Assembly: GCA_902568975.1 (NCBI GenBank)
Contig: CACFSO010000002.1
Location: 52,480-116,479, forward strand
Direction of reading: 5' to 3'
DNA from: an uncultured Pelagibacteraceae bacterium
Lineage (GTDB): Bacteria; Pseudomonadota; Alphaproteobacteria; Pelagibacterales; Pelagibacteraceae
Length of the DNA stretch: 64,000 bases
The translations under genes and the position numbers were made by a program. The notes beneath the pieces are model-generated. The model saw only the letters and a program-made list of their open reading frames with translations, had not been told where the DNA came from and did not search any database. Shown here in pieces: positions 1 to 64,000 of this stretch; position 1 is the first letter of the stretch, and every line of letters begins with the position of its first letter.

Positions 1-3000
1 ACCGTCCCATAGAAAAGTTTGACCCGAGCTAGGTAAATTTGCTAATTCAAGCATTTTTGTTACATCTTCTTCTTTAGCTCCATCAAAAACAGGTGTAGAA
101 ATTGGCACTCCATTTTTAATATTTTCACACAAATCTTTAAACTCTACATTAGATAAATTATCAATTTTTTCCTGGTAAGCTTCTTTGCTGTATATAGATT
201 TTAAAAAAGAACTTATTTTTTCCGTTTTTTCTATTTTTTTTTGATTTTCATTAACTAATTTTTTTAATTTTTCGCCTAATTCTGTACATGACCAACCTAT
301 ATGAGTTTCTAAAATCTGCCCAACATTCATTCTACTTGGTACTCCTAATGGATTTAATACTATATCGACTGGTTTACCATTTTCTTGGTATGGCATATCT
401 TCCACAGGTACAATTTTACTCACTACCCCTTTATTTCCATGTCTTCCTGACATTTTATCTCCTGGTCTCAACCTTCTTTTAATTGCAACAAAAACTTTAA
501 CCATTTTCATTACACTTGGTAACAAGTCATCTCCCTGTCTTATTTTTAAAACCTTATCTTCAAATCTTTCTTCAATATCTTTTTTTGCTGAATTATATTG
601 GTCTTTTAATTGAGAAAGTGCTGCAGATTTTTTATCGTTATTAAATGATATTTTAAATATATCAGAAACACTTAAACTAGAAATTTTTTCTTCGTCAAGT
701 TTTGTTCCTGTGTTAATTTCTTTTATTTTTTTATCTAACGTTATTCCAGATAATATTAATGATGCACTTTGTTTAATACTTCTCTCTAAAATCTCCTCTT
801 CGACATTTTTATCTTGTTGAACACTTTCTATTTCAGCTCTTTCAATAGTTATTGATCTTTCATCTTTTTCAACTCCGTGTCTATTAAAAACTCTTACATC
901 TACTACAATACCTCCGCTTCCACTTGGCATTTTAAGTGATGTATCGGTAACATCAATTGCCTTTTCTCCAAATATTGATCTTAAAAGTTTTTCCTCTGGG
1001 CCTGAAGCTGAATCTCCTTTAGGAGTAACTTTTCCAACTAAAATATCGCCTTGTTTAACCTCAGCCCCTATATATACAACTCCGGACTCATCTAGATTTT
1101 TTAAAGCTTCTTCATTAACATTAGGAATATCTCTTGTTATATCTTCCTCACCTAATTTTGTATCCCTTGCCATTATTTCATATTCTTCAATATGAATTGA
1201 AGTAAAAACATCATCAGTTACACATCTTTCAGAAATTAATATTGAATCTTCAAAATTATATCCTTGCCATGGCATAAATGCCACTGTCACATTTTTCCCT
1301 AAAGCTAGCTCTCCTATTTTTGTTGAAGGACCGTCAGCAATTATATCTCCTGATTTTACTTTATCACCCACTCTAACAAGTGGCTTTTGATTTATGCAAG
1401 TATTTTGATTTGACCTTTTAAACTTTTGTAAATTATAAATATCTACACCTGACTTAGTGTAATCTTTTTCATCAGTAGCCTTAATAACAATTCTTTTTCC
1501 ATCAATTTTATCAACTACCCCATCCCTTTTGGCAACTATTGTAACTCCGGAATCAAGAGCTACATCACTTTCAATTCCAGTTCCTACCAAAGGAGCTTCT
1601 GGTTTAAGTAAAGGAACAGCCTGTCTCATCATATTAGAGCCCATTAAAGCCCTGTTAGCATCATCATTTTCCAAGAATGGAATTAATGAAGCAGCAACAG
1701 ATACTAACTGTTTTGGGGATACGTCAATATAATCAATATTTTCTGGTTTTGACAAAATAAAATTTAAATTTTGTCTGCAAGAAACCAACTGTTCTTTAAA
1801 TTTACCATTTTTATCAATAACAGAATTTGCCTGGGCTATTGTGTATTTTGTTTCTTCCATCGCTGAAAGATATTCTATTTTATCTTGAACAATTCCATTT
1901 TGAACTTTTTTATATGGACTTTCAATAAATCCATATTTATTAATCTTTGAATAGGTTGATAAACTATTAATCAAACCTATGTTTGGTCCTTCAGGAGTTT
2001 CTATTGGGCAAATTCTACCATAATGCGTTGGGTGTACATCTCTTACTTCAAAACCAGCTCGTTCTCTTGTAAGTCCTCCTGGTCCAAGTGCAGAAACTCT
2101 CCTTTTATGAGTAATTTCAGAAAGAGGATTTGTTTGATCCATAAATTGAGAAAGTTGAGATGTAGCAAAAAAATCCTTAAGTGATACCGTTAGAGGTTTA
2201 GCATTTATTAAATCCTGAGGCATTGCAGACTCAATATCTAAAGTTGTCATTTTTTCTTTAATAGATCTTTCCATTCTATAGACGCCAATCCTAGCTTGAT
2301 TTTCTACCAATTCTCCAACTGATCTTACTCTTCTATTTCCTAGATGATCAATATCATCAACTTCATCCTTTCCATCTCTAAGATCTAACATTTTTTTAAT
2401 TATTGAAATAATATCGTCGTTTCTTAGTATTGTTATCTTATCTGAGCAATCCATTTCTAATCTTGAGTTCATCTTAACTCTACCAACGTCTGAAAGGTCG
2501 TATCTATCGGAGCTGAAAAACAAATTATTGAAAATTTGAGTAGCTATATCTATAGTTGGCGGCTCTCCTGGTCTTAATACTTTATAAATTTCAGTTATAG
2601 CATCATTTTTACTTTCATTTTTATCATTTATTATTGTTTGTAAAAGATAAGGACCTTTGTTAATTGAATTAGTTTTTGAAATTTCTATGGTGCTAACATC
2701 GAAATTAATTATTTTTTCCAAAATAGATTGATTAATCTCTGTACCAATTTTAAAAATTTCATCTCCAATAGATATGTCTTTGTGTAAAAATTTTCCATAA
2801 AGTGATTCATTTGATAAAAATATTTCTTTAAGTCCATCATTTGAAAGTTTTTTTGCAGTTACATAATTAATTTTTTCACCTAATTTAACCACTATTTTTT
2901 TGGTTTTTACATCAATAACTTCTTCGGAGAAATTTTTAGATCTATAGTTTTCTGGATCAAATTTTGTTTTCCATTTTTTTTCTTTTGGATCAAATTGATA

Positions 3001-3705
3001 ATTTTCTTTTTCATAAAACTCATTTACAATATCATTTTTTGAATATCCAAGAGCTAATAGTAAAGTACTTACAAAAATTTTCTTTTTTCTGTCTATTCTA
3101 AAATATAGAAAATCTTTTACATCAAATTCAAAATCTAACCAGGATCCCCGGTTTGGTATAACACGACAATTGAAAAGTAATTTCCCACTTGCATGAGATT
3201 TTCCTTTATCATGATCAAAAAAAACACCCGGACTTCTGTGCATTTGGTTAACCACAACTCTTTGAACTCCATTGGTTATAAATGTTCCGCTATTAGTCAT
3301 CATGGGCACTTCTCCCATATAAACTTCTTGTTCTTTTGCTGATAATATATCTTTAGTATTATTTTCTTGATTAATTTCATAAACTACTAATCTAAGATTG
3401 CATTTCAGTGCTGCTGAGTATGTTAATCCTCTAGCGATACATTCCTCAACATCGAATTTTGGTTTTTCTAATCTATAAGACAAGTATTCTAGTGTGGCTT
3501 TATCATTTACATCTTCAATAGGAAAAATACTTTTAAAAACCCTGTCAAAACCTTTTATCATGTGTTGCTCAAGGTCTTGTTTATATTCTGTCAACTCTTT
3601 ATAAGAATTTTTTTGTACCTCTATAAGATTTGGAATTGATAAACTTTCCTTAAGTTTTCCAAAATTTTTTCTTATATTTTTTTTTTCAGTAAAAGATAAT
3701 TGCAT
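1..3705 (-). CDS. rpoB: DNA-directed RNA polymerase subunit beta (3' end truncated by window edge)
   Basis: Reverse strand from ATG at 3705 reads MQLSFTEKKNIRKNFGKLKES...GVQRVVVNQMHRSPGVFFDHDK; same frame at position 1 reads ...TFLWDG, typical RpoB. Directly downstream of rplL. Confidence 0.97.
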   Translation of the reverse strand, partial: MQLSFTEKKNIRKNFGKLKESLSIPNLIEVQKNSYKELTEYKQDLEQHMIKGFDRVFKSIFPIEDVNDKATLEYLSYRLEKPKFDVEECIARGLTYSAALKCNLRLVVYEINQENNTKDILSAKEQEVYMGEVPMMTNSGTFITNGVQRVVVNQMHRSPGVFFDHDKGKSHASGKLLFNCRVIPNRGSWLDFEFDVKDFLYFRIDRKKKIFVSTLLLALGYSKNDIVNEFYEKENYQFDPKEKKWKTKFDPENYRSKNFSEEVIDVKTKKIVVKLGEKINYVTAKKLSNDGLKEIFLSNESLYGKFLHKDISIGDEIFKIGTEINQSILEKIINFDVSTIEISKTNSINKGPYLLQTIINDKNESKNDAITEIYKVLRPGEPPTIDIATQIFNNLFFSSDRYDLSDVGRVKMNSRLEMDCSDKITILRNDDIISIIKKMLDLRDGKDEVDDIDHLGNRRVRSVGELVENQARIGVYRMERSIKEKMTTLDIESAMPQDLINAKPLTVSLKDFFATSQLSQFMDQTNPLSEITHKRRVSALGPGGLTRERAGFEVRDVHPTHYGRICPIETPEGPNIGLINSLSTYSKINKYGFIESPYKKVQNGIVQDKIEYLSAMEETKYTIAQANSVIDKNGKFKEQLVSCRQNLNFILSKPENIDYIDVSPKQLVSVAASLIPFLENDDANRALMGSNMMRQAVPLLKPEAPLVGTGIESDVALDSGVTIVAKRDGVVDKIDGKRIVIKATDEKDYTKSGVDIYNLQKFKRSNQNTCINQKPLVRVGDKVKSGDIIADGPSTKIGELALGKNVTVAFMPWQGYNFEDSILISERCVTDDVFTSIHIEEYEIMARDTKLGEEDITRDIPNVNEEALKNLDESGVVYIGAEVKQGDILVGKVTPKGDSASGPEEKLLRSIFGEKAIDVTDTSLKMPSGSGGIVVDVRVFNRHGVEKDERSITIERAEIESVQQDKNVEEEILERSIKQSASLILSGITLDKKIKEINTGTKLDEEKISSLSVSDIFKISFNNDKKSAALSQLKDQYNSAKKDIEERFEDKVLKIRQGDDLLPSVMKMVKVFVAIKRRLRPGDKMSGRHGNKGVVSKIVPVEDMPYQENGKPVDIVLNPLGVPSRMNVGQILETHIGWSCTELGEKLKKLVNENQKKIEKTEKISSFLKSIYSKEAYQEKIDNLSNVEFKDLCENIKNGVPISTPVFDGAKEEDVTKMLELANLPSSGQTFLWDG

Positions 3706-3751
3706 CTATAGCGCCAATCTATTTAAGATCAGCTATTAATTTTTTTAAAAT

Positions 3752-4120
3752 TTACTTAAGTTCTACTTTTGCGCCAGCTGCTTCGAGTTTTTTCTTAATC
3801 TCTTCAGCTTCTTTTTTATTAACACCTGTTTTTAATTCTTTTGGAGCGCCTTCAACTAAATCTTTCGCTTCTTTTAAGCCAAGTGATGTAACTGCTCTTA
3901 CTTCTTTAATAACATTTATTTTTTTTTCACCTGATGAAGCTAATACAATAGTAAATTCGTCTTTTTCCTCCGCTGGAGCTGCTGCTCCTGCAGCTGCTGC
4001 TGGAGCTACTGCTGCTGCTGCTGTTACTCCCCATTTTTCTTCTAATTGTTTAGATAGTTCAGCCGCTTCAACTACGGTCAAACTTGATAAGTCTTCGATA
4101 ATTTTATTTAGATCAGCCAT
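3752..4120 (-). CDS. rplL: 50S ribosomal protein L7/L12
   Basis: [32 protein letters not shown]...; Ala-rich hinge and conserved C-terminal domain. Confidence 0.98.
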
Positions 4121-4138
4121 AATAATTTTTGTTCCTGG

Positions 4139-4645
4139 TTATTTTTTTGATTTTTCGAGCGCTAAAATAGCGATTTTTGAAGCTGGTGCAAGTAAAATAC
4201 TTGCTATTTTTTGAGCCGGTGATCTCAAAATTCCCACAATTTTAGCTCTAGCTTCATCTAAAGATGGAAGTAATGCCACATTTTTTACTGCTGCGACATC
4301 TAGGATGTCATTTCCCATGATTCCACCTAATATTTTCAAATTTTGATTCTCCTTTGAAAAATTAGTTAATATTTTAGCAGAAGATATGGCATCCTTAGAA
4401 AGGGCAACTGCTGTTGGGCCGGAAAATAAATCCGATAAATCTTTGCATTTGGTATCTTCTAAAGCAATTTTAGTTATTCTATTTTTAGTAACTTTAAATT
4501 GAATGCCATGTTCTCTCATTTTATTTCTTAATTCATCTAATTGCTTAACTGTCAATCCTTGATAATGTGCAACTATAACAGCCTCTGAATTATCAAAATG
4601 ACTCTTCATTTCTTTAATATATTCTTGTTTTTTTTCTTTATTCAT
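4139..4645 (-). CDS. rplJ: 50S ribosomal protein L10
   Basis: Sequence and position between rplA and rplL. Confidence 0.97.
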   Translation of the reverse strand: MNKEKKQEYIKEMKSHFDNSEAVIVAHYQGLTVKQLDELRNKMREHGIQFKVTKNRITKIALEDTKCKDLSDLFSGPTAVALSKDAISSAKILTNFSKENQNLKILGGIMGNDILDVAAVKNVALLPSLDEARAKIVGILRSPAQKIASILLAPASKIAILALEKSKK

Positions 4646-4649
4646 AATT

Positions 4650-5339
4650 TTAAATACTTTTTGATAATTTAAGTTTGTAAGAAACTCCCATTGTTGAAGT
4701 TATATAGGCATTTTTAATTAGTTCCCCTTTAACTGTAATGTTTGATTTTTCTCTTTCAATTGTTTCAATTACAGAATTAAAATTTTTAATAAGTTTTTCA
4801 TCAGAGAAAGATTTTTTACCTATGCTTAAACCGATATTTCCATCCTTGTCATTTTTCAATTCAACTTGTCCAGATTTAGAGTTTGTAACAGCTTTTTGCA
4901 GATCATCAGTAACTGTTCCGAGTTTTGGATTAGGCATTAGTCCTTTAGGTCCCAAAATTTTTCCTAATTTTGATAACTTTACCATCATAGAGGGTGTGCA
5001 AATTAATTTCTCAAAGTTTAGATCTCCATTCTTAATTTTTTCTATAAAATCATCAGATCCAACAATATCAGCTCCTGCATCTTTTGCAGTTTTACTTTTA
5101 GAGTCTTCGCATACAACAGCAACTTTAATTTTTTTACCACTTCCAGATGGCAAATTAACAACTGTTCTTAAATTTATTTCATTTTTTTTTTGTTTATTAT
5201 TTATTTGAAAACTTAAATCAATAGACTCATCAAATTTAGTAGTTGAGTTTTTTTTAACTTCAGGAATAAGTTTTTCAATAGCTTCAGGTTTTAAATCTTT
5301 TGTTTTTTCAGGAAGTTTTTTGTATCTTTTAGATGCCAT
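4650..5339 (-). CDS. rplA: 50S ribosomal protein L1
   Basis: Contains CTPSMMVKLSKLGKILGPKGLMPNPKLGTV, L1 signature. Confidence 0.97.
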   Translation of the reverse strand: MASKRYKKLPEKTKDLKPEAIEKLIPEVKKNSTTKFDESIDLSFQINNKQKKNEINLRTVVNLPSGSGKKIKVAVVCEDSKSKTAKDAGADIVGSDDFIEKIKNGDLNFEKLICTPSMMVKLSKLGKILGPKGLMPNPKLGTVTDDLQKAVTNSKSGQVELKNDKDGNIGLSIGKKSFSDEKLIKNFNSVIETIEREKSNITVKGELIKNAYITSTMGVSYKLKLSKSI

Positions 5340-5767
5340 TATTCCTTAACCTCAATTCCCATTGATCTTGCTGACCCCGCTATAATTTTAGATGCTTGTT
5401 CAATATCATGGGCATTTAAATCTTTCATTTTCTTTTTTGCTATTTCTTCAACTTGTTTTTTTGTTATTGAGGCTACAATATTTCTACCTGGTTCTTGAGA
5501 TCCACTTTTTAATTTAGCAGCCTCCTTAATAAAATGAGATGCAGGAGGAGATTTAATTACAAAGTCAAATTTTTTATCTTTATATACTGTGATTATCACT
5601 GGTACTGGTTTACCCATAAATGCTTTTGTTTTTTCATTAAAAGCTTTACAGAAATCCATTATATTGATTCCTCTTTGTCCTAAAGCAGGTCCAACTGGTG
5701 GTGCTGGATTTGCCTGACCACCATTTATTTGTAACTTTACATAACCACTAATTTCTTTTTTTGCCAT
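5339..5767 (-). CDS. rplK: 50S ribosomal protein L11
   Basis: [36 protein letters not shown]11 signature. Confidence 0.98.
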
Positions 5768-6297
5768 TAGCTTGCTTTCTCCACTTGATTATATTCTAAC
5801 TCAACAGGTGTTGGTCTACCGAATATTGAGACTGAAACTTTTAATCTAGATTTTTCTTCATCTATATCCTCAACCAAACCACTAAATGATGCAAAAGGTC
5901 CATCTATAACCTGAACTTTTTCACCAATGTTGTATTCTATACCAGATTTTGGTTGGACTACACCATCTTTAATTTGTCCTAAAATTCTTTCTATCTCATT
6001 ATCTGATACAGGAACAGGTGATCCTTTAGATCCCAAGAAGCCACTAACTTTTTTTATATTTTTAATCATATGATATATATCATTATCCATTTCACTCTTG
6101 ATTAGTACATATCCTGGAAAATATTTTTTTTTTCTTTGTACTCTTTTTCCTCTTTTAACCTCTGTGATATCATGAGTAGGTACTATTATTTCCTCTATTT
6201 TTTCTGATATATTTGCTTTTTCAGCCTCTTCTTTTATTAATTGAGCTACTTTGTTTTCAAAACTTGAATGTGATTGAACTATATACCAATTTTTCAT
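5767..6297 (-). CDS. nusG: Transcription termination/antitermination protein NusG
   Basis: NGN domain plus KOW motif ([49 protein letters not shown]). Confidence 0.97.
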
Positions 6298-6488
6298 TAA
6301 AAACTCAGCCTAAGTATTAATTCTAAAAAGAATTTTAAAAATTGGTCTAAAAGCAAAAAAAAGAGGGAAGCTATTATTGCCATAGCAACAACCATTAATG
6401 TCCCTTGTAAAGTTTCTTTACCTGTTGGCCAAGTAACTTTAAAAGCTTCTTGTTTTACCTCTTGTATAAATTTTAAAGGGTTTTTCAT
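6297..6488 (-). CDS. secE: Preprotein translocase subunit SecE
   Basis: 63-aa single-TM protein with FIQEVKQEAFKVTWPTGKE, upstream of nusG. Confidence 0.95.
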   Translation of the reverse strand: MKNPLKFIQEVKQEAFKVTWPTGKETLQGTLMVVAMAIIASLFFLLLDQFLKFFLELILRLSF

Positions 6489-6508
6489 ATTTTTTCATTT
6501 CATTTATT

Positions 6509-6584
6509 TGGCAGGAGCGGAGGGAATCGAACCCCCAACCTCCGGTTTTGGAGACCGGCGCTCTACCAATTGAGCTACACTCCT
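6509..6584 (-). tRNA. trnW: tRNA-Trp (CCA)
   Basis: Reverse strand AGGAGTGTAGCTCAATTGGTAGAGCGCCGGTCTCCAAAACCGGAGGTTGGGGGTTCGATTCCCTCCGCTCCTGCCA; cloverleaf with CCA anticodon. Confidence 0.95.
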
Positions 6585-6593
6585 ATTTGGAGT

Positions 6594-7784
6594 TTACTCT
6601 AAAATCTTAGTTACTACTCCAGCTCCTACAGTTTTTCCACCTTCTCTAATAGCAAAATTTAATTTCTCACTCATTGCAATTGGAGTTATTAATTTAACTG
6701 TAAACTTAGCATCATCACCTGGCATAACCATTTCCGTACCAGATGGTAACTCTACTTCTCCTGTTACATCAGTAGTCCTAAAATAAAATTGTGGTCTATA
6801 CTTAGTAAAAAAAGGCGTATGTCTTCCACCTTCCTCTTTTTTAAGTACATAAGCTTGGGCTTCAAATTTAGTATGTGGAGTAACAGAACCTGGTTTAGCT
6901 AAAACCTGTCCTCTTTCAACATCAGTTCTCTCTACTCCTCGCAATAAAGCTCCTATATTGTCACCTGCTTCACCTGTATCTAATATTTTTCTAAACATTT
7001 CTACTCCAGTACAAACAGTTTTTTTGGTATCTCTAATTCCAACTATTTCAATTTCTTCTCCTGTTTTTACAACTCCTTGTTCGACTCTACCCGTAACCAC
7101 TGTACCCCTTCCAGAAATTGAAAAAACATCTTCAACAGGCATTAGAAAAGGTTTATCTTTTGGTCTATCAGGTTGAGGAATATGTTCATCTATAGCCTTA
7201 ACAAGTTCTAAGATAGAATTTTTTCCTATTTCATCATCTTTTCCCTCTACAGCTGCTAAAGCAGATCCTTTTATTATAGGAGTCTTGTCTCCTGGGAATT
7301 TGTATGAAGTTAGTAATTCTTTTATTTCTTCTTCAACAAGATCTATTAGTTCTTTATCTTGAACTTGATCAACTTTATTCAAATAAACAACAATTGCTGG
7401 TACACCTACTTGCCTCGCTAAAAGTATATGTTCTCTTGTTTGTGGCATTGGGCCATCAGCGGCATTAACTACTAATATTGCACCATCCATTTGAGCTGCG
7501 CCTGTAATCATATTTTTTACATAATCAGCATGACCAGGGCAGTCTACATGAGCGTAATGTCTTTTTTCACTTTCATATTCGACATGGGCGGTTGCTATGG
7601 TTATTCCTCTTTCTTTTTCTTCTGGAGCTTTATCAATTTGATCATAAGCTACAAATTGTGCGCCACCTTTCTCAGCTAAAACTTTTGTTATAGCTGCGGT
7701 TAAAGTTGTTTTACCGTGATCCACGTGTCCAATTGTACCAACATTGGCGTGTGGTTTACTTCTATTAAATTTTTCTTTCGACAT
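6594..7784 (-). CDS. tuf: Elongation factor Tu
   Basis: [41 protein letters not shown]... Confidence 0.99.
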
Positions 7785-7820
7785 TACTTTTATTACCTCA
7801 TTTTAATATTTTTATTTTCT

Positions 7821-7894
7821 TGGAGCGGGTGATGGGAATCGAACCCACGCAACCAGCTTGGAAGGCTAGTGTTCTACCACTGAACTACACCCGC
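7821..7894 (-). tRNA. trnG: tRNA-Gly (TCC)
   Basis: Reverse strand GCGGGTGTAGTTCAGTGGTAGAACACTAGCCTTCCAAGCTGGTTGCGTGGGTTCGATTCCCATCACCCGCTCCA. Confidence 0.95.
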
Positions 7895-7939
7895 ATACCC
7901 AAGTGCGCACTCCAATTTATTATTTAAAAAATTATTGAA

Positions 7940-8025
<86 letters not shown>

Positions 8026-8160
8026 AACTAAGTCGGGGAAGCGTCCCCTTGTTCAATAAAGCTTTAAACAACATGCGTTTTATATATTTTTATTGCATAA
8101 TTGCAATAATAGAAATAGCGGGAAAAGAGCCAAAAAAACGTATAAAAACCATTATTAATT

Positions 8161-8904
8161 ATGAATAAATCATCTTTTTTTATAGTTGGAAAACATGCTG
8201 TGCTAGAAGCGTTAAAAAATCCTAAAAGAAAAGTATTAAGAGTTTTTTTAACAGAAGAAAGTAAAAAAAATATCCACAGATTTAGTCCAAATAACAATTT
8301 ATTAAAAAATATAAAAATTTTTTATAAAACAAAAAAAGAGATGGATAAATTTTCTAAAAATGAAGGAATTTTACATCAAGGTTTTATTGCTGAAATAGAA
8401 CACTTGGAAAATATAGATATAAAAGAGTATATAAAAAAAAAAGATAATTTAAATTTTGTTTGTTTAGATAATGTATCAGATCCAAGAAATATTGGATCAA
8501 TAATAAGAAGTGCAGCTTGTTTTAAAATTGATGGAATAATTGTTAAAGATAGACATTTCCCTAGAGAAAGTAAAATAATGTACAAGTCTGCAAGTGGTGG
8601 TTTTGAACATATAAATATTTTTAAAGTTTCAAATATAAATACTATTTTAAAATACTTAAGAGAAAAAAATTTTTGGGTTTATGGATTTGATGCTCAAAGT
8701 GATAAAGATTTTACAAAAGTTAAATGGGAAGGAAAAAATGTACTTTTATTTGGATCTGAAGGATTTGGTATAAAAAAACATACTGAAAAATATACAGATT
8801 TTTTAGTAAAAATTGATATAAACAAAAAAATTGAAAGTTTAAATATATCAAATAGTGCATCGATTGTTTTTCATCATATAAATCAACAAAAAAAAACATC
8901 TTGA
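8161..8904 (+). CDS. rlmB: TrmH/SpoU-family 23S rRNA (guanosine-2'-O-)-methyltransferase RlmB-like
   Basis: LDNVSDPRNIGSIIRSAACFKIDGIIV ... LLFGSEGFGIKKHTEKYTDFLVKI ... ESLNISNSASIVFHH, SPOUT motifs. Confidence 0.88.
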   Translation: MNKSSFFIVGKHAVLEALKNPKRKVLRVFLTEESKKNIHRFSPNNNLLKNIKIFYKTKKEMDKFSKNEGILHQGFIAEIEHLENIDIKEYIKKKDNLNFVCLDNVSDPRNIGSIIRSAACFKIDGIIVKDRHFPRESKIMYKSASGGFEHINIFKVSNINTILKYLREKNFWVYGFDAQSDKDFTKVKWEGKNVLLFGSEGFGIKKHTEKYTDFLVKIDINKKIESLNISNSASIVFHHINQQKKTS

Positions 8905-8936
8905 TAATATAAAAATTCCTATTAAAAAACATTTAA

Positions 8937-9012
8937 GCCCTTGTAGCTCAGCTGGTAGAGCAATTGATTTGTAATCAATAGGTCCGCGGTTCGAATCCGT
9001 GCGGGGGCACCA
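8937..9012 (+). tRNA. trnT: tRNA-Thr (TGT)
   Basis: gcccttgtagctcagctggtagagcaattgatttgtaatcaataggtccgcggttcgaatccgtgcgggggcacca. Confidence 0.95.
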
Positions 9013-9015
9013 TTA

Positions 9016-9786
9016 TTAATTTACTTCTTTTCTTAACTGCTCGATTTTAATTTTTTTTTGAAGACTGCTATTAGTATCATAAAGCAATTTAAATTTAATT
9101 TTATTATTTGTTTTAATAAAAATTGATTTTGCATTTCTTACTTCAAAATTATCGGCAACAGCACTTATTGGTCTTTTTTTAATATTTAGATTGATAATTT
9201 TTATTTTTGATTTTTCACTTATTATTTTGCCTCTCCAACGTCTTGGTCTAAATGGACTTATTGGACTAATTGAAATTTTTTTTGAATTTAAATTTAAAAT
9301 AGGTCCATGAACTGACATATTGTATGCTGTGCTACCAGCTGGAGTGGATATAATAACGCCATCAGAAATTAGTTTTTTTATTATGACCTTAGATCCATTT
9401 ATAATTGATAATGATGCAGTTTGACGACTTTGTCTAAGTATAGATACTTCATTAATAGCAATGGATTTTTTAATCTTACCTAATTTATTTTTTACTAACA
9501 TTTCTAATGGAGATATTGAAATAATTTTTGCTTTTGATAAATTTTTGATCGTATTCTTATTAGAAAATTTATTCATGAGAAATCCATAACTTCCAGAATT
9601 TATTCCATAAAAAGGTTTATTATACTTTTGAAATTTTTTTAATATTTTAAGCATAAATCCATCACCACCAACAACAATTATCAAATTTGATTTTAAAATA
9701 GAAAATGTTTCTATTTTTCTTTCAATAAAATTTTTAATCTTTTTCGATAAATTATTATTGTCAAAAACTATAAAAGGTTTAATCAT
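9016..9786 (-). CDS. nadK: NAD kinase
   Basis: VVGGDGFMLKILKKFQKYNKPFYGINSGSYGFLMN and SDGVIISTPAGSTAYNMSVHGPIL, NAD kinase motifs. Confidence 0.93.
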   Translation of the reverse strand: MIKPFIVFDNNNLSKKIKNFIERKIETFSILKSNLIIVVGGDGFMLKILKKFQKYNKPFYGINSGSYGFLMNKFSNKNTIKNLSKAKIISISPLEMLVKNKLGKIKKSIAINEVSILRQSRQTASLSIINGSKVIIKKLISDGVIISTPAGSTAYNMSVHGPILNLNSKKISISPISPFRPRRWRGKIISEKSKIKIINLNIKKRPISAVADNFEVRNAKSIFIKTNNKIKFKLLYDTNSSLQKKIKIEQLRKEVN

Positions 9787-9791
9787 TTTTA

Positions 9792-9877
9792 TGGTGCCCT
9801 CGGCCAGACTCGAACTGGCACTCCCAAAAGGGCAAGGATTTTAAGTCCTTTGTGTCTACCAATTTCACCACGAGGGC
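9792..9877 (-). tRNA. trnL: tRNA-Leu (TAA)
   Basis: Class II tRNA; reverse strand GCCCTCGTGGTGAAATTGGTAGACACAAAGGACTTAAAATCCTTGCC... ending GGCACCA. Confidence 0.93.
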
Positions 9878-10272
9878 ATTAAAGCTTTTTTTAGATATTT
9901 TTTATCAAGATTGCAATCTTTATATCCACGTTTTACTATATTTAAATATCGTTCAGTTGGAAACTTGAATGGGGATTTCTTTACCATTGTATAGGTCATG
10001 ACTTTTTTACCATAATATAAAAAATAATATTTTTTATATAGAATTGGAAAATCTTCATAAATATCTAATTTTTTTTCATCGCTTTTTGAAATTTTAAAAA
10101 GACCACCTGGAACAATTGAATTTATTTTTGATTCAATATCAGCTGCTCTATATTTACTTCTAAAAGTTAATTTGAAATCTTTTAAATTAATTTTTTTTAG
10201 AAAAATACTGTCTTTACATCTTCGCTTCATTTGAAAATGATTAAGATTGCTGCCGTACGCAAAATAAAGCAT
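9865..10272 (-). CDS. Gamma-glutamylcyclotransferase-like (AIG2/GGCT-like) protein
   Basis: N-terminal MLYFAYGSNLNHFQMKRRC and PGGLFKISKSDEKKLDIYEDFP..YKK; GGCT-fold motifs. Confidence 0.8.
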   Translation of the reverse strand: MLYFAYGSNLNHFQMKRRCKDSIFLKKINLKDFKLTFRSKYRAADIESKINSIVPGGLFKISKSDEKKLDIYEDFPILYKKYYFLYYGKKVMTYTMVKKSPFKFPTERYLNIVKRGYKDCNLDKKYLKKALMPSW

Positions 10273-11024
10273 TAATCTCTCTCAATTATTTCTATTTTTT
10301 TTTCTTTAACAAACGCAAGTATTTGAGAATTACAATTATTAATTTTTGACTTATCTTTAGATCTTATAACTATTGAAACTCCAACCTTTCCTTGTCTAAA
10401 AAAAGGATAACTGCCTATATCGACATCAATATTTTTATTCTGTACCTCCTTTAAAGGTTTTGAAATTTCGCTTTCTAAAGTTCTCAAGCTAATCGTTAAA
10501 CTCAATATTGGATCTCCTCCTACAAGTTTATTGTTTATTGATGGCAACATTGACTCCAAAATTGATGGAACACCAGGTAAACAAAAAACGTTCTCAACAT
10601 AAAATCCAGGTGCACCACTTGAAGGGTTTAATATTAATTTAGCATTTGATGGCATCCAAGTCATTCTTTGCCTGCCCTCATTAAATTCACTAGGTTGATA
10701 ATATTTCTCTAATATTTTAAAAGCTTCTTCATTAATTTCGTATTTCAATCTAAATGCTTTAGATACAGACTCTGATGTTATATCATCATGTGTTGGTCCA
10801 ATTCCTCCAGAGGTAAAGACATAATCAAATCTTTTTCTTAAATCATTAATAGTTTTTACTATTATTTCTTCAACATCGGGTATAGATCTAACTTCTTGAA
10901 CTTTTATCCCTATAGAATTTAACCATTTTGAAATAGTACTTGTATTTAAATCCTTAGTTCTTCCAGATAATATTTCATTACCTATTATTATTATTCCTGC
11001 AATTATTTCTTTTTTATTTTTCAT
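10272..11024 (-). CDS. Molybdopterin-binding domain (CinA N-terminal/MoaB-like) protein
   Basis: IAGIIIIGNEILSGRTKDLNTSTISKWLNSIGI...YVFTSGGIGPTHDDIT...LPGVPSILESM. The track ORF extends to 11078, but the internal MKNKKE start avoids overlap with sfsA. Confidence 0.85.
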   Translation of the reverse strand: MKNKKEIIAGIIIIGNEILSGRTKDLNTSTISKWLNSIGIKVQEVRSIPDVEEIIVKTINDLRKRFDYVFTSGGIGPTHDDITSESVSKAFRLKYEINEEAFKILEKYYQPSEFNEGRQRMTWMPSNAKLILNPSSGAPGFYVENVFCLPGVPSILESMLPSINNKLVGGDPILSLTISLRTLESEISKPLKEVQNKNIDVDIGSYPFFRQGKVGVSIVIRSKDKSKINNCNSQILAFVKEKKIEIIERD

Positions 11025-11046
11025 TAACAAATATAAATAAATAATA

Positions 11047-11736
11047 ATGAAATTTACAAGTTCTTTAATTAAAGGCAAATTTATAAAGAGATATAAAAGA
11101 TTTTTTGTTGATATTGGGTTAAAAAAACAAATTATTACTGCTCACTGCCCTAATACTGGTTCTATGATGGGTTTATTGAATAAAGGTAACGATGTATGGA
11201 TAACAAAAAATAATGACCCAAAACGTAAATTAAAATACACATTAGAGATAATAAAAGTAAAGAGTTCTTTAATTGGAGTAAACACTCATAGGGCTAATAG
11301 AATTGTAGAGCATGGTTTAAAAAATAAACTAATTAAAGAATTTAATAAAGTTAATATTATAAAACCAGAATTTAAGTTTAACCAAGATACTAGGTTTGAC
11401 TTTTTATGTGACAAAAAAATAATTGAAGTTAAAAATGTTACTCTATGTAGAAATAAAAATATTGCTGAATTTCCAGATGCTATTACCTCAAGAGGTTCAA
11501 AACACTTAAAAAATTTGATTAATTCTATAAAAAAAGGATTTCAACCTTATGTCTTATTTTTAACTCAAATTCAAAATATAAAATATTTTAAAATAGCTAA
11601 AGATATAGATATTGATTATTATAAAAATTATCTTGAAGCGAAAAATGCTGGAGTTAAATTTTTAGTATATATATGTAGTATTAGTCCAAAAGAAATTAGA
11701 ATTGATAAAAAAATAAAAATATTAGATGAAAAATAA
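11047..11736 (+). CDS. sfsA: SfsA family DNA/RNA nuclease (sugar fermentation stimulation protein homolog)
   Basis: HCPNTGSMMGLL, FDFLCDKKIIEVKNVTL, FPDAITSRGSKHLKNL motifs. Confidence 0.92.
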   Translation: MKFTSSLIKGKFIKRYKRFFVDIGLKKQIITAHCPNTGSMMGLLNKGNDVWITKNNDPKRKLKYTLEIIKVKSSLIGVNTHRANRIVEHGLKNKLIKEFNKVNIIKPEFKFNQDTRFDFLCDKKIIEVKNVTLCRNKNIAEFPDAITSRGSKHLKNLINSIKKGFQPYVLFLTQIQNIKYFKIAKDIDIDYYKNYLEAKNAGVKFLVYICSISPKEIRIDKKIKILDEK

Positions 11737-12499
11737 TTACTCAGAGAAATTCGAAAAAATGAGAGTTGCTGGTAAATTGGCAGCTCAAACTTTAGATATG
11801 CTAACTGAATTTATTAAACCAGGAATTACAACTGAAAAGATTGATAGATTAAGTTATGAATTTATTCGAGATAATGGTGGATACTCTGCTCCTTTATTCT
11901 ACAGGGGGTTTAAAAAATCATTATGTACATCTTTAAATCACGTTGTTTGTCATGGTGTTCCATCCGAAAGAATTTTATCAGAGGGAGATGCATTAAATGT
12001 TGATGTCACAGCAATTATAAATGAATATTATGGCGACACGAGTAGAATGTTTGTTGTTGGTGAAGTATCTATAAAGGCAAAAAATTTAATTGATACGACA
12101 TACGAATCAATGAATAAAGCTATTAAAATTTTAAAACCTGGAATTAAACTCGGTGATATAGGTTATGAAATCCAATCTTATGTTGAAAATAAAGGTTACT
12201 CTGTTGTGAGAGATTTTTGTGGTCATGGTATAAGTAACGTTTTCCATGAAGCTCCAAATATTCTTCATTATGGGAAAAAAAATAGCGGTACTGAACTTAA
12301 GCCTGGTATGACATTTACTATTGAACCAATGATTAATGATGGAAAATATGACGTTAAAATTTTAAATGATGGTTGGACAGCAGTTACAAAAGATAAATCA
12401 CTATCAGCACAATTTGAACACACTGTAGGTATAACAGAAAATGGATATGAAATTTTTACAGAATCTGATAAAGGTTTTATAAAGCCTCCGTATAACTAA
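11726..12499 (+). CDS. map: Type I methionyl aminopeptidase
   Basis: MRVAGKLAAQTLDMLTEFIKPGITTEKID...NHVVCHGVPSERIL...CGHGI...TIEPM. Confidence 0.95.
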   Translation: MKNNYSEKFEKMRVAGKLAAQTLDMLTEFIKPGITTEKIDRLSYEFIRDNGGYSAPLFYRGFKKSLCTSLNHVVCHGVPSERILSEGDALNVDVTAIINEYYGDTSRMFVVGEVSIKAKNLIDTTYESMNKAIKILKPGIKLGDIGYEIQSYVENKGYSVVRDFCGHGISNVFHEAPNILHYGKKNSGTELKPGMTFTIEPMINDGKYDVKILNDGWTAVTKDKSLSAQFEHTVGITENGYEIFTESDKGFIKPPYN

Positions 12500-13791
12500 T
12501 GATATCTCGTTACTCAAGAAAAGAACTCACTGAAATTTGGTCCGAAGAAAATAAATATAAAATCTGGTTAGATATTGAAGTTGCAGCTGCGCAAGCAATG
12601 GAAAAATATAAAATAATACCCAGGGGAGTATCTGGTATTGTTAAAAAAAAAGGTAAAATAAAAGTAAAAAGAATTCAAAATATTGAGTCAAAAGTTAAGC
12701 ATGACATTATTGCTTTTTTGACTTCTATTAGTGAACAAGCGGGAATAAAAGCAAGATATTTACATCAAGGAATGACATCTTCTGATGTTTTAGATACAAG
12801 TTTTAATATTCAATTAGTACAATCAGGAAAAATTTTATTAGAAGATATTAATAAAATTTTAAATATTCTCAAAAAAAAGGCAAAAAAATATAAATTCACT
12901 CCTTGTATTGGTAGAAGTCACGGTATTCATGCTGAACCATTAACTTTTGGTTTAAAATTAGCATCATATTATGCAGAATTTAGAAGAAATAAAAGAAGAT
13001 TACAAAGTGCAATTCATGAAGTTGCCACATGCGCAATTTCTGGAGCTGTAGGAACGTTTGCTAATATTGATCCAAGAGTAGAAATTTTTGTTGCTAAAAA
13101 ACTTAAATTAAGACCAGAGACTATATCAACTCAAATAATACCAAGAGATAGACATGCATATTATTTTTCAGTATTAGGAATCATAGCGGGCTCGATTGAA
13201 AGGCTTGCTACAGAAATCAGACATTTGCAAAGAACAGAGATTTATGAACTTCAAGAATTTTTTTCAAAAGAGCAAAAAGGATCATCTGCAATGCCTCATA
13301 AAAAGAACCCCATCCTTTCAGAAAACCTAACTGGCTTATCAAGAATGGTAAGAAGTTATGTGATACCTGCTCTTGAAAATATAGCGCTCTGGCATGAGCG
13401 AGATATTTCACATTCAAGTGTTGAAAGAAATATAGGTCCAGATGCAAATATAACTTTAGATTTTGCTTTGAACAGATTGGTTAATGTTTTAGATAAAATG
13501 ATTATTTATCCTAAAAAAATGTTATCTAACATCAATACAACTCAAGGAATTATTTTTTCTCAAGAATTAATGTTGGAACTTACCAAAACAAATTTAAGCA
13601 GAGAGAAATCATACAAAATAGTACAATTGCATGCCAAAAAATGTATTTCACAAAATTTAAATCTATTTGAAGTTGTAAAAAAAGATAAAAATATAACCAA
13701 TAGAATTTCTTTGAATAAATTAAAAAAAATATTTAACTACTCTTCACATTTTAAACGTGTAAATTTTATTTTTAAAAGAGTATTTAAATAA
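12499..13791 (+). CDS. purB: Adenylosuccinate lyase
   Basis: YSRKELTEIWSEENKYKIWLDIEVAAAQAM; signature GSSAMPHKKNPILSENL. Confidence 0.95.
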   Translation: MISRYSRKELTEIWSEENKYKIWLDIEVAAAQAMEKYKIIPRGVSGIVKKKGKIKVKRIQNIESKVKHDIIAFLTSISEQAGIKARYLHQGMTSSDVLDTSFNIQLVQSGKILLEDINKILNILKKKAKKYKFTPCIGRSHGIHAEPLTFGLKLASYYAEFRRNKRRLQSAIHEVATCAISGAVGTFANIDPRVEIFVAKKLKLRPETISTQIIPRDRHAYYFSVLGIIAGSIERLATEIRHLQRTEIYELQEFFSKEQKGSSAMPHKKNPILSENLTGLSRMVRSYVIPALENIALWHERDISHSSVERNIGPDANITLDFALNRLVNVLDKMIIYPKKMLSNINTTQGIIFSQELMLELTKTNLSREKSYKIVQLHAKKCISQNLNLFEVVKKDKNITNRISLNKLKKIFNYSSHFKRVNFIFKRVFK

Positions 13792-14573
13792 TGAAAAAAG
13801 GTAAAAAGCTCTACGAAGGTAAAGCAAAAATTATTTTTGCTACAATAGATAAAAATACCGTTATTCAACATTTCAAAGACGATGCAACTGCATTTAATAA
13901 CCAAAAAAAATCAAATATAGAAGGAAAAGGAATTTTAAATAATAGAATTTCAGAACATTTGTTAAAATCACTTGCAGAAATTGGAATTAGAAATCATCTT
14001 ATTAAAAGATTAAATATGAGAGAACAGTTAGTTGAATTTGTAAATATTATACCAATTGAGTTTGTAATAAGAAACATAGCAACAGGTTCTTTAACTAAAA
14101 GATTGGGAATTGAAGAAGGAACTATTTTAGATAAACCATTAATTGAGTATTGTTTAAAAAATGATCAACTTGGTGATCCAATTGTTTCTCGTGAACATAT
14201 ATTAAATTTTAATTGGCTGAATATAATTGAATTAGATCTAATAAATAAACAATGTTTAAGAATTAATGATTTTCTTCAAGGCTTATTTAGAGCTGTCGGA
14301 ATTAAATTAGTTGATTTTAAAGTAGAATTTGGAAAAACAAAATTAAATGAAAAGATAATATTAGCAGACGAAATAAGCCCTGACACATGTAGGTTATGGG
14401 ATCAACAAACAGAAAAAAAATTAGACAAAGATAGATTTAGAAAAAATTTAGGTTATGTGGTTGATGCTTATCAAGAGGTCGCTAAAAGACTTGGAATTCT
14501 TCACGAACAATCAAATATAAGGCCGGTAAAATTCTCAAAACCAACAGCAGTTAAAATCAAAAGAAATAAATGA
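13791..14573 (+). CDS. purC: SAICAR synthetase
   Basis: KKLYEGKAKIIFAT...DDATAFNNQKK...LADEISPDTCRLWD. Confidence 0.96.
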   Translation: MKKGKKLYEGKAKIIFATIDKNTVIQHFKDDATAFNNQKKSNIEGKGILNNRISEHLLKSLAEIGIRNHLIKRLNMREQLVEFVNIIPIEFVIRNIATGSLTKRLGIEEGTILDKPLIEYCLKNDQLGDPIVSREHILNFNWLNIIELDLINKQCLRINDFLQGLFRAVGIKLVDFKVEFGKTKLNEKIILADEISPDTCRLWDQQTEKKLDKDRFRKNLGYVVDAYQEVAKRLGILHEQSNIRPVKFSKPTAVKIKRNK

Positions 14574-14803
14574 AAATAAAAGTAATTGTTACTCTAAAAG
14601 AAGGAGTGCTTGATCCTCAAGGTAAAGCTATACAACAAACTTTGAATGGAATGAATTTTTCTGATGTAAAGGAAGTAAGACAAGGAAAATATTTTGATAT
14701 TGAGGTTGATACAAAAGATGAAAAAAAAGCAAAAACTAAAGTTGAAGAAATGTGTAAACATCTTTTAGCCAACCTAGTAATTGAAGATTATAAAATTCTA
14801 TAA
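14570..14803 (+). CDS. purS: Phosphoribosylformylglycinamidine synthase subunit PurS
   Basis: 77-aa protein VIVTLKEGVLDPQGKAIQQTL... between purC and purQ. Confidence 0.95.
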   Translation: MKIKVIVTLKEGVLDPQGKAIQQTLNGMNFSDVKEVRQGKYFDIEVDTKDEKKAKTKVEEMCKHLLANLVIEDYKIL

Positions 14804-14809
14804 ATATTA

Positions 14810-15493
14810 ATGAAGTCATCAGTAATAATTTTTCCTGGATCCAATTGTGATAGAGATATGGATGTAGCTTTAAAAAAGTTTGGTTTTAAAAATCAAATGG
14901 TTTGGCATAACGATGCTGAAATTCCAAAAAGCGATTTAATTGTTCTTCCTGGTGGATTTTCTTATGGTGATTATTTAAGATGTGGAAGTATTGCTGCAAA
15001 ATCAAAAATAATTAAATCTGTTGTTGAGTTTGCAAATACAGGTGGCTTAGTATTAGGTATATGTAATGGATTTCAAATACTTACAGAAACAGGTTTGTTA
15101 ACAGGAATCCTCCAGCAAAATAAATATCAAAAATTTATATGTAAAAATGTTCATGTTAAAATAAATGATAAAGAAAATAAGTATTTTAAAAATATTAAAA
15201 AAGAAATCCTAAGCTTGCATATAGCTCACAATGAAGGAAATTATTTTTGTTCGGAAAATGAATTGAAATTTTTAAAAGATAATAATCTAATTGCGGTCAC
15301 ATATTGTAGCAAAAATGGTAATGAAAGTGAAGAATACAACCCTAATGGCACATTAAAAAATATCGCTGGAATATTTAATAAAGATAAAAACATTCTAGGA
15401 ATGATGCCTCACCCTGAAAGAATGATAGACAAATATCTTTCAAGTAATGATGGTAGTTTTTTCTTTGAAAACCTATTTGAAAATTTAAAATAA
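14810..15493 (+). CDS. purQ: Phosphoribosylformylglycinamidine synthase subunit PurQ (glutaminase)
   Basis: [17 protein letters not shown]...[18 protein letters not shown]...[11 protein letters not shown]...MMPHPER. Confidence 0.97.
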
Positions 15494-17685
15494 TGAAAGT
15501 TAACGAAAAAATTGCAATAGATCATGGTCTTAAAAAAGAAGAATTTAATAAAATTTGTGATCTATTAAAAAGAACACCAAACTTAACTGAGCTTGGAATT
15601 TTTTCTGCTATGTGGAATGAACATTGTTCCTATAAATCATCAAAAGTTCATTTAAAAAAGCTTAACACTAAAGGAAAAAAAGTAATTCAAGGTCCAGGAG
15701 AGAATGCTGGAGTAATTGATATCGAAGATGAAGATGCAATAGTTTTTAAAATTGAAAGCCACAATCATCCTTCATTTATTGAACCTTATCAAGGAGCTGC
15801 AACTGGGGTTGGTGGTATAATGAGAGATGTTTTTACAATGGGAGCAAGACCCATTGCAAATTTAAATTCTATTCATTTTGGATCACCAAGACATCCTAAA
15901 ACAAAAAATTTATTAAGAGGTGTAGTTAAAGGTATAGGAGGATATGGAAATTGTATAGGTATACCAACTGTTGGTGGACAAACAAGCTTTGATGAGTCTT
16001 ATAACGGAAATATTTTAGTTAATGCAATGACACTTGGGTTAGTTAATAAAAATAAAATTTTTTATTCAAAAGCTGCTGGAATAAACAAGCCAGTAATTTA
16101 TGTTGGTTCAAAAACTGGTCGTGATGGAATACATGGCGCTAGTATGGCTTCTGCAATTTTTGATGACAAAATAGAAGAAAAAAAACCAACTGTACAAGTA
16201 GGTGATCCTTTTACAGAAAAATTGTTACTAGAAGCTTGTTTAGAACTAATGTCAGGAAAATCCATTATATCCATTCAAGATATGGGAGCAGCAGGATTAA
16301 CATCTTCAAGTATTGAAATGGCATCAAAAGGTAATTTAGGTATTGAGTTAAATCTAAATAAAGTTCCTTGTCGTGAAAAAAAAATGTCACCTTATGAAAT
16401 TATGCTTTCAGAAAGTCAAGAAAGAATGTTAATTGTTTTAGAAAATGGAAAAGAAACTGAAGCAAAAAAGATTTTTGATAAGTGGAATTTAGATTTTGCT
16501 ATTATTGGAAAAACTACTGATACAAAAAAAATAGAACTATTTTTTGATAATAAAAAAGTTGCAGAAATTCCAATAAATATATTAGCTGAAAATGCTCCTG
16601 TATATAATCGAAAGTGGAAAAAAACTAAACTTCCTCAAAAAATAAAATTTAATAAAATTATTTATAAAAAATTAAAAATTACTGAAGTTCTTAAAAAAAT
16701 TTTAGGATTACCAAATATTTCTTGCAAAGAATGGATCTGGCAACAATATGATCATACTGTAATGGGAGACACTATTCAAAAACCAGGCTCAGACTCTGGA
16801 GTAATAAGAGTTCATGGAACCAATAAAGCAGTTGCAACATCTGTAGATTCTTCAGCAACTTATTGTTATGCTCATCCTCTTACTGGTGGAAAGCAAGTTG
16901 TGTGTGAAAGTTGGAGAAACTTAATTTCATGCGGATCTAAGCCAATTGCAATAACCAACTGTTTAAACTTTGGAAACCCTGAAAAAGAAAAAAATATGGG
17001 TGAGTTTGTTGAATGCGTTGAAGGAATTAATGAAGCAAGTAAATTCTTGGATTACCCTGTAGTTTCAGGAAATGTATCTTTTTACAATGAAACAAAAGAT
17101 AAAGGTATTAAACCTACTCCTACTATTGGCGGAGTTGGTTTAATTAAAAATTACGAAAAAATGATTACTATGAACTTTAAAAAAAATGAAAATTTAATTT
17201 TAGTTGTTGGAAAAACTGAAGGTCATATTGATCAAAGTGTTTTTGCAATTAATATTTTAAGTGAAAAAAAAGGCCCACCGCCAGTAATAAATTTATTTAA
17301 TGAAAAAAATAATGGAGAAACTGTTCTGAAATTAATTAATGGAGGTTTTATCGAATCGGCTCATGATGTATCCTTGGGTGGAATAATCACAGCTGTTTCA
17401 AAAATGGCAATAAAGGGCAAAAAGGGATTTAAACTAAACAAGCTTAAAGTTTTAATAAACAAATTTGATTATTATTTTGGTGAAGATCAAGGAAGATATA
17501 TAATTGAAATTGAACAAAAAAACCTGTCAAAAGTACAAAAAATTTTGAAAGATAATTCGGTTCATTATGATGAAATTGGAAATGTTACAGAAAATAAGGT
17601 AATATTTGATAAAGAACCAATTCTGCATATTGACGATTTAATTGAATTTAATAAACATTGGTTAGAAAATTATATGGATAATTAA
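15493..17685 (+). CDS. purL: Phosphoribosylformylglycinamidine synthase subunit PurL
   Basis: 730 aa; [40 protein letters not shown]. Confidence 0.97.
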
Positions 17686-17686
17686 T

Positions 17687-17914
17687 ATGGCAATGGATTT
17701 AAAAGAAATTGAAAAATTAATTAAAGAAGCTATGCCGGATGCAAAGATAGAAATTCAAGATTTAGCAGGTGATGGTAATCATTATTCAGCAACTGTTACA
17801 TCATCTACATTTGCAGGAAAAAGTAAAATAGAACAACACAAAATGGTATATAATTCATTAAAGGGAAAAATGGGAAATGAATTACATGCGCTAGCAATAA
17901 AAACAAAGGAATAA
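17687..17914 (+). CDS. BolA family protein
   Basis: 75 aa IEKLIKEAMPDAKIEIQDLAGDGNHYSATVTSSTFAGKSKIEQHKMVYNSL, adjacent to monothiol glutaredoxin. Confidence 0.93.
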   Translation: MAMDLKEIEKLIKEAMPDAKIEIQDLAGDGNHYSATVTSSTFAGKSKIEQHKMVYNSLKGKMGNELHALAIKTKE

Positions 17915-17915
17915 T

Positions 17916-18248
17916 ATGGATCAACAAATAAATGATTTAATAAGCAAAGAGATAGAAGTAAATGAAGTTTGTCTTTTTATGAAAGGAACGCCTGATGCTC
18001 CTCAATGTGGATTTTCAATGGCTGTTTCAAATATGTTGAAAGTTTTAGAGGTAAATTTTAAAGGTGTTAATGTTTTAGAAAATGAAAAACTACGACAAGG
18101 CATAAAAGAATTTAGTGATTGGCCAACAATACCTCAACTATATATTAAAAAAGAATTTGTAGGTGGTTGTGATATTGTAAAAGAAATGTATGAGAATGGT
18201 GAACTTAAAAAAGTTCTTGAAGATAAAGGAATTAATTTTAAAAAATAA
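17916..18248 (+). CDS. grxD: Monothiol glutaredoxin (Grx4 family)
   Basis: CLFMKGTPDAPQCGFSMAVSNML...WPTIPQLYIKKEFVGGCDIV; CGFS motif. Confidence 0.95.
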   Translation: MDQQINDLISKEIEVNEVCLFMKGTPDAPQCGFSMAVSNMLKVLEVNFKGVNVLENEKLRQGIKEFSDWPTIPQLYIKKEFVGGCDIVKEMYENGELKKVLEDKGINFKK

Positions 18249-18866
18249 TTATCTAGAATAATATTCAATCACAAGATTTGGTTCCATAACCACAGGATAA
18301 GGAACTTCTTCAAACTTTGGTATTCTTATAAATTTTACTTTTTTGTTTTTTTCATCAACCTGTAAATACTCTGGCACTTCTCTTTCTTTGTTAGCTAAAG
18401 CTATATCTATTAACGCTAATTTTTTAGATTTATCTCTAATCTCAATGGAATCATCTTCTTTAACTTGATAGCTAGAAATATTAACTTTTTTACCGTTAAC
18501 TCTAACGTGTCCGTGATTAATTAGCTGTCTGGAAGAAAAAATTGTATTTGATAATTTAGATCTATATATAACTGCATCAAGTCTTCTCTCTAATAATCCT
18601 ATTAAATTTTCTGCACTATCACCTTTTTTCATTATAGCTTTTTTATACATGTTTCTAAATTGTCTTTCATTCATATTTCCATAATAAGATTTAAGTTTTT
18701 GTTTAGCTTGTAATTGAATTCCATAATCAGAAGGTTTGGAAGTTTTAGTTTGTCCGTGCTGTCCTGGTGGATATGCTCTTGTGTTAAAAGGGCTTTTTGG
18801 TCTTCCCCACAGATTCACTCTAAGCCTTCTATCAACTTTATGTTTAGAGTTTAATCTTTTTGTCAT
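18249..18866 (-). CDS. rpsD: 30S ribosomal protein S4
   Basis: S4 domain LERRLDAVIYRSKLSNTIFSSRQLINHGHVRVNGKKVNISSY. Confidence 0.97.
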   Translation of the reverse strand: MTKRLNSKHKVDRRLRVNLWGRPKSPFNTRAYPPGQHGQTKTSKPSDYGIQLQAKQKLKSYYGNMNERQFRNMYKKAIMKKGDSAENLIGLLERRLDAVIYRSKLSNTIFSSRQLINHGHVRVNGKKVNISSYQVKEDDSIEIRDKSKKLALIDIALANKEREVPEYLQVDEKNKKVKFIRIPKFEEVPYPVVMEPNLVIEYYSR

Positions 18867-18906
18867 TTAATAAAACGTTTTATAAACTTAAGATCAATTT
18901 TGTCAA

Positions 18907-19620
18907 TCAGCCTTTTTTTTTGGCTAAACTAGCAAATACACTTGATAAAATACGAGTTTCTTTTTCTGATAAATCCATTTTATAAAATATACTCCTCAAG
19001 TTTTCCAGCATTTTGGGTTTTTTTTCCTTTGGTTTAAAAAAATTGATTTCCTCAAGGTGTTTTATACAAAGATTAGTCATTGCTTGAATATTTTTTTTTG
19101 ATGCAGGTTTAATTTTCTTTGATTTAGAATATTTAGATTTTTTAATATTTAATAATTGAAAAACTGTGTTAGCCACAATTATCAAGCTATGAGATAAATT
19201 TAACGATTTAAATTTATAATTACTGGGTATCTGTAATACATAATTTGAAAAACTTATTTCATTATTTGACAATCCTGATGCTTCGGGTCCAAATAAAAAA
19301 GCAATTTTTTTATCAAAATTAATTTTATTTAATTCGTTTAACTTAATATGTTTAACATTTTTATTTCTAAATCTAGAAGTTGTTGAAATTAAATAATCTA
19401 TGTTTTTTATGGCAGGCTCTAAACTCTCATAAATCTTACTTTTTTTTATAATTTCTTGAGCTCCTACAGAGGTAGCTATTATTTTATCATTTGGAAAACT
19501 GGGCTTTGGATTAATTACAATTAATTTAGAGAAATTAAAATTTTTCATTGCTCTAGCACATGCTCCAATATTTTCTGATAATTGAGGTTTATGTAAAATA
19601 AAAGAAATATTATTAAACAT
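18907..19620 (-). CDS. trmJ: TrmJ-like tRNA/rRNA 2'-O-methyltransferase (SpoU family)
   Basis: ISFILHKPQLSENIGACARAMKNFNFSKLIVINPK...AFLFGPEASGLSNNEI...LNLSHSLIIVANTVFQLL. Confidence 0.85.
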   Translation of the reverse strand: MFNNISFILHKPQLSENIGACARAMKNFNFSKLIVINPKPSFPNDKIIATSVGAQEIIKKSKIYESLEPAIKNIDYLISTTSRFRNKNVKHIKLNELNKINFDKKIAFLFGPEASGLSNNEISFSNYVLQIPSNYKFKSLNLSHSLIIVANTVFQLLNIKKSKYSKSKKIKPASKKNIQAMTNLCIKHLEEINFFKPKEKKPKMLENLRSIFYKMDLSEKETRILSSVFASLAKKKG

Positions 19621-21221
19621 TAAAGGCTAGCTGGTGCTTTATCTTTAAATAGTTTGTAATCTAAACTATCAACAAGTGCTTTAAATGATGCATCAATTAT
19701 GTTTGCTGATACTCCGATAGTAAACCAGTTTTTGCCTTTTGAATCTGTACTTTCAATTGAAACTCTTGTCACTGCTTCAGTTCCAGTATTAAGAATTCTA
19801 ACTTTATAATCCACCAATTTTAAATCTTTTAAATATTGTGAATATTTAGCAAGTTTATCTACGTTCTTTCTAATTGCATTATCTAGTGCATGCACAGGTC
19901 CATTACCCTCTCCTTCACAAAGAATTAACTTTTTATCAACTTCTAATTTTGCTTTAGCAGAAGAAATAATTTCTCCTGAACTATTTTTTTTTACACTAAC
20001 ATCATATTCTTTAATTGAAATATATCTTGGAATTTCTCCCATTATTCTTCTTGCTAGTAGTTCAAAAGATGCGTCTGCACCGTCGTAACTGTATCCGATA
20101 AATTCTCTATCTTTAACTTCTTCTAAAAGTTTTTTTATTTTTGGATCATCTTGTTTAAAATCTATTCCAATAGAATTTAATCTTGAAACTATATTTGATT
20201 TTCCAGATTGATCTGAAACAATAATATTTCTAACATTTCCTACAATTTCAGGATTTATATGTTCATAAGTTTTTGGATCCTTTTGTACTGCTGAAACATG
20301 CAGCCCACCTTTATGAGAGAAAGCAGCAGCACCAACATAAGGCAAATGTTGATTGGGCTTTCTGTTTAATATTTCATCAAGTAATCTTGAACACTGTGTT
20401 AATTTACTAATATTTTCCTTTTTGATATTTATTTCATAATTTTTTGAGTATGTTTGTTTTAAGTGTAAAGTTGGAATTACTGACATTAAATTTGCATTAC
20501 CACATCTTTCACCTAATCCATTAATTGTTCCTTGTATTTGTCTTGCTCCTGACAAAACTGCTGCTAGAGAGTTTGCGACTGCATTTCCTGTATCATTATG
20601 TGCGTGTATACCTAAATTTTTTCCTGGTACATTTTTAATTACTTCATTTACTATTTCAGAAACTTCATTAGGCAAAGTTCCTCCATTTGTATCACAAAGC
20701 ACAATCCATCTTGCACCATTGTCATATGCTGATTTAATGCATGAAAGTGCGTATTCTTTATTATTTTTAAAACCATCAAAAAAATGTTCAGCATCAAACA
20801 TAAATTCTTTTTTTTCTTTAATAAAAAGTTTTGTGCTTTCAGAGATATTTTCTAAATTTTCCTCATTTGATATTCCTAATGCTACACCAACATGAAAATC
20901 CCATGATTTACCTACTAAACATACAGCTTGGGTATTACTATTCAGTATAGAAGATAGTCCTGGATCATTATCAGCACTTCTGCCTGTTTTTTTTGTCATA
21001 CCGAAAGCTGTCATTATTGAATTATTTAATTTAATTTTTTTTTGAAAAAATTCAGTATCAGTAGGATTGGCTCCTGGCCATCCTCCTTCAATATAATCTA
21101 CACCTAAATCATCTAAAGCTTTGGCTATTTTTAGTTTATCATCTATTGAAAAATCTACACCCTGAGTCTGAGCACCATCTCTAAGTGTAGTGTCAAATAT
21201 ATGTATTTTTTCTTTACTCAT
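19620..21221 (-). CDS. cimA: (R)-citramalate synthase
   Basis: HIFDTTLRDGAQTQGVDFSIDDKLKIAKALDDLGVDYIEGGWPGANPTD; HMGL-like domain plus LeuA dimer domain. Confidence 0.9.
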   Translation of the reverse strand: MSKEKIHIFDTTLRDGAQTQGVDFSIDDKLKIAKALDDLGVDYIEGGWPGANPTDTEFFQKKIKLNNSIMTAFGMTKKTGRSADNDPGLSSILNSNTQAVCLVGKSWDFHVGVALGISNEENLENISESTKLFIKEKKEFMFDAEHFFDGFKNNKEYALSCIKSAYDNGARWIVLCDTNGGTLPNEVSEIVNEVIKNVPGKNLGIHAHNDTGNAVANSLAAVLSGARQIQGTINGLGERCGNANLMSVIPTLHLKQTYSKNYEINIKKENISKLTQCSRLLDEILNRKPNQHLPYVGAAAFSHKGGLHVSAVQKDPKTYEHINPEIVGNVRNIIVSDQSGKSNIVSRLNSIGIDFKQDDPKIKKLLEEVKDREFIGYSYDGADASFELLARRIMGEIPRYISIKEYDVSVKKNSSGEIISSAKAKLEVDKKLILCEGEGNGPVHALDNAIRKNVDKLAKYSQYLKDLKLVDYKVRILNTGTEAVTRVSIESTDSKGKNWFTIGVSANIIDASFKALVDSLDYKLFKDKAPASL

Positions 21222-22579
21222 TTAAATTTCCACAGGGTTTTATCATCTTTATCTTCAATTAAAACTCCTTTATCTAATAATTCATTCCTAATTTTATCTG
21301 CTTTTTTATAATCTTTATTTTTTCTAGCATTATTTCTTTCATTAATTTTTTTCATAATTTCCTCTTCAGAAATATTTAATTTACTTTTTTTAAATTTATT
21401 CCAAGAATCTTTGTTTTCACATAACAAACCAATAAAATTGCATGCTGACATAAATATTTGTTTATCTTTATCGTTACCATTTTGAGATTTTTCAAATAAT
21501 TTATGAAGATTAGCAATATAACCTGGTGTATTTAAATCATCATATAAAGGAGATAAATATTCATCAGGAATTAAAACTCGTTTTTTAATCTCTGTAAAAC
21601 TTTCGTACCATTTATTAATAGTTTTTTCACATTCTAATAAAAGTTTATCATTCCAATCTAATGGTTGTTTATAATGAGAACTTATAAGAGCTAATCTCAA
21701 AACTTGTCCACTTACTTTATTTTTAAAATCACCAATTTTTAAAATATTTCCTTGGGATTTTGACATTTTTTCATTTGAAATTGTTATAAATCCATTATGT
21801 ACCCAAAAATTTGCAAAAGTTTCATTTTCATTAGCACATCTTGATTGTGCAATTTCATTTTCATGATGTGGAAAAATTAAATCTTTTCCTCCTCCATGAA
21901 TATCAAATTTATCACCTAAGTATTTCTTTGACATAACTGAACATTCGAGATGCCAACCAGGTCTTCCTTTTCCCCATGGAGATTCCCACGAAGGTTCATT
22001 TTCGGTTGATGGTTTCCATAATACAAAATCTGCTGGATTATTTTTATTATCAGAGATCTCTACTCTTGCTCCTGCAATTAATTCATCTAATTTTTTATTT
22101 GATAATTTTCCATAATCTTTAAATTTTTTTACTTCAAAATAAACATGTTTATTTTTTTCATATGCAAATTTATTTTTAATAAGCTTATTAATCATTTCAA
22201 TCATTAATGAAATGTTTTCTGTAGCTTTTGGTTCGTGTGTTGGATTTTCACAATTCAAATATTTACAATCTTCGTGAAAAATATTTGTAATATTTTTTGT
22301 AAGATCATTTATTGTAATTTTTTTTTCAATTGAGGAAGCTATTATTTTATCATCAATATCTGTAATATTTCTTACATATGTAACTGAGTTATTACCATAT
22401 TTGCATTTTAAAACGTTGAACAAAATATCAAAAACAACTAAAGGTCTTGCATTGCCAATATGAGGATTCTCATAAACTGTTGGACCACAAACGTACATAC
22501 CAATTTTTTTTGGATTTATTGGTGTAAATTTTTCTTTCTTCCTGAAAAGGCTATTAGTTAAAAAAATATCTTTATCCAT
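21218..22579 (-). CDS. cysS: Cysteinyl-tRNA synthetase
   Basis: MYVCGPTVYENPHIGNARPLVVFDIL; WHLECSVMSKKYLGDKFDIHGGGKDLIFPHHENEIAQS; KMSKSQGN. Confidence 0.97.
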   Translation of the reverse strand: MDKDIFLTNSLFRKKEKFTPINPKKIGMYVCGPTVYENPHIGNARPLVVFDILFNVLKCKYGNNSVTYVRNITDIDDKIIASSIEKKITINDLTKNITNIFHEDCKYLNCENPTHEPKATENISLMIEMINKLIKNKFAYEKNKHVYFEVKKFKDYGKLSNKKLDELIAGARVEISDNKNNPADFVLWKPSTENEPSWESPWGKGRPGWHLECSVMSKKYLGDKFDIHGGGKDLIFPHHENEIAQSRCANENETFANFWVHNGFITISNEKMSKSQGNILKIGDFKNKVSGQVLRLALISSHYKQPLDWNDKLLLECEKTINKWYESFTEIKKRVLIPDEYLSPLYDDLNTPGYIANLHKLFEKSQNGNDKDKQIFMSACNFIGLLCENKDSWNKFKKSKLNISEEEIMKKINERNNARKNKDYKKADKIRNELLDKGVLIEDKDDKTLWKFK

Positions 22580-22624
22580 TATTCTAGAAATATACTTTAA
22601 TTGATGATTTGTGAATCCCTAAGA

Positions 22625-23362
22625 TTACTTAGGTATCTTGCAAACTGGAATGGGGTCCATCTTATGCAGGTTTGCTTTTCTTATTTTAATATATTTATCT
22701 CTATTTATTGAGCTTTCATTATCCATTGCTTCTTCTAGTTCTCTATATGTAAGACCAAGCTGACCTTCATCTGTTCTACCATCATCCCATAAACCGTCAG
22801 TCGGTGGTGCTTCAATTATTTCTTTCAAAATATTTAGTTCTCTTCCTAATTCCCAAACTTCGGTTTTGTTGCAATCTGCTATTGGTGATATATCTACTCC
22901 ACCATCTCCGTACTTTGTATAAAATCCAACTCCAAAATCTTCAACTTTATTTCCTGTTCCTACAACTATTCCATTATTTGCTGCTGCAACCTGGTAAAGT
23001 GTTGACATTCTTAATCTTGCTCTAGAATTTGCCATACCATGCTCATTATTAAAATTTGAAAGTGTTTTTTCAAAGGTGCTGAAAAGATCATCTAATTCAA
23101 TTGTAAATCCATTTACATTTTTAAAATTTTTTTTTAACCATTCTTGGTGTTTCAAACTTAGATCATGTTGAAAACTTTTTTGTTTAATAGGCATTGAAAT
23201 TGCAATTGTTTTTAAACCTGTCATTGCACTTAAAGTACTAGACACTGATGAGTCTATACCACCAGAGATTCCTATAACTAAAGATTCAGCTTTTTTTGGC
23301 ATTAAATTTACATAATTTAATATCCAATTTTTTATAAATAGAACTTTTTTACTTACTTCCAT
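22625..23362 (-). CDS. nadE: NAD+ synthetase (ammonia-dependent type)
   Basis: VIGISGGIDSSVSSTLSA; VVGTGNKVEDFGVGFYTKYGDGGVDISPIADCNKTEVW. Confidence 0.94.
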   Translation of the reverse strand: MEVSKKVLFIKNWILNYVNLMPKKAESLVIGISGGIDSSVSSTLSAMTGLKTIAISMPIKQKSFQHDLSLKHQEWLKKNFKNVNGFTIELDDLFSTFEKTLSNFNNEHGMANSRARLRMSTLYQVAAANNGIVVGTGNKVEDFGVGFYTKYGDGGVDISPIADCNKTEVWELGRELNILKEIIEAPPTDGLWDDGRTDEGQLGLTYRELEEAMDNESSINRDKYIKIRKANLHKMDPIPVCKIPK

Positions 23363-23398
23363 AACTTAAATATACTTTATAGAATTTATTTATAAAGC

Positions 23399-24778
23399 TT
23401 AAGAAACAGCTCTAATGCCGCTTTTCGCATAAATAGAATTTTTTTTAATTTCATCGGAAATTAAAAAAGCTAATTCTAAAGCTTGGTTAGCATTTAACCT
23501 TGGATCACAATGAGTATGATATCTGCTAGATAAATCTGTATCAGATATCTTTTGAGCTCCACCTGTGCATTCTGTTACATTTTGTCCTGTCATTTCAATA
23601 TGTAATCCACCAGCATATGAACCTTCACTTTGATGAACTTCAAATACATTTTTTACTTCATTTAAAACATTATTGAAAGGTCTGGTTTTAAAACCTGTAG
23701 CAGACTTAATTGTATTACCATGCATAGGATCACAAGACCAAATAACATTTAATCCTTCTTTTTTAATTCCTTTTATAAGTTTTGGTAAAAATTTTCCTAC
23801 TTTGTCATGTCCAAATCTTGAAATTAATGTAATTTTTCCTTTTTCATTTTTAGGATTAATTACTTCACATATTTTTGCAATTTCTTCCGGTTTAGAAGTT
23901 GGTCCACATTTTATGCCTATTGGATTTTCTATTCCTCTGCAAAACTCTACATGCCCACCATCTAACTGTCTAGTTCTGTCTCCTATCCAAACAAAATGGG
24001 CCGATGTGTCATGGTATTCACCTGTTGTAGAATCTATTCTTGTCATGCTTTCTTCAAATGGTAATAATAAAGCTTCGTGGGAAGTCCAAAAATTTACTGT
24101 TTTCAATCTTCTATTAAACTCAGATGTTATTCCACATGCATCCATAAAAGCTAATGCATCTGCAATTTTATCTTCTAGTTCTTTAAATTTTTTAGCTTGA
24201 GGGCTTTTTTTTATATAGCCCAAATTCCAAAGATGAACTTTTTTTAAATCTGCAAATCCTCCATGACAAAAAGCTCTTATAAGGTTTAATGTTGAAGCTG
24301 CTTGTGAATAAGCTTTAAATAATCTTTTAGGATCAGGTTTTCTTGCTTTTTCACTAAACTCTATTCCATTTATATTGTCACCTAAATAACTTGGAAGCTC
24401 AATATCTCCACTTACTTCGGTTGGTGAACTTCTTGGTTTTGAGAATTGTCCCGCAACCCTTCCGAGTTTAACCACAGGTAAAGACGCGGAGTAAGTCAAA
24501 ACTAATGACATTTGTAGCATAACTTTAAAATAATCTCTTATATTGTCAGGATTAAATTCAACAAAACTTTCTGCGCAGTCTCCACCTTGTAATAAAAAAG
24601 CTTTGCCATCGACAACATCCGCAAGTTGCTGTTTTAAATGTCTAGTTTCTCCAGCAAAAACCAAAGGAGGAAAAGTTTTAATTTTGTTAAGAACCATATT
24701 AAGTTCTTTTTCGTCCTGATAACTTGGAATATGCTTAACTGGATAATTCCTCCAACTATTTGTTTTCCATTTTTTCAT
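23399..24778 (-). CDS. Class II 3-deoxy-7-phosphoheptulonate (DAHP) synthase
   Basis: VFAGETRHLKQQLADVVDGKAFLLQGGDCAESF; GRVAGQFSKPRSSP; WSCDPMHGNT. Confidence 0.95.
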   Translation of the reverse strand: MKKWKTNSWRNYPVKHIPSYQDEKELNMVLNKIKTFPPLVFAGETRHLKQQLADVVDGKAFLLQGGDCAESFVEFNPDNIRDYFKVMLQMSLVLTYSASLPVVKLGRVAGQFSKPRSSPTEVSGDIELPSYLGDNINGIEFSEKARKPDPKRLFKAYSQAASTLNLIRAFCHGGFADLKKVHLWNLGYIKKSPQAKKFKELEDKIADALAFMDACGITSEFNRRLKTVNFWTSHEALLLPFEESMTRIDSTTGEYHDTSAHFVWIGDRTRQLDGGHVEFCRGIENPIGIKCGPTSKPEEIAKICEVINPKNEKGKITLISRFGHDKVGKFLPKLIKGIKKEGLNVIWSCDPMHGNTIKSATGFKTRPFNNVLNEVKNVFEVHQSEGSYAGGLHIEMTGQNVTECTGGAQKISDTDLSSRYHTHCDPRLNANQALELAFLISDEIKKNSIYAKSGIRAVS

Positions 24779-24821
24779 AATTCAACTAATAGTATATATA
24801 CCAAGTAAAAAAATTTTAAAG

Positions 24822-25538
24822 CTATAGAATTATTTTTGATACGATAATTCCCAATTTTTCTCTAAAAAAAACATTTACTTTTCTTAGATTTTTAGAAATA
24901 TCAAAGTTTTGATATAGATTTATCAATTTTTCATTACCTTTGGTACCTATAAAATCAACCGCATAAGGAGTAAAAGTTAAATTTAAATGTTTTGAGATAT
25001 ATAAAGATCTATCCATATGAAATGCGGATGTTATTAATATATCGTTATTTTTGTTAATATTAAGTTTTTCAAATTCTCTCAGGGCCTCAATTGTGTTTCT
25101 GGCTGTTGAAACAAATATTACTCTATTTAAATCAAATCCAATATTTTGATAAAAAATTCTAGCTATATCAGATTCATTTTTTTTTGTTTTGTGCATATAT
25201 CCAGACCCTCCTAAAAAAATAATTTTTGAATTTTTTTTCTCTAAAGCCAATTTAACTGAAGCTATAAGTCTATCTGTATGTCCTGCTAAAACAACAATAT
25301 TTTGATACTCAGGTAAGTTTTTTTTATTTGAATATTTTTTTTCTATACTATTAATTAAAAAATTTCCTAAAGGTAGAAAAGTTATAATAAAAAAAATTAT
25401 TGAAAAAAAGATTAAAATTTTTTTAATTATATTTTTTTTATAAAAAAAATTTAATATCATCAATAAAATAATAGAAAAAAATACAAAATTTGCGATATTT
25501 ATTAAAGGAGCTAGTATTTTAGACAAGTAAAAGTACAA
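24822..25538 (-). CDS. YdcF/ElyC (DUF218) family membrane protein
   Basis: N-terminal TM segments, then VVLAGHTDRLIASVKLALEKKNSKIIFLGGSGYMHKTK...TSAFHMDRSL. Confidence 0.8.
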   Translation of the reverse strand: MYFYLSKILAPLINIANFVFFSIILLMILNFFYKKNIIKKILIFFSIIFFIITFLPLGNFLINSIEKKYSNKKNLPEYQNIVVLAGHTDRLIASVKLALEKKNSKIIFLGGSGYMHKTKKNESDIARIFYQNIGFDLNRVIFVSTARNTIEALREFEKLNINKNNDILITSAFHMDRSLYISKHLNLTFTPYAVDFIGTKGNEKLINLYQNFDISKNLRKVNVFFREKLGIIVSKIIL

Positions 25539-25540
25539 AA

Positions 25541-27361
25541 TTATTCCACAGTTACAGATTTTGCCAAATTTCTTGGTTTATCTATATCATATCCTTTTTT
25601 ATTTGCTGAATGATAAGCTAATTTTTGCAAGGGTATAGTTATTAAAAAAGGCAATAAATCTTCTGAAGTATTTTCTACTTCAATTTTTTCCCAAATATTT
25701 TCTGAATGTACTTCATCTTTGTTTTTATTGGTGATTAATAAAACTTTAGCTCCTCGTGCTATAACTTCTTGCATATTAGACATTGTTTTTTTGTAATAAT
25801 GATCTCTAGGAGCTAATACTACAACTGGCATTCCTTCTTCAATTAAAGCAAGAGGACCATGTTTCATTTCACCGGCTGGATATCCTTCTGCATGAACATA
25901 AGCTAACTCTTTTAATTTCAAAGCTCCCTCTAAAGCAATTGGAAATGAATATCCTCTACCTAAAAACATACAACCTTTAATATTTACAAAGGAACTGCAA
26001 ACTAATTGAATTTTGCTTTCAGTTTCTAGCGAAAGTTTAACTAATTTAGATAAGGACAAAAGTGAATTTATTTTTTCTAAGTATTTTTTTTTATTTATAT
26101 CTTTTCTCATATAAGAAAGTTTAAGACACAATATATACAAAACTAACATTTGACCTAAAAAAGCTTTAGTTGAAGCAACACCGATTTCTGGGCCACAATG
26201 AATAGGAAGTACAAATTTTGATTCTCTAGCAATCGAGCTTTCAACAACGTTCACAACGCTACAAGTTTTCATATTATTTTTATTACATAGATCTAAAGCA
26301 GCATAAGTGTCTGCTGTTTCTCCAGATTGAGAAACAAAAATATACATGGTATCTTTTTTAAAGTTATTCTTTCTGTATCTAAATTCAGATGCAATATCTA
26401 CATTTACATTTAAAGTAGTTATTTGTTCAAACCAGTATTTAGCCATTAAACAAGAGTGGTATGCAGTCCCGCATCCTATTAATAATATTGAGTTAATTTC
26501 CTCACTTTTCCAAGGAAAATTGAAAATATTTATATTACTATTAATTTTATCTATATATTCGTTTACACAATTTTTTATTGTCAGCGGTTGTTCTTCTATT
26601 TCTTTAGCCATGTAATGTTTGTATTCTCCTTTATCATAATTATTTTCTGTAGAAGATAATTGTAAAATTTTTTTGTTAATTTTTTTTCCATTACTATCAA
26701 AAAATTCTATTTGATCTTTTTTAATAATGCAGAATTCACCGTCATTTAAATAGGAAATTTTATTAGTCATACTTTTTAGAGCGTAAGAATCTGAACCAAG
26801 ATAATTTTCATTTGGTCCATAACCAACTGCGAGTGGAGAGCCTCTTCTAGCTCCTATAATTAAATCGGGTTGATCTTTAAATATTATACCAAGAGCAAAA
26901 CTTCCATGAAGTTTTTTTAACATTTTTAAAATTGATTTTTTTAAATTATTTTTTTTTAAATACTCGGTAATTAAGTGAACAATTACTTCTGTATCAGTTT
27001 GTGATTTAAAAATATGGCCTTTTTTTATTAAATACTTTTTCAATATAGTAGAATTTTCAATTATACCATTATGAACTACAGAAACTTTTTCTGAAGAGTG
27101 TGGATGAGCATTAATAGTGCTTGGTATACCATGTGTTGCCCATCTTACATGACCTATTCCGATTGTTCCTTTTAAGTTTGTTTGTGATAAATTTTTTTCT
27201 AGAGTATCAACTCTACCTTCGCATTTTACTTCATTTATAAAACCATTGTTTAAAGTTGCGATACCAGCTGAATCATAACCTCTGTATTCTAATTTTTTTA
27301 AAGAATTTATTATAGTTGAGGTTACTTGTTTATTGCTAGTTATGCCAACTATTCCACACAT
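25541..27361 (-). CDS. glmS: Glutamine-fructose-6-phosphate aminotransferase (isomerizing)
   Basis: Catalytic N-terminal MCGIVGI (start at 27361; track ORF extends to 27394); two SIS domains; C-terminal DKPRNLAKSVTVE. Confidence 0.96.
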   Translation of the reverse strand: MCGIVGITSNKQVTSTIINSLKKLEYRGYDSAGIATLNNGFINEVKCEGRVDTLEKNLSQTNLKGTIGIGHVRWATHGIPSTINAHPHSSEKVSVVHNGIIENSTILKKYLIKKGHIFKSQTDTEVIVHLITEYLKKNNLKKSILKMLKKLHGSFALGIIFKDQPDLIIGARRGSPLAVGYGPNENYLGSDSYALKSMTNKISYLNDGEFCIIKKDQIEFFDSNGKKINKKILQLSSTENNYDKGEYKHYMAKEIEEQPLTIKNCVNEYIDKINSNINIFNFPWKSEEINSILLIGCGTAYHSCLMAKYWFEQITTLNVNVDIASEFRYRKNNFKKDTMYIFVSQSGETADTYAALDLCNKNNMKTCSVVNVVESSIARESKFVLPIHCGPEIGVASTKAFLGQMLVLYILCLKLSYMRKDINKKKYLEKINSLLSLSKLVKLSLETESKIQLVCSSFVNIKGCMFLGRGYSFPIALEGALKLKELAYVHAEGYPAGEMKHGPLALIEEGMPVVVLAPRDHYYKKTMSNMQEVIARGAKVLLITNKNKDEVHSENIWEKIEVENTSEDLLPFLITIPLQKLAYHSANKKGYDIDKPRNLAKSVTVE

Positions 27362-27362
27362 T

Positions 27363-27974
27363 TTATTTTTTAGTTTTATAGTTTTTAATTTCAATCTGAG
27401 AATTTCTTGTTAACGCTAAAGATTTTTTTCTCACATTTTTTGTTATAACTGAACCTGCTCCAATGATACTATTTTCATTTAATGTAACAGGAGCAACTAA
27501 AGATGAATTTGAACCAACAAATACACCATTTTTAATTTTAGTTTTATTTTTTTTTACTCCATCATAATTACAAGTAATCGTCCCAGCTCCTATATTAACA
27601 TTTTCTCCTACCTGGGTATCACCAACATATGATAAGTGATTTATCTTTGATCTTTTTCCAATTTTGCTTTTTTTGACTTCAACAAAATTTCCAACTTTTG
27701 AACCTAATTTTAAAACTGTTCCTGGTCTTAATCTTGCGTATGGTCCAACGCTAACATTGTTTTCTATTTTTGTATCTTCTAAATGTGAAAATGAATGAAT
27801 TATTACATTATTGCTAATTTTTACTTTTTTCCCAATAACTACAAACGGTTCGATCGATACATCTTTTCCAATCTTGGTATCTTTTGAAAAAAAGACCGTT
27901 TCAGGAGCAATCATTTTTACTCCTTTTTTTATAAATTTTTTTCTTAAATTTTCTTGTAAATTTATTTGTTTCAT
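27363..27974 (-). CDS. GlmU C-terminal-type glucosamine-1-phosphate N-acetyltransferase (no pyrophosphorylase domain)
   Basis: MIAPETVFFSKDTKIGKDVSIEPFVVIG...NHLSYVGDTQVGENVNIGAGTITCNYDGVKKNKT..GSNSSLVAPV; left-handed beta-helix GlmU domain, 203 aa. Confidence 0.9.
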   Translation of the reverse strand: MKQINLQENLRKKFIKKGVKMIAPETVFFSKDTKIGKDVSIEPFVVIGKKVKISNNVIIHSFSHLEDTKIENNVSVGPYARLRPGTVLKLGSKVGNFVEVKKSKIGKRSKINHLSYVGDTQVGENVNIGAGTITCNYDGVKKNKTKIKNGVFVGSNSSLVAPVTLNENSIIGAGSVITKNVRKKSLALTRNSQIEIKNYKTKK

Positions 27975-28044
27975 CTATTAAATTACTTATAGTTTAGTAA
28001 ACATGTTCTTTAATTCACAAATTGTTTCTTAAAAAAACTTTTAA

Positions 28045-28734
28045 ATGACTCAAAAACTAACGATATTATTTGATCTTGACGGAACTTTGGCAGATACAGC
28101 TCCAGATCTCATGATGGCACATAATCATGTAATGAAAAAATTCGGATATAATACGAAAAGTACAGAGGAAATAAGAAGCTATTTAGGTCAAGGAGCGGCT
28201 GTAATGATTGGTAGATCTATCTGGGGTCAAGCAAAAAAAGAATTATCGAAAATTAACGACCCGAAAATAAAAAATGAAATGATAAAAGAATTTCTTAATT
28301 TCTATGAAAAAAATATAGTTGTTAAAAGCAAGCTTATTAAAGGAGTTTACGAATTTTTAAAATGGGCTAAGTCAAAAAATATTTCAATGGCCGTTTGTAC
28401 AAACAAACAAGAACATTTAGCTATCGATTTCTTAAAAAAAATAAAAATTTATGATTTTTTTGAATATGTTGCGGGAAGAAATACATTTGATTATTGCAAA
28501 CCAGACCCAAGACATCTAACAAATACAATAGAAATAATGAATGGAAATATAAAAAAAAGTTTAATGATTGGTGACAGTGAGAATGATGCGGACGCAGCAA
28601 AATCTGCTGGAATCCCTATGGTACTTCTTGAAGATGGATATACTGAAAAAAAAATTGATCAAATTCATCATGATCATTTAATTAAAGACTTTATAGGTAT
28701 GGAAAAAATAATTTCTTTATATTTGAATGATTGA
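28045..28734 (+). CDS. gph: HAD-family phosphoglycolate phosphatase
   Basis: LFDLDGTLADTAPDLMMAHNHVMKKFG...MIGDSENDADAAKSAGIPMVLLEDGYT. Confidence 0.88.
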   Translation: MTQKLTILFDLDGTLADTAPDLMMAHNHVMKKFGYNTKSTEEIRSYLGQGAAVMIGRSIWGQAKKELSKINDPKIKNEMIKEFLNFYEKNIVVKSKLIKGVYEFLKWAKSKNISMAVCTNKQEHLAIDFLKKIKIYDFFEYVAGRNTFDYCKPDPRHLTNTIEIMNGNIKKSLMIGDSENDADAAKSAGIPMVLLEDGYTEKKIDQIHHDHLIKDFIGMEKIISLYLND

Positions 28735-29329
28735 TCTTAATCTTTTTATTGCTTTAGTAAGTTATTATTTTGTTATGTATGTAACTCCAGGACCAAATAA
28801 TGCTATGGTTCTTACCTCAGGTTTAAAATTTGGCTTTTTAAAAACAATTCCTCACATGTCAGGAATTACAATTGGCCATATTTTGCAATTAATTTTAGTT
28901 TGTTTTGGTTTAGGTAAAATATTTCAAATGTTTCCTGAAATTCAAAATTTACTTAAAATAATTTGTGCAATATATTTGTTATATCTTGGATACAAAATTA
29001 TTGGTTCTTTCAGTAAAATTAAAGAGGACGATTCAAGACCATTGAAATTTCATGAAGCTGCATTATTTCAAATTGTAAATCCAAAAGCCTGGACTATCTC
29101 TAGTATGGCAGCTTCGGGTTTTTTACCTAAAGATGGAAATTTAATTTTTTCAATATTTTTTATAGCTATTGTCGCACTGATTGTGTGTCCATTGTCTATA
29201 TCTCCATGGGCAGCATTTGGTTCTGCGATAAGAAATTTGGTTAAGAATAATAAAATAAAAGCATTAATTGAGTATTTTTTAGCATTTTTGCTTTTAGTAA
29301 CTGCCATTTTGATTGTAATACAAAAATAA
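28727..29329 (+). CDS. LysE/RhtB family amino-acid exporter
   Basis: VMYVTPGPNNAMVLTSGLKFGFLKTIPHMSGITIGH, LysE family. Confidence 0.88.
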   Translation: MIDLNLFIALVSYYFVMYVTPGPNNAMVLTSGLKFGFLKTIPHMSGITIGHILQLILVCFGLGKIFQMFPEIQNLLKIICAIYLLYLGYKIIGSFSKIKEDDSRPLKFHEAALFQIVNPKAWTISSMAASGFLPKDGNLIFSIFFIAIVALIVCPLSISPWAAFGSAIRNLVKNNKIKALIEYFLAFLLLVTAILIVIQK

Positions 29330-29364
29330 ATTATTATTACTATTAAAAAATTTAAGGAGATATT

Positions 29365-30867
29365 TTGATTTTACATAAAGTAAGAGTTTATCCTTCTAAA
29401 ATAAAATTAGACAAAAAAAAACAGCTTGCTTGGAAAATTGCTGAAATGGCAAGTGATAATGCAAAATTGAACAAGGATTCAATTGAAATGGCAATTAATA
29501 GAATTATAGATAATGCTTCTGTTGCTTTGGCTTCATTAAATAGAAAATCAGTTATATCATCAAGAGAAATGGCTTTAAAACATCCAAGAAAAAAAGGTGC
29601 TACCTTGTTTGGAGTAAGTCCAAAACTAAAATTTGACTGCGAATGGGCCGCTTGGTCAAATAGCACTGCTGTAAGAGAGCTTGATTTTCATGATACATTT
29701 TTAGCAGAGGATTACAGTCATCCTGGAGATAATATTCCTCCTTTATTAGCCGTTGCAGAACAAAAAAAAAGAAATGGTTTGGATTTATTAAGAGGAATAA
29801 TTACAGCATACGAAGTTCAAGTAAACTTAGTTAAAGGTATTTGTTTACATAAACATAAAGTAGATCATATAGCTCATTTAGGTCCTAGTGTTGCAGCAGG
29901 AATAGGTTCAATGTTAAAATTAAAAACAGAGATTATATACCAGTCTATACAACAAGCATTACACACAACAATTTCGACTAGACAGTCACGAAAAGGTGAA
30001 ATTTCAAGTTGGAAAGCATTTGCTCCCGCACATGCAGCCAAATTATCTATTGAAGCCGTAGATAGAGCAATGAGAGGTGAAGGTGCGCCAAGTCCTATTT
30101 ATGAAGGAGAAGATAGTGTAATTGCAAGAATACTAGATGGTAAAAAAGCTTTATACAAAGTTCCTCTTCCAAAGAAGAATGAGAAAAAAAAAGCAATTTT
30201 AGAAACTTATACAAAAGAATATTCTGCCGAATATCAAGCTCAAGCATTGATAGATATCGCTATCAAATTAAACAAAAAAATTAATAATTTAAATCAAATT
30301 AAAAAAATAGACATATACACAAGTCATCATACACATTATGTGATTGGGACAGGAGCAAACGACCCACAAAAAATGGATCCAAATGCTAGCAGAGAAACTC
30401 TAGATCATTCTATAATGTACATTTTTGCAGTGGCGCTTGAGGATGGAGGTTGGCATCATATAAAATCTTATACAAAAAAAAGAGCAAGAAAAAAAAGTAC
30501 AATTAAAATTTGGCATTCTATTAAAACTCATGAAGATAAAAGATGGACAAAAAAATATCATGATCCAAATCCAAAAAAAAAATGTTTCGGTGCAAAAGTT
30601 ATAGTCCATTTAAAAAATGGTAAAAGATTTATAGAAAATTTAAATAGAGCTGATGCTCATCCTTATGGTTTAAGACCATTTAAAAGAAAAAATTATATAA
30701 ATAAATTTTTAAAATTAACTAAGAATTTAATATCAAAAAAAGAAAGTGATAGATTTATAAAAAATGTTCAACAATTAAAAAAACTTAAAGCTGGTCAATT
30801 ACATAGAATAAATATAGAAGTGAAAAAATCAAATTTGAAGAGAAATAAGAAAATTGGAATATTTTAA
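29365..30867 (+). CDS. prpD: 2-methylcitrate dehydratase (PrpD family), TTG start
   Basis: MmgE/PrpD fold: RELDFHDTFLAEDYSHPGDNIPPLLAVAEQ; operon with prpB and prpC. Confidence 0.92.
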   Translation: MILHKVRVYPSKIKLDKKKQLAWKIAEMASDNAKLNKDSIEMAINRIIDNASVALASLNRKSVISSREMALKHPRKKGATLFGVSPKLKFDCEWAAWSNSTAVRELDFHDTFLAEDYSHPGDNIPPLLAVAEQKKRNGLDLLRGIITAYEVQVNLVKGICLHKHKVDHIAHLGPSVAAGIGSMLKLKTEIIYQSIQQALHTTISTRQSRKGEISSWKAFAPAHAAKLSIEAVDRAMRGEGAPSPIYEGEDSVIARILDGKKALYKVPLPKKNEKKKAILETYTKEYSAEYQAQALIDIAIKLNKKINNLNQIKKIDIYTSHHTHYVIGTGANDPQKMDPNASRETLDHSIMYIFAVALEDGGWHHIKSYTKKRARKKSTIKIWHSIKTHEDKRWTKKYHDPNPKKKCFGAKVIVHLKNGKRFIENLNRADAHPYGLRPFKRKNYINKFLKLTKNLISKKESDRFIKNVQQLKKLKAGQLHRINIEVKKSNLKRNKKIGIF

Positions 30868-31763
30868 TGCATTTTGTAAAAAAAAAACCTAAAGAAAAAA
30901 GATTAGATTTTGATAAAAAACTAAAAAAAAATAAAATATTAAGAGTTCCGGGAGCTTATAACCCATTAACTGCAAAACTTATTGAAGAAATAGGTTATGA
31001 TGCAGTTTATGTATCTGGTGGAGTTATGTCTAATGACCTTGGTTATCCTGATATTGGTTTAACAACACTTAAAGATGTAAGTAATAGATCCATGCAAATT
31101 GCTAGAATTACGAACTTGCCAACTATTGTTGATATAGATACTGGATTTAGATCATGTAAAAAAACAATAAGAACTTTTGAAAAAATTGGTGTTACTGCAG
31201 TTCATATAGAAGATCAAATAAGTAAAAAAAGATGTGGTCATTTAGAAAATAAAGAATTAATCCCTACAAAAAAAATGGTAAAAAAAATTACAGAATGCGT
31301 AAAGGCAAAAAAAGATAAAAATTTTAAAATTATAGCAAGATCAGATGCAAGAAATGTTGAAGGATTGGAAAAAATGATTGAAAGATGCAAATCCTATATA
31401 GATGCAGGAGCTGAAATTATTTTCCCAGAAGCTTTAAAAGATGAAAAAGAATTTGAATTGGTAAGAAAAAAACTTAAATCTTATTTATTAGCTAATATGA
31501 CAGAATTTGGTAAATCAAAACTTCTTAATTTTAAAAAATTGGAAAATCTTGGGTACAATATAGTAATATACCCTGTTACAACTCAAAGATTAGCAATGAA
31601 AAATGTAGAAGATGGACTGCGCGCTATTTTTGTTGATGGACACCAAAACAATATTATTGATAAAATGCAAACAAGAAAAAGATTGTATGACTTGGTTGAT
31701 TATGAAAAGTACAATTCATTAGATGAAAAAATATATAATTTTAGTACTGATGGACATGAATAA
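30867..31763 (+). CDS. prpB: 2-methylisocitrate lyase
   Basis: LRVPGAYNPLTAKLIEEIGYDAVYVSGGVMS...DIDTGF...HIEDQISKKRCGHLENKELI. Confidence 0.93.
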   Translation: MHFVKKKPKEKRLDFDKKLKKNKILRVPGAYNPLTAKLIEEIGYDAVYVSGGVMSNDLGYPDIGLTTLKDVSNRSMQIARITNLPTIVDIDTGFRSCKKTIRTFEKIGVTAVHIEDQISKKRCGHLENKELIPTKKMVKKITECVKAKKDKNFKIIARSDARNVEGLEKMIERCKSYIDAGAEIIFPEALKDEKEFELVRKKLKSYLLANMTEFGKSKLLNFKKLENLGYNIVIYPVTTQRLAMKNVEDGLRAIFVDGHQNNIIDKMQTRKRLYDLVDYEKYNSLDEKIYNFSTDGHE

Positions 31764-32887
31764 TGAGTGATGAAATAAAAAAAGGATTATTGGGAATTGT
31801 AGTTGATGAAACAACTATTTCCCAAGTTATGCCTGACATAAATTCTCTAACTTATAGGGGCTACGCGGTACAAGATCTTTGTGAAAAATGTAATTTCGAA
31901 GAAGTTGCATACTTGGTTTTGAATGGAGATCTCCCAAAAAAAAATCAGCTTAAAAAGTTCAAAAAACAATTAGAAGAAAATAGAAATATAACAGTAAATC
32001 TTAGAGAAATTGTTAAACATATGCCTAAAAAATCACACCCGATGGACGTTGCTAGAACTGTTGTAAGCGTATTAGGTTTAGAGGATAAAGAAACTGACAA
32101 CAATTCACCTCAAGCAAATATGAGAAAAACTATAAGAATATTTGCAAAAACTCCTACTGCAATAGCTGCTTTCTTTAGAGCTAGAAAAGGTAAAAAAATA
32201 ATAACCCCAAAGAAAAAATTATCATTCTCTGAAAATTTTTTCCATATGTGCTTTGGAAAAGTACCCAGTAAAGAAATAGTAAAAGCTTTTGATGTTTCTC
32301 TGATTCTTTACGCTGAACATAGTTTTAATGTTTCAACATTTACAGCACGAACTATTACGAGTAGTTTATCTGATATACATGGAGCAATTACTGGAGCAAT
32401 AGCTAGTTTAAAAGGTCCTTTGCATGGAGGCGCTAATGAAGAAGTTATGCATATGATGAATAAGATAAAAAGTCCAATTAATGCCTATAAATGGATTAAT
32501 AATGCCCTTGATAAAAAAGAAGTAGTAATGGGATTTGGTCACAGAGTTTATAAAAAAGGCGATTCAAGAGTTCCAACAATGGAAAAGTATTTTAAAAAAG
32601 TAGCCGAAATAAATAAAGATAAAAAATTTAAAAAAATCTACGACATTGTTAAAAAAGTAATGATTGATAAAAAAAACATCCATCCTAATGTTGATTATCC
32701 TACTGGTCCCACCTACCATTTAATGGGCTTTGATACAGACTTTTTTACCCCAATTTTCGTTATTTCTAGAATTACTGGATGGGCAGCTCATATTATGGAA
32801 CAGCATGCTGCAAATAAATTAATTAGACCATTATCTAAATATAGTGGCCCAGAACATCGAAAAGTGATGCTTCTAAATCAAAGATAA
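31763..32887 (+). CDS. prpC: 2-methylcitrate synthase/citrate synthase family
   Basis: GLLGIVVDETTISQVMPDINSLTYRGYAVQDLCE...LHGGANEEVM...GFGHRVYKKGDSR. Confidence 0.92.
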   Translation: MSDEIKKGLLGIVVDETTISQVMPDINSLTYRGYAVQDLCEKCNFEEVAYLVLNGDLPKKNQLKKFKKQLEENRNITVNLREIVKHMPKKSHPMDVARTVVSVLGLEDKETDNNSPQANMRKTIRIFAKTPTAIAAFFRARKGKKIITPKKKLSFSENFFHMCFGKVPSKEIVKAFDVSLILYAEHSFNVSTFTARTITSSLSDIHGAITGAIASLKGPLHGGANEEVMHMMNKIKSPINAYKWINNALDKKEVVMGFGHRVYKKGDSRVPTMEKYFKKVAEINKDKKFKKIYDIVKKVMIDKKNIHPNVDYPTGPTYHLMGFDTDFFTPIFVISRITGWAAHIMEQHAANKLIRPLSKYSGPEHRKVMLLNQR

Positions 32888-32894
32888 TTTAATT

Positions 32895-33905
32895 TTAGGA
32901 AAAAGCTTCTGTCCAAGAACCTTGAGTAGATGCTTTAGAATACTCCGTTGCCCTACCTTCAAAAAAGTTCATATGTTCTACAGCATTTAACATTGTATCA
33001 AGCCAAGTAAGAGGATTTTTTTCTATTTCATAAATTGGCTCTAAACCTAATTGTACCAATCTTCTATTTCCAATAAATCTTATATAGTCTTTAACTTCTT
33101 TTGCGGTTAATCCTTCCATCGGACCCATTTCAAAAGCTAAATCTATAAATGCATCTTCATGATGAACAATAGTTCTGCAAGCTTCGTAAAGCTCTTTTTT
33201 AAGTTGTGGTGTCCAAATTTCAGGGTTTTCTTGAATAAATTCTTTAAACAATCTAATCATAGAGTTACAATGCAAAGTTTCATCTCTTACTGACCAAGTA
33301 ACAATCTGTCCCATTCCTTTCATTTTATTAAATCTTGGAAAGTTTAATAGAATTGCGAAGCTTGCAAACAATTGTAGACCTTCTGTAAAAGCACTAAACA
33401 CCGCCATTGTTTTTGCAATATCTGCTTTTGAATTTACATTAAAGGCTTGCATATAATCATATTTATCTTTCATCTCTTTATACTTCATAAAAGCTGAATA
33501 TTCTGATTCAGGCATTCCAATTGTATCAAGCAAATGAGAGTAAGCTGCGATATGAACCGTTTCCATAGAAGCAAATGCTGTCATCATCATTAAAACTTCT
33601 GTTGGTTTAAATACAGTTGTGTAATGCCTTAGATAGCAATTATTAACTTCTACATCGGCCTGAGTAAAAAATCTAAAAATTTGTGTTAGTAAATTTTTTT
33701 CAGCTTGAGATAAATTTTTCTGCCAATCTCTAACGTCATCACCTAAAGGAACTTCTTCGGGTAACCAATGAATTCTTTGTTGTGTTAACCAGGCATCATA
33801 ACACCACGGATATCTAAAAGGTTTATAAACAGGATTTTCAACCAAAAGACCTTTTTTATTTGGAGAAATAATTTCTGTTTTTTTATTTTTTACTACTATT
33901 GACAT
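32895..33905 (-). CDS. nrdB: Ribonucleotide-diphosphate reductase subunit beta
   Basis: Ferritin-like R2 motifs; FRYPWCYDAWLTQQRIHWLPEEV...; track ORF starts at 33914, MSIVV start at 33905 preferred. Confidence 0.93.
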   Translation of the reverse strand: MSIVVKNKKTEIISPNKKGLLVENPVYKPFRYPWCYDAWLTQQRIHWLPEEVPLGDDVRDWQKNLSQAEKNLLTQIFRFFTQADVEVNNCYLRHYTTVFKPTEVLMMMTAFASMETVHIAAYSHLLDTIGMPESEYSAFMKYKEMKDKYDYMQAFNVNSKADIAKTMAVFSAFTEGLQLFASFAILLNFPRFNKMKGMGQIVTWSVRDETLHCNSMIRLFKEFIQENPEIWTPQLKKELYEACRTIVHHEDAFIDLAFEMGPMEGLTAKEVKDYIRFIGNRRLVQLGLEPIYEIEKNPLTWLDTMLNAVEHMNFFEGRATEYSKASTQGSWTEAFS

Positions 33906-35833
33906 GATAAACACTCTTCGTAATCAGTTTCTTCACTTTGTTGTTGTTTAGATTTGTAAACATTAGCAGTAACATCTGTTAATTTTGCATCATTAACATT
34001 TTCCGCTCTTTGGATAGATTTGGATCTACAATAGTAAAGGCTTTTAAGTCCCTTTTTCCAAGCTTGAAAATGAATTTGATGCAAGTCCCTTTTATGAATA
34101 TCTGCAGGTATAAATATATTAACAGATTGAGCTTGTGATATATGTGGTGTTCTGTCTGCTCCTAGTTCAACAATCCATTTCTGATCTAATTCAAAAGCTG
34201 TTTTAAAAACATCTTTTTCTTCTTTCTTTAAAAAATCCAAATGAGAAACTGAACCTTGGTTAGTTGTTATGCTAGACCAAATTTCATCATCATTTTTTCC
34301 ATATTTATCAAGTATCTTTGTTAAATATTTATTTCTAACATTGAACGATCCTGAAAGAGTTTTATGGGTATAACTATTAGCAGCAATTGGTTCAATTCCT
34401 GGCGATGTTCCTCCACATATTATAGAAATTGATGCTGTTGGAGCTATAGCTGTTTTATTTGAAAATCTTTCGTTAATACCATAATCGGCTGCATCTGGAC
34501 AAGGTCCTCTTTCTTCTGCTAAATCCATAGATGCTTTATCAACTTGTTTTTGAATATGTTCAAATATTTTTTTATTCCATACTTTGCTCATAACAGATTC
34601 AAATGGTATCATTTTTTGTTGAAAGTACGAGTGAAGTCCCATAACTCCTAAACCAACACTTCTTTCTCTTAAAGCAGAATAAGTGGCATCACTAAAAGAT
34701 TCGGGAGCTTTTTCAATAAAATCAGTTAAGACATTATCTAAAAATCTCATAACATCAGAAATAAAATTTTCATCATCTTTCCACTCGTCATACTTTTCAA
34801 GATTTAATGATGATAAACAACAAACGGCAGTTCTATCATTTCCTTCTTTATCAACACCAGTGGGTAAAGTAATTTCACTACACAAATTAGATGTTTTAAC
34901 AGTAAGTCCAGCTAGTTTATGATGTTGTGGTATCATTCTATTAACTGTATCTATAAATATTATATACGGTTCCCCAGTCTCTATTCTTGCTGTTAGTAAT
35001 CTAATCCATAAGTTTCTTGCAGACACAGCTGATTGTATAGAGCCATCTTTAGGACTTTTTAATGCCCATTGTTCATCTAATTCAACAGCTCTCATAAAAG
35101 CATCTGTAACTAGAACTCCATGGTGTAGATTTAATGATTTTCTATTTGGATCTCCACCAGTAGGCCTTCTCATTTCTATAAATTCTTCTATTTCAGGATG
35201 ATCTATAGGTAAATAACAAGCAGCAGAACCTCTTCTTAGTGAGCCCTGGCTTATAGCCATAGTTAAAGAATCCATAACTTTTATAAAAGGAATAATTCCT
35301 GAAGTCTTTCCCACTCTTCCAATTTTTTCTCCAATTGATCTTAAATTTCCCCAATAACTTCCGATACCTCCTCCTTTTGCCGCAAGCCAAACATTTTCAC
35401 TCCATAGATCTAATATTCCATTTAAACTATCACCTGCTTCATTTAGAAAACAAGAAATAGGTAATCCTCTCTTAGTTCCTCCATTTGACAAAACTGGTGT
35501 TGCAGGCATAAACCAAAGATTGCTAATATAATTGTAAAGTCTTTGTGCATGTAAGTTATCATCTGCATAATGACTAGCAACTCTCGCAAAAAGATCTTGG
35601 AATGACTCGTTTGCACCCAAATATCTATCACTTAAAGTTGCTTTTCCAAACTCAGTAAGATTTATATCTTTTGATCTATCAATTTTAATTGTTATTCCTT
35701 TTGAATTTTGAAACAATTCGGTTTCATTATTTAAAGAAAACAAATCAATTCTTTTTTCCTTATTTTGAGCCTTTGTAATAGGTGAAAATTCTGAGACAGC
35801 TTTCTTGATCGCTTGTGACAATAATTTATTCAT
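33896..35833 (-). CDS. nrdA: Ribonucleoside-diphosphate reductase subunit alpha
   Basis: ATPVLSNGGTKRGLPISCFLN...AAKGGGIGSYWGNLRS...; C-terminal CLSCQ redox tail. Confidence 0.94.
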   Translation of the reverse strand: MNKLLSQAIKKAVSEFSPITKAQNKEKRIDLFSLNNETELFQNSKGITIKIDRSKDINLTEFGKATLSDRYLGANESFQDLFARVASHYADDNLHAQRLYNYISNLWFMPATPVLSNGGTKRGLPISCFLNEAGDSLNGILDLWSENVWLAAKGGGIGSYWGNLRSIGEKIGRVGKTSGIIPFIKVMDSLTMAISQGSLRRGSAACYLPIDHPEIEEFIEMRRPTGGDPNRKSLNLHHGVLVTDAFMRAVELDEQWALKSPKDGSIQSAVSARNLWIRLLTARIETGEPYIIFIDTVNRMIPQHHKLAGLTVKTSNLCSEITLPTGVDKEGNDRTAVCCLSSLNLEKYDEWKDDENFISDVMRFLDNVLTDFIEKAPESFSDATYSALRERSVGLGVMGLHSYFQQKMIPFESVMSKVWNKKIFEHIQKQVDKASMDLAEERGPCPDAADYGINERFSNKTAIAPTASISIICGGTSPGIEPIAANSYTHKTLSGSFNVRNKYLTKILDKYGKNDDEIWSSITTNQGSVSHLDFLKKEEKDVFKTAFELDQKWIVELGADRTPHISQAQSVNIFIPADIHKRDLHQIHFQAWKKGLKSLYYCRSKSIQRAENVNDAKLTDVTANVYKSKQQQSEETDYEECLSCQ

Positions 35834-35977
35834 TTAACTCCCTAAACTTTTGTAAGACAACTAGATGTTGTGTGTAGATTTTCTTAATATACAATATAAA
35901 TAAGAAATCAATAGAACATTTATAGAACTTTGAAAAAATTATCAATAAAAAAATAAAAAAAATGTACATATATTCAC

Positions 35978-37423
35978 ATGGATAGTTCAATAAAAATTGA
36001 CCCTTTGGGGTTTAGAGAATACGACGCCCGATGGTTGTATCCAAAAAACATAAACAATCAAGGTATAAAGAATGTTGGTAGAGGATTTGGCACTCAAATA
36101 ATAAAAAAAAATAAAAATCCGAGAGTCACAGTTGGTCACGACTATAGATCTTATAGTGAGGAGGTAAAAAAAAATTTTATAAAAGGGCTTATATCAACAG
36201 GATGTAATGTAGAAGACATAGGTCTATGCTTATCACCAACCATTTACTTTTCACAATTTGATTTAAATACAGATGCTGTAGCGATGATAACAGCAAGTCA
36301 CAATGAAAATGGATGGACTGGCATAAAGATGGGAATTGAAAAAGGTCTAACACATTGCTTTGAAGAAATGAAAGAGCTTAAAGAGATAGTATTAAATAAA
36401 AAATTTACAGAAGGAGAAGGAAGTTATAAAAAAATAAAAAATTACAACATTAAATATATAAATCACTTATCAAAAAATAAAATAAATAAAAAAATTAAAG
36501 CTGTTGTTGCATGTGGAAATGGAACGGCAGGTATTTTTGCACCCACTATATTAAAAAACATAGGATGTGAAGTTATTGAGTTAGATTGTAATTTAGATTT
36601 CAACTTTCCAAAATATAATCCCAATCCTGAAGATATGAAGATGTTAAATGAAATCAGTAAGGTTGTTAAAAATAATAATGCAGATATTGGATTTGGTTTT
36701 GATGGGGATGGAGACAGAGTTGGTATAATTGATAACAATGGTAATGAAATATTTGCTGATAAAATAGGATTATTGATTGCAAGAAATATTTCATATCAAA
36801 ATAAAAATTCAAAGTTTATTGTTGATATCAAATCAACTGGATTATTTACAAATGATAAAATTTTAAAAAAAAATAATTGTGAAACAATATACTGGAAAAC
36901 GGGTCACTCATATATAAAAAGGAAAGTTAAAGAAGAAAATGCTATAGCTGGATTTGAAAAAAGTGGACATTTTTTTTTCAACGAACCACTTGGATATGGA
37001 TATGATGACGGAATTAATTCTGCTATTCAGATATGTTATTTATTAGATAATGAAAATATAAAAATTAGTGATTTAATAAACAATTTACCTAAAACTTTTC
37101 AAAGTCCTACTATGGCACCTTTTTGTAACGATAATGAAAAATATTTGGTAATTGATGAATTAAAATTAAAGATAAACAATTTAAAAAAAAATAATACAAG
37201 GATTGATGGATTGTTAATTAAGGATATATTAACTGTGAATGGAATCAGATTTAGCTTAGAAGATGATTCTTGGGGATTAATAAGGGCATCATCCAACAAA
37301 CCTTCTCTAGTAGTAGTCACTGAGAGTCCTACCTCAGATAATAGAAAAAAAGAGATTTTTTATTTTATAGATATGTTATTAAAAGAAACTGGTAAAGTTG
37401 GAAAATATGATCAAAAAATATAA
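35978..37423 (+). CDS. Phosphomannomutase/phosphoglucomutase
   Basis: FREYDARWLYP, ITASHNENGWTGIKMG, FGFDGDGDRVGIID, alpha-D-phosphohexomutase motifs. Confidence 0.92.
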   Translation: MDSSIKIDPLGFREYDARWLYPKNINNQGIKNVGRGFGTQIIKKNKNPRVTVGHDYRSYSEEVKKNFIKGLISTGCNVEDIGLCLSPTIYFSQFDLNTDAVAMITASHNENGWTGIKMGIEKGLTHCFEEMKELKEIVLNKKFTEGEGSYKKIKNYNIKYINHLSKNKINKKIKAVVACGNGTAGIFAPTILKNIGCEVIELDCNLDFNFPKYNPNPEDMKMLNEISKVVKNNNADIGFGFDGDGDRVGIIDNNGNEIFADKIGLLIARNISYQNKNSKFIVDIKSTGLFTNDKILKKNNCETIYWKTGHSYIKRKVKEENAIAGFEKSGHFFFNEPLGYGYDDGINSAIQICYLLDNENIKISDLINNLPKTFQSPTMAPFCNDNEKYLVIDELKLKINNLKKNNTRIDGLLIKDILTVNGIRFSLEDDSWGLIRASSNKPSLVVVTESPTSDNRKKEIFYFIDMLLKETGKVGKYDQKI

Positions 37424-38254
37424 TTAAAAACTTAAATATCTATATAAAAATATAGTTCCAACAATATATAAAAAAATACCAAACATATTCTGTACTTTTG
37501 ACTTATTAATCTTATGTACTGTATTTGCTCCTATCCTTGCCATAAACATAGTTATAGGAATAAATATTAAGAAAGCAGGTATATTTATAAAACCTAGACT
37601 CATAGGTAAGTTGGCTTTTAAAAGAGATCCGGAAGTTAAGAAACCTATAGCTCCAAAACAAGCAATTATAAAACCTATAGCTGCAGCACTTCCAATTGCT
37701 TTATTTATTGGATAACCAAAATACCTTAAAACTGGTACATTCATAACTGCTCCACCTATACCCATGGGGGCAGAAATAAAACCTGAAATAAAACCAAAAA
37801 TAACTCTAGGTAATAATTTGAAATTTGATTTTAATTTTTTTTCTCTATTTGTATTTAGAAGATAGCTTCCAAGAAAATAAACAATTATAGTAAAAAAAAG
37901 CAAAAGCGATTTTGTATCTAATAGAGAGGCAAAAATAGTTCCAAATAAGACTCCTATAATAACAAAAATTCCATAATTTTTGATTATTTTTATATCTACT
38001 GAATCATGTTTGTTATGAGTTAAAACTGAAGATATGGCAGTAGGAATAATAATTGAAAAAGAAGTTCCAACAGATAGATGCATTAAATAAGCTCTATCTA
38101 TATTAACACTTTCAAAAATAAAAAATAGAAATGGAACAGTTATAAGTCCTCCACCAATACCAAATAATCCAGCAAAGAATCCCACAGGAAAAGCTGTGAT
38201 TATCATTAATAAAATGTAATAAAGAAAATCGTTTGTTAAAACTGTATTAATCAA
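37424..38254 (-). CDS. TauE/SafE (TSUP) family sulfite/anion permease
   Basis: GFFAGLFGIGGGLITVPFLFFIF...SGFISAPMGIGGAVMNVPVLRYFGYPINKAIGSAAAIGF. Confidence 0.87.
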   Translation of the reverse strand: MINTVLTNDFLYYILLMIITAFPVGFFAGLFGIGGGLITVPFLFFIFESVNIDRAYLMHLSVGTSFSIIIPTAISSVLTHNKHDSVDIKIIKNYGIFVIIGVLFGTIFASLLDTKSLLLFFTIIVYFLGSYLLNTNREKKLKSNFKLLPRVIFGFISGFISAPMGIGGAVMNVPVLRYFGYPINKAIGSAAAIGFIIACFGAIGFLTSGSLLKANLPMSLGFINIPAFLIFIPITMFMARIGANTVHKINKSKVQNMFGIFLYIVGTIFLYRYLSF

Positions 38255-38255
38255 T

Positions 38256-39239
38256 TTAACCTACTGAATGTGCTTGAGGAGCAAATTTTACTTTATCCAT
38301 GATATGATCAATTTTTTGGACATCGGCATTTCTCACGCACATATTTTCACTTAAATATCTTTTCCAAAAACTTGAACCGGTTTGTCCATGAAACAAACCT
38401 AAGGTGTGTCTCATTATTTGGTTCATTCTGGTGCCTTTCTTAATTTCTTTTTTTAAATAAATAACCAATTCTTTAATTACTTCCTCTCTAGATGGAACAT
38501 TTGTATTATTAAAAATATTATTTTCTATATCAGCTAACATATATGGAGAATGATAAATGGATCTTCCAATCATAACACCATCCACTTTGTTTAAATGATT
38601 TTTGATTTCATCTATTGTGGTAATTCCGCCATTAATAATAATTTCTAGATCTTTAAATTCTTCTTTTAATTTATATACCATTCCATATTTTAATGGAGGA
38701 ATATTTAAGTTTTGTTTAGGTGTAAATTTACCAAGCATAGCTTTTCTAGCATGAATAATAAAAGTTTTTACACCTGTAGTTTTAAAAAGACTAATTAAGT
38801 TTGATAAGTTATCATAGTCTTCAATATCATCGTATCCAATTCTAGTTTTAACAGTCACAGGTATTTTTGTTTTCGATTGCATCTCAGATAAACATTCGGC
38901 AACAAGTTTTGGTTCTTTTAATAAACATGCACCAAATCTATTTTTTTGAACTTTTTTACTTGGACAACCTAAATTTAAATTTATTTCATCATATCCAAAT
39001 TCTTCACCTAATTTGGAAGCATTTGATAGTAATTTTGGAGAAGATCCACCTATTTGAAGCGCCACTGGTTTTTCTTTTACATTAAACGATAATAATTTTT
39101 TTTTATCTCCTCTATCAATGGCTTCAGAAACAATCATTTCTGTGTATAAAAGTACATTTTTACTTATTAATCTTAAAAAGTATCTTTCGTGTTTATCAGT
39201 ACAATCCATCATAGGAGCAACTGAAATTTTTCTGTTCAT
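38256..39239 (-). CDS. dusA: tRNA-dihydrouridine synthase A
   Basis: SVAPMMDCTDKHERYFLRLISKNVLLYTEMI...LNLGCPSKKVQKNRFGACLL. Confidence 0.94.
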   Translation of the reverse strand: MNRKISVAPMMDCTDKHERYFLRLISKNVLLYTEMIVSEAIDRGDKKKLLSFNVKEKPVALQIGGSSPKLLSNASKLGEEFGYDEINLNLGCPSKKVQKNRFGACLLKEPKLVAECLSEMQSKTKIPVTVKTRIGYDDIEDYDNLSNLISLFKTTGVKTFIIHARKAMLGKFTPKQNLNIPPLKYGMVYKLKEEFKDLEIIINGGITTIDEIKNHLNKVDGVMIGRSIYHSPYMLADIENNIFNNTNVPSREEVIKELVIYLKKEIKKGTRMNQIMRHTLGLFHGQTGSSFWKRYLSENMCVRNADVQKIDHIMDKVKFAPQAHSVG

Positions 39240-39277
39240 TACTTAACTATTATATTATTTTTTTATTTATTTGAAGC

Positions 39278-39799
39278 TTACGAATCTTCTTTTTGAGTTT
39301 CGCTTGATTCTTCTTCTTTTAAATCTTCAATTGAAACATTTTCATTTTCTTCTAAATCGGTATTTTCAGTGTTAATCTCGGATGATAATGGATCTTTTAT
39401 TTCATTTTCCAATTCGACCAAATCTTCTTTTGTTATTTGTATTTTTTCAGGTATTTTTCTTGCTCTTTTTGAAGGTAATATAGGAACTCCACTTTTCGAA
39501 GTTTCTCCTTTGTATAAATTTTCAAAATCGTCACCAATAGACTCGTCGTCTTCAATTGTGTCATCTACCTGCTCTACATGTTTTCTAAGTTTGTAGACTG
39601 CACTTTCAGTTAAATCAGAAACTTTAACTTTTTCATCAGCAATTTCTCTTAATGCTATAACTGTATTTTTATCATTGTCTCTATCTACTGAGGGTTCTAA
39701 ACCTGAATTAAGCTGTGCAGCTCTTTCTTTTGCAACTAAAACTAACTCGTAAGGACTATCAACCTTGTCTATACAATCTTCAACTGTAACTCTTGCCAT
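39278..39799 (-). CDS. rpoZ: RNA polymerase omega subunit with extended acidic C-terminus
   Basis: [58 protein letters not shown]. Confidence 0.92.
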
Positions 39800-39840
39800 G
39801 GCTGCTGTTTATACTTTCTTTAATTAAAATCAAGACTTTT

Positions 39841-41049
39841 TTATAATTTTATCGGGTTTAATTTATTTCTAATAATAAAAAGCGAAATAATACTTAAAGA
39901 AATATATACACTTGAAACTATAGCAATTGCTTCAATGCTAAAACCATTGTCTATTAAAATGCCGAATAAAGCAGTACCAAAAGCAGTTCCAAATACCATT
40001 AAAGCATGTGTTAACGCCTTTATTGATCCTATAAATTTTACTCCATATATTTCAGCCCAAGTTGATGATCCCAGTACATTTGCAAATCCATTTGAAATTC
40101 CAATTAAACCTAAAAAAACAAATGAAAAAATAGCACTATCAAAAAAAATAATTACAAGTGCGGCAAGTAACAACGGGATATTCATATATATTAATAATTT
40201 TCTACTTGTAAATTTATCAATCAAAAACCCAGAAGCAAACAATGTTAAAACTGAAAGTATGGAATAAGACATAAAAGATTGAGCTATTACATATGGTCCC
40301 CAATTTTTTGATGAAAGTATAAAAGATTGAAAAACAAAAACTCCTGTAGCTATCCATGGCATTGCTAGCATATTTGCAGTAATTATATAAAATCTATAAT
40401 CTTTAAGAACTTCTATTCTTTTCCAATTCTTTATATTATCGTCTTTTAAATTATATTTATCATTTAATTCTCTAGATTCTAATTTTAAATCTTTTATTAA
40501 TAAAAAAGAAATTATCGGAAGAAATATTATAATTACAATTGAAATTGATAACCAAATATTCTGCCAGATTGTTAAAGATAACAAATAAATAATCAGTACA
40601 GGCATAACAAATTCAGCAGTTGATAAGCCTAACCAACTTATGCTTAAAGCCTTTCCCCTAGATTGTAAAAAATATCTTGAAATCGTTGTACTTGATGTAT
40701 GAGTCATTAAACCTTGACCAGAAAGTCTCATTAAAAAGATTCCAATGAATAAAATTACTACAGTTGAAACTTTTGAAAATAAAAATGAAGATAAAGCAAA
40801 CAATACACTTACAAATAATGCAAATTTAAAAGCATTAACATCATCTATTTTTTTACCTATCCAAATTAAAATTAAGCTACTTAATAATGTTGCTGATGCA
40901 TATATTGAGCCAAATTGTCCATGACTAATTTGTAGCTCTCCTCTTATACTAGAGTTAAAAAGTCCTAAAAAAAAACTCTGTCCAAAGCTAGAAAAAAATG
41001 TAAATATAAAACCAAATAAAATTATTTTTAAACTTAAACTTTTAAACAT
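39841..41049 (-). CDS. MFS transporter
   Basis: About 12 predicted TM segments; SFGQSFFLGLFNSSIRGELQISHGQFGSIYASATLLSS. Confidence 0.85.
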   Translation of the reverse strand: MFKSLSLKIILFGFIFTFFSSFGQSFFLGLFNSSIRGELQISHGQFGSIYASATLLSSLILIWIGKKIDDVNAFKFALFVSVLFALSSFLFSKVSTVVILFIGIFLMRLSGQGLMTHTSSTTISRYFLQSRGKALSISWLGLSTAEFVMPVLIIYLLSLTIWQNIWLSISIVIIIFLPIISFLLIKDLKLESRELNDKYNLKDDNIKNWKRIEVLKDYRFYIITANMLAMPWIATGVFVFQSFILSSKNWGPYVIAQSFMSYSILSVLTLFASGFLIDKFTSRKLLIYMNIPLLLAALVIIFFDSAIFSFVFLGLIGISNGFANVLGSSTWAEIYGVKFIGSIKALTHALMVFGTAFGTALFGILIDNGFSIEAIAIVSSVYISLSIISLFIIRNKLNPIKL

Positions 41050-41057
41050 TTTTTAAT

Positions 41058-41927
41058 ATGAGTTGTAATGTTGCGTTCATAGGTCTTGGTGTAATGGGGT
41101 ATCCAATGGCTGGTTATATATCAAAAGCAGGACATAATGTAACTGTTTTTAATAGAACTGTATCTAAAGCAGAAAAATGGATTTCAGAATATAAAGGTTC
41201 TAAAGCTGATACTCCCGCAAAAGCTACCGAAGGCGCGGACTATATATTTACATGTGTTGGAAATGATAATGATCTTAGAGAAGTAACTTTTGGAGATAAT
41301 GGAATTTTTAAAACTATTAAAAAAGGGGCAGTTTATATTGATAACACCACTGCTTCGGCAACAATTGCTAGAGAGATATATGATTATGCTAAAAAAAATG
41401 GTTTTGGATTTTTAGATGCACCTGTATCAGGTGGTCAAGCTGGAGCTGAGAATGGTGCTCTAACAGTAATGATAGGTGGTGATCAAAAAGATTTTGATAA
41501 AGCTAAAGATAAAATAGATTGTTACAGCAAAAAAATGAAGCTTCTTGGCAAATCTGGATCAGGTCAATTAGCTAAAATGGTTAATCAAATATGTATTGGA
41601 GGACTTGTTCAAGCTCTATCTGAGGCTATTAATTTTGGAATGAATGCAGGTCTTAAAATGGAAGATGTAATTGAAGTTATATCAAAAGGTGCTGCTCAAT
41701 CTTGGCAAATGGAAAATAGATACAAAACAATGATTGATGATAAATTTGAATTTGGTTTTGCTGTAGATTGGATGAGAAAAGATTTAAAAATTGCACTTGA
41801 AGAAGCTAAAAAAAACAATTCTCCTCTACCTATAACCGAAGTAATAGATAAATACTATGCCGAGGTTCAAGATATGGGTGGAAATAGATGGGATACTTCA
41901 AGTTTAATTAGGAGATTTAGAAAGTAA
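41058..41927 (+). CDS. NAD(P)-dependent beta-hydroxyacid dehydrogenase (3-hydroxyisobutyrate dehydrogenase family)
   Basis: VAFIGLGVMGYPMAGYISKAGH; FLDAPVSGGQAGAENGALTVMIGG. Confidence 0.9.
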   Translation: MSCNVAFIGLGVMGYPMAGYISKAGHNVTVFNRTVSKAEKWISEYKGSKADTPAKATEGADYIFTCVGNDNDLREVTFGDNGIFKTIKKGAVYIDNTTASATIAREIYDYAKKNGFGFLDAPVSGGQAGAENGALTVMIGGDQKDFDKAKDKIDCYSKKMKLLGKSGSGQLAKMVNQICIGGLVQALSEAINFGMNAGLKMEDVIEVISKGAAQSWQMENRYKTMIDDKFEFGFAVDWMRKDLKIALEEAKKNNSPLPITEVIDKYYAEVQDMGGNRWDTSSLIRRFRK

Positions 41928-41933
41928 TTTCGT

Positions 41934-42533
41934 ATGCAACCGGCATACTACGAAGATTTTAAGGAAATTAAAAAAAAAATTTGGTCCATGCTAGATGATG
42001 CAGTGACTAATAGAGGTTCTCAATTTAGAATTCCTGTATTTATTTGTGGAGATCAATCTGACTTTGATGGAAGAATAGTTGTCTTAAGAAAATCTGATCA
42101 AACAAAGAATATATTACAATTTCACAGTGATATAAGATCAGATAAAATTCCTAAATTAAAAAATAATAAAAATGCTTCAATGCTATTTTATGATAAGGAT
42201 GAAAAAATCCAAGTAAGATTAAAAGTTGAATGTGCTATTAATCATAATAATGAAATAACAAAAGAGTCCTGGTCAAAAACAGGACACATAAGTCGAAAAT
42301 GTTATTTAGTTGATAATGGACCTGGTACCGAATCCCCTGCTCCAACATCTGGATTAAAACCTGAATTTGATAATTTTGAATTTACTATGGATCAAAGTGA
42401 AGAAGGTTATAAAAATTTTACTGTTATTCAATGTAAAATAAAAAGTATTGAATGGCTTTACTTAGCTGCCAAAGGTCATCGAAGAGCTAGATTTGACTTA
42501 ATAAACAATAAAGAAAACTGGTTAGTTCCTTAA
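41934..42533 (+). CDS. Pyridoxamine 5'-phosphate oxidase-like FMN-binding protein
   Basis: RIVVLRKSDQTKNILQFHSDIRSDKIPKLKNNKNASMLFYDKDEKIQVRLKVE; PNPOx-like fold. Confidence 0.78.
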   Translation: MQPAYYEDFKEIKKKIWSMLDDAVTNRGSQFRIPVFICGDQSDFDGRIVVLRKSDQTKNILQFHSDIRSDKIPKLKNNKNASMLFYDKDEKIQVRLKVECAINHNNEITKESWSKTGHISRKCYLVDNGPGTESPAPTSGLKPEFDNFEFTMDQSEEGYKNFTVIQCKIKSIEWLYLAAKGHRRARFDLINNKENWLVP

Positions 42534-42535
42534 GT

Positions 42536-42736
42536 ATGATAAAATTTATTTTTTATTTATCTCTCATAATTTTTGGAATGTTTGTTATGAGATTTGGCAT
42601 AATCCAAATAAGACAATACAAGCAAGGTAAAACTAAAATTAAAAAGAAATTACCTGAACAAATTGCTTTTATAATATTTTTTGTAATAATCTTAGGATTA
42701 ATTATTTATTCGGTTAATGATTTGCTTTTTAATTGA
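42536..42736 (+). CDS. Small two-TM membrane protein of unknown function
   Basis: 66-aa ORF with two hydrophobic segments, tightly packed 2 bp after the preceding gene. Confidence 0.6.
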   Translation: MIKFIFYLSLIIFGMFVMRFGIIQIRQYKQGKTKIKKKLPEQIAFIIFFVIILGLIIYSVNDLLFN

Positions 42737-42755
42737 GGGTTATTTTTTCATTTTT

Positions 42756-43268
42756 TTATTTTATAAATTTTGAGTATTTCTTCCAGTTTTCTTGATAACG
42801 AATTGCATTTTTCTCAACAGCTTGAATCTCTTCATTTGTAAGCTTTCTAATAACTTTTCCAGGAGCTCCTACAACTAGAGAGTTATCTGGAATTTCTTTA
42901 TTTTCAGTAATTAAAGATTTTGCTCCAATGATACAGTTCTTTCCAATTTTTACATTGTTAAGAATGACTGCACCTATTCCTATTAAGCTGTTATCTCCAA
43001 TAGTGCATCCGTGAAGCATAACAAGATGCCCAATAGTTACATTCTTTCCAACTTTTAAAGGATACCCAGGATCGGTATGTAATACACTGCCATCTTGAAC
43101 ATTCGAACCTTCGCCTATATGAATATTTTCAATGTCTCCTCTTAGGGTTGCATTAAACCAAACACTTGTATTTTTTTCTAATGTTACATCTCCTATTACA
43201 ACAGCATTAGGTGCGACCCAATTTTCGCCTAAATTTTTTGGTTTTTTATTTTCCAAATCGTACAACAT
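42756..43268 (-). CDS. Gamma-carbonic anhydrase family protein (YrdA/CaiE-like)
   Basis: VIGDVTLEKNTSVWFNATLRGDIENIHIGEGSNVQDGSVLHTDPGYPLKVGKNVTIGHLVMLHGCTIGDNSLIGIGA. Confidence 0.92.
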   Translation of the reverse strand: MLYDLENKKPKNLGENWVAPNAVVIGDVTLEKNTSVWFNATLRGDIENIHIGEGSNVQDGSVLHTDPGYPLKVGKNVTIGHLVMLHGCTIGDNSLIGIGAVILNNVKIGKNCIIGAKSLITENKEIPDNSLVVGAPGKVIRKLTNEEIQAVEKNAIRYQENWKKYSKFIK

Positions 43269-43287
43269 ACTTTATATAATACTTAAC

Positions 43288-43842
43288 ATGGCTCTTACAA
43301 AAACTCCAATATGTGATTTTGGAAAAAAAGCTGAAAATTTTAAGTTAAGATCAACAGATGGTAAAGTTATTTCGCTAGAAGATATAAAGGGTGAAAATGG
43401 AACTTTAATAATGTTTATATGTAATCATTGCCCTTATGTAAAAGCGGTAATTAAAGATATTGTTCAAGATTGTGATAAATTAAAACATAATGGAATAAAT
43501 TCAGTGGCTATTTGTTCTAATGATGTAAAAAACTATCCAGAAGACTCTTTTGAAAATATGGCTATTTTTTCAAAAAATCATAAATTTGCTTTCCCTTATC
43601 TTTATGACGAAACACAAAAAGTGGCTAAAGAATATGGGGCAGTATGTACTCCAGATTTTTTTGGTTATAATAAAAATTTAGAACTACAATACAGAGGAAG
43701 AATTAGAGAATTAAAGGATTTAAAACCTGTAACCAGCGGTGATAGCGATTTATTTATAGCAATGAGACAAATTGCTGAATCCGGAAATGGTCCAAAAAAT
43801 CAAATACCAAGTATGGGCTGCAATATAAAGTGGTTTAATTAA
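43288..43842 (+). CDS. Thioredoxin-like/redoxin (AhpC/TSA-like) protein
   Basis: MALTKTPICDFGKKAENFKLRSTDGKVISLEDIKGENGTLIMFICNHCPYVKAVI; track ORF start at 43132 lies inside the opposite gene, ATG at 43288 preferred. Confidence 0.85.
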   Translation: MALTKTPICDFGKKAENFKLRSTDGKVISLEDIKGENGTLIMFICNHCPYVKAVIKDIVQDCDKLKHNGINSVAICSNDVKNYPEDSFENMAIFSKNHKFAFPYLYDETQKVAKEYGAVCTPDFFGYNKNLELQYRGRIRELKDLKPVTSGDSDLFIAMRQIAESGNGPKNQIPSMGCNIKWFN

Positions 43843-43847
43843 ATTTA

Positions 43848-44930
43848 ATGCATTTAGTAATAACGAGATCTTATCCTCCAGAAGTAGGAGGCATGCAAAG
43901 TTTAATGTGGGGCCTAACAAGGTATTTATCAAAATACAAATTGATAAAAGTATTTGCTAATCTTCATGAAGGACATGAAAGTTTTGATAAAAAGGTATCT
44001 TTTTCTATAGAAAGAGTGGGTGGAGTAAAATTCATCCGAAAATATAGAAAATCGTATTTAATAAATGATTATTTAAAAAAAAATCATAAAATTGAATGTA
44101 TTATAGGTGATCATTGGAAAAGTTTAGAATTAATTAAATCGAAAAAAAAAAAAATTTGTTTAATTCATTCAAAAGAAATAAATCATAAAAAAAATTCAAG
44201 ATTAAATTTAAGATCTATTAATGTCTTGAATAACGTAGATCATGTAGTTGCAAATTCGAATTATACTAAAAATCTAGCTATAGAAATTGGAGTTAAACCT
44301 GAAAAAATAATTGTAATCAATCCAGGAATCGATCGTATAAAAAAATTAAATACAAAAAGCTTACTCGAAGCTGAAAATTTTCTTAAAAATAAACATCCAA
44401 GATTAATTACCATATCTAGATTTGATAAAAGAAAAAATCATGAAAAAGTAATTATGTCTTTAAAAAATTTAAAACAAATTTATCCAAATATTATCTATAT
44501 ATGTGTAGGATATGGTGATGAAGAAGAAAATATAAAAAAATTAGTTAAAGAATTAGATTTAAATGAGCAAGTTTTATTTTTTAAAAATATTTCTCAAGAT
44601 TTAAAAAATGCAATAATGGCTAAGTCTCATGTATTTGTTATGCCTTCAATAATTTATAAAAAATCGGTTGAAGGATTTGGCATAGGATACATTGAGGCTG
44701 CACAATACAGTTTACCATCGATTGGTGGCAAAGATGGAGGTGCTTCAGATGCTATTATTAACAATAAAACTGGATTTATCTGTGATGGAAATAAATTAGA
44801 AGAAATTTATTCAAGTCTAGATTTAATTTTAAAAAATAATTCATTTAACAAGCTTGGAAAAAATGCAAAAGAATATGTAAAAAAGTTCGAATGGGAAAAT
44901 ATAATAAACGAATATTTAAAAATTATTTAA
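43848..44930 (+). CDS. Glycosyltransferase family 4
   Basis: SYPPEVGGMQSLMWGLTRYLSKY...SRFDKRKNHEKVIMSL...GFGIGYIEAAQYSLPSIGGKDGGASDAI. Confidence 0.87.
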   Translation: MHLVITRSYPPEVGGMQSLMWGLTRYLSKYKLIKVFANLHEGHESFDKKVSFSIERVGGVKFIRKYRKSYLINDYLKKNHKIECIIGDHWKSLELIKSKKKKICLIHSKEINHKKNSRLNLRSINVLNNVDHVVANSNYTKNLAIEIGVKPEKIIVINPGIDRIKKLNTKSLLEAENFLKNKHPRLITISRFDKRKNHEKVIMSLKNLKQIYPNIIYICVGYGDEEENIKKLVKELDLNEQVLFFKNISQDLKNAIMAKSHVFVMPSIIYKKSVEGFGIGYIEAAQYSLPSIGGKDGGASDAIINNKTGFICDGNKLEEIYSSLDLILKNNSFNKLGKNAKEYVKKFEWENIINEYLKII

Positions 44931-44938
44931 AATTTTAG

Positions 44939-45586
44939 CTACTTTGAAGAAAAATAAATATTTTGATAATATGAAACTGCTTTTATTCCAGATTGATCCG
45001 TGTCTGTCATTAATGCTATGCCACTAATTTTCTCTACATCTAGTTGATGAAGTCGTTTAAAGTGATCTTTAACATTAGCTTTGACTGAGACCCATTCATT
45101 AAAATTACTTTTTGTAGAAGATAGAACATAATCAATTGAACTTTTAGTATAAGGACTTCTCCAATTGTCATTAACTGAAAAATTACTAGAAAACACATAA
45201 TTAATTGCTTTGTTTGAAAGTGCTGTATAACCTGTTTTCTTTACGACAAAGACTCTGGCAGCAAAATCATGGCCTTTTTTTCCTTTTTCATCTATTCCTT
45301 TTAGGTCCTTTTCAACCTTCCATGTAATGTTAATAAATGGAGTTTTGTTTAAATCTACTTCTATTTCTTTTCCTAGTCCCGAGCCAACACCTTCAGCTTC
45401 AGCTCTTAAAAAATTTCCGTTTTCATTACTGCCTAATGAATAACTTGTTAATTTCTTAACTTTTCTTACTTTAAGGTCCTTTAGTCCACTTTCGGTAAAC
45501 TCAAAAACATCTATTTTTTCGGAAAAGACTAAGTTTGTTCCCAAAAAAAATATAACTATAAATTTAAAAAAGATCTTTAACATCAC
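44939..45586 (-). CDS. DUF3047-like secreted protein
   Basis: Signal peptide-like N-terminus; FINITWKVEKDLKGIDEKGKKGHDFAARVFVVKKTGYTALSNKAINYVFSS. Confidence 0.75.
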   Translation of the reverse strand: MMLKIFFKFIVIFFLGTNLVFSEKIDVFEFTESGLKDLKVRKVKKLTSYSLGSNENGNFLRAEAEGVGSGLGKEIEVDLNKTPFINITWKVEKDLKGIDEKGKKGHDFAARVFVVKKTGYTALSNKAINYVFSSNFSVNDNWRSPYTKSSIDYVLSSTKSNFNEWVSVKANVKDHFKRLHQLDVEKISGIALMTDTDQSGIKAVSYYQNIYFSSK

Positions 45587-45693
45587 TCACCGTATAGACA
45601 AAGTTTAAAACTTTTCAATAAATATTTTAAATAACAAAATTTAGTCACTATTTTAACAATCTAAATTCATTATTTATCATTACTAATTTAATT

Positions 45694-45825
45694 ATGAAGT
45701 CTATAACTATTTTTTTATTACTCTTATATTGGTCAATAATTTTTTTAGCTCCAGTAGTTGGTAATGAAATGAAGCTTTTAAATATAAAAAACTCAGTTTT
45801 GCCTATAAAAAAACCTATTAATTAA
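45694..45825 (+). CDS. Putative 43-aa small secreted/membrane peptide
   Basis: MKSITIFLLLLYWSIIFLAPVVGNEMKLLNIKNSVLPIKKPIN; below the ORF-track length cutoff; signal peptide-like N-terminus in an otherwise unused 235-bp gap. Confidence 0.35.
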   Translation: MKSITIFLLLLYWSIIFLAPVVGNEMKLLNIKNSVLPIKKPIN

Positions 45826-46826
45826 GGTATCAAAACTATTTTTGGAGCTGAACAGGTTCCATCATGAATTTGCCTGAATGCTTCAGCCCCTTTGTTTAAA
45901 TCTCTAAATTCTATCCAATTTAAGTCACCTATTTGTTTTTTAGATAGTATTTCTAAGGTATTTTCAAAATCTTTATTTGTATAACAATATGTGCCAATAA
46001 AAGTGACTTCTTGAAGAGTAGCCTTTCTAAAATCAAAAACACCCGATGGCTGTGTTAAACCTATGTGGACAATTACACCGCCGGGCTTTGTATATTTTAT
46101 CGCCGCTTGTCTTGTGGCCTCTAGACCAACGGAGTCAATCACAATATCAAAAAAGTTTTCTTTTAATAAAGGACTATCGGGTTTAACAGAATTTGAATTC
46201 AAATTATCAGAGCAAACTTTTAACCTTTTTTCATTTGGTTCAGATAAATAAATTTCTCTACTTTTCTTAATTTTTTCAAGTATTAAAGCGGAAAGTAATC
46301 CAATTGCTCCCCCTCCTATAACTAAAGCTTTGCATTTTTCAAAAGACTTATTTATATTTTTTTCTGCCAATTCTACAGCATGTAATGCTACGGCGGTAGG
46401 TTCTGCAATTGGTGCTTTCTTCATATCTAAATTTTTTGGAAGTTCGTATATATTTTTATCTGGAACTAAAACTAACTCTGCAAATCCACCTTGTCTTTCT
46501 ATTGGTCTGTTCATTCCTAAAAGAACTCTCTTTGGACAGAGATGTTCTCTTTTAGAATCACAATATTCACAATTTCCACATGTAATTAAGGGGTTTAATA
46601 CAACCTTTTTTCCCTTATCTTTTCCCTCTTGTATTACACCACTAATTTCATGACCTAAAATTAGTGGAGGAACTCTTCTTTCATCTTTTCCATGATAAGC
46701 ATGCATATCAGATCCACATATTCCTGATGCGGATACTTTTATAATGCTTTCTTTATTTTTAAGATTAGGATTTTCAAAATTTTTATATTCTAGCTTTTCT
46801 GTACCAGTATAAACTAAAGCCTTCAT
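45822..46826 (-). CDS. Zinc-dependent medium-chain alcohol dehydrogenase
   Basis: SASGICGSDMHAYHG...ILGHEISGVIQEG...CGNCEYCDSKREHLCPKR; GroES-like plus Rossmann fold. Confidence 0.9.
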   Translation of the reverse strand: MKALVYTGTEKLEYKNFENPNLKNKESIIKVSASGICGSDMHAYHGKDERRVPPLILGHEISGVIQEGKDKGKKVVLNPLITCGNCEYCDSKREHLCPKRVLLGMNRPIERQGGFAELVLVPDKNIYELPKNLDMKKAPIAEPTAVALHAVELAEKNINKSFEKCKALVIGGGAIGLLSALILEKIKKSREIYLSEPNEKRLKVCSDNLNSNSVKPDSPLLKENFFDIVIDSVGLEATRQAAIKYTKPGGVIVHIGLTQPSGVFDFRKATLQEVTFIGTYCYTNKDFENTLEILSKKQIGDLNWIEFRDLNKGAEAFRQIHDGTCSAPKIVLIP

Positions 46827-48284
46827 TTAATCGCTCGCTAGAAGATAATATGTAATCCAGGATACTAAGGCACCAATTAACCATGAAAAAGAATTTAAAA
46901 AAGACAAATTTACATTCCATATTGTTGCTGCGGAAAAAACAAAACCTATAAATAGTGAATAAATTGCTTTGATTTGCCATCCGTTTGAATAGAAATATGA
47001 ACTTCCTGTGGTTGATGAAAAAATATCACTATTAGAAATTTTGCTTTTTTTAATTAAATAATAATCTGCAATTATTATTCCAAATATTGGTCCAAAAAAT
47101 GCACCTATTGTGTCTACAAAAGACATTATCCCAACTTGACTTAACACTGGTAACCAAAAAATACCTATAAAAAATCCTAAAAAAATAATGATAAAGCCAG
47201 ATGAATTTAAGTTCAAACCTTTAGGAAAAAAATTTATCAATGAATTTTGTGAAGGTACATAATTAGCAATTAAATTTGTAGAAGCTGAAGCAAATAAAAT
47301 AAAAAACAAGACTATTACTGTTAGAAAATTATTATCAATTTTTCCTATGATATCTGTTGGATTAGTTAATAATTTTTCTACTTGAATCATATTTTTTGTT
47401 AAAACAATATCCGCACCGATAACTATTAGTATTGAAAGTAAAGAAAATATAATTAAATTTAATATTAAACTTAAGTTACCTAGATTTAATTCTTTTTCAT
47501 TTTTAACATATCTAGAAAAATCTCCAAAATTTACAATTACTATTGAAAAATATGCAAACATTGTTCCAACAACTGTTATAAGTGGGTTAATATTGCTTTT
47601 TGCGAAAGCATTTTCAATATTTACAGATAATCTAAAAGAATTTAATACTTCATTATAATTCTCAGAAATAATAATTATAAAAAATAATATCAATCCAAAA
47701 TATACAAACATAGCTGAAAAATTAATAAATGATCTAATTATTGATTGACCTTTGCTAAATAGAAAATACTGCAGTAATATAGTTAGAAGAAAAGAAGCTC
47801 CATCGATTAAATCCATACCCATATAAAAAAACAAAAAAATATCTTTTTCTAATATCGTTTTGTCTATTTCAAAAATTAATATTCTTAATAAAAAACCAAT
47901 TGATTTTGATATAAAAAATGTTTGTACACCAAACATAAATATTCCAATCAAACCTCTTAGCATAGCTACATATCTTGCGCCGTTGATTCCCATTGATAAT
48001 CTAAGAATTACCGGAAAAGGTAATCCATGATTTTGAGAAGGCTTTCCTATTAAATTAGTAAATATATAAACCAAAAATGATGCTATTAAACATCCCATAA
48101 ATACTATTAAAAAATTTAAATCATAAATTAAATAAATTGAAGCTATTAAAGAAAAACCAATAATACTTTGAATGCTACATCCCCAAAAGCAGAATAAATC
48201 TGTCCAAGTCCAATTCTTATCAGAAGGGTTTACTGATACGATTTCCCAATTTTTAAGATCAAAATTTTCTTTTGTTTGAATCAC
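46827..48284 (-). CDS. NCS1 family nucleobase/cytosine-type permease
   Basis: About 12 predicted TM segments; NWTWTDLFCFWGCSIQSIIGFSLIA, PSQNHGLPFPVILRLSMGINGARY. Confidence 0.85.
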   Translation of the reverse strand: MIQTKENFDLKNWEIVSVNPSDKNWTWTDLFCFWGCSIQSIIGFSLIASIYLIYDLNFLIVFMGCLIASFLVYIFTNLIGKPSQNHGLPFPVILRLSMGINGARYVAMLRGLIGIFMFGVQTFFISKSIGFLLRILIFEIDKTILEKDIFLFFYMGMDLIDGASFLLTILLQYFLFSKGQSIIRSFINFSAMFVYFGLILFFIIIISENYNEVLNSFRLSVNIENAFAKSNINPLITVVGTMFAYFSIVIVNFGDFSRYVKNEKELNLGNLSLILNLIIFSLLSILIVIGADIVLTKNMIQVEKLLTNPTDIIGKIDNNFLTVIVLFFILFASASTNLIANYVPSQNSLINFFPKGLNLNSSGFIIIFLGFFIGIFWLPVLSQVGIMSFVDTIGAFFGPIFGIIIADYYLIKKSKISNSDIFSSTTGSSYFYSNGWQIKAIYSLFIGFVFSAATIWNVNLSFLNSFSWLIGALVSWITYYLLASD

Positions 48285-48308
48285 ATCTATATATTAAACC
48301 AATATAAT

Positions 48309-49643
48309 TTACTGTCCATATAAGACAGTTGGTAACCATAGTACAATTTTAGGAAAAACTATTATTATTATAAGTCCGATAACTTGTAAGACCATAAACT
48401 GCATCATTCCTATATAAATATCTTTTAAATCCCATTCGGGAACAACTCCCTTTAAAAAATAAGCTGATAAGGCAACTGGTGGGGAGAGCCAGGCGGTTTG
48501 TAAATTTACAGCAACTAGAATAGCAAACCATGTTAGATTAAAACCTAATGCTTCAATTAAAGGTAATATAATTGGAACAATAATCATAACAATTGGTACC
48601 CATTCTAAAGGCCAACCTAAAAGAAAAATTACAGCCATTACAATTGCAAGAATTAAATATCTATTCATTTCTAATGAAAGTAAAAATTCAGTTAAAAGCA
48701 TAGGCGTGCCAAGTCTTGCAAAAACTGCTCCGAAGAAGTTAGAAGCTGCCACTAAAACCATTATTAAAGCAGAAATTTCTAAAGTTTTAACTAAAGCATC
48801 TTGTAATTTTTTGAATGTTAATTTTTTATAAGCTAAAGATAATAACAAAGCACCCATTGCTCCACATCCAGCAGCTTCTGTAGGTGTAGCAAATCCTAAT
48901 AATATACTCCCAAGTGCCGCAAATACTAAAGCAGCAGGAGGAACTAATCCTAAAAAGAATTCTATCCAAACTACTTTCATACTTTTTGCTCTCATGTCTT
49001 CTGGTAAAGGAGGACCTAACTTAGGATTAAGCATACATCTAATAGTAGTGTAGGCTGCATAAAGAGATGCTAAAAGTATTCCTGGAAAAATTGCTGCCGC
49101 AAATAAATCAATAACTGGAATTTCCATTATTGGACCCATAACGACCAACATAATACTTGGAGGAATTAAAATTCCTAAAGTTCCACCAGCTGTTATAGTT
49201 CCTGCTGCTAATTGAACATTATAACCTGATCTATTCATTGATTTAGCAGCCATGATACCTAAAATAGTTACTGAGGCACCAACAATCCCCGTAGCAGCTG
49301 CAAAAATTACAGATACAAAAAGAACAGCGTAGTAAAGAGATCCTCTAACCCTTGCTAACATTAATTGAAAAGCAGAAAATAGTCTTTCCATTAATCCAGC
49401 TTGTTCCATCATAATTCCCATAAATACGAATAATGGTACGGCGGCAAGTGTTTGTTCGGTCATGACCATTGAAAATTGTAAGGTCATTAAATAAAAAACA
49501 AGTTTTCCAAAACCTAAGTAACCAAAAACAAATCCAAGAAAAATTAATGTAAAAGATATTGGAAAACCAATAAATATAGAAAACAGCATAACTCCTATTA
49601 AAATAAAACCTAAAATAGCTGGATCTATTAATTCTGATATCAT
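48309..49643 (-). CDS. dctM: TRAP transporter large permease (DctM family)
   Basis: TRAP-M motifs; ITAGGTLGILIPPSIMLVVMG; GFATPTEAAGCGAMGALLL. Confidence 0.94.
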   Translation of the reverse strand: MISELIDPAILGFILIGVMLFSIFIGFPISFTLIFLGFVFGYLGFGKLVFYLMTLQFSMVMTEQTLAAVPLFVFMGIMMEQAGLMERLFSAFQLMLARVRGSLYYAVLFVSVIFAAATGIVGASVTILGIMAAKSMNRSGYNVQLAAGTITAGGTLGILIPPSIMLVVMGPIMEIPVIDLFAAAIFPGILLASLYAAYTTIRCMLNPKLGPPLPEDMRAKSMKVVWIEFFLGLVPPAALVFAALGSILLGFATPTEAAGCGAMGALLLSLAYKKLTFKKLQDALVKTLEISALIMVLVAASNFFGAVFARLGTPMLLTEFLLSLEMNRYLILAIVMAVIFLLGWPLEWVPIVMIIVPIILPLIEALGFNLTWFAILVAVNLQTAWLSPPVALSAYFLKGVVPEWDLKDIYIGMMQFMVLQVIGLIIIIVFPKIVLWLPTVLYGQ

Positions 49644-50251
49644 TCTTTACCTGGCCACCTTCCTTTTGTAGCTGCATAATAACTTTTAAATAATTCTGAA
49701 ATTCCTTGTATAAGTAAAAAAATTATTCCAAACCATAAACATGATTTTATTGGCCACATATATGGCATCCATGTAGTATCCATTCCTCTTTCTCCTCTCA
49801 TAATTGACTCCTGGAGAAAACCTGTAGTCATATAAAGAAAAACTAATAGTCCCGGAAAATAAAATAAAATATAAAGTATAAAATCTATAGCTCCTTGAGT
49901 TTTTACTTTAAAATTTCTATATAAAAAATCTGCTCTTATGTGAATTCCTTTTGATAATGCATAACCAGCGCCAAGCATAAATAATGCTCCATATAAAAAA
50001 CGACTAATATCATATGCCCATATAGTTGGGGCTAAAAATAATTTTCTAGCAAAGACTTCGTACGTCATTGCAAGAATTAAAGGCATGGTTATCCAGCAAA
50101 CAATATTACCGGTCCACTTACTGAATAAGTCAATTCTTGTGATTAAAAATGCCATCCATTTAGGCATATCTTTAGGCATTATAAATTTATCGCCTCTTCT
50201 TTCTGCGATCATTTCATCTGAAATGTCTAATCTTTTAGATTTTTTTTTCAT
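49640..50251 (-). CDS. dctQ: TRAP transporter small permease (DctQ family)
   Basis: Four-TM protein, 4-bp overlap with dctM; ALSKGIHIRADFLYRNF. Confidence 0.91.
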   Translation of the reverse strand: MKKKSKRLDISDEMIAERRGDKFIMPKDMPKWMAFLITRIDLFSKWTGNIVCWITMPLILAMTYEVFARKLFLAPTIWAYDISRFLYGALFMLGAGYALSKGIHIRADFLYRNFKVKTQGAIDFILYILFYFPGLLVFLYMTTGFLQESIMRGERGMDTTWMPYMWPIKSCLWFGIIFLLIQGISELFKSYYAATKGRWPGKE

Positions 50252-50263
50252 AAATCTCTAAAA

Positions 50264-50295
50264 AAATAAAGCGGACTGTTAAGTCCGCTTTATTT
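50264..50295. terminator. Strong stem-loop in dctP-dctQ intergenic region (terminator/attenuator or RNA-stabilising element)
   Basis: Perfect 14-bp inverted repeat AAATAAAGCGGACT-gtta-AGTCCGCTTTATTT. Confidence 0.8.
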
Positions 50296-50326
50296 AAACT
50301 TCATTATAGTTTAACTAAAACTATTT

Positions 50327-51418
50327 TTACTTCAATGTCGCTGCGTGAGCCATTCCTAGCTTAGCGTTTGACATTTGAGCTCCACTCCAGAATGGAACAG
50401 CTACATCAGCAAAAGCTTTTTGTGAGTCCCATACTTTTTTGAAAAACGCATTTTTAGCTGCATTTTTATCTAAAGTTGCTTTAGCTGCTGCCATATATTC
50501 TGTGAAATAATCTGAAGGAGTATCTTCTAAAATAACACCGTGTTTAGTAGTTAACTCTCTTAGAGCTTTTCCATTTTCATATATTCTATAGCTTAATGAT
50601 TTTGCCAAAGATGCATTAGCTGCAACTTCAAGAGATTTTTTCTCATGAGCAGTTAAACCGTTGTATGTTTTTCCAGTCATATAAAAGTCAGCATTAACTA
50701 CTACTTGGTGTAAACCTTGCAGGTAGTAATGTTTTAAAACTTTTTGGAAACCAAAAACCATATCTGGTTTTGGACAACACCATTCAGCAGCATCAATTGT
50801 TCCTGCTTGAAGTGCTGGAAGAATATCTCCACCACCCATAGCTACTGATGCAATACCAATATCTTTGTAGGTTTGTCCAGGAATTCCTGGAGGAGTTCTG
50901 AACTTGTAAGTTCTGAAGTCATCCATGTTTTTGATTTGTTTTGGAAACCATCCTAAAGCTTCTGGACCAACAGGTTGAAGCATAAATCCTTTTATATCTC
51001 TTCCCATTTCTTTCCAAAGTTGTTCGTACAACTCTTTTCCACCTGCGTATTGGAACCAAGATAAGAACGCTAGATTGTCAATTCCTACTCCTGCTCCTGC
51101 AACTGGTGAACCAAATAACATTGCGGCTGGATGATCACCTGACCAATAGTGTGTCCAAGCAAAACCACAATCAATCAAACCTTTGTCAACAGCATCTAAT
51201 GTTTCTTTAACACCAACTACCGTTCCTGCAGGCATGATTTCAAATTTTAAAGAACCACCTGTTAATGCAGTTACTGTATCCGTAAAATCTTTTAACATTA
51301 CAACTTCATCAGCTTTTGCACTAATAACAGTTTGGCACTTTAATGTTTTAGCATTAGCATTAGTTATGAAACCAAAAACTAAAGTAATAGCAAATAACAT
51401 TGAAATGATTTTTTTCAT
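50327..51418 (-). CDS. dctP: TRAP transporter substrate-binding protein (DctP family)
   Basis: Signal peptide MKKIISMLFAITLVFGFITNANA; DILPALQAGTIDAAEWCCPKPDMVFGF; track ORF starts at 51460, start at 51418 preferred. Confidence 0.92.
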   Translation of the reverse strand: MKKIISMLFAITLVFGFITNANAKTLKCQTVISAKADEVVMLKDFTDTVTALTGGSLKFEIMPAGTVVGVKETLDAVDKGLIDCGFAWTHYWSGDHPAAMLFGSPVAGAGVGIDNLAFLSWFQYAGGKELYEQLWKEMGRDIKGFMLQPVGPEALGWFPKQIKNMDDFRTYKFRTPPGIPGQTYKDIGIASVAMGGGDILPALQAGTIDAAEWCCPKPDMVFGFQKVLKHYYLQGLHQVVVNADFYMTGKTYNGLTAHEKKSLEVAANASLAKSLSYRIYENGKALRELTTKHGVILEDTPSDYFTEYMAAAKATLDKNAAKNAFFKKVWDSQKAFADVAVPFWSGAQMSNAKLGMAHAATLK

Positions 51419-51558
51419 TATTTTCCCTCTTTGTTTGTTAAATTTAACGAAACGTATCAAACCAAAAAAAAGTTTTATTTACAAGCAACAATTAGGTTAA
51501 TTTTTAAATAAAAAACCTTTAAATAGCTTAATAATTTAAATAAATTATAATCGTTCTA

Positions 51559-53163
51559 ATGGAAAATTTTGATTTTATAATTATTGGTGCAGGTTCAGCT
51601 GGTTGTGTTTTAGCAAATAGACTTTCGGCTAATCCTAATAATAAAATTTTACTGCTTGAGGCGGGTGGAAAAGATACAAATCCTTGGATACATATTCCTG
51701 GAGGTTATTTCAAAACAATGCACAATCCTAATACAGATTGGTGTTTCAATACAGAAAAAGAACCTAACTGTAATAATAGAGAAATGGTTTACCCAAGAGG
51801 AAAAACACTAGGTGGGAGTTCTTCAATAAATGGAATGCTTTATATTAGAGGACAATCAAATGATTATAATTATTGGAGACAACTCGGTAATGTGGGTTGG
51901 TCTTGGGAAGATGTTTTGCCTTATTTTAAAAAATCGGAGGATTTTCAATTTGGTGAAAATGAATTTCATGGTTCAGGGGGTCCAATAAAAGTAGAAAAAA
52001 TAAGAGCAACTTTTAAGGTCTTAGATTTATTTTTAGAAGCAGCTGAAGAATTTGGTTATAAAAAAACTGATGATTTCAATACTGGTAATAATGAAGGAAT
52101 GGGATATTTTCCTTTCACAGTAAAAAATGGATTTAGATGTAGTACAGCAGTTGGATATTTAAATCCTGTAAAAAAAAGAAAAAATTTAAAAATTATTACT
52201 AAAGCCCATATAAAAAATATTGAATTTGAAAATAAAAAAGCAATAAAAGTAAATTACTATGTTAATAATAATTTAGTATCTGTTAAATCTAATAAAGAAA
52301 TAATATTAAGTGCGGGAACAATTGGCTCACCTCATATTTTGCAAGCTTCAGGTATAGGACCTGGCGATCTATTAAAAAAAAATAATGTAGAAGTTATTAA
52401 AGATCATTCTAATGTCGGTAAAAATCTTACAGATCATTTAATGCTTAGGCCTGTATATAAAATAAAAAATTTAGAAACGTTGAATGATATTTATTATAGC
52501 ATGACTAAAAAAATTATAACCGGTTTAAAATTCTTTTTTTTTAGAAAAGGACCTCTTAGCGTAGGGGCTAGTTATGTTTGTGGTTTTATTAAAAGTGAAC
52601 CTAGCTTAGAAACTCCAAATTTACAGTTTCATGTATCACCAGCTAGTACTGATTTATTAGGAAAATCATCTCTTCATAGATTTCCTGCTTTTACTCCAAC
52701 GATAACTAATATTAGACCAACAAGTAGAGGTTCGATAGAATTAAATTCATCTGACACAAGAATTCCTCCTAAAATAAAAATGAATTATTTATCTACTCCT
52801 GAGGATAGAGAAATAGCTGGAAAATCTTTAAAAATTGTTCGTAACATTGTTATGAATTCAAAAGCTTATAAAGAATATGAACCAGAAGAATTAAGGCCAG
52901 GTATTAATATTACTGATAATGAAACTTTAGCTACTGAAGCCGGTAAATATGCTAACACAATATTTCATCCCGTAAGCACATGTAGAATGGGAAATGATGA
53001 AAATGCAGTTGTTAATGATAGATTGATTGCACATGGGTTAGGAAATTTAAGAATAGTTGACGCTTCTGTTATGCCACATATAACTTCAGGAAATACAAAC
53101 GCTCCTACTATTATGATTGCAGAAAAAGCAGCAGACATGATAATAGAGGATAGTAGGTCATGA
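51559..53163 (+). CDS. GMC family FAD-dependent oxidoreductase (choline dehydrogenase-like)
   Basis: FDFIIIGAGSAGCVLANRLS; YPRGKTLGGSSSINGMLYIRGQSNDYNYW; GNTNAPTIMIAEKAAD. Confidence 0.93.
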   Translation: MENFDFIIIGAGSAGCVLANRLSANPNNKILLLEAGGKDTNPWIHIPGGYFKTMHNPNTDWCFNTEKEPNCNNREMVYPRGKTLGGSSSINGMLYIRGQSNDYNYWRQLGNVGWSWEDVLPYFKKSEDFQFGENEFHGSGGPIKVEKIRATFKVLDLFLEAAEEFGYKKTDDFNTGNNEGMGYFPFTVKNGFRCSTAVGYLNPVKKRKNLKIITKAHIKNIEFENKKAIKVNYYVNNNLVSVKSNKEIILSAGTIGSPHILQASGIGPGDLLKKNNVEVIKDHSNVGKNLTDHLMLRPVYKIKNLETLNDIYYSMTKKIITGLKFFFFRKGPLSVGASYVCGFIKSEPSLETPNLQFHVSPASTDLLGKSSLHRFPAFTPTITNIRPTSRGSIELNSSDTRIPPKIKMNYLSTPEDREIAGKSLKIVRNIVMNSKAYKEYEPEELRPGINITDNETLATEAGKYANTIFHPVSTCRMGNDENAVVNDRLIAHGLGNLRIVDASVMPHITSGNTNAPTIMIAEKAADMIIEDSRS

Positions 53164-53735
53164 CTGAACAAATAATAATTTTCTTTCAAATAGTTTTAAT
53201 TGACTTAGTCTTAGCTGGAGATAATGCAATTATAATTGGAATGGTAGCTTCACAATTCCCACTAGAGCAAAGAAAAAAAATAATTTTTTGGGGAATATCG
53301 GCTGCTATTATTTTAAGGATAGTTTTCACTTTAATTACAGCATATTTGCTTCAAATTAATGGTTTAAGATTAATTGGTGGAATTTTATTATTATATATAT
53401 GTTACAGATTGTATGTTGATGTAGTAAAAAATACTTCCGAAGAAAAGAAAGATATACAAGTCGATAATTCTAGTTTTTTAAAAGCAATATCAACAGTTAT
53501 ATTAGCAGACATAACTATGAGCCTAGATAACGTTTTGGGTGTAGCTGGTGCTGCAAAAGATCATTATTTCTTATTAATTTTTGGACTAATTCTTTCTATA
53601 GCTTTAATGGCAACTGCTGCAACTTTAATATCAAATTGGATAAAAAAATATAAATGGATTGGATGGCTTGGTTTAATTGCAATATTAACAGTAGCTATTG
53701 ATTTGATTTATACTGATATAAAGTTATTCATATAA
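53160..53735 (+). CDS. TerC/YjbE family integral membrane protein
   Basis: LIDLVLAGDNAIIIGMVASQFP ... ADITMSLDNVLGVAGAAK, TerC motifs. Confidence 0.9.
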   Translation: MTEQIIIFFQIVLIDLVLAGDNAIIIGMVASQFPLEQRKKIIFWGISAAIILRIVFTLITAYLLQINGLRLIGGILLLYICYRLYVDVVKNTSEEKKDIQVDNSSFLKAISTVILADITMSLDNVLGVAGAAKDHYFLLIFGLILSIALMATAATLISNWIKKYKWIGWLGLIAILTVAIDLIYTDIKLFI

Positions 53736-53736
53736 T

Positions 53737-54495
53737 ATGTATTTAAAAAAAATAAATCTTAAAAATAAATATGCCCTTGTAACTGGTGCTGGAAAAGGTT
53801 TGGGTAAAGCTTGTTCAATTGCACTTGCAGAAGCTGGAGCTAAAATAATTGCGATAAGTAGAACTCAATCAGATTTAAACAATTTAGAGAAAAAAATAAA
53901 AAAAATAAAAGGAAAAGTTATAAAAGTAAATTGTGATATAATGAACTACCACGATTTAAAATTTAAATTAAAAAAAATTAAAATTGTTGACATTTTAGTA
54001 AATAATGCAGGCACAAACATCCCAGAACCTTTTGAAAAAATCAAACAATCTAGCTTAAACCATTTAATAGATTTAAATTTAAAAGCAGCATTTAATGTAG
54101 CTCAGATAGTTGTAAAAAAAATGAGTAAAAATAAAAAAAGGCCAGGGTCAATAATAAATATGTCTTCACAACTTGGACATGTTGGAATGTCGGGTAGAAA
54201 TATTTATAATATGACAAAGTTTGGTATTGAGGGATTAACTAAAGGAATGGGTGTAGAGCTAGCTAGTAAAAATATTAGAGTAAACACAGTTGCACCAACT
54301 TTTGTTGAAACTCCTATGGTAAAAAAATTTTTTAAAAATAAAAAATTTAAAAAACTAGCTTTAGGAAATATACCAATGGGTAGACCTGCAACTGAAAGTG
54401 ATGTGGCTACTGCAGTTTGTTTTTTAGCATCAGACGCAGCTGCTATGATTACTGGAACATCTATAATTATAGATGGAGGATGGACTGCAAAGTAA
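53737..54495 (+). CDS. Short-chain dehydrogenase/reductase
   Basis: ALVTGAGKGLGKACSIALAEAGAKII; NNAGTNIPEP; YNMTKFGIEGLTKGMGVELA; IDGGWTAK. Confidence 0.92.
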   Translation: MYLKKINLKNKYALVTGAGKGLGKACSIALAEAGAKIIAISRTQSDLNNLEKKIKKIKGKVIKVNCDIMNYHDLKFKLKKIKIVDILVNNAGTNIPEPFEKIKQSSLNHLIDLNLKAAFNVAQIVVKKMSKNKKRPGSIINMSSQLGHVGMSGRNIYNMTKFGIEGLTKGMGVELASKNIRVNTVAPTFVETPMVKKFFKNKKFKKLALGNIPMGRPATESDVATAVCFLASDAAAMITGTSIIIDGGWTAK

Positions 54496-55283
54496 TGAAT
54501 AAATTATTGCTTTTAGTAGCAATTTTATTTTCTACTAAATCTATAGCGATCGAATTTAATGGAAAATTTATTCAAGGACATTTTATTATTGGAAAAACTG
54601 AACCAAATTCAAAAATAATCATAGATAAAAAAAAAGTTAGAGTTTCAAAAAATGGCTATTTTGTATTTGGTATTGACCGTGATAGAAAATTTGATTTTTT
54701 AATAACCAAAATTAATAGTGGAAAAAAAGAAAAAATTATAAAAAAAGTTTTTAAAAGAAAATACAAAATTCAAAGAATAGATGGTCTTGCAGAAAATAAG
54801 GTAACTCCACCAAAGGAAGTTTATGAAAGAATTAAGAAAGAAAATAATAAAATTGGAGAAGCAAGAGGAATTAATTCAAGTTTAGTTTTTTTTAAAAATA
54901 AATTCATAATGCCAGTAAACGGTATAATTACAGGAGTTTATGGAAGTCAAAGAATACTTAATGGAAAACCTAGGTGGCCGCATTATGGAATTGATATTGC
55001 TGCTAAAAAAGGAACTAAAATTAAATCATCTGGATCTGGATTAGTAACAATGGCAGAAAATGATCTTTATTATACTGGGGGAACTATTATAATGGATCAT
55101 GGCCACGGTATTTCAACAATATATTCTCATCTAGAAAAAATTATGGTTAAAGTTGGTGATGAAATTAAACAAGGCGACATAATTGGAACTGTAGGTTCTA
55201 CTGGAAGATCAACTGGTCCACATTTAGATTTTAGGATAAATTGGTTTCAAACAAGACTTGATCCGATGTCTGTATTAAAATAA
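54495..55283 (+). CDS. M23-family peptidase (LytM domain), secreted
   Basis: Signal peptide MNKLLLLVAILFSTKSIA; GVYGSQRILNGKPRWPHYGIDIAAKKGTKI...GTVGSTGRSTGPHLDFRI; start ATG overlaps the upstream stop. Confidence 0.92.
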   Translation: MNKLLLLVAILFSTKSIAIEFNGKFIQGHFIIGKTEPNSKIIIDKKKVRVSKNGYFVFGIDRDRKFDFLITKINSGKKEKIIKKVFKRKYKIQRIDGLAENKVTPPKEVYERIKKENNKIGEARGINSSLVFFKNKFIMPVNGIITGVYGSQRILNGKPRWPHYGIDIAAKKGTKIKSSGSGLVTMAENDLYYTGGTIIMDHGHGISTIYSHLEKIMVKVGDEIKQGDIIGTVGSTGRSTGPHLDFRINWFQTRLDPMSVLK

Positions 55284-55291
55284 TTAATACT

Positions 55292-56596
55292 TTAGATTTC
55301 ACTTCTAGCTTTCATTCTTTCATATAATAATCTTAAATTAATTCCAAAATTTAAAAAAGGCTGAGGTGGAAGCCAATTTGGTTTTATTCTTTCTTGGATA
55401 ATTGCAATTTCTCTTGAATTTTGATCTGAAGCCATCAAAGCTATTTGTTCTCCAAATAATGATCCAACACCAATTCCAGAACCATTATAACATCCTGCGG
55501 CATAAACATTGTTATCGATTTTTTCAAAAATTTGTGAACCATTTCCACTTCTACAAACTATTCCTGACCAACTTGACTCAATTATACCTTTTGGAAGAGA
55601 AGGAAACCTTTTGTATAAACCCATTTCATGAAATTTAACTCTTGAAAGTAATTTTGATTTACTCATAAATTTAGGATTAGTAATTTCAGCAGTATTTCTA
55701 ATTAATATTTTCCTATCTTTTGTAAATCTTATTGTTGCACCCATAGGTCTAATAGGTAATACGCCCCATTCTTTTGGACTACCAAGGAACTCGTATTCGC
55801 TATCACTTAAAGCTCTGGTCATACTAGCTGTCAAAGTAATAGGAAAACTATATCTATGTTTAATATTATTCGAACTCAAAAAACCATTTGTACAAAATAT
55901 AATTTTATCAGTGGTAATATTAGATTCTTCAAATTCACAATATATTTTTTGATTTAATTTTTTCCATTTTATTAATGGAGAATTTTCAAAAAGATCAATA
56001 TTTTTTGGCAAAGTATCAATCATTGCTCTCACTAATTTTGCGGGGTTTAAAAGAATTCCTCCTTCGGTATAAATAGATATTTTATAAAATTTTGTTCCAA
56101 GTTTATTTTTTAATTCATCTTCATAAACAATTTTATTTTTAAAGTTTAATTGAGATAAAAGTGTGCTAAATAATTTAGCTTTTTTCTCATCTTCAATTCT
56201 TGAAGATGCAAAATATTTTCCAGAATTGTTCCAATCACAGTCAACTTGATATTCTTTAACAAATTTCTTAACGGTTTTAATGCCTTCTTCGTAAATTTTA
56301 ACTTTTTTATTGTAATTTTTTAAATCTTTATTTGATGTAAAACCATCGTTTAAAGTAGTATCCACTAAGTAACCAGAGTTTCTACTGCTTCCGCCTTCTC
56401 CTGCTATTTGAGCATCAACTATAACTATTTTTTTATTTTTATGAATTTCTGATAAAGTTCTAGCTGCAGATAATCCGGTGTAACCAGCTCCAACAATTAA
56501 ATAATCACATATTATATCCTTTTTTAAAGATTTAATATTTGTTCTTTTAGGTAATTGATTTAACCAACCGCATCCATTATCATTAATAACAGTCAT
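55292..56596 (-). CDS. FAD-dependent (DadA/DAO-family) amine/amino-acid oxidoreductase
   Basis: CDYLIVGAGYTGLSAARTLSEIHKNKKIVIVDAQIAGEGGSSRNSGYL; YNGSGIGVGSLFGEQIA. Confidence 0.87.
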   Translation of the reverse strand: MTVINDNGCGWLNQLPKRTNIKSLKKDIICDYLIVGAGYTGLSAARTLSEIHKNKKIVIVDAQIAGEGGSSRNSGYLVDTTLNDGFTSNKDLKNYNKKVKIYEEGIKTVKKFVKEYQVDCDWNNSGKYFASSRIEDEKKAKLFSTLLSQLNFKNKIVYEDELKNKLGTKFYKISIYTEGGILLNPAKLVRAMIDTLPKNIDLFENSPLIKWKKLNQKIYCEFEESNITTDKIIFCTNGFLSSNNIKHRYSFPITLTASMTRALSDSEYEFLGSPKEWGVLPIRPMGATIRFTKDRKILIRNTAEITNPKFMSKSKLLSRVKFHEMGLYKRFPSLPKGIIESSWSGIVCRSGNGSQIFEKIDNNVYAAGCYNGSGIGVGSLFGEQIALMASDQNSREIAIIQERIKPNWLPPQPFLNFGINLRLLYERMKARSEI

Positions 56597-56635
56597 CGAA
56601 CTATATTAGTTTTTACCTGATTTTTTAAATTATAA

Positions 56636-58426
56636 TTAGTTTACTAATGATTTTTGAGGTTTCATATCCTCTTTACTAATACCCGCTACTTTAACAGGTT
56701 TTTTCATTGCATCTCTTCTAAAAGGTTCTCCTAATTCTTGATTTAAAATAACCTCTATAAATGTTGTTATTCCTTTCTTTTGATCTTCGCACGACTGTTT
56801 AATTGCTGAAGTTGTTTCTTCCATTGTTTTAACTGTTACTCCTTTTAATCCACATGCAGTAGCAACTTTAGAATAACTGAGTTCTGGATCAAGTTCTGTG
56901 CCCACAAAATTATCTTCATACCAAAGTATAGAGTTTCTTTTTTCAGCTCCCCACTGATAATTTCTAAATATAACCATTGTAATTCCTGGCCATTCTTCTC
57001 TAGCACAAGAACTCATCTCATTCATACTTATTCCAAATGCTCCATCTCCAGCAAAACCAATTACTGGTGTGTTTGGACAGCCGATTTTTGCTCCAAGAAT
57101 GGAAGGAAATCCATAGCCGCAAGGACCGAATAATCCTGGAGATAAATATTTTCTTCCCTTTTCAAAAGTAGGATAAGCATTACCAATTGCACAATTATTT
57201 CCTATATCACTTGATATAATTACATCATCTGGCATAGCAACTTGAATAGCTCTCCAAGCTTGTCTTGGCGACATTCTATCTTTATCTCTTTCTCTAGCTT
57301 CTTTATTCCAAACTGTACCTGGATCATCTTCCTCATGATCTAAACCTGTTAGTGTTTGAAGCCAAGCAGATTTTGTTTTATGTATTAAATTTTTTCTATC
57401 TTCTCTTCCATTATCTCCAGCATTAGAAGAAAGTTTTCCAAATATCTGTTGTGAAACCATTTTGGCATCTCCACATATTCCTACTGTTACTTTCTTTGTT
57501 AAGCCAATTCTATCCGCATTCATATCAACTTGAATTACTTTTGCATTGTTTGGCCAATATTCAATTCCATAACATGGTAATGTTGAAAAAGGATTTAATC
57601 TAGTTCCTAAAGCTAAAACAACATCTGCTTTTGAAATTATTTCCATAGCAGCTTTAGAACCATTGTATCCTAATGGACCTACAGCTAAAGGATGGCTACC
57701 GGGAAAGCTATCGTTATGTTGATAACCATTGCATACTGGTGCATCTAATTTTTCTGCTAATTTTTTACATTCTTCAATTGCATTACCTATAACAACTCCA
57801 GCTCCTGATAAAATTACCGGAAATTTAGCCTCTGATAATAATTTTGCAGCTCTATTGATTGCTTCTTCTCCACCACCTTGTTTTTCAAATCTAACTATTG
57901 GAGGAATCTCAATATCTACTACCTTTGTCCAATAGTCCCTTGGAATATTTATTTGTGCGGGAGCTGATCCTCTAAATGCCTTTTCGATAACTCGGTTTAA
58001 TACTTCCGCCATCCTTGATGGGTCTCTTACCTCTTCTTGATAACAAACCATATCTTTAAACAAATTCATTTGTTCAACTTCCTGGAAACCTCCTTGGCCC
58101 ATTGTTTTATTAGCTGCTTGAGGAGTTACTAATAATAAAGGTGTGTGATTCCAATATGCGGTTTTGATTGGAGTAACCAAACCAGTTATTCCTGGTCCAT
58201 TTTGTGCAATTACCATAGACATTTTTCCAGTTGCTCTGGTATAGCCATCAGCAATCAATCCACCATTTGTTTCATGAGCAACATCCCAAAATGTAATACC
58301 TGCGGTTGGAAAGAGATCTGAAATTGGCATGAATGCAGATCCAATAATTCCAAAAGCATTTTCAATGCCATGTTTTTGAAGAACTTTTATAAAAGCTTCT
58401 TCTGTTGTCATTTTTGTCATAAACAA
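56636..58426 (-). CDS. xsc: Sulfoacetaldehyde acetyltransferase (thiamine diphosphate enzyme)
   Basis: MTTEEAFIKVLQKHGIENAFGIIGSAFMPISDLFPTAGITFWDVAHETNGGLIADGYTRATGKMSMVIAQNGPGITGLV, matches remembered Xsc family sequence. Confidence 0.9.
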   Translation of the reverse strand: MFMTKMTTEEAFIKVLQKHGIENAFGIIGSAFMPISDLFPTAGITFWDVAHETNGGLIADGYTRATGKMSMVIAQNGPGITGLVTPIKTAYWNHTPLLLVTPQAANKTMGQGGFQEVEQMNLFKDMVCYQEEVRDPSRMAEVLNRVIEKAFRGSAPAQINIPRDYWTKVVDIEIPPIVRFEKQGGGEEAINRAAKLLSEAKFPVILSGAGVVIGNAIEECKKLAEKLDAPVCNGYQHNDSFPGSHPLAVGPLGYNGSKAAMEIISKADVVLALGTRLNPFSTLPCYGIEYWPNNAKVIQVDMNADRIGLTKKVTVGICGDAKMVSQQIFGKLSSNAGDNGREDRKNLIHKTKSAWLQTLTGLDHEEDDPGTVWNKEARERDKDRMSPRQAWRAIQVAMPDDVIISSDIGNNCAIGNAYPTFEKGRKYLSPGLFGPCGYGFPSILGAKIGCPNTPVIGFAGDGAFGISMNEMSSCAREEWPGITMVIFRNYQWGAEKRNSILWYEDNFVGTELDPELSYSKVATACGLKGVTVKTMEETTSAIKQSCEDQKKGITTFIEVILNQELGEPFRRDAMKKPVKVAGISKEDMKPQKSLVN

Positions 58427-58512
58427 TAAAACCTATTAAAAAAAAATTTATTTGCAATCGGAGAATTAATATATAGATTTAGTACTATTTTCTACAAGGA
58501 AATTTTGCCACA

Positions 58513-58800
58513 ATGGCCAATACAGATGTAATTATACACGATAAAAAAGACAACGTAGGAGTTGTTGTAATAGAAAAAGTAAATAAAGCACAAGATTGTG
58601 AATGCTGGATCATGGAAGATGACTCATCAACAAAAATTCAATCAATTAGCGATATACCTTTAGGTCACAAAATAGCAATGGTTGATTTTAATGAAGGAGA
58701 TACGATTATAAAATACGGTCATGATATAGGGAAAGTAGTTAAATCAATTAAAAAAGGTGAACATGTTCATGTTCACAATGTAAAAACTAAAAAGTGGTAA
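58513..58800 (+). CDS. suyA: UxaA N-terminal (SAF) family; sulfolactate sulfo-lyase small subunit-like
   Basis: 95 aa with ...[17 protein letters not shown]-domain tail; paired with a UxaA-C protein beside xsc. Confidence 0.72.
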
Positions 58801-58801
58801 A

Positions 58802-59968
58802 ATGGAAATTCCAAAAAGTTTTTTAGGTTATAAAAGAGAAAATGGTAGAGTCGGTACAAGAAATCATGTGGTAATTCTTCCTGTGGACGATATTTCTAAT
58901 GCGTGTGCAGAAGCTGTTGCAAATAATATAAAAGGTACCTTTGCTATTCCTCATGCGTATGGGAGGCTTCAGTTTGGTGCTGACTTAGAATTGTTTTTTG
59001 ATACGATGATTGGTACTGGAAAGAATCCAAATGTAGCAGCTTGTATTGTTATTGGAATTGAACCTAAGTGGACAAAAAAAATTGTTGATGCAATTACGAC
59101 TACTGGAAAACCTGTAGAAGGTTTTAGTATAGAGGGTTCGGGTGATATTAAAACTATAATGAAAGCATCCCAAAAAGCACAAGAATTTTCACAGTGGGCT
59201 TCGGAAAAACAAAGAGAAGAATGTCCTATAAGTGATTTATGGATTTCAGTTAAATGTGGAGAATCGGATACAACATCTGGTATGGCAGCAAATCCTGCTG
59301 TAGGAAATTTAATGGATAAATTAGAACCTTTGGGAGTACATTTATGTTTTGGCGAAACATCAGAACTTACAGGAGCCGAAAAGGTTTGTGCTTTGAGAGG
59401 AAAAACATCAGAAGCTTCAAAAAAATTTATGAAAACATGGAGTGATTATAATGATTTTATACTTAAAGAAGCAACTAACGACCTTTCAGAAAGCCAGCCA
59501 ACAGCCGGTAATATTGCAGGTGGTCTAACAACAATCGAAGAAAAAGCATTCGGTAATTTTCAGAAAATTGGATCAAGAAAATTTATTGATGTATTAACAC
59601 CAGCAGAGGAGCCAAAAAAAGGTCCAGGATTATATTTTATGGATACTTCATCTGCCGCTGGTGAATGTCTAACTTTACAAGCGGCAGCTGGGTTTAATAT
59701 TCATTTATTTCCAACTGGGCAAGGTAATATTATTGGTAATGCAATAGAACCTGTTGTCAAATTAACCGGTAATCCAAGTACAGCTAAAAACATGAAAGAA
59801 CATATTGATTTAGATGTTTCTAAAATTTTAAAACGAGAAATGAACATGGATCAAGCTGGTGATGAATTAATTAAAACTACTATTAAAGCAGCCAGTGGTA
59901 GATTGACTTGTGCTGAAGTTTTGGGTCATAAAGAATTTATTATGACAAAATTATTTAGAAGCGCTTAA
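58802..59968 (+). CDS. suyB: UxaA C-terminal family; sulfolactate sulfo-lyase large subunit-like
   Basis: [60 protein letters not shown]; resembles SuyB more than altronate dehydratase. Confidence 0.74.
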
Positions 59969-59971
59969 AAA

Positions 59972-60277
59972 TTATTTTCCAGCAGTTTCAGATACAAAAT
60001 ATGAAACTGCGTTAATTTCTTCCTCTGTAAGAATTCCTTCAAATCTAGGCATGACGCCTATACCATTTTTAACTGAGTTCATAACTTGAGACATGATAGG
60101 TGCCAGTTGGTCCAAATTTGGCCCAATCTGTCCCTGTGAACTGGCAGCTTGCAAAGTATGGCAGGTGCCACATTGAGCTTTATTTTTATATACATCTAGA
60201 CCAAGATCCATTTTATCATTTGAAAAAACTTGACTTGAATTAATTAAAAAAAACAAAATAAATAAAGCTTTTTTCAT
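59972..60277 (-). CDS. Periplasmic c-type cytochrome
   Basis: Signal peptide; CGTCH haem motif; MPRFEGILTEEEINAVSYFVSETAGK. Confidence 0.9.
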   Translation of the reverse strand: MKKALFILFFLINSSQVFSNDKMDLGLDVYKNKAQCGTCHTLQAASSQGQIGPNLDQLAPIMSQVMNSVKNGIGVMPRFEGILTEEEINAVSYFVSETAGK

Positions 60278-60283
60278 AAAAAG

Positions 60284-60634
60284 TTAAAATATAGTAGCTC
60301 CAAAAACTTTAACCTGATCTCCTTCTTCACCTAATACAAGTCTGCCTAAAAATTCTCCAGGAATTTTTGTACTTTTTTGTTTATATAGTACTGTAACATA
60401 TAAACCTCTCCTAAGACATCCAAATGCTTTACTATCATCTGAAAGGGTAGATATTAGTTCATTGCTAGACCATTGTTTTCCAAGTTCAACTTCATTTGCT
60501 CCATAAAGCATCTGAGATGAAAGATCTTTTGTAAAACTGCCATAATCTTTAATATTAGAAGACCTTAATAAATTTTGCCAAATTGGATCGGCTATTTTAA
60601 TAATTTCCTCATCGGATTTATCTAAAAAACTCAT
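60284..60634 (-). CDS. Uncharacterised 116-aa protein linked to aprA
   Basis: Intact ORF between aprA and cytochrome c, same strand, short spacers; no family recognised. Confidence 0.7.
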   Translation of the reverse strand: MSFLDKSDEEIIKIADPIWQNLLRSSNIKDYGSFTKDLSSQMLYGANEVELGKQWSSNELISTLSDDSKAFGCLRRGLYVTVLYKQKSTKIPGEFLGRLVLGEEGDQVKVFGATIF

Positions 60635-60653
60635 TATATTTTAAAAAATTATT

Positions 60654-62508
60654 TTAAGAAGCTTGTTTCTTCTCTTTATCATCAACTATATGATAAACTG
60701 GTTTTTTTTCCATTAAGAATTTACCAGTCTCAGTGTCTCTGCTTGAAACAGTTAAACAATGCCAGTTTTCATCATCTAACTTCATATAATCTCCTCTATA
60801 GTAATATCCTGGCCAACGTGTTTCTTGTCTAAAAAGAGTATGTTCGGTTACGCACTGGGATGTAAGAGTTCTATGTTTTAATTCCCAAGCTCTCATTAAT
60901 TGGTGATAGTCTTCAGCGCCTAAATTTTCAAGATCTTCTTGCAACCATTCTAGCAACTCTAGTCCTTTTTTTTAGAGTATTTTCATTAGTCATATAATTA
61001 TAAGTTATACCTCCTACATACTCATCCATTATTTTCTGTAATCTCTGAAGACCTTGAATTGGAGAAATGTAACTTGGAGAAACAGTTCCTCCAGTAATTT
61101 CATTTCTACCAACTGTATAGTTTTCCATAGGTTTATAAATGACTTCTTTTAAATTTTGATATTGTCTTTCTGAAACTTGAATACCGTTAGCTTTTTTGTC
61201 TTGGATATATTTAACTGCAGCTTTAGCGGCCAATCTTCCTTCGGTAAAAGAACCTGATGAAAATTTATGAGCACTTCCTCCAACAGTATCTCCTGCTCCA
61301 AACAAGCCTTCCACTGACATCATTCTATTATAACCCCAAAAATAATCATCAGGAGCTATATCTTCTGGGCCACTTACCCATGCTCCTGAACAAGTTGCAT
61401 GGGAACCCATTACATATGGTTCAGATGTAGTTAGTTCTGGATTTGTATATTTTGGATCAATATTTTGTGATGCCCAAACAACAGCTTGACCAACAGTCAT
61501 GCCTAGAAAATTTTCCCATCCGATGGTTTCTAAATGTGGGTCTTGAAAGGCTTCTTTTGTAACCATATGAATTGGTCCACCACCTGCCATAACTTCCTGT
61601 ATAAAAGCATGGTTACGTAAACAAGTTGGAGTTGGGTGATGATCTATATATTCTCCAACTAGCTCTTTAGTTTTTTCATACCATTTCTTCTCATAATTTT
61701 CACCATTTGCATTTTGAGTGTAAGTTTTTAAATGTAAAAAATATGCTCCTACAGGTCCATAACCATCTTTAAATCTACATAAAACAATTCTATTTTCCAT
61801 TTGTGTCATTTTAGCTCCAACAGCTATAGGAAGTGCGTAAGCTGAACCATTGCTCCATGGAGCATACCAAGTTCTTCCCATTCCTTCTCCTACTGCTCTC
61901 GGTTTAAAAATATGTGAAGCTCCACCAGCTGCTACTATTACAGTTTTAGACTTAAAAACATAATAATCTCCAGTCCTCATGTTAAAACCTACTGCTCCAC
62001 CTATTCTATTTTGCTTACTTTCATCTTTTAAAAGATGAGTAATCATTATTCTATTGTAAATTTTATCTGCTGATTTTTTTGCAGCTTCTGCAACAATTGG
62101 TTTATAGCTTTCGCCATGTATCATTATTTGCCACTTACCTTCTCTTTGATATCTACCTTCTTTGTTTTTCATCATTGGCAGACCCCATTCGTCAAACATA
62201 TGCACTGTTGAATCTACATGCCTTGCCATATCATAACCTAGATCCTCTCTAACAAGACCCATTAAGTCATTTCTTGCATAACGAACATGATCCTCTGGCA
62301 TATTCTCACCCCATTGCATACCCATATAACAATTGATTGCATATAGGCCCTGCGCAACAGCTCCGCTTCTATCTATGTTTGCTTTTTCTACACAAATTAT
62401 TTTTAAATCTCTTCCCCAATGTCTGGCTTCAAATGCGGCGCCGGTACCAGCCATACCTCCACCAACTACTAGAACATCACACTCTTCATAAATAGTTTTT
62501 CTAGCCAT
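60654..62508 (-). CDS. aprA: Adenylylsulfate (APS) reductase alpha subunit, split by +1 frameshift into track ORFs 60928..62508 and 60654..60956
   Basis: CDVLVVGGGMAGTGAAFEARHWGRDLKIICVEKANIDRSGAVAQGLYAINCYMGMQWGENMPEDHVRYARNDLMGLVREDLGYDMARHVDSTVHMFDEWGLP (AprA); C-terminal part ...LEWLQEDLENLGAEDYHQLMRAWELKHRTLTSQCVTEHTLFRQETRWPGYYYRGDY in another frame; joined at an A8 tract. Confidence 0.93.
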
Positions 62509-62978
62509 TAATAGTAAACTCCTTTTTTAAAAACACTTTTCTCAACTTTGGGTAATTCTTCATTCGTGTTTAATCCTTGAGGTTCTGAATATAAAATTTG
62601 AGAATTCATTTCTCCCTGGTTTGGTTTATCTCCATCAGCTAATTTAGGAATAAATTTTCCCCATGGTTTAGTAGTTATTGGAGAAATAAAATCTTTAACT
62701 GTTCCATTTCTAAATTTAATTTTCCAAGATATTGTTCCTTTTTCTTCCTCTCTTCTAACTCTAACACTATGTCCCATCGGTGCAAAATCTGCGTATCCAC
62801 GAACATCAATTGCATGATTAGGACATGCTTTTACACAAGAATAACATTCCCAACAGAAGTTAGGTTCAATGTTTTTTGCACGTCTAATTGTTTCATCAAT
62901 ATGCATAATATCAGAAGGGCAAATATCTACGCAATGGCCACATCCATCACATCTAGTCATGTATACAAAAGTTGACAT
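62508..62978 (-). CDS. aprB: Adenylylsulfate (APS) reductase beta subunit (ferredoxin-like)
   Basis: CDGCGHCVDICPSDIMHID and CWECYSCVKACPNHAIDVRGYADFAPMGHSVRVRREE. Confidence 0.93.
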   Translation of the reverse strand: MSTFVYMTRCDGCGHCVDICPSDIMHIDETIRRAKNIEPNFCWECYSCVKACPNHAIDVRGYADFAPMGHSVRVRREEEKGTISWKIKFRNGTVKDFISPITTKPWGKFIPKLADGDKPNQGEMNSQILYSEPQGLNTNEELPKVEKSVFKKGVYY

Positions 62979-62999
62979 ATTTAATTTTTCTCTATCATA

Positions 63000-63800
63000 T
63001 TAATAATGTTTTGGCTCTTCTCTTTTTATACCCAAGCCAAATTTTTCAGGTGCATCTGCTGGGGGCGGCAAATTATCTCTAGAGCCGTCAGCTTCAGCTA
63101 AATTTTTTTGTATTGCGGCCCCGGGTTTATAAAACATATGTGCAAATTTTGACCAATATACACCTCCAAACAATACAAGATTTGATAAAATATAAAAAAC
63201 TAAAAATACTTTATCATCCCATCTATCGTTAAGATTTAATGATTGAAGAAACGACCAAGCTAAACCAAAAAGAGAAGAAGCTATAAGAGCTAGAACAAAT
63301 AAGTCTGCTTTAATAATTCTGTACCAAGGTTGAGCTTCTGAGTAAACATCAACTCTTAAAAAAAACCAGAACCATGATCCTCCTACCACTGTCATTATAG
63401 CGCCCATGTGCCAGATAATTGGCCAAACTGAAGGTGTATCAGAAGATGGAGATGAATAACAAAAAATCATTATTACTGAGGCAGCCCAAAATAAAATAGT
63501 ACCATACATACCAAGAAGATGAGCAGCTCTTCTTTGTCCGGCTCCTAGTTCAGATGTAGTGGCAATGTCACTAACTATAGTTTTAGAAATTACAGAAATT
63601 TTTTCACTAGTGGTTAAAGTTTTAGTTGCAGATAATTTTGCTTTTTTTGCATTTTCAAAAAAATATTTTACATTTTTTTTATGAATAATATCTATTAGAG
63701 TTCCAACAATAACTAACAATATCATAAAAACCACAAATGATTGAATAAATATCAGTGAAATACTTTCAGATAATACTGCAAATGGATTAATAGATAACAT
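63000..63800 (-). CDS. AprM-like membrane anchor (putative electron-transfer membrane subunit) upstream of aprBA
   Basis: About 5 predicted TM segments; SELGAGQRRAAHLLGMYGTILFWAASVIMIF; position before aprB; start MLSINPFAV at 63800 preferred over track start 63851. Confidence 0.7.
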   Translation of the reverse strand: MLSINPFAVLSESISLIFIQSFVVFMILLVIVGTLIDIIHKKNVKYFFENAKKAKLSATKTLTTSEKISVISKTIVSDIATTSELGAGQRRAAHLLGMYGTILFWAASVIMIFCYSSPSSDTPSVWPIIWHMGAIMTVVGGSWFWFFLRVDVYSEAQPWYRIIKADLFVLALIASSLFGLAWSFLQSLNLNDRWDDKVFLVFYILSNLVLFGGVYWSKFAHMFYKPGAAIQKNLAEADGSRDNLPPPADAPEKFGLGIKREEPKHY

Positions 63801-63847
63801 TATAGTTTCCCCCGAACTAAGGTTTTTAGTATAGATAAGATAATAGA

Positions 63848-64000
63848 TCAACCGTTATATCTTGGACAATTCGAAACAGCTTTTTGATAAATTTTTAATA
63901 AAATTCTGTAATATTTCAAACTTGTTCTTTTCCAATTAGTGTTAATTATAGAATTTACTGATACTACACCCTTTCCAGAACCTATTAGTATAATTTCATT
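63848..64000 (-). CDS. C-terminal fragment of a protein, possibly class IV aminotransferase (window-edge truncated)
   Basis: Reverse frame from 64000 reads NEIILIGSGKGVVSVNSIINTNWKRTSLKYYRILLKIYQKAVSNCPRYNG*; GKGVVSV resembles BCAT/ADC-lyase C-termini. Confidence 0.5.
   Translation of the reverse strand, partial: NEIILIGSGKGVVSVNSIINTNWKRTSLKYYRILLKIYQKAVSNCPRYNG

Follow-up and report, generated by a model that had tools for sequence, protein, structure and literature searches.

The window analyzed here is a 64,000-nucleotide stretch of DNA from an uncultured Pelagibacteraceae (SAR11) bacterium, and its aprA gene changes frame at a run of eight A's. The question is what this break represents. 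A sequence-only reading of the locus had left three options: a homopolymer sequencing or assembly error, a recent mutation, or a functional slippery tract at which slippage yields a mixture of full-length and truncated AprA. We examined the gene and its neighbors, the same tract in related genomes, and the frames of other genes in this and sister assemblies.

The frame break in aprA and the genes around it

On the minus strand, the 5' aprA frame runs AAT ACT CTA AAA AAA AGG ACT AGA and on to a TGA, read as NTLKKRTRVARMVARRS*. Past the A8 run, the +1 frame reads on as GLELLEWLQEDLENLGAEDYHQLMRAWELKHR, down to position 60654. The locus is composed of the following features:

60654..60965, minus strand: 3' part of aprA, in the +1 frame, GLELLEWLQEDLENLG... 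to TAA; TIGR02061 positions 527-616, E value of 1e-38
60966..60973, minus strand: A8 run (T8 on the plus strand), the site of the +1 frame change; relatives have at most seven A's
60928..62508, minus strand: 5' part of aprA, codons 1-526 as read, then a frameshifted tail and TGA; TIGR02061 positions 1-526, E value of 9e-250
62508..62978, minus strand: aprB, intact, directly upstream of aprA; TIGR02060, 188.6 bits (cut-off, 135.65)
63000..63851, minus strand: membrane protein gene, 283 aa, upstream of aprB; aprM-like by position, with only a weak TcuB match

The whole aprA span (60654-62508) is 1855 nt, or 3n+1. The 5' ORF (60928-62508) is 526 aa long and alone scores 832 bits against the 616-position AprA profile TIGR02061, for which the curated cut-off is 641.75; the 3' part supplies positions 527-616. 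The gene also has the adjacency to aprB that marks AprA, and aprB (62508-62978) is above the TIGR02060 cut-off. The 3' ORF occupies 60654-60956, with a TTG at 60956, just past the tract. The sequence as given truly contains the frame break, which is not a chance feature. The sequence-only reading had the T8 position, the frame change, and the span length exactly right, and the letters and the profile matches of both halves agree. It had also described aprB, the membrane gene, and the cytochrome as apparently intact; all three are open frames, aprB belonging to TIGR02060 and the cytochrome c being SorU-like.

Beside aprBA, positions 56636-60277 hold xsc, for sulfoacetaldehyde acetyltransferase (above cut-off), the gene for the SorU-like cytochrome c, and a pair of 95 and 388 aa from the galactarate/altronate dehydratase superfamily, which we take to be possibly a sulfolactate sulfo-lyase. 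Together, the genes near aprBA look like a cluster for degrading sulfonates and oxidizing sulfite. A 116-aa ORF (60284-60634) separates aprA from the cytochrome gene; in G046, a genome from another family, aprA is likewise followed by a similar start (KKSDEEILEIASPLWDNLIV). This ORF had no match in NCBIfam or Pfam, the 283-aa membrane protein had none in Pfam, and a search of window positions 58000-64000 against Rfam returned no match.

The A8 run itself is ordinary, with nothing special about it. On its 116-kb contig (C2), about 160 coding runs of at least eight A's lie in open reading frames (91 A8, 50 A9, and 19 A10-A13). This contig was scanned by homology with four relatives, which covered 16.5 kb, and then by a scan of reading frames based on codon usage and by a homology scan of wider coverage. 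Nearly all junctions in the codon-usage scan were ordinary stop/start boundaries, and aprA is the sole homology-confirmed break on the contig.

The tract and the selection on aprA among relatives

Among 399 sampled genomes from the genus, aprA was matched in 333 and, as judged by best E value, was full length in about 309 of these; most others end at contig ends. The remaining 66 drafts, many of them incomplete, had no match. The gene is frameshifted in three congeneric genomes: that of the window, G076 (A8, near codon 36), and G343 (T6, near codon 404).

Compared with the aprA genes of SAR11 relatives, such as AG-343-D15 (L097) and AG-365-I20 (L098), that of the window has one more A. L098 has an identical local sequence but with A7. 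When 46 other aprA genes were aligned with it, the window alone had the extra base, and the longest A run at the tract was 2 to 7 across 138 distinct aprA genes, with 8 in the window only. The comparison with related genes that had been proposed earlier therefore finds a break private to the window and a tract length that is not conserved. A slippage-type tract would be expected to persist across populations or species while the gene stays undecayed; here, A8 was found in the window only.

We considered a slippery hotspot shared with G046, where GGCAAAAAAATC stands in place of the GGGACTAATC of a relative. This idea was dropped, because the G046 change is +2 nt and lies about 10 nt downstream of the site in the window, and because the other two broken congeneric genes break elsewhere. 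Since the aprA breaks lie at differing places, they mark no programmed site. A scan of viral contigs for the aprA junction with A7 to A9 gave no match. Two other aprA variants were seen in the survey. One gene (L066, G089:C2:6127-7824) lacks about 40 residues, the stretch after HAFIQEV, through an in-frame deletion and has an open frame of 592 aa, and one draft (G114, contigs C17 and C13) has two full-length copies, as mixed cells, a duplication, or an assembly error would produce.

Amino acid identity between the window and its 15 closest aprA relatives reaches 96% in the 5' part and is 83 to 91% in the 3' part. Against close relatives, dN is 0.02 to 0.05 for the 5' part and about 0.06 to 0.10 for the 3' part, where dS is about 1 or saturated. 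In the window, identity changes by -4.7 points between the 5' and the 3' part; 54 intact relatives span this value, with a mean of -3.9 and a lowest value of -8.4. By these substitution rates, the 3' part is under purifying selection. The earlier view that both halves are conserved and the locus is not decayed is borne out, and a dN/dS near 1 past the junction, which would have marked a true pseudogene, was absent; neither relaxed selection nor further lesions were found in aprA. With both halves conserved, the break must be either very recent or not real in the cell.

Frame breaks in other genes of the draft and in rpoB

The draft that contains the window has 997 kb in 31 contigs and is 77% complete. 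The named relatives nearest to it are uncultured Pelagibacteraceae, and many are AG-xxx isolates whose contigs are labeled NODE, as in single-cell collections. From these relatives and the shape of the draft, we infer that it is probably a single amplified genome. We sampled this genome (G000) in stretches, 456 kb in all, and found four more broken genes, in each of which both halves match one family:

G000:C3:38966 (L201): proS (proline-tRNA ligase), frameshift of +1 at A8
G000:C3:59270 (L202): lexA (LexA), frameshift of +1 at A9
G000:C4:8688 (L204): biotin carboxylase gene (accC-like), frameshift of -1, A7 where A8 fits
G000:C6:31061 (L211): polA (DNA polymerase I), frameshift of +1 at A8

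A search of the assembly for second copies of proS and polA found none. Verified frameshifts in the sampled part amount to about 1.1 per 100 kb. Further candidates (G000:C4:35808, G000:C6:22496, and three in another genome, G012) lacked homology confirmation on both sides and were not counted; no candidate in G012 was confirmed by homology. Three single-contig genomes (G106, G321, and G408) gave no frameshift candidate in 300 kb.

The homology scan found three breaks in the roughly 150 kb covered in the window's genome versus none in about 454 kb of seven other genomes. However, aprA was chosen for being broken, and with it excluded the contrast rests on two events, which would both fall in the window's genome with a chance of about 0.06. 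A higher break rate in this genome than in the other sampled genomes is therefore suggestive. The argument is carried by the fact that rpoB, proS, and polA are essential, and not by the rate contrast.

The gene rpoB is essential and single copy, and a cell cannot lose it. It was present in 305 of the same 399 genomes, with nine homopolymer frameshifts in eight assemblies:

L182-L189 (G061, G246, G333, G183, G347, G087, G240, and G025): frameshifted rpoB, nine breaks in A/T homopolymers, all +1

The runs are A8, A9, T9, A7, A8 plus A6 (one genome), A10, A8, and A8, and the sign was taken from the offset between the two matches. With rough gene lengths, the frameshift rate is about 8 per Mb for rpoB (about 1.1 Mb) versus about 5 per Mb for aprA (about 0.6 Mb), and aprA shows no excess. 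Breaks like that in aprA thus occur in genes that cannot be lost, proS and polA in the same assembly and rpoB in sister assemblies. All 12 frameshifts of the genus in aprA (3) and rpoB (9) are +1 insertions. A generic error model does not account for this uniform sign, which counts against reading the breaks as artefacts.

Two rpoB genes in the survey were unusual in other ways. A piece of one (L192, G205:C18:4300-8399) is inverted relative to the remaining gene on the same contig, the pattern that an amplification chimera would give, and one contig (G329:C3) bears two full-length copies of equal score, which may reflect mixed cells, a duplication, or an assembly error.

Explanations for the aprA break

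Because breaks of this kind also hit indispensable genes of the draft, the aprA break is most likely a homopolymer error. Very probably, it is an indel from amplification, sequencing, or assembly, and neither a switch nor a dying gene. The aprA gene of the cell would be intact, with a tract of A7, and one extra A would have been gained while this SAR11 draft was amplified, made into a library, sequenced, or assembled. The indel would be one among several homopolymer indels of the assembly, with aprA and its tract unremarkable. We infer that the extra base is not present in the cell. Of the three options raised at the outset, homopolymer error is thus favored by rpoB and by proS, polA, lexA, and the biotin carboxylase gene, and the functional slippery tract is not supported.

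The SCGC single-cell workflow, that of the center behind the GORG-Tropics single-cell genomes, also produced many of the relatives of the window. A benchmark of this workflow put the indel rate of its assemblies at 3.0 per 100 kb (PMC11247762), and the verified rate in the present draft is lower. Like such assemblies, the draft has single-base indels that are private and dispersed, here at A/T runs within genes that are otherwise conserved. The two differ in that the benchmark used cultures of other species and the single-cell origin of the draft is only probable.

A real and very recent replication slippage from A7 to A8 in one cell or strain is unlikely. It would have made a loss-of-function allele, with AprA about 100 residues shorter, that has yet to be purged. 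A/T runs are natural mutation hotspots, the break is private to the window, and aprA seems dispensable in some SAR11, given the 66 of 399 drafts, many incomplete, that lack a match. However, aprA has accumulated no decay, and a living cell could hardly carry the breaks that the same assembly has in proS and polA.

It is very unlikely that the tract is a functional or tolerated slippery site that gives some full-length AprA by RNA polymerase slippage or a ribosomal +1 shift. To rescue the frame, the RNA polymerase would have to drop one A or add two, or the ribosome would have to shift by +1 at the AGG codon after the tract. The 3' part of aprA is conserved, and slippage rescue of poly(A) frameshifts has been described or proposed for the AT-rich endosymbionts Blochmannia and Buchnera (PMC3017870). 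As in those cases, the genome is AT rich and the indel lies in an A run of a frame that is otherwise intact and under purifying selection. Unlike those cases, the host is free-living, the tract is shorter (A8, with some of the other breaks at A6 or A7, too short for strong slippage), and neither its length nor the break is conserved between species; no relative has the same break. Also unlike them, essential genes are broken in this one draft and not in its single-contig relatives. About 160 coding runs of at least eight A's on the same contig sit in open frames. Moreover, a transcriptome-wide survey of Buchnera and Escherichia coli, which disputes the rescue proposed in the earlier study, found no restored frame and found that homopolymer insertions prevail over deletions (PMC5574713), so the loss of one A needed here is in the direction that transcription slippage rarely takes.

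Also very unlikely is a wider version, that some free-living SAR11 truly carry A/T-run insertions in rpoB, proS, polA, and aprA and that slippage partly restores the transcript frame. Extremely unlikely is a truly split gene whose 3' ORF has its own start at the TTG just past the tract, since no relative is split here with such a start, the nearby G046 break is a different change, and none of the 309 full-length aprA genes in the genus encodes AprA in two pieces.

Real breaks would mean that free-living SAR11 bacteria live with frameshifted essential genes, and this would be a great surprise. With homopolymer error as the most likely cause, the protein annotation of this assembly needs careful handling. 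For the genus, the result is a caution and not a discovery: its AT-rich drafts have private homopolymer frameshifts in the essential rpoB at about the same rate per kilobase as in aprA, and reads are therefore needed before such breaks are taken for gene loss, phase variation, or slippage.
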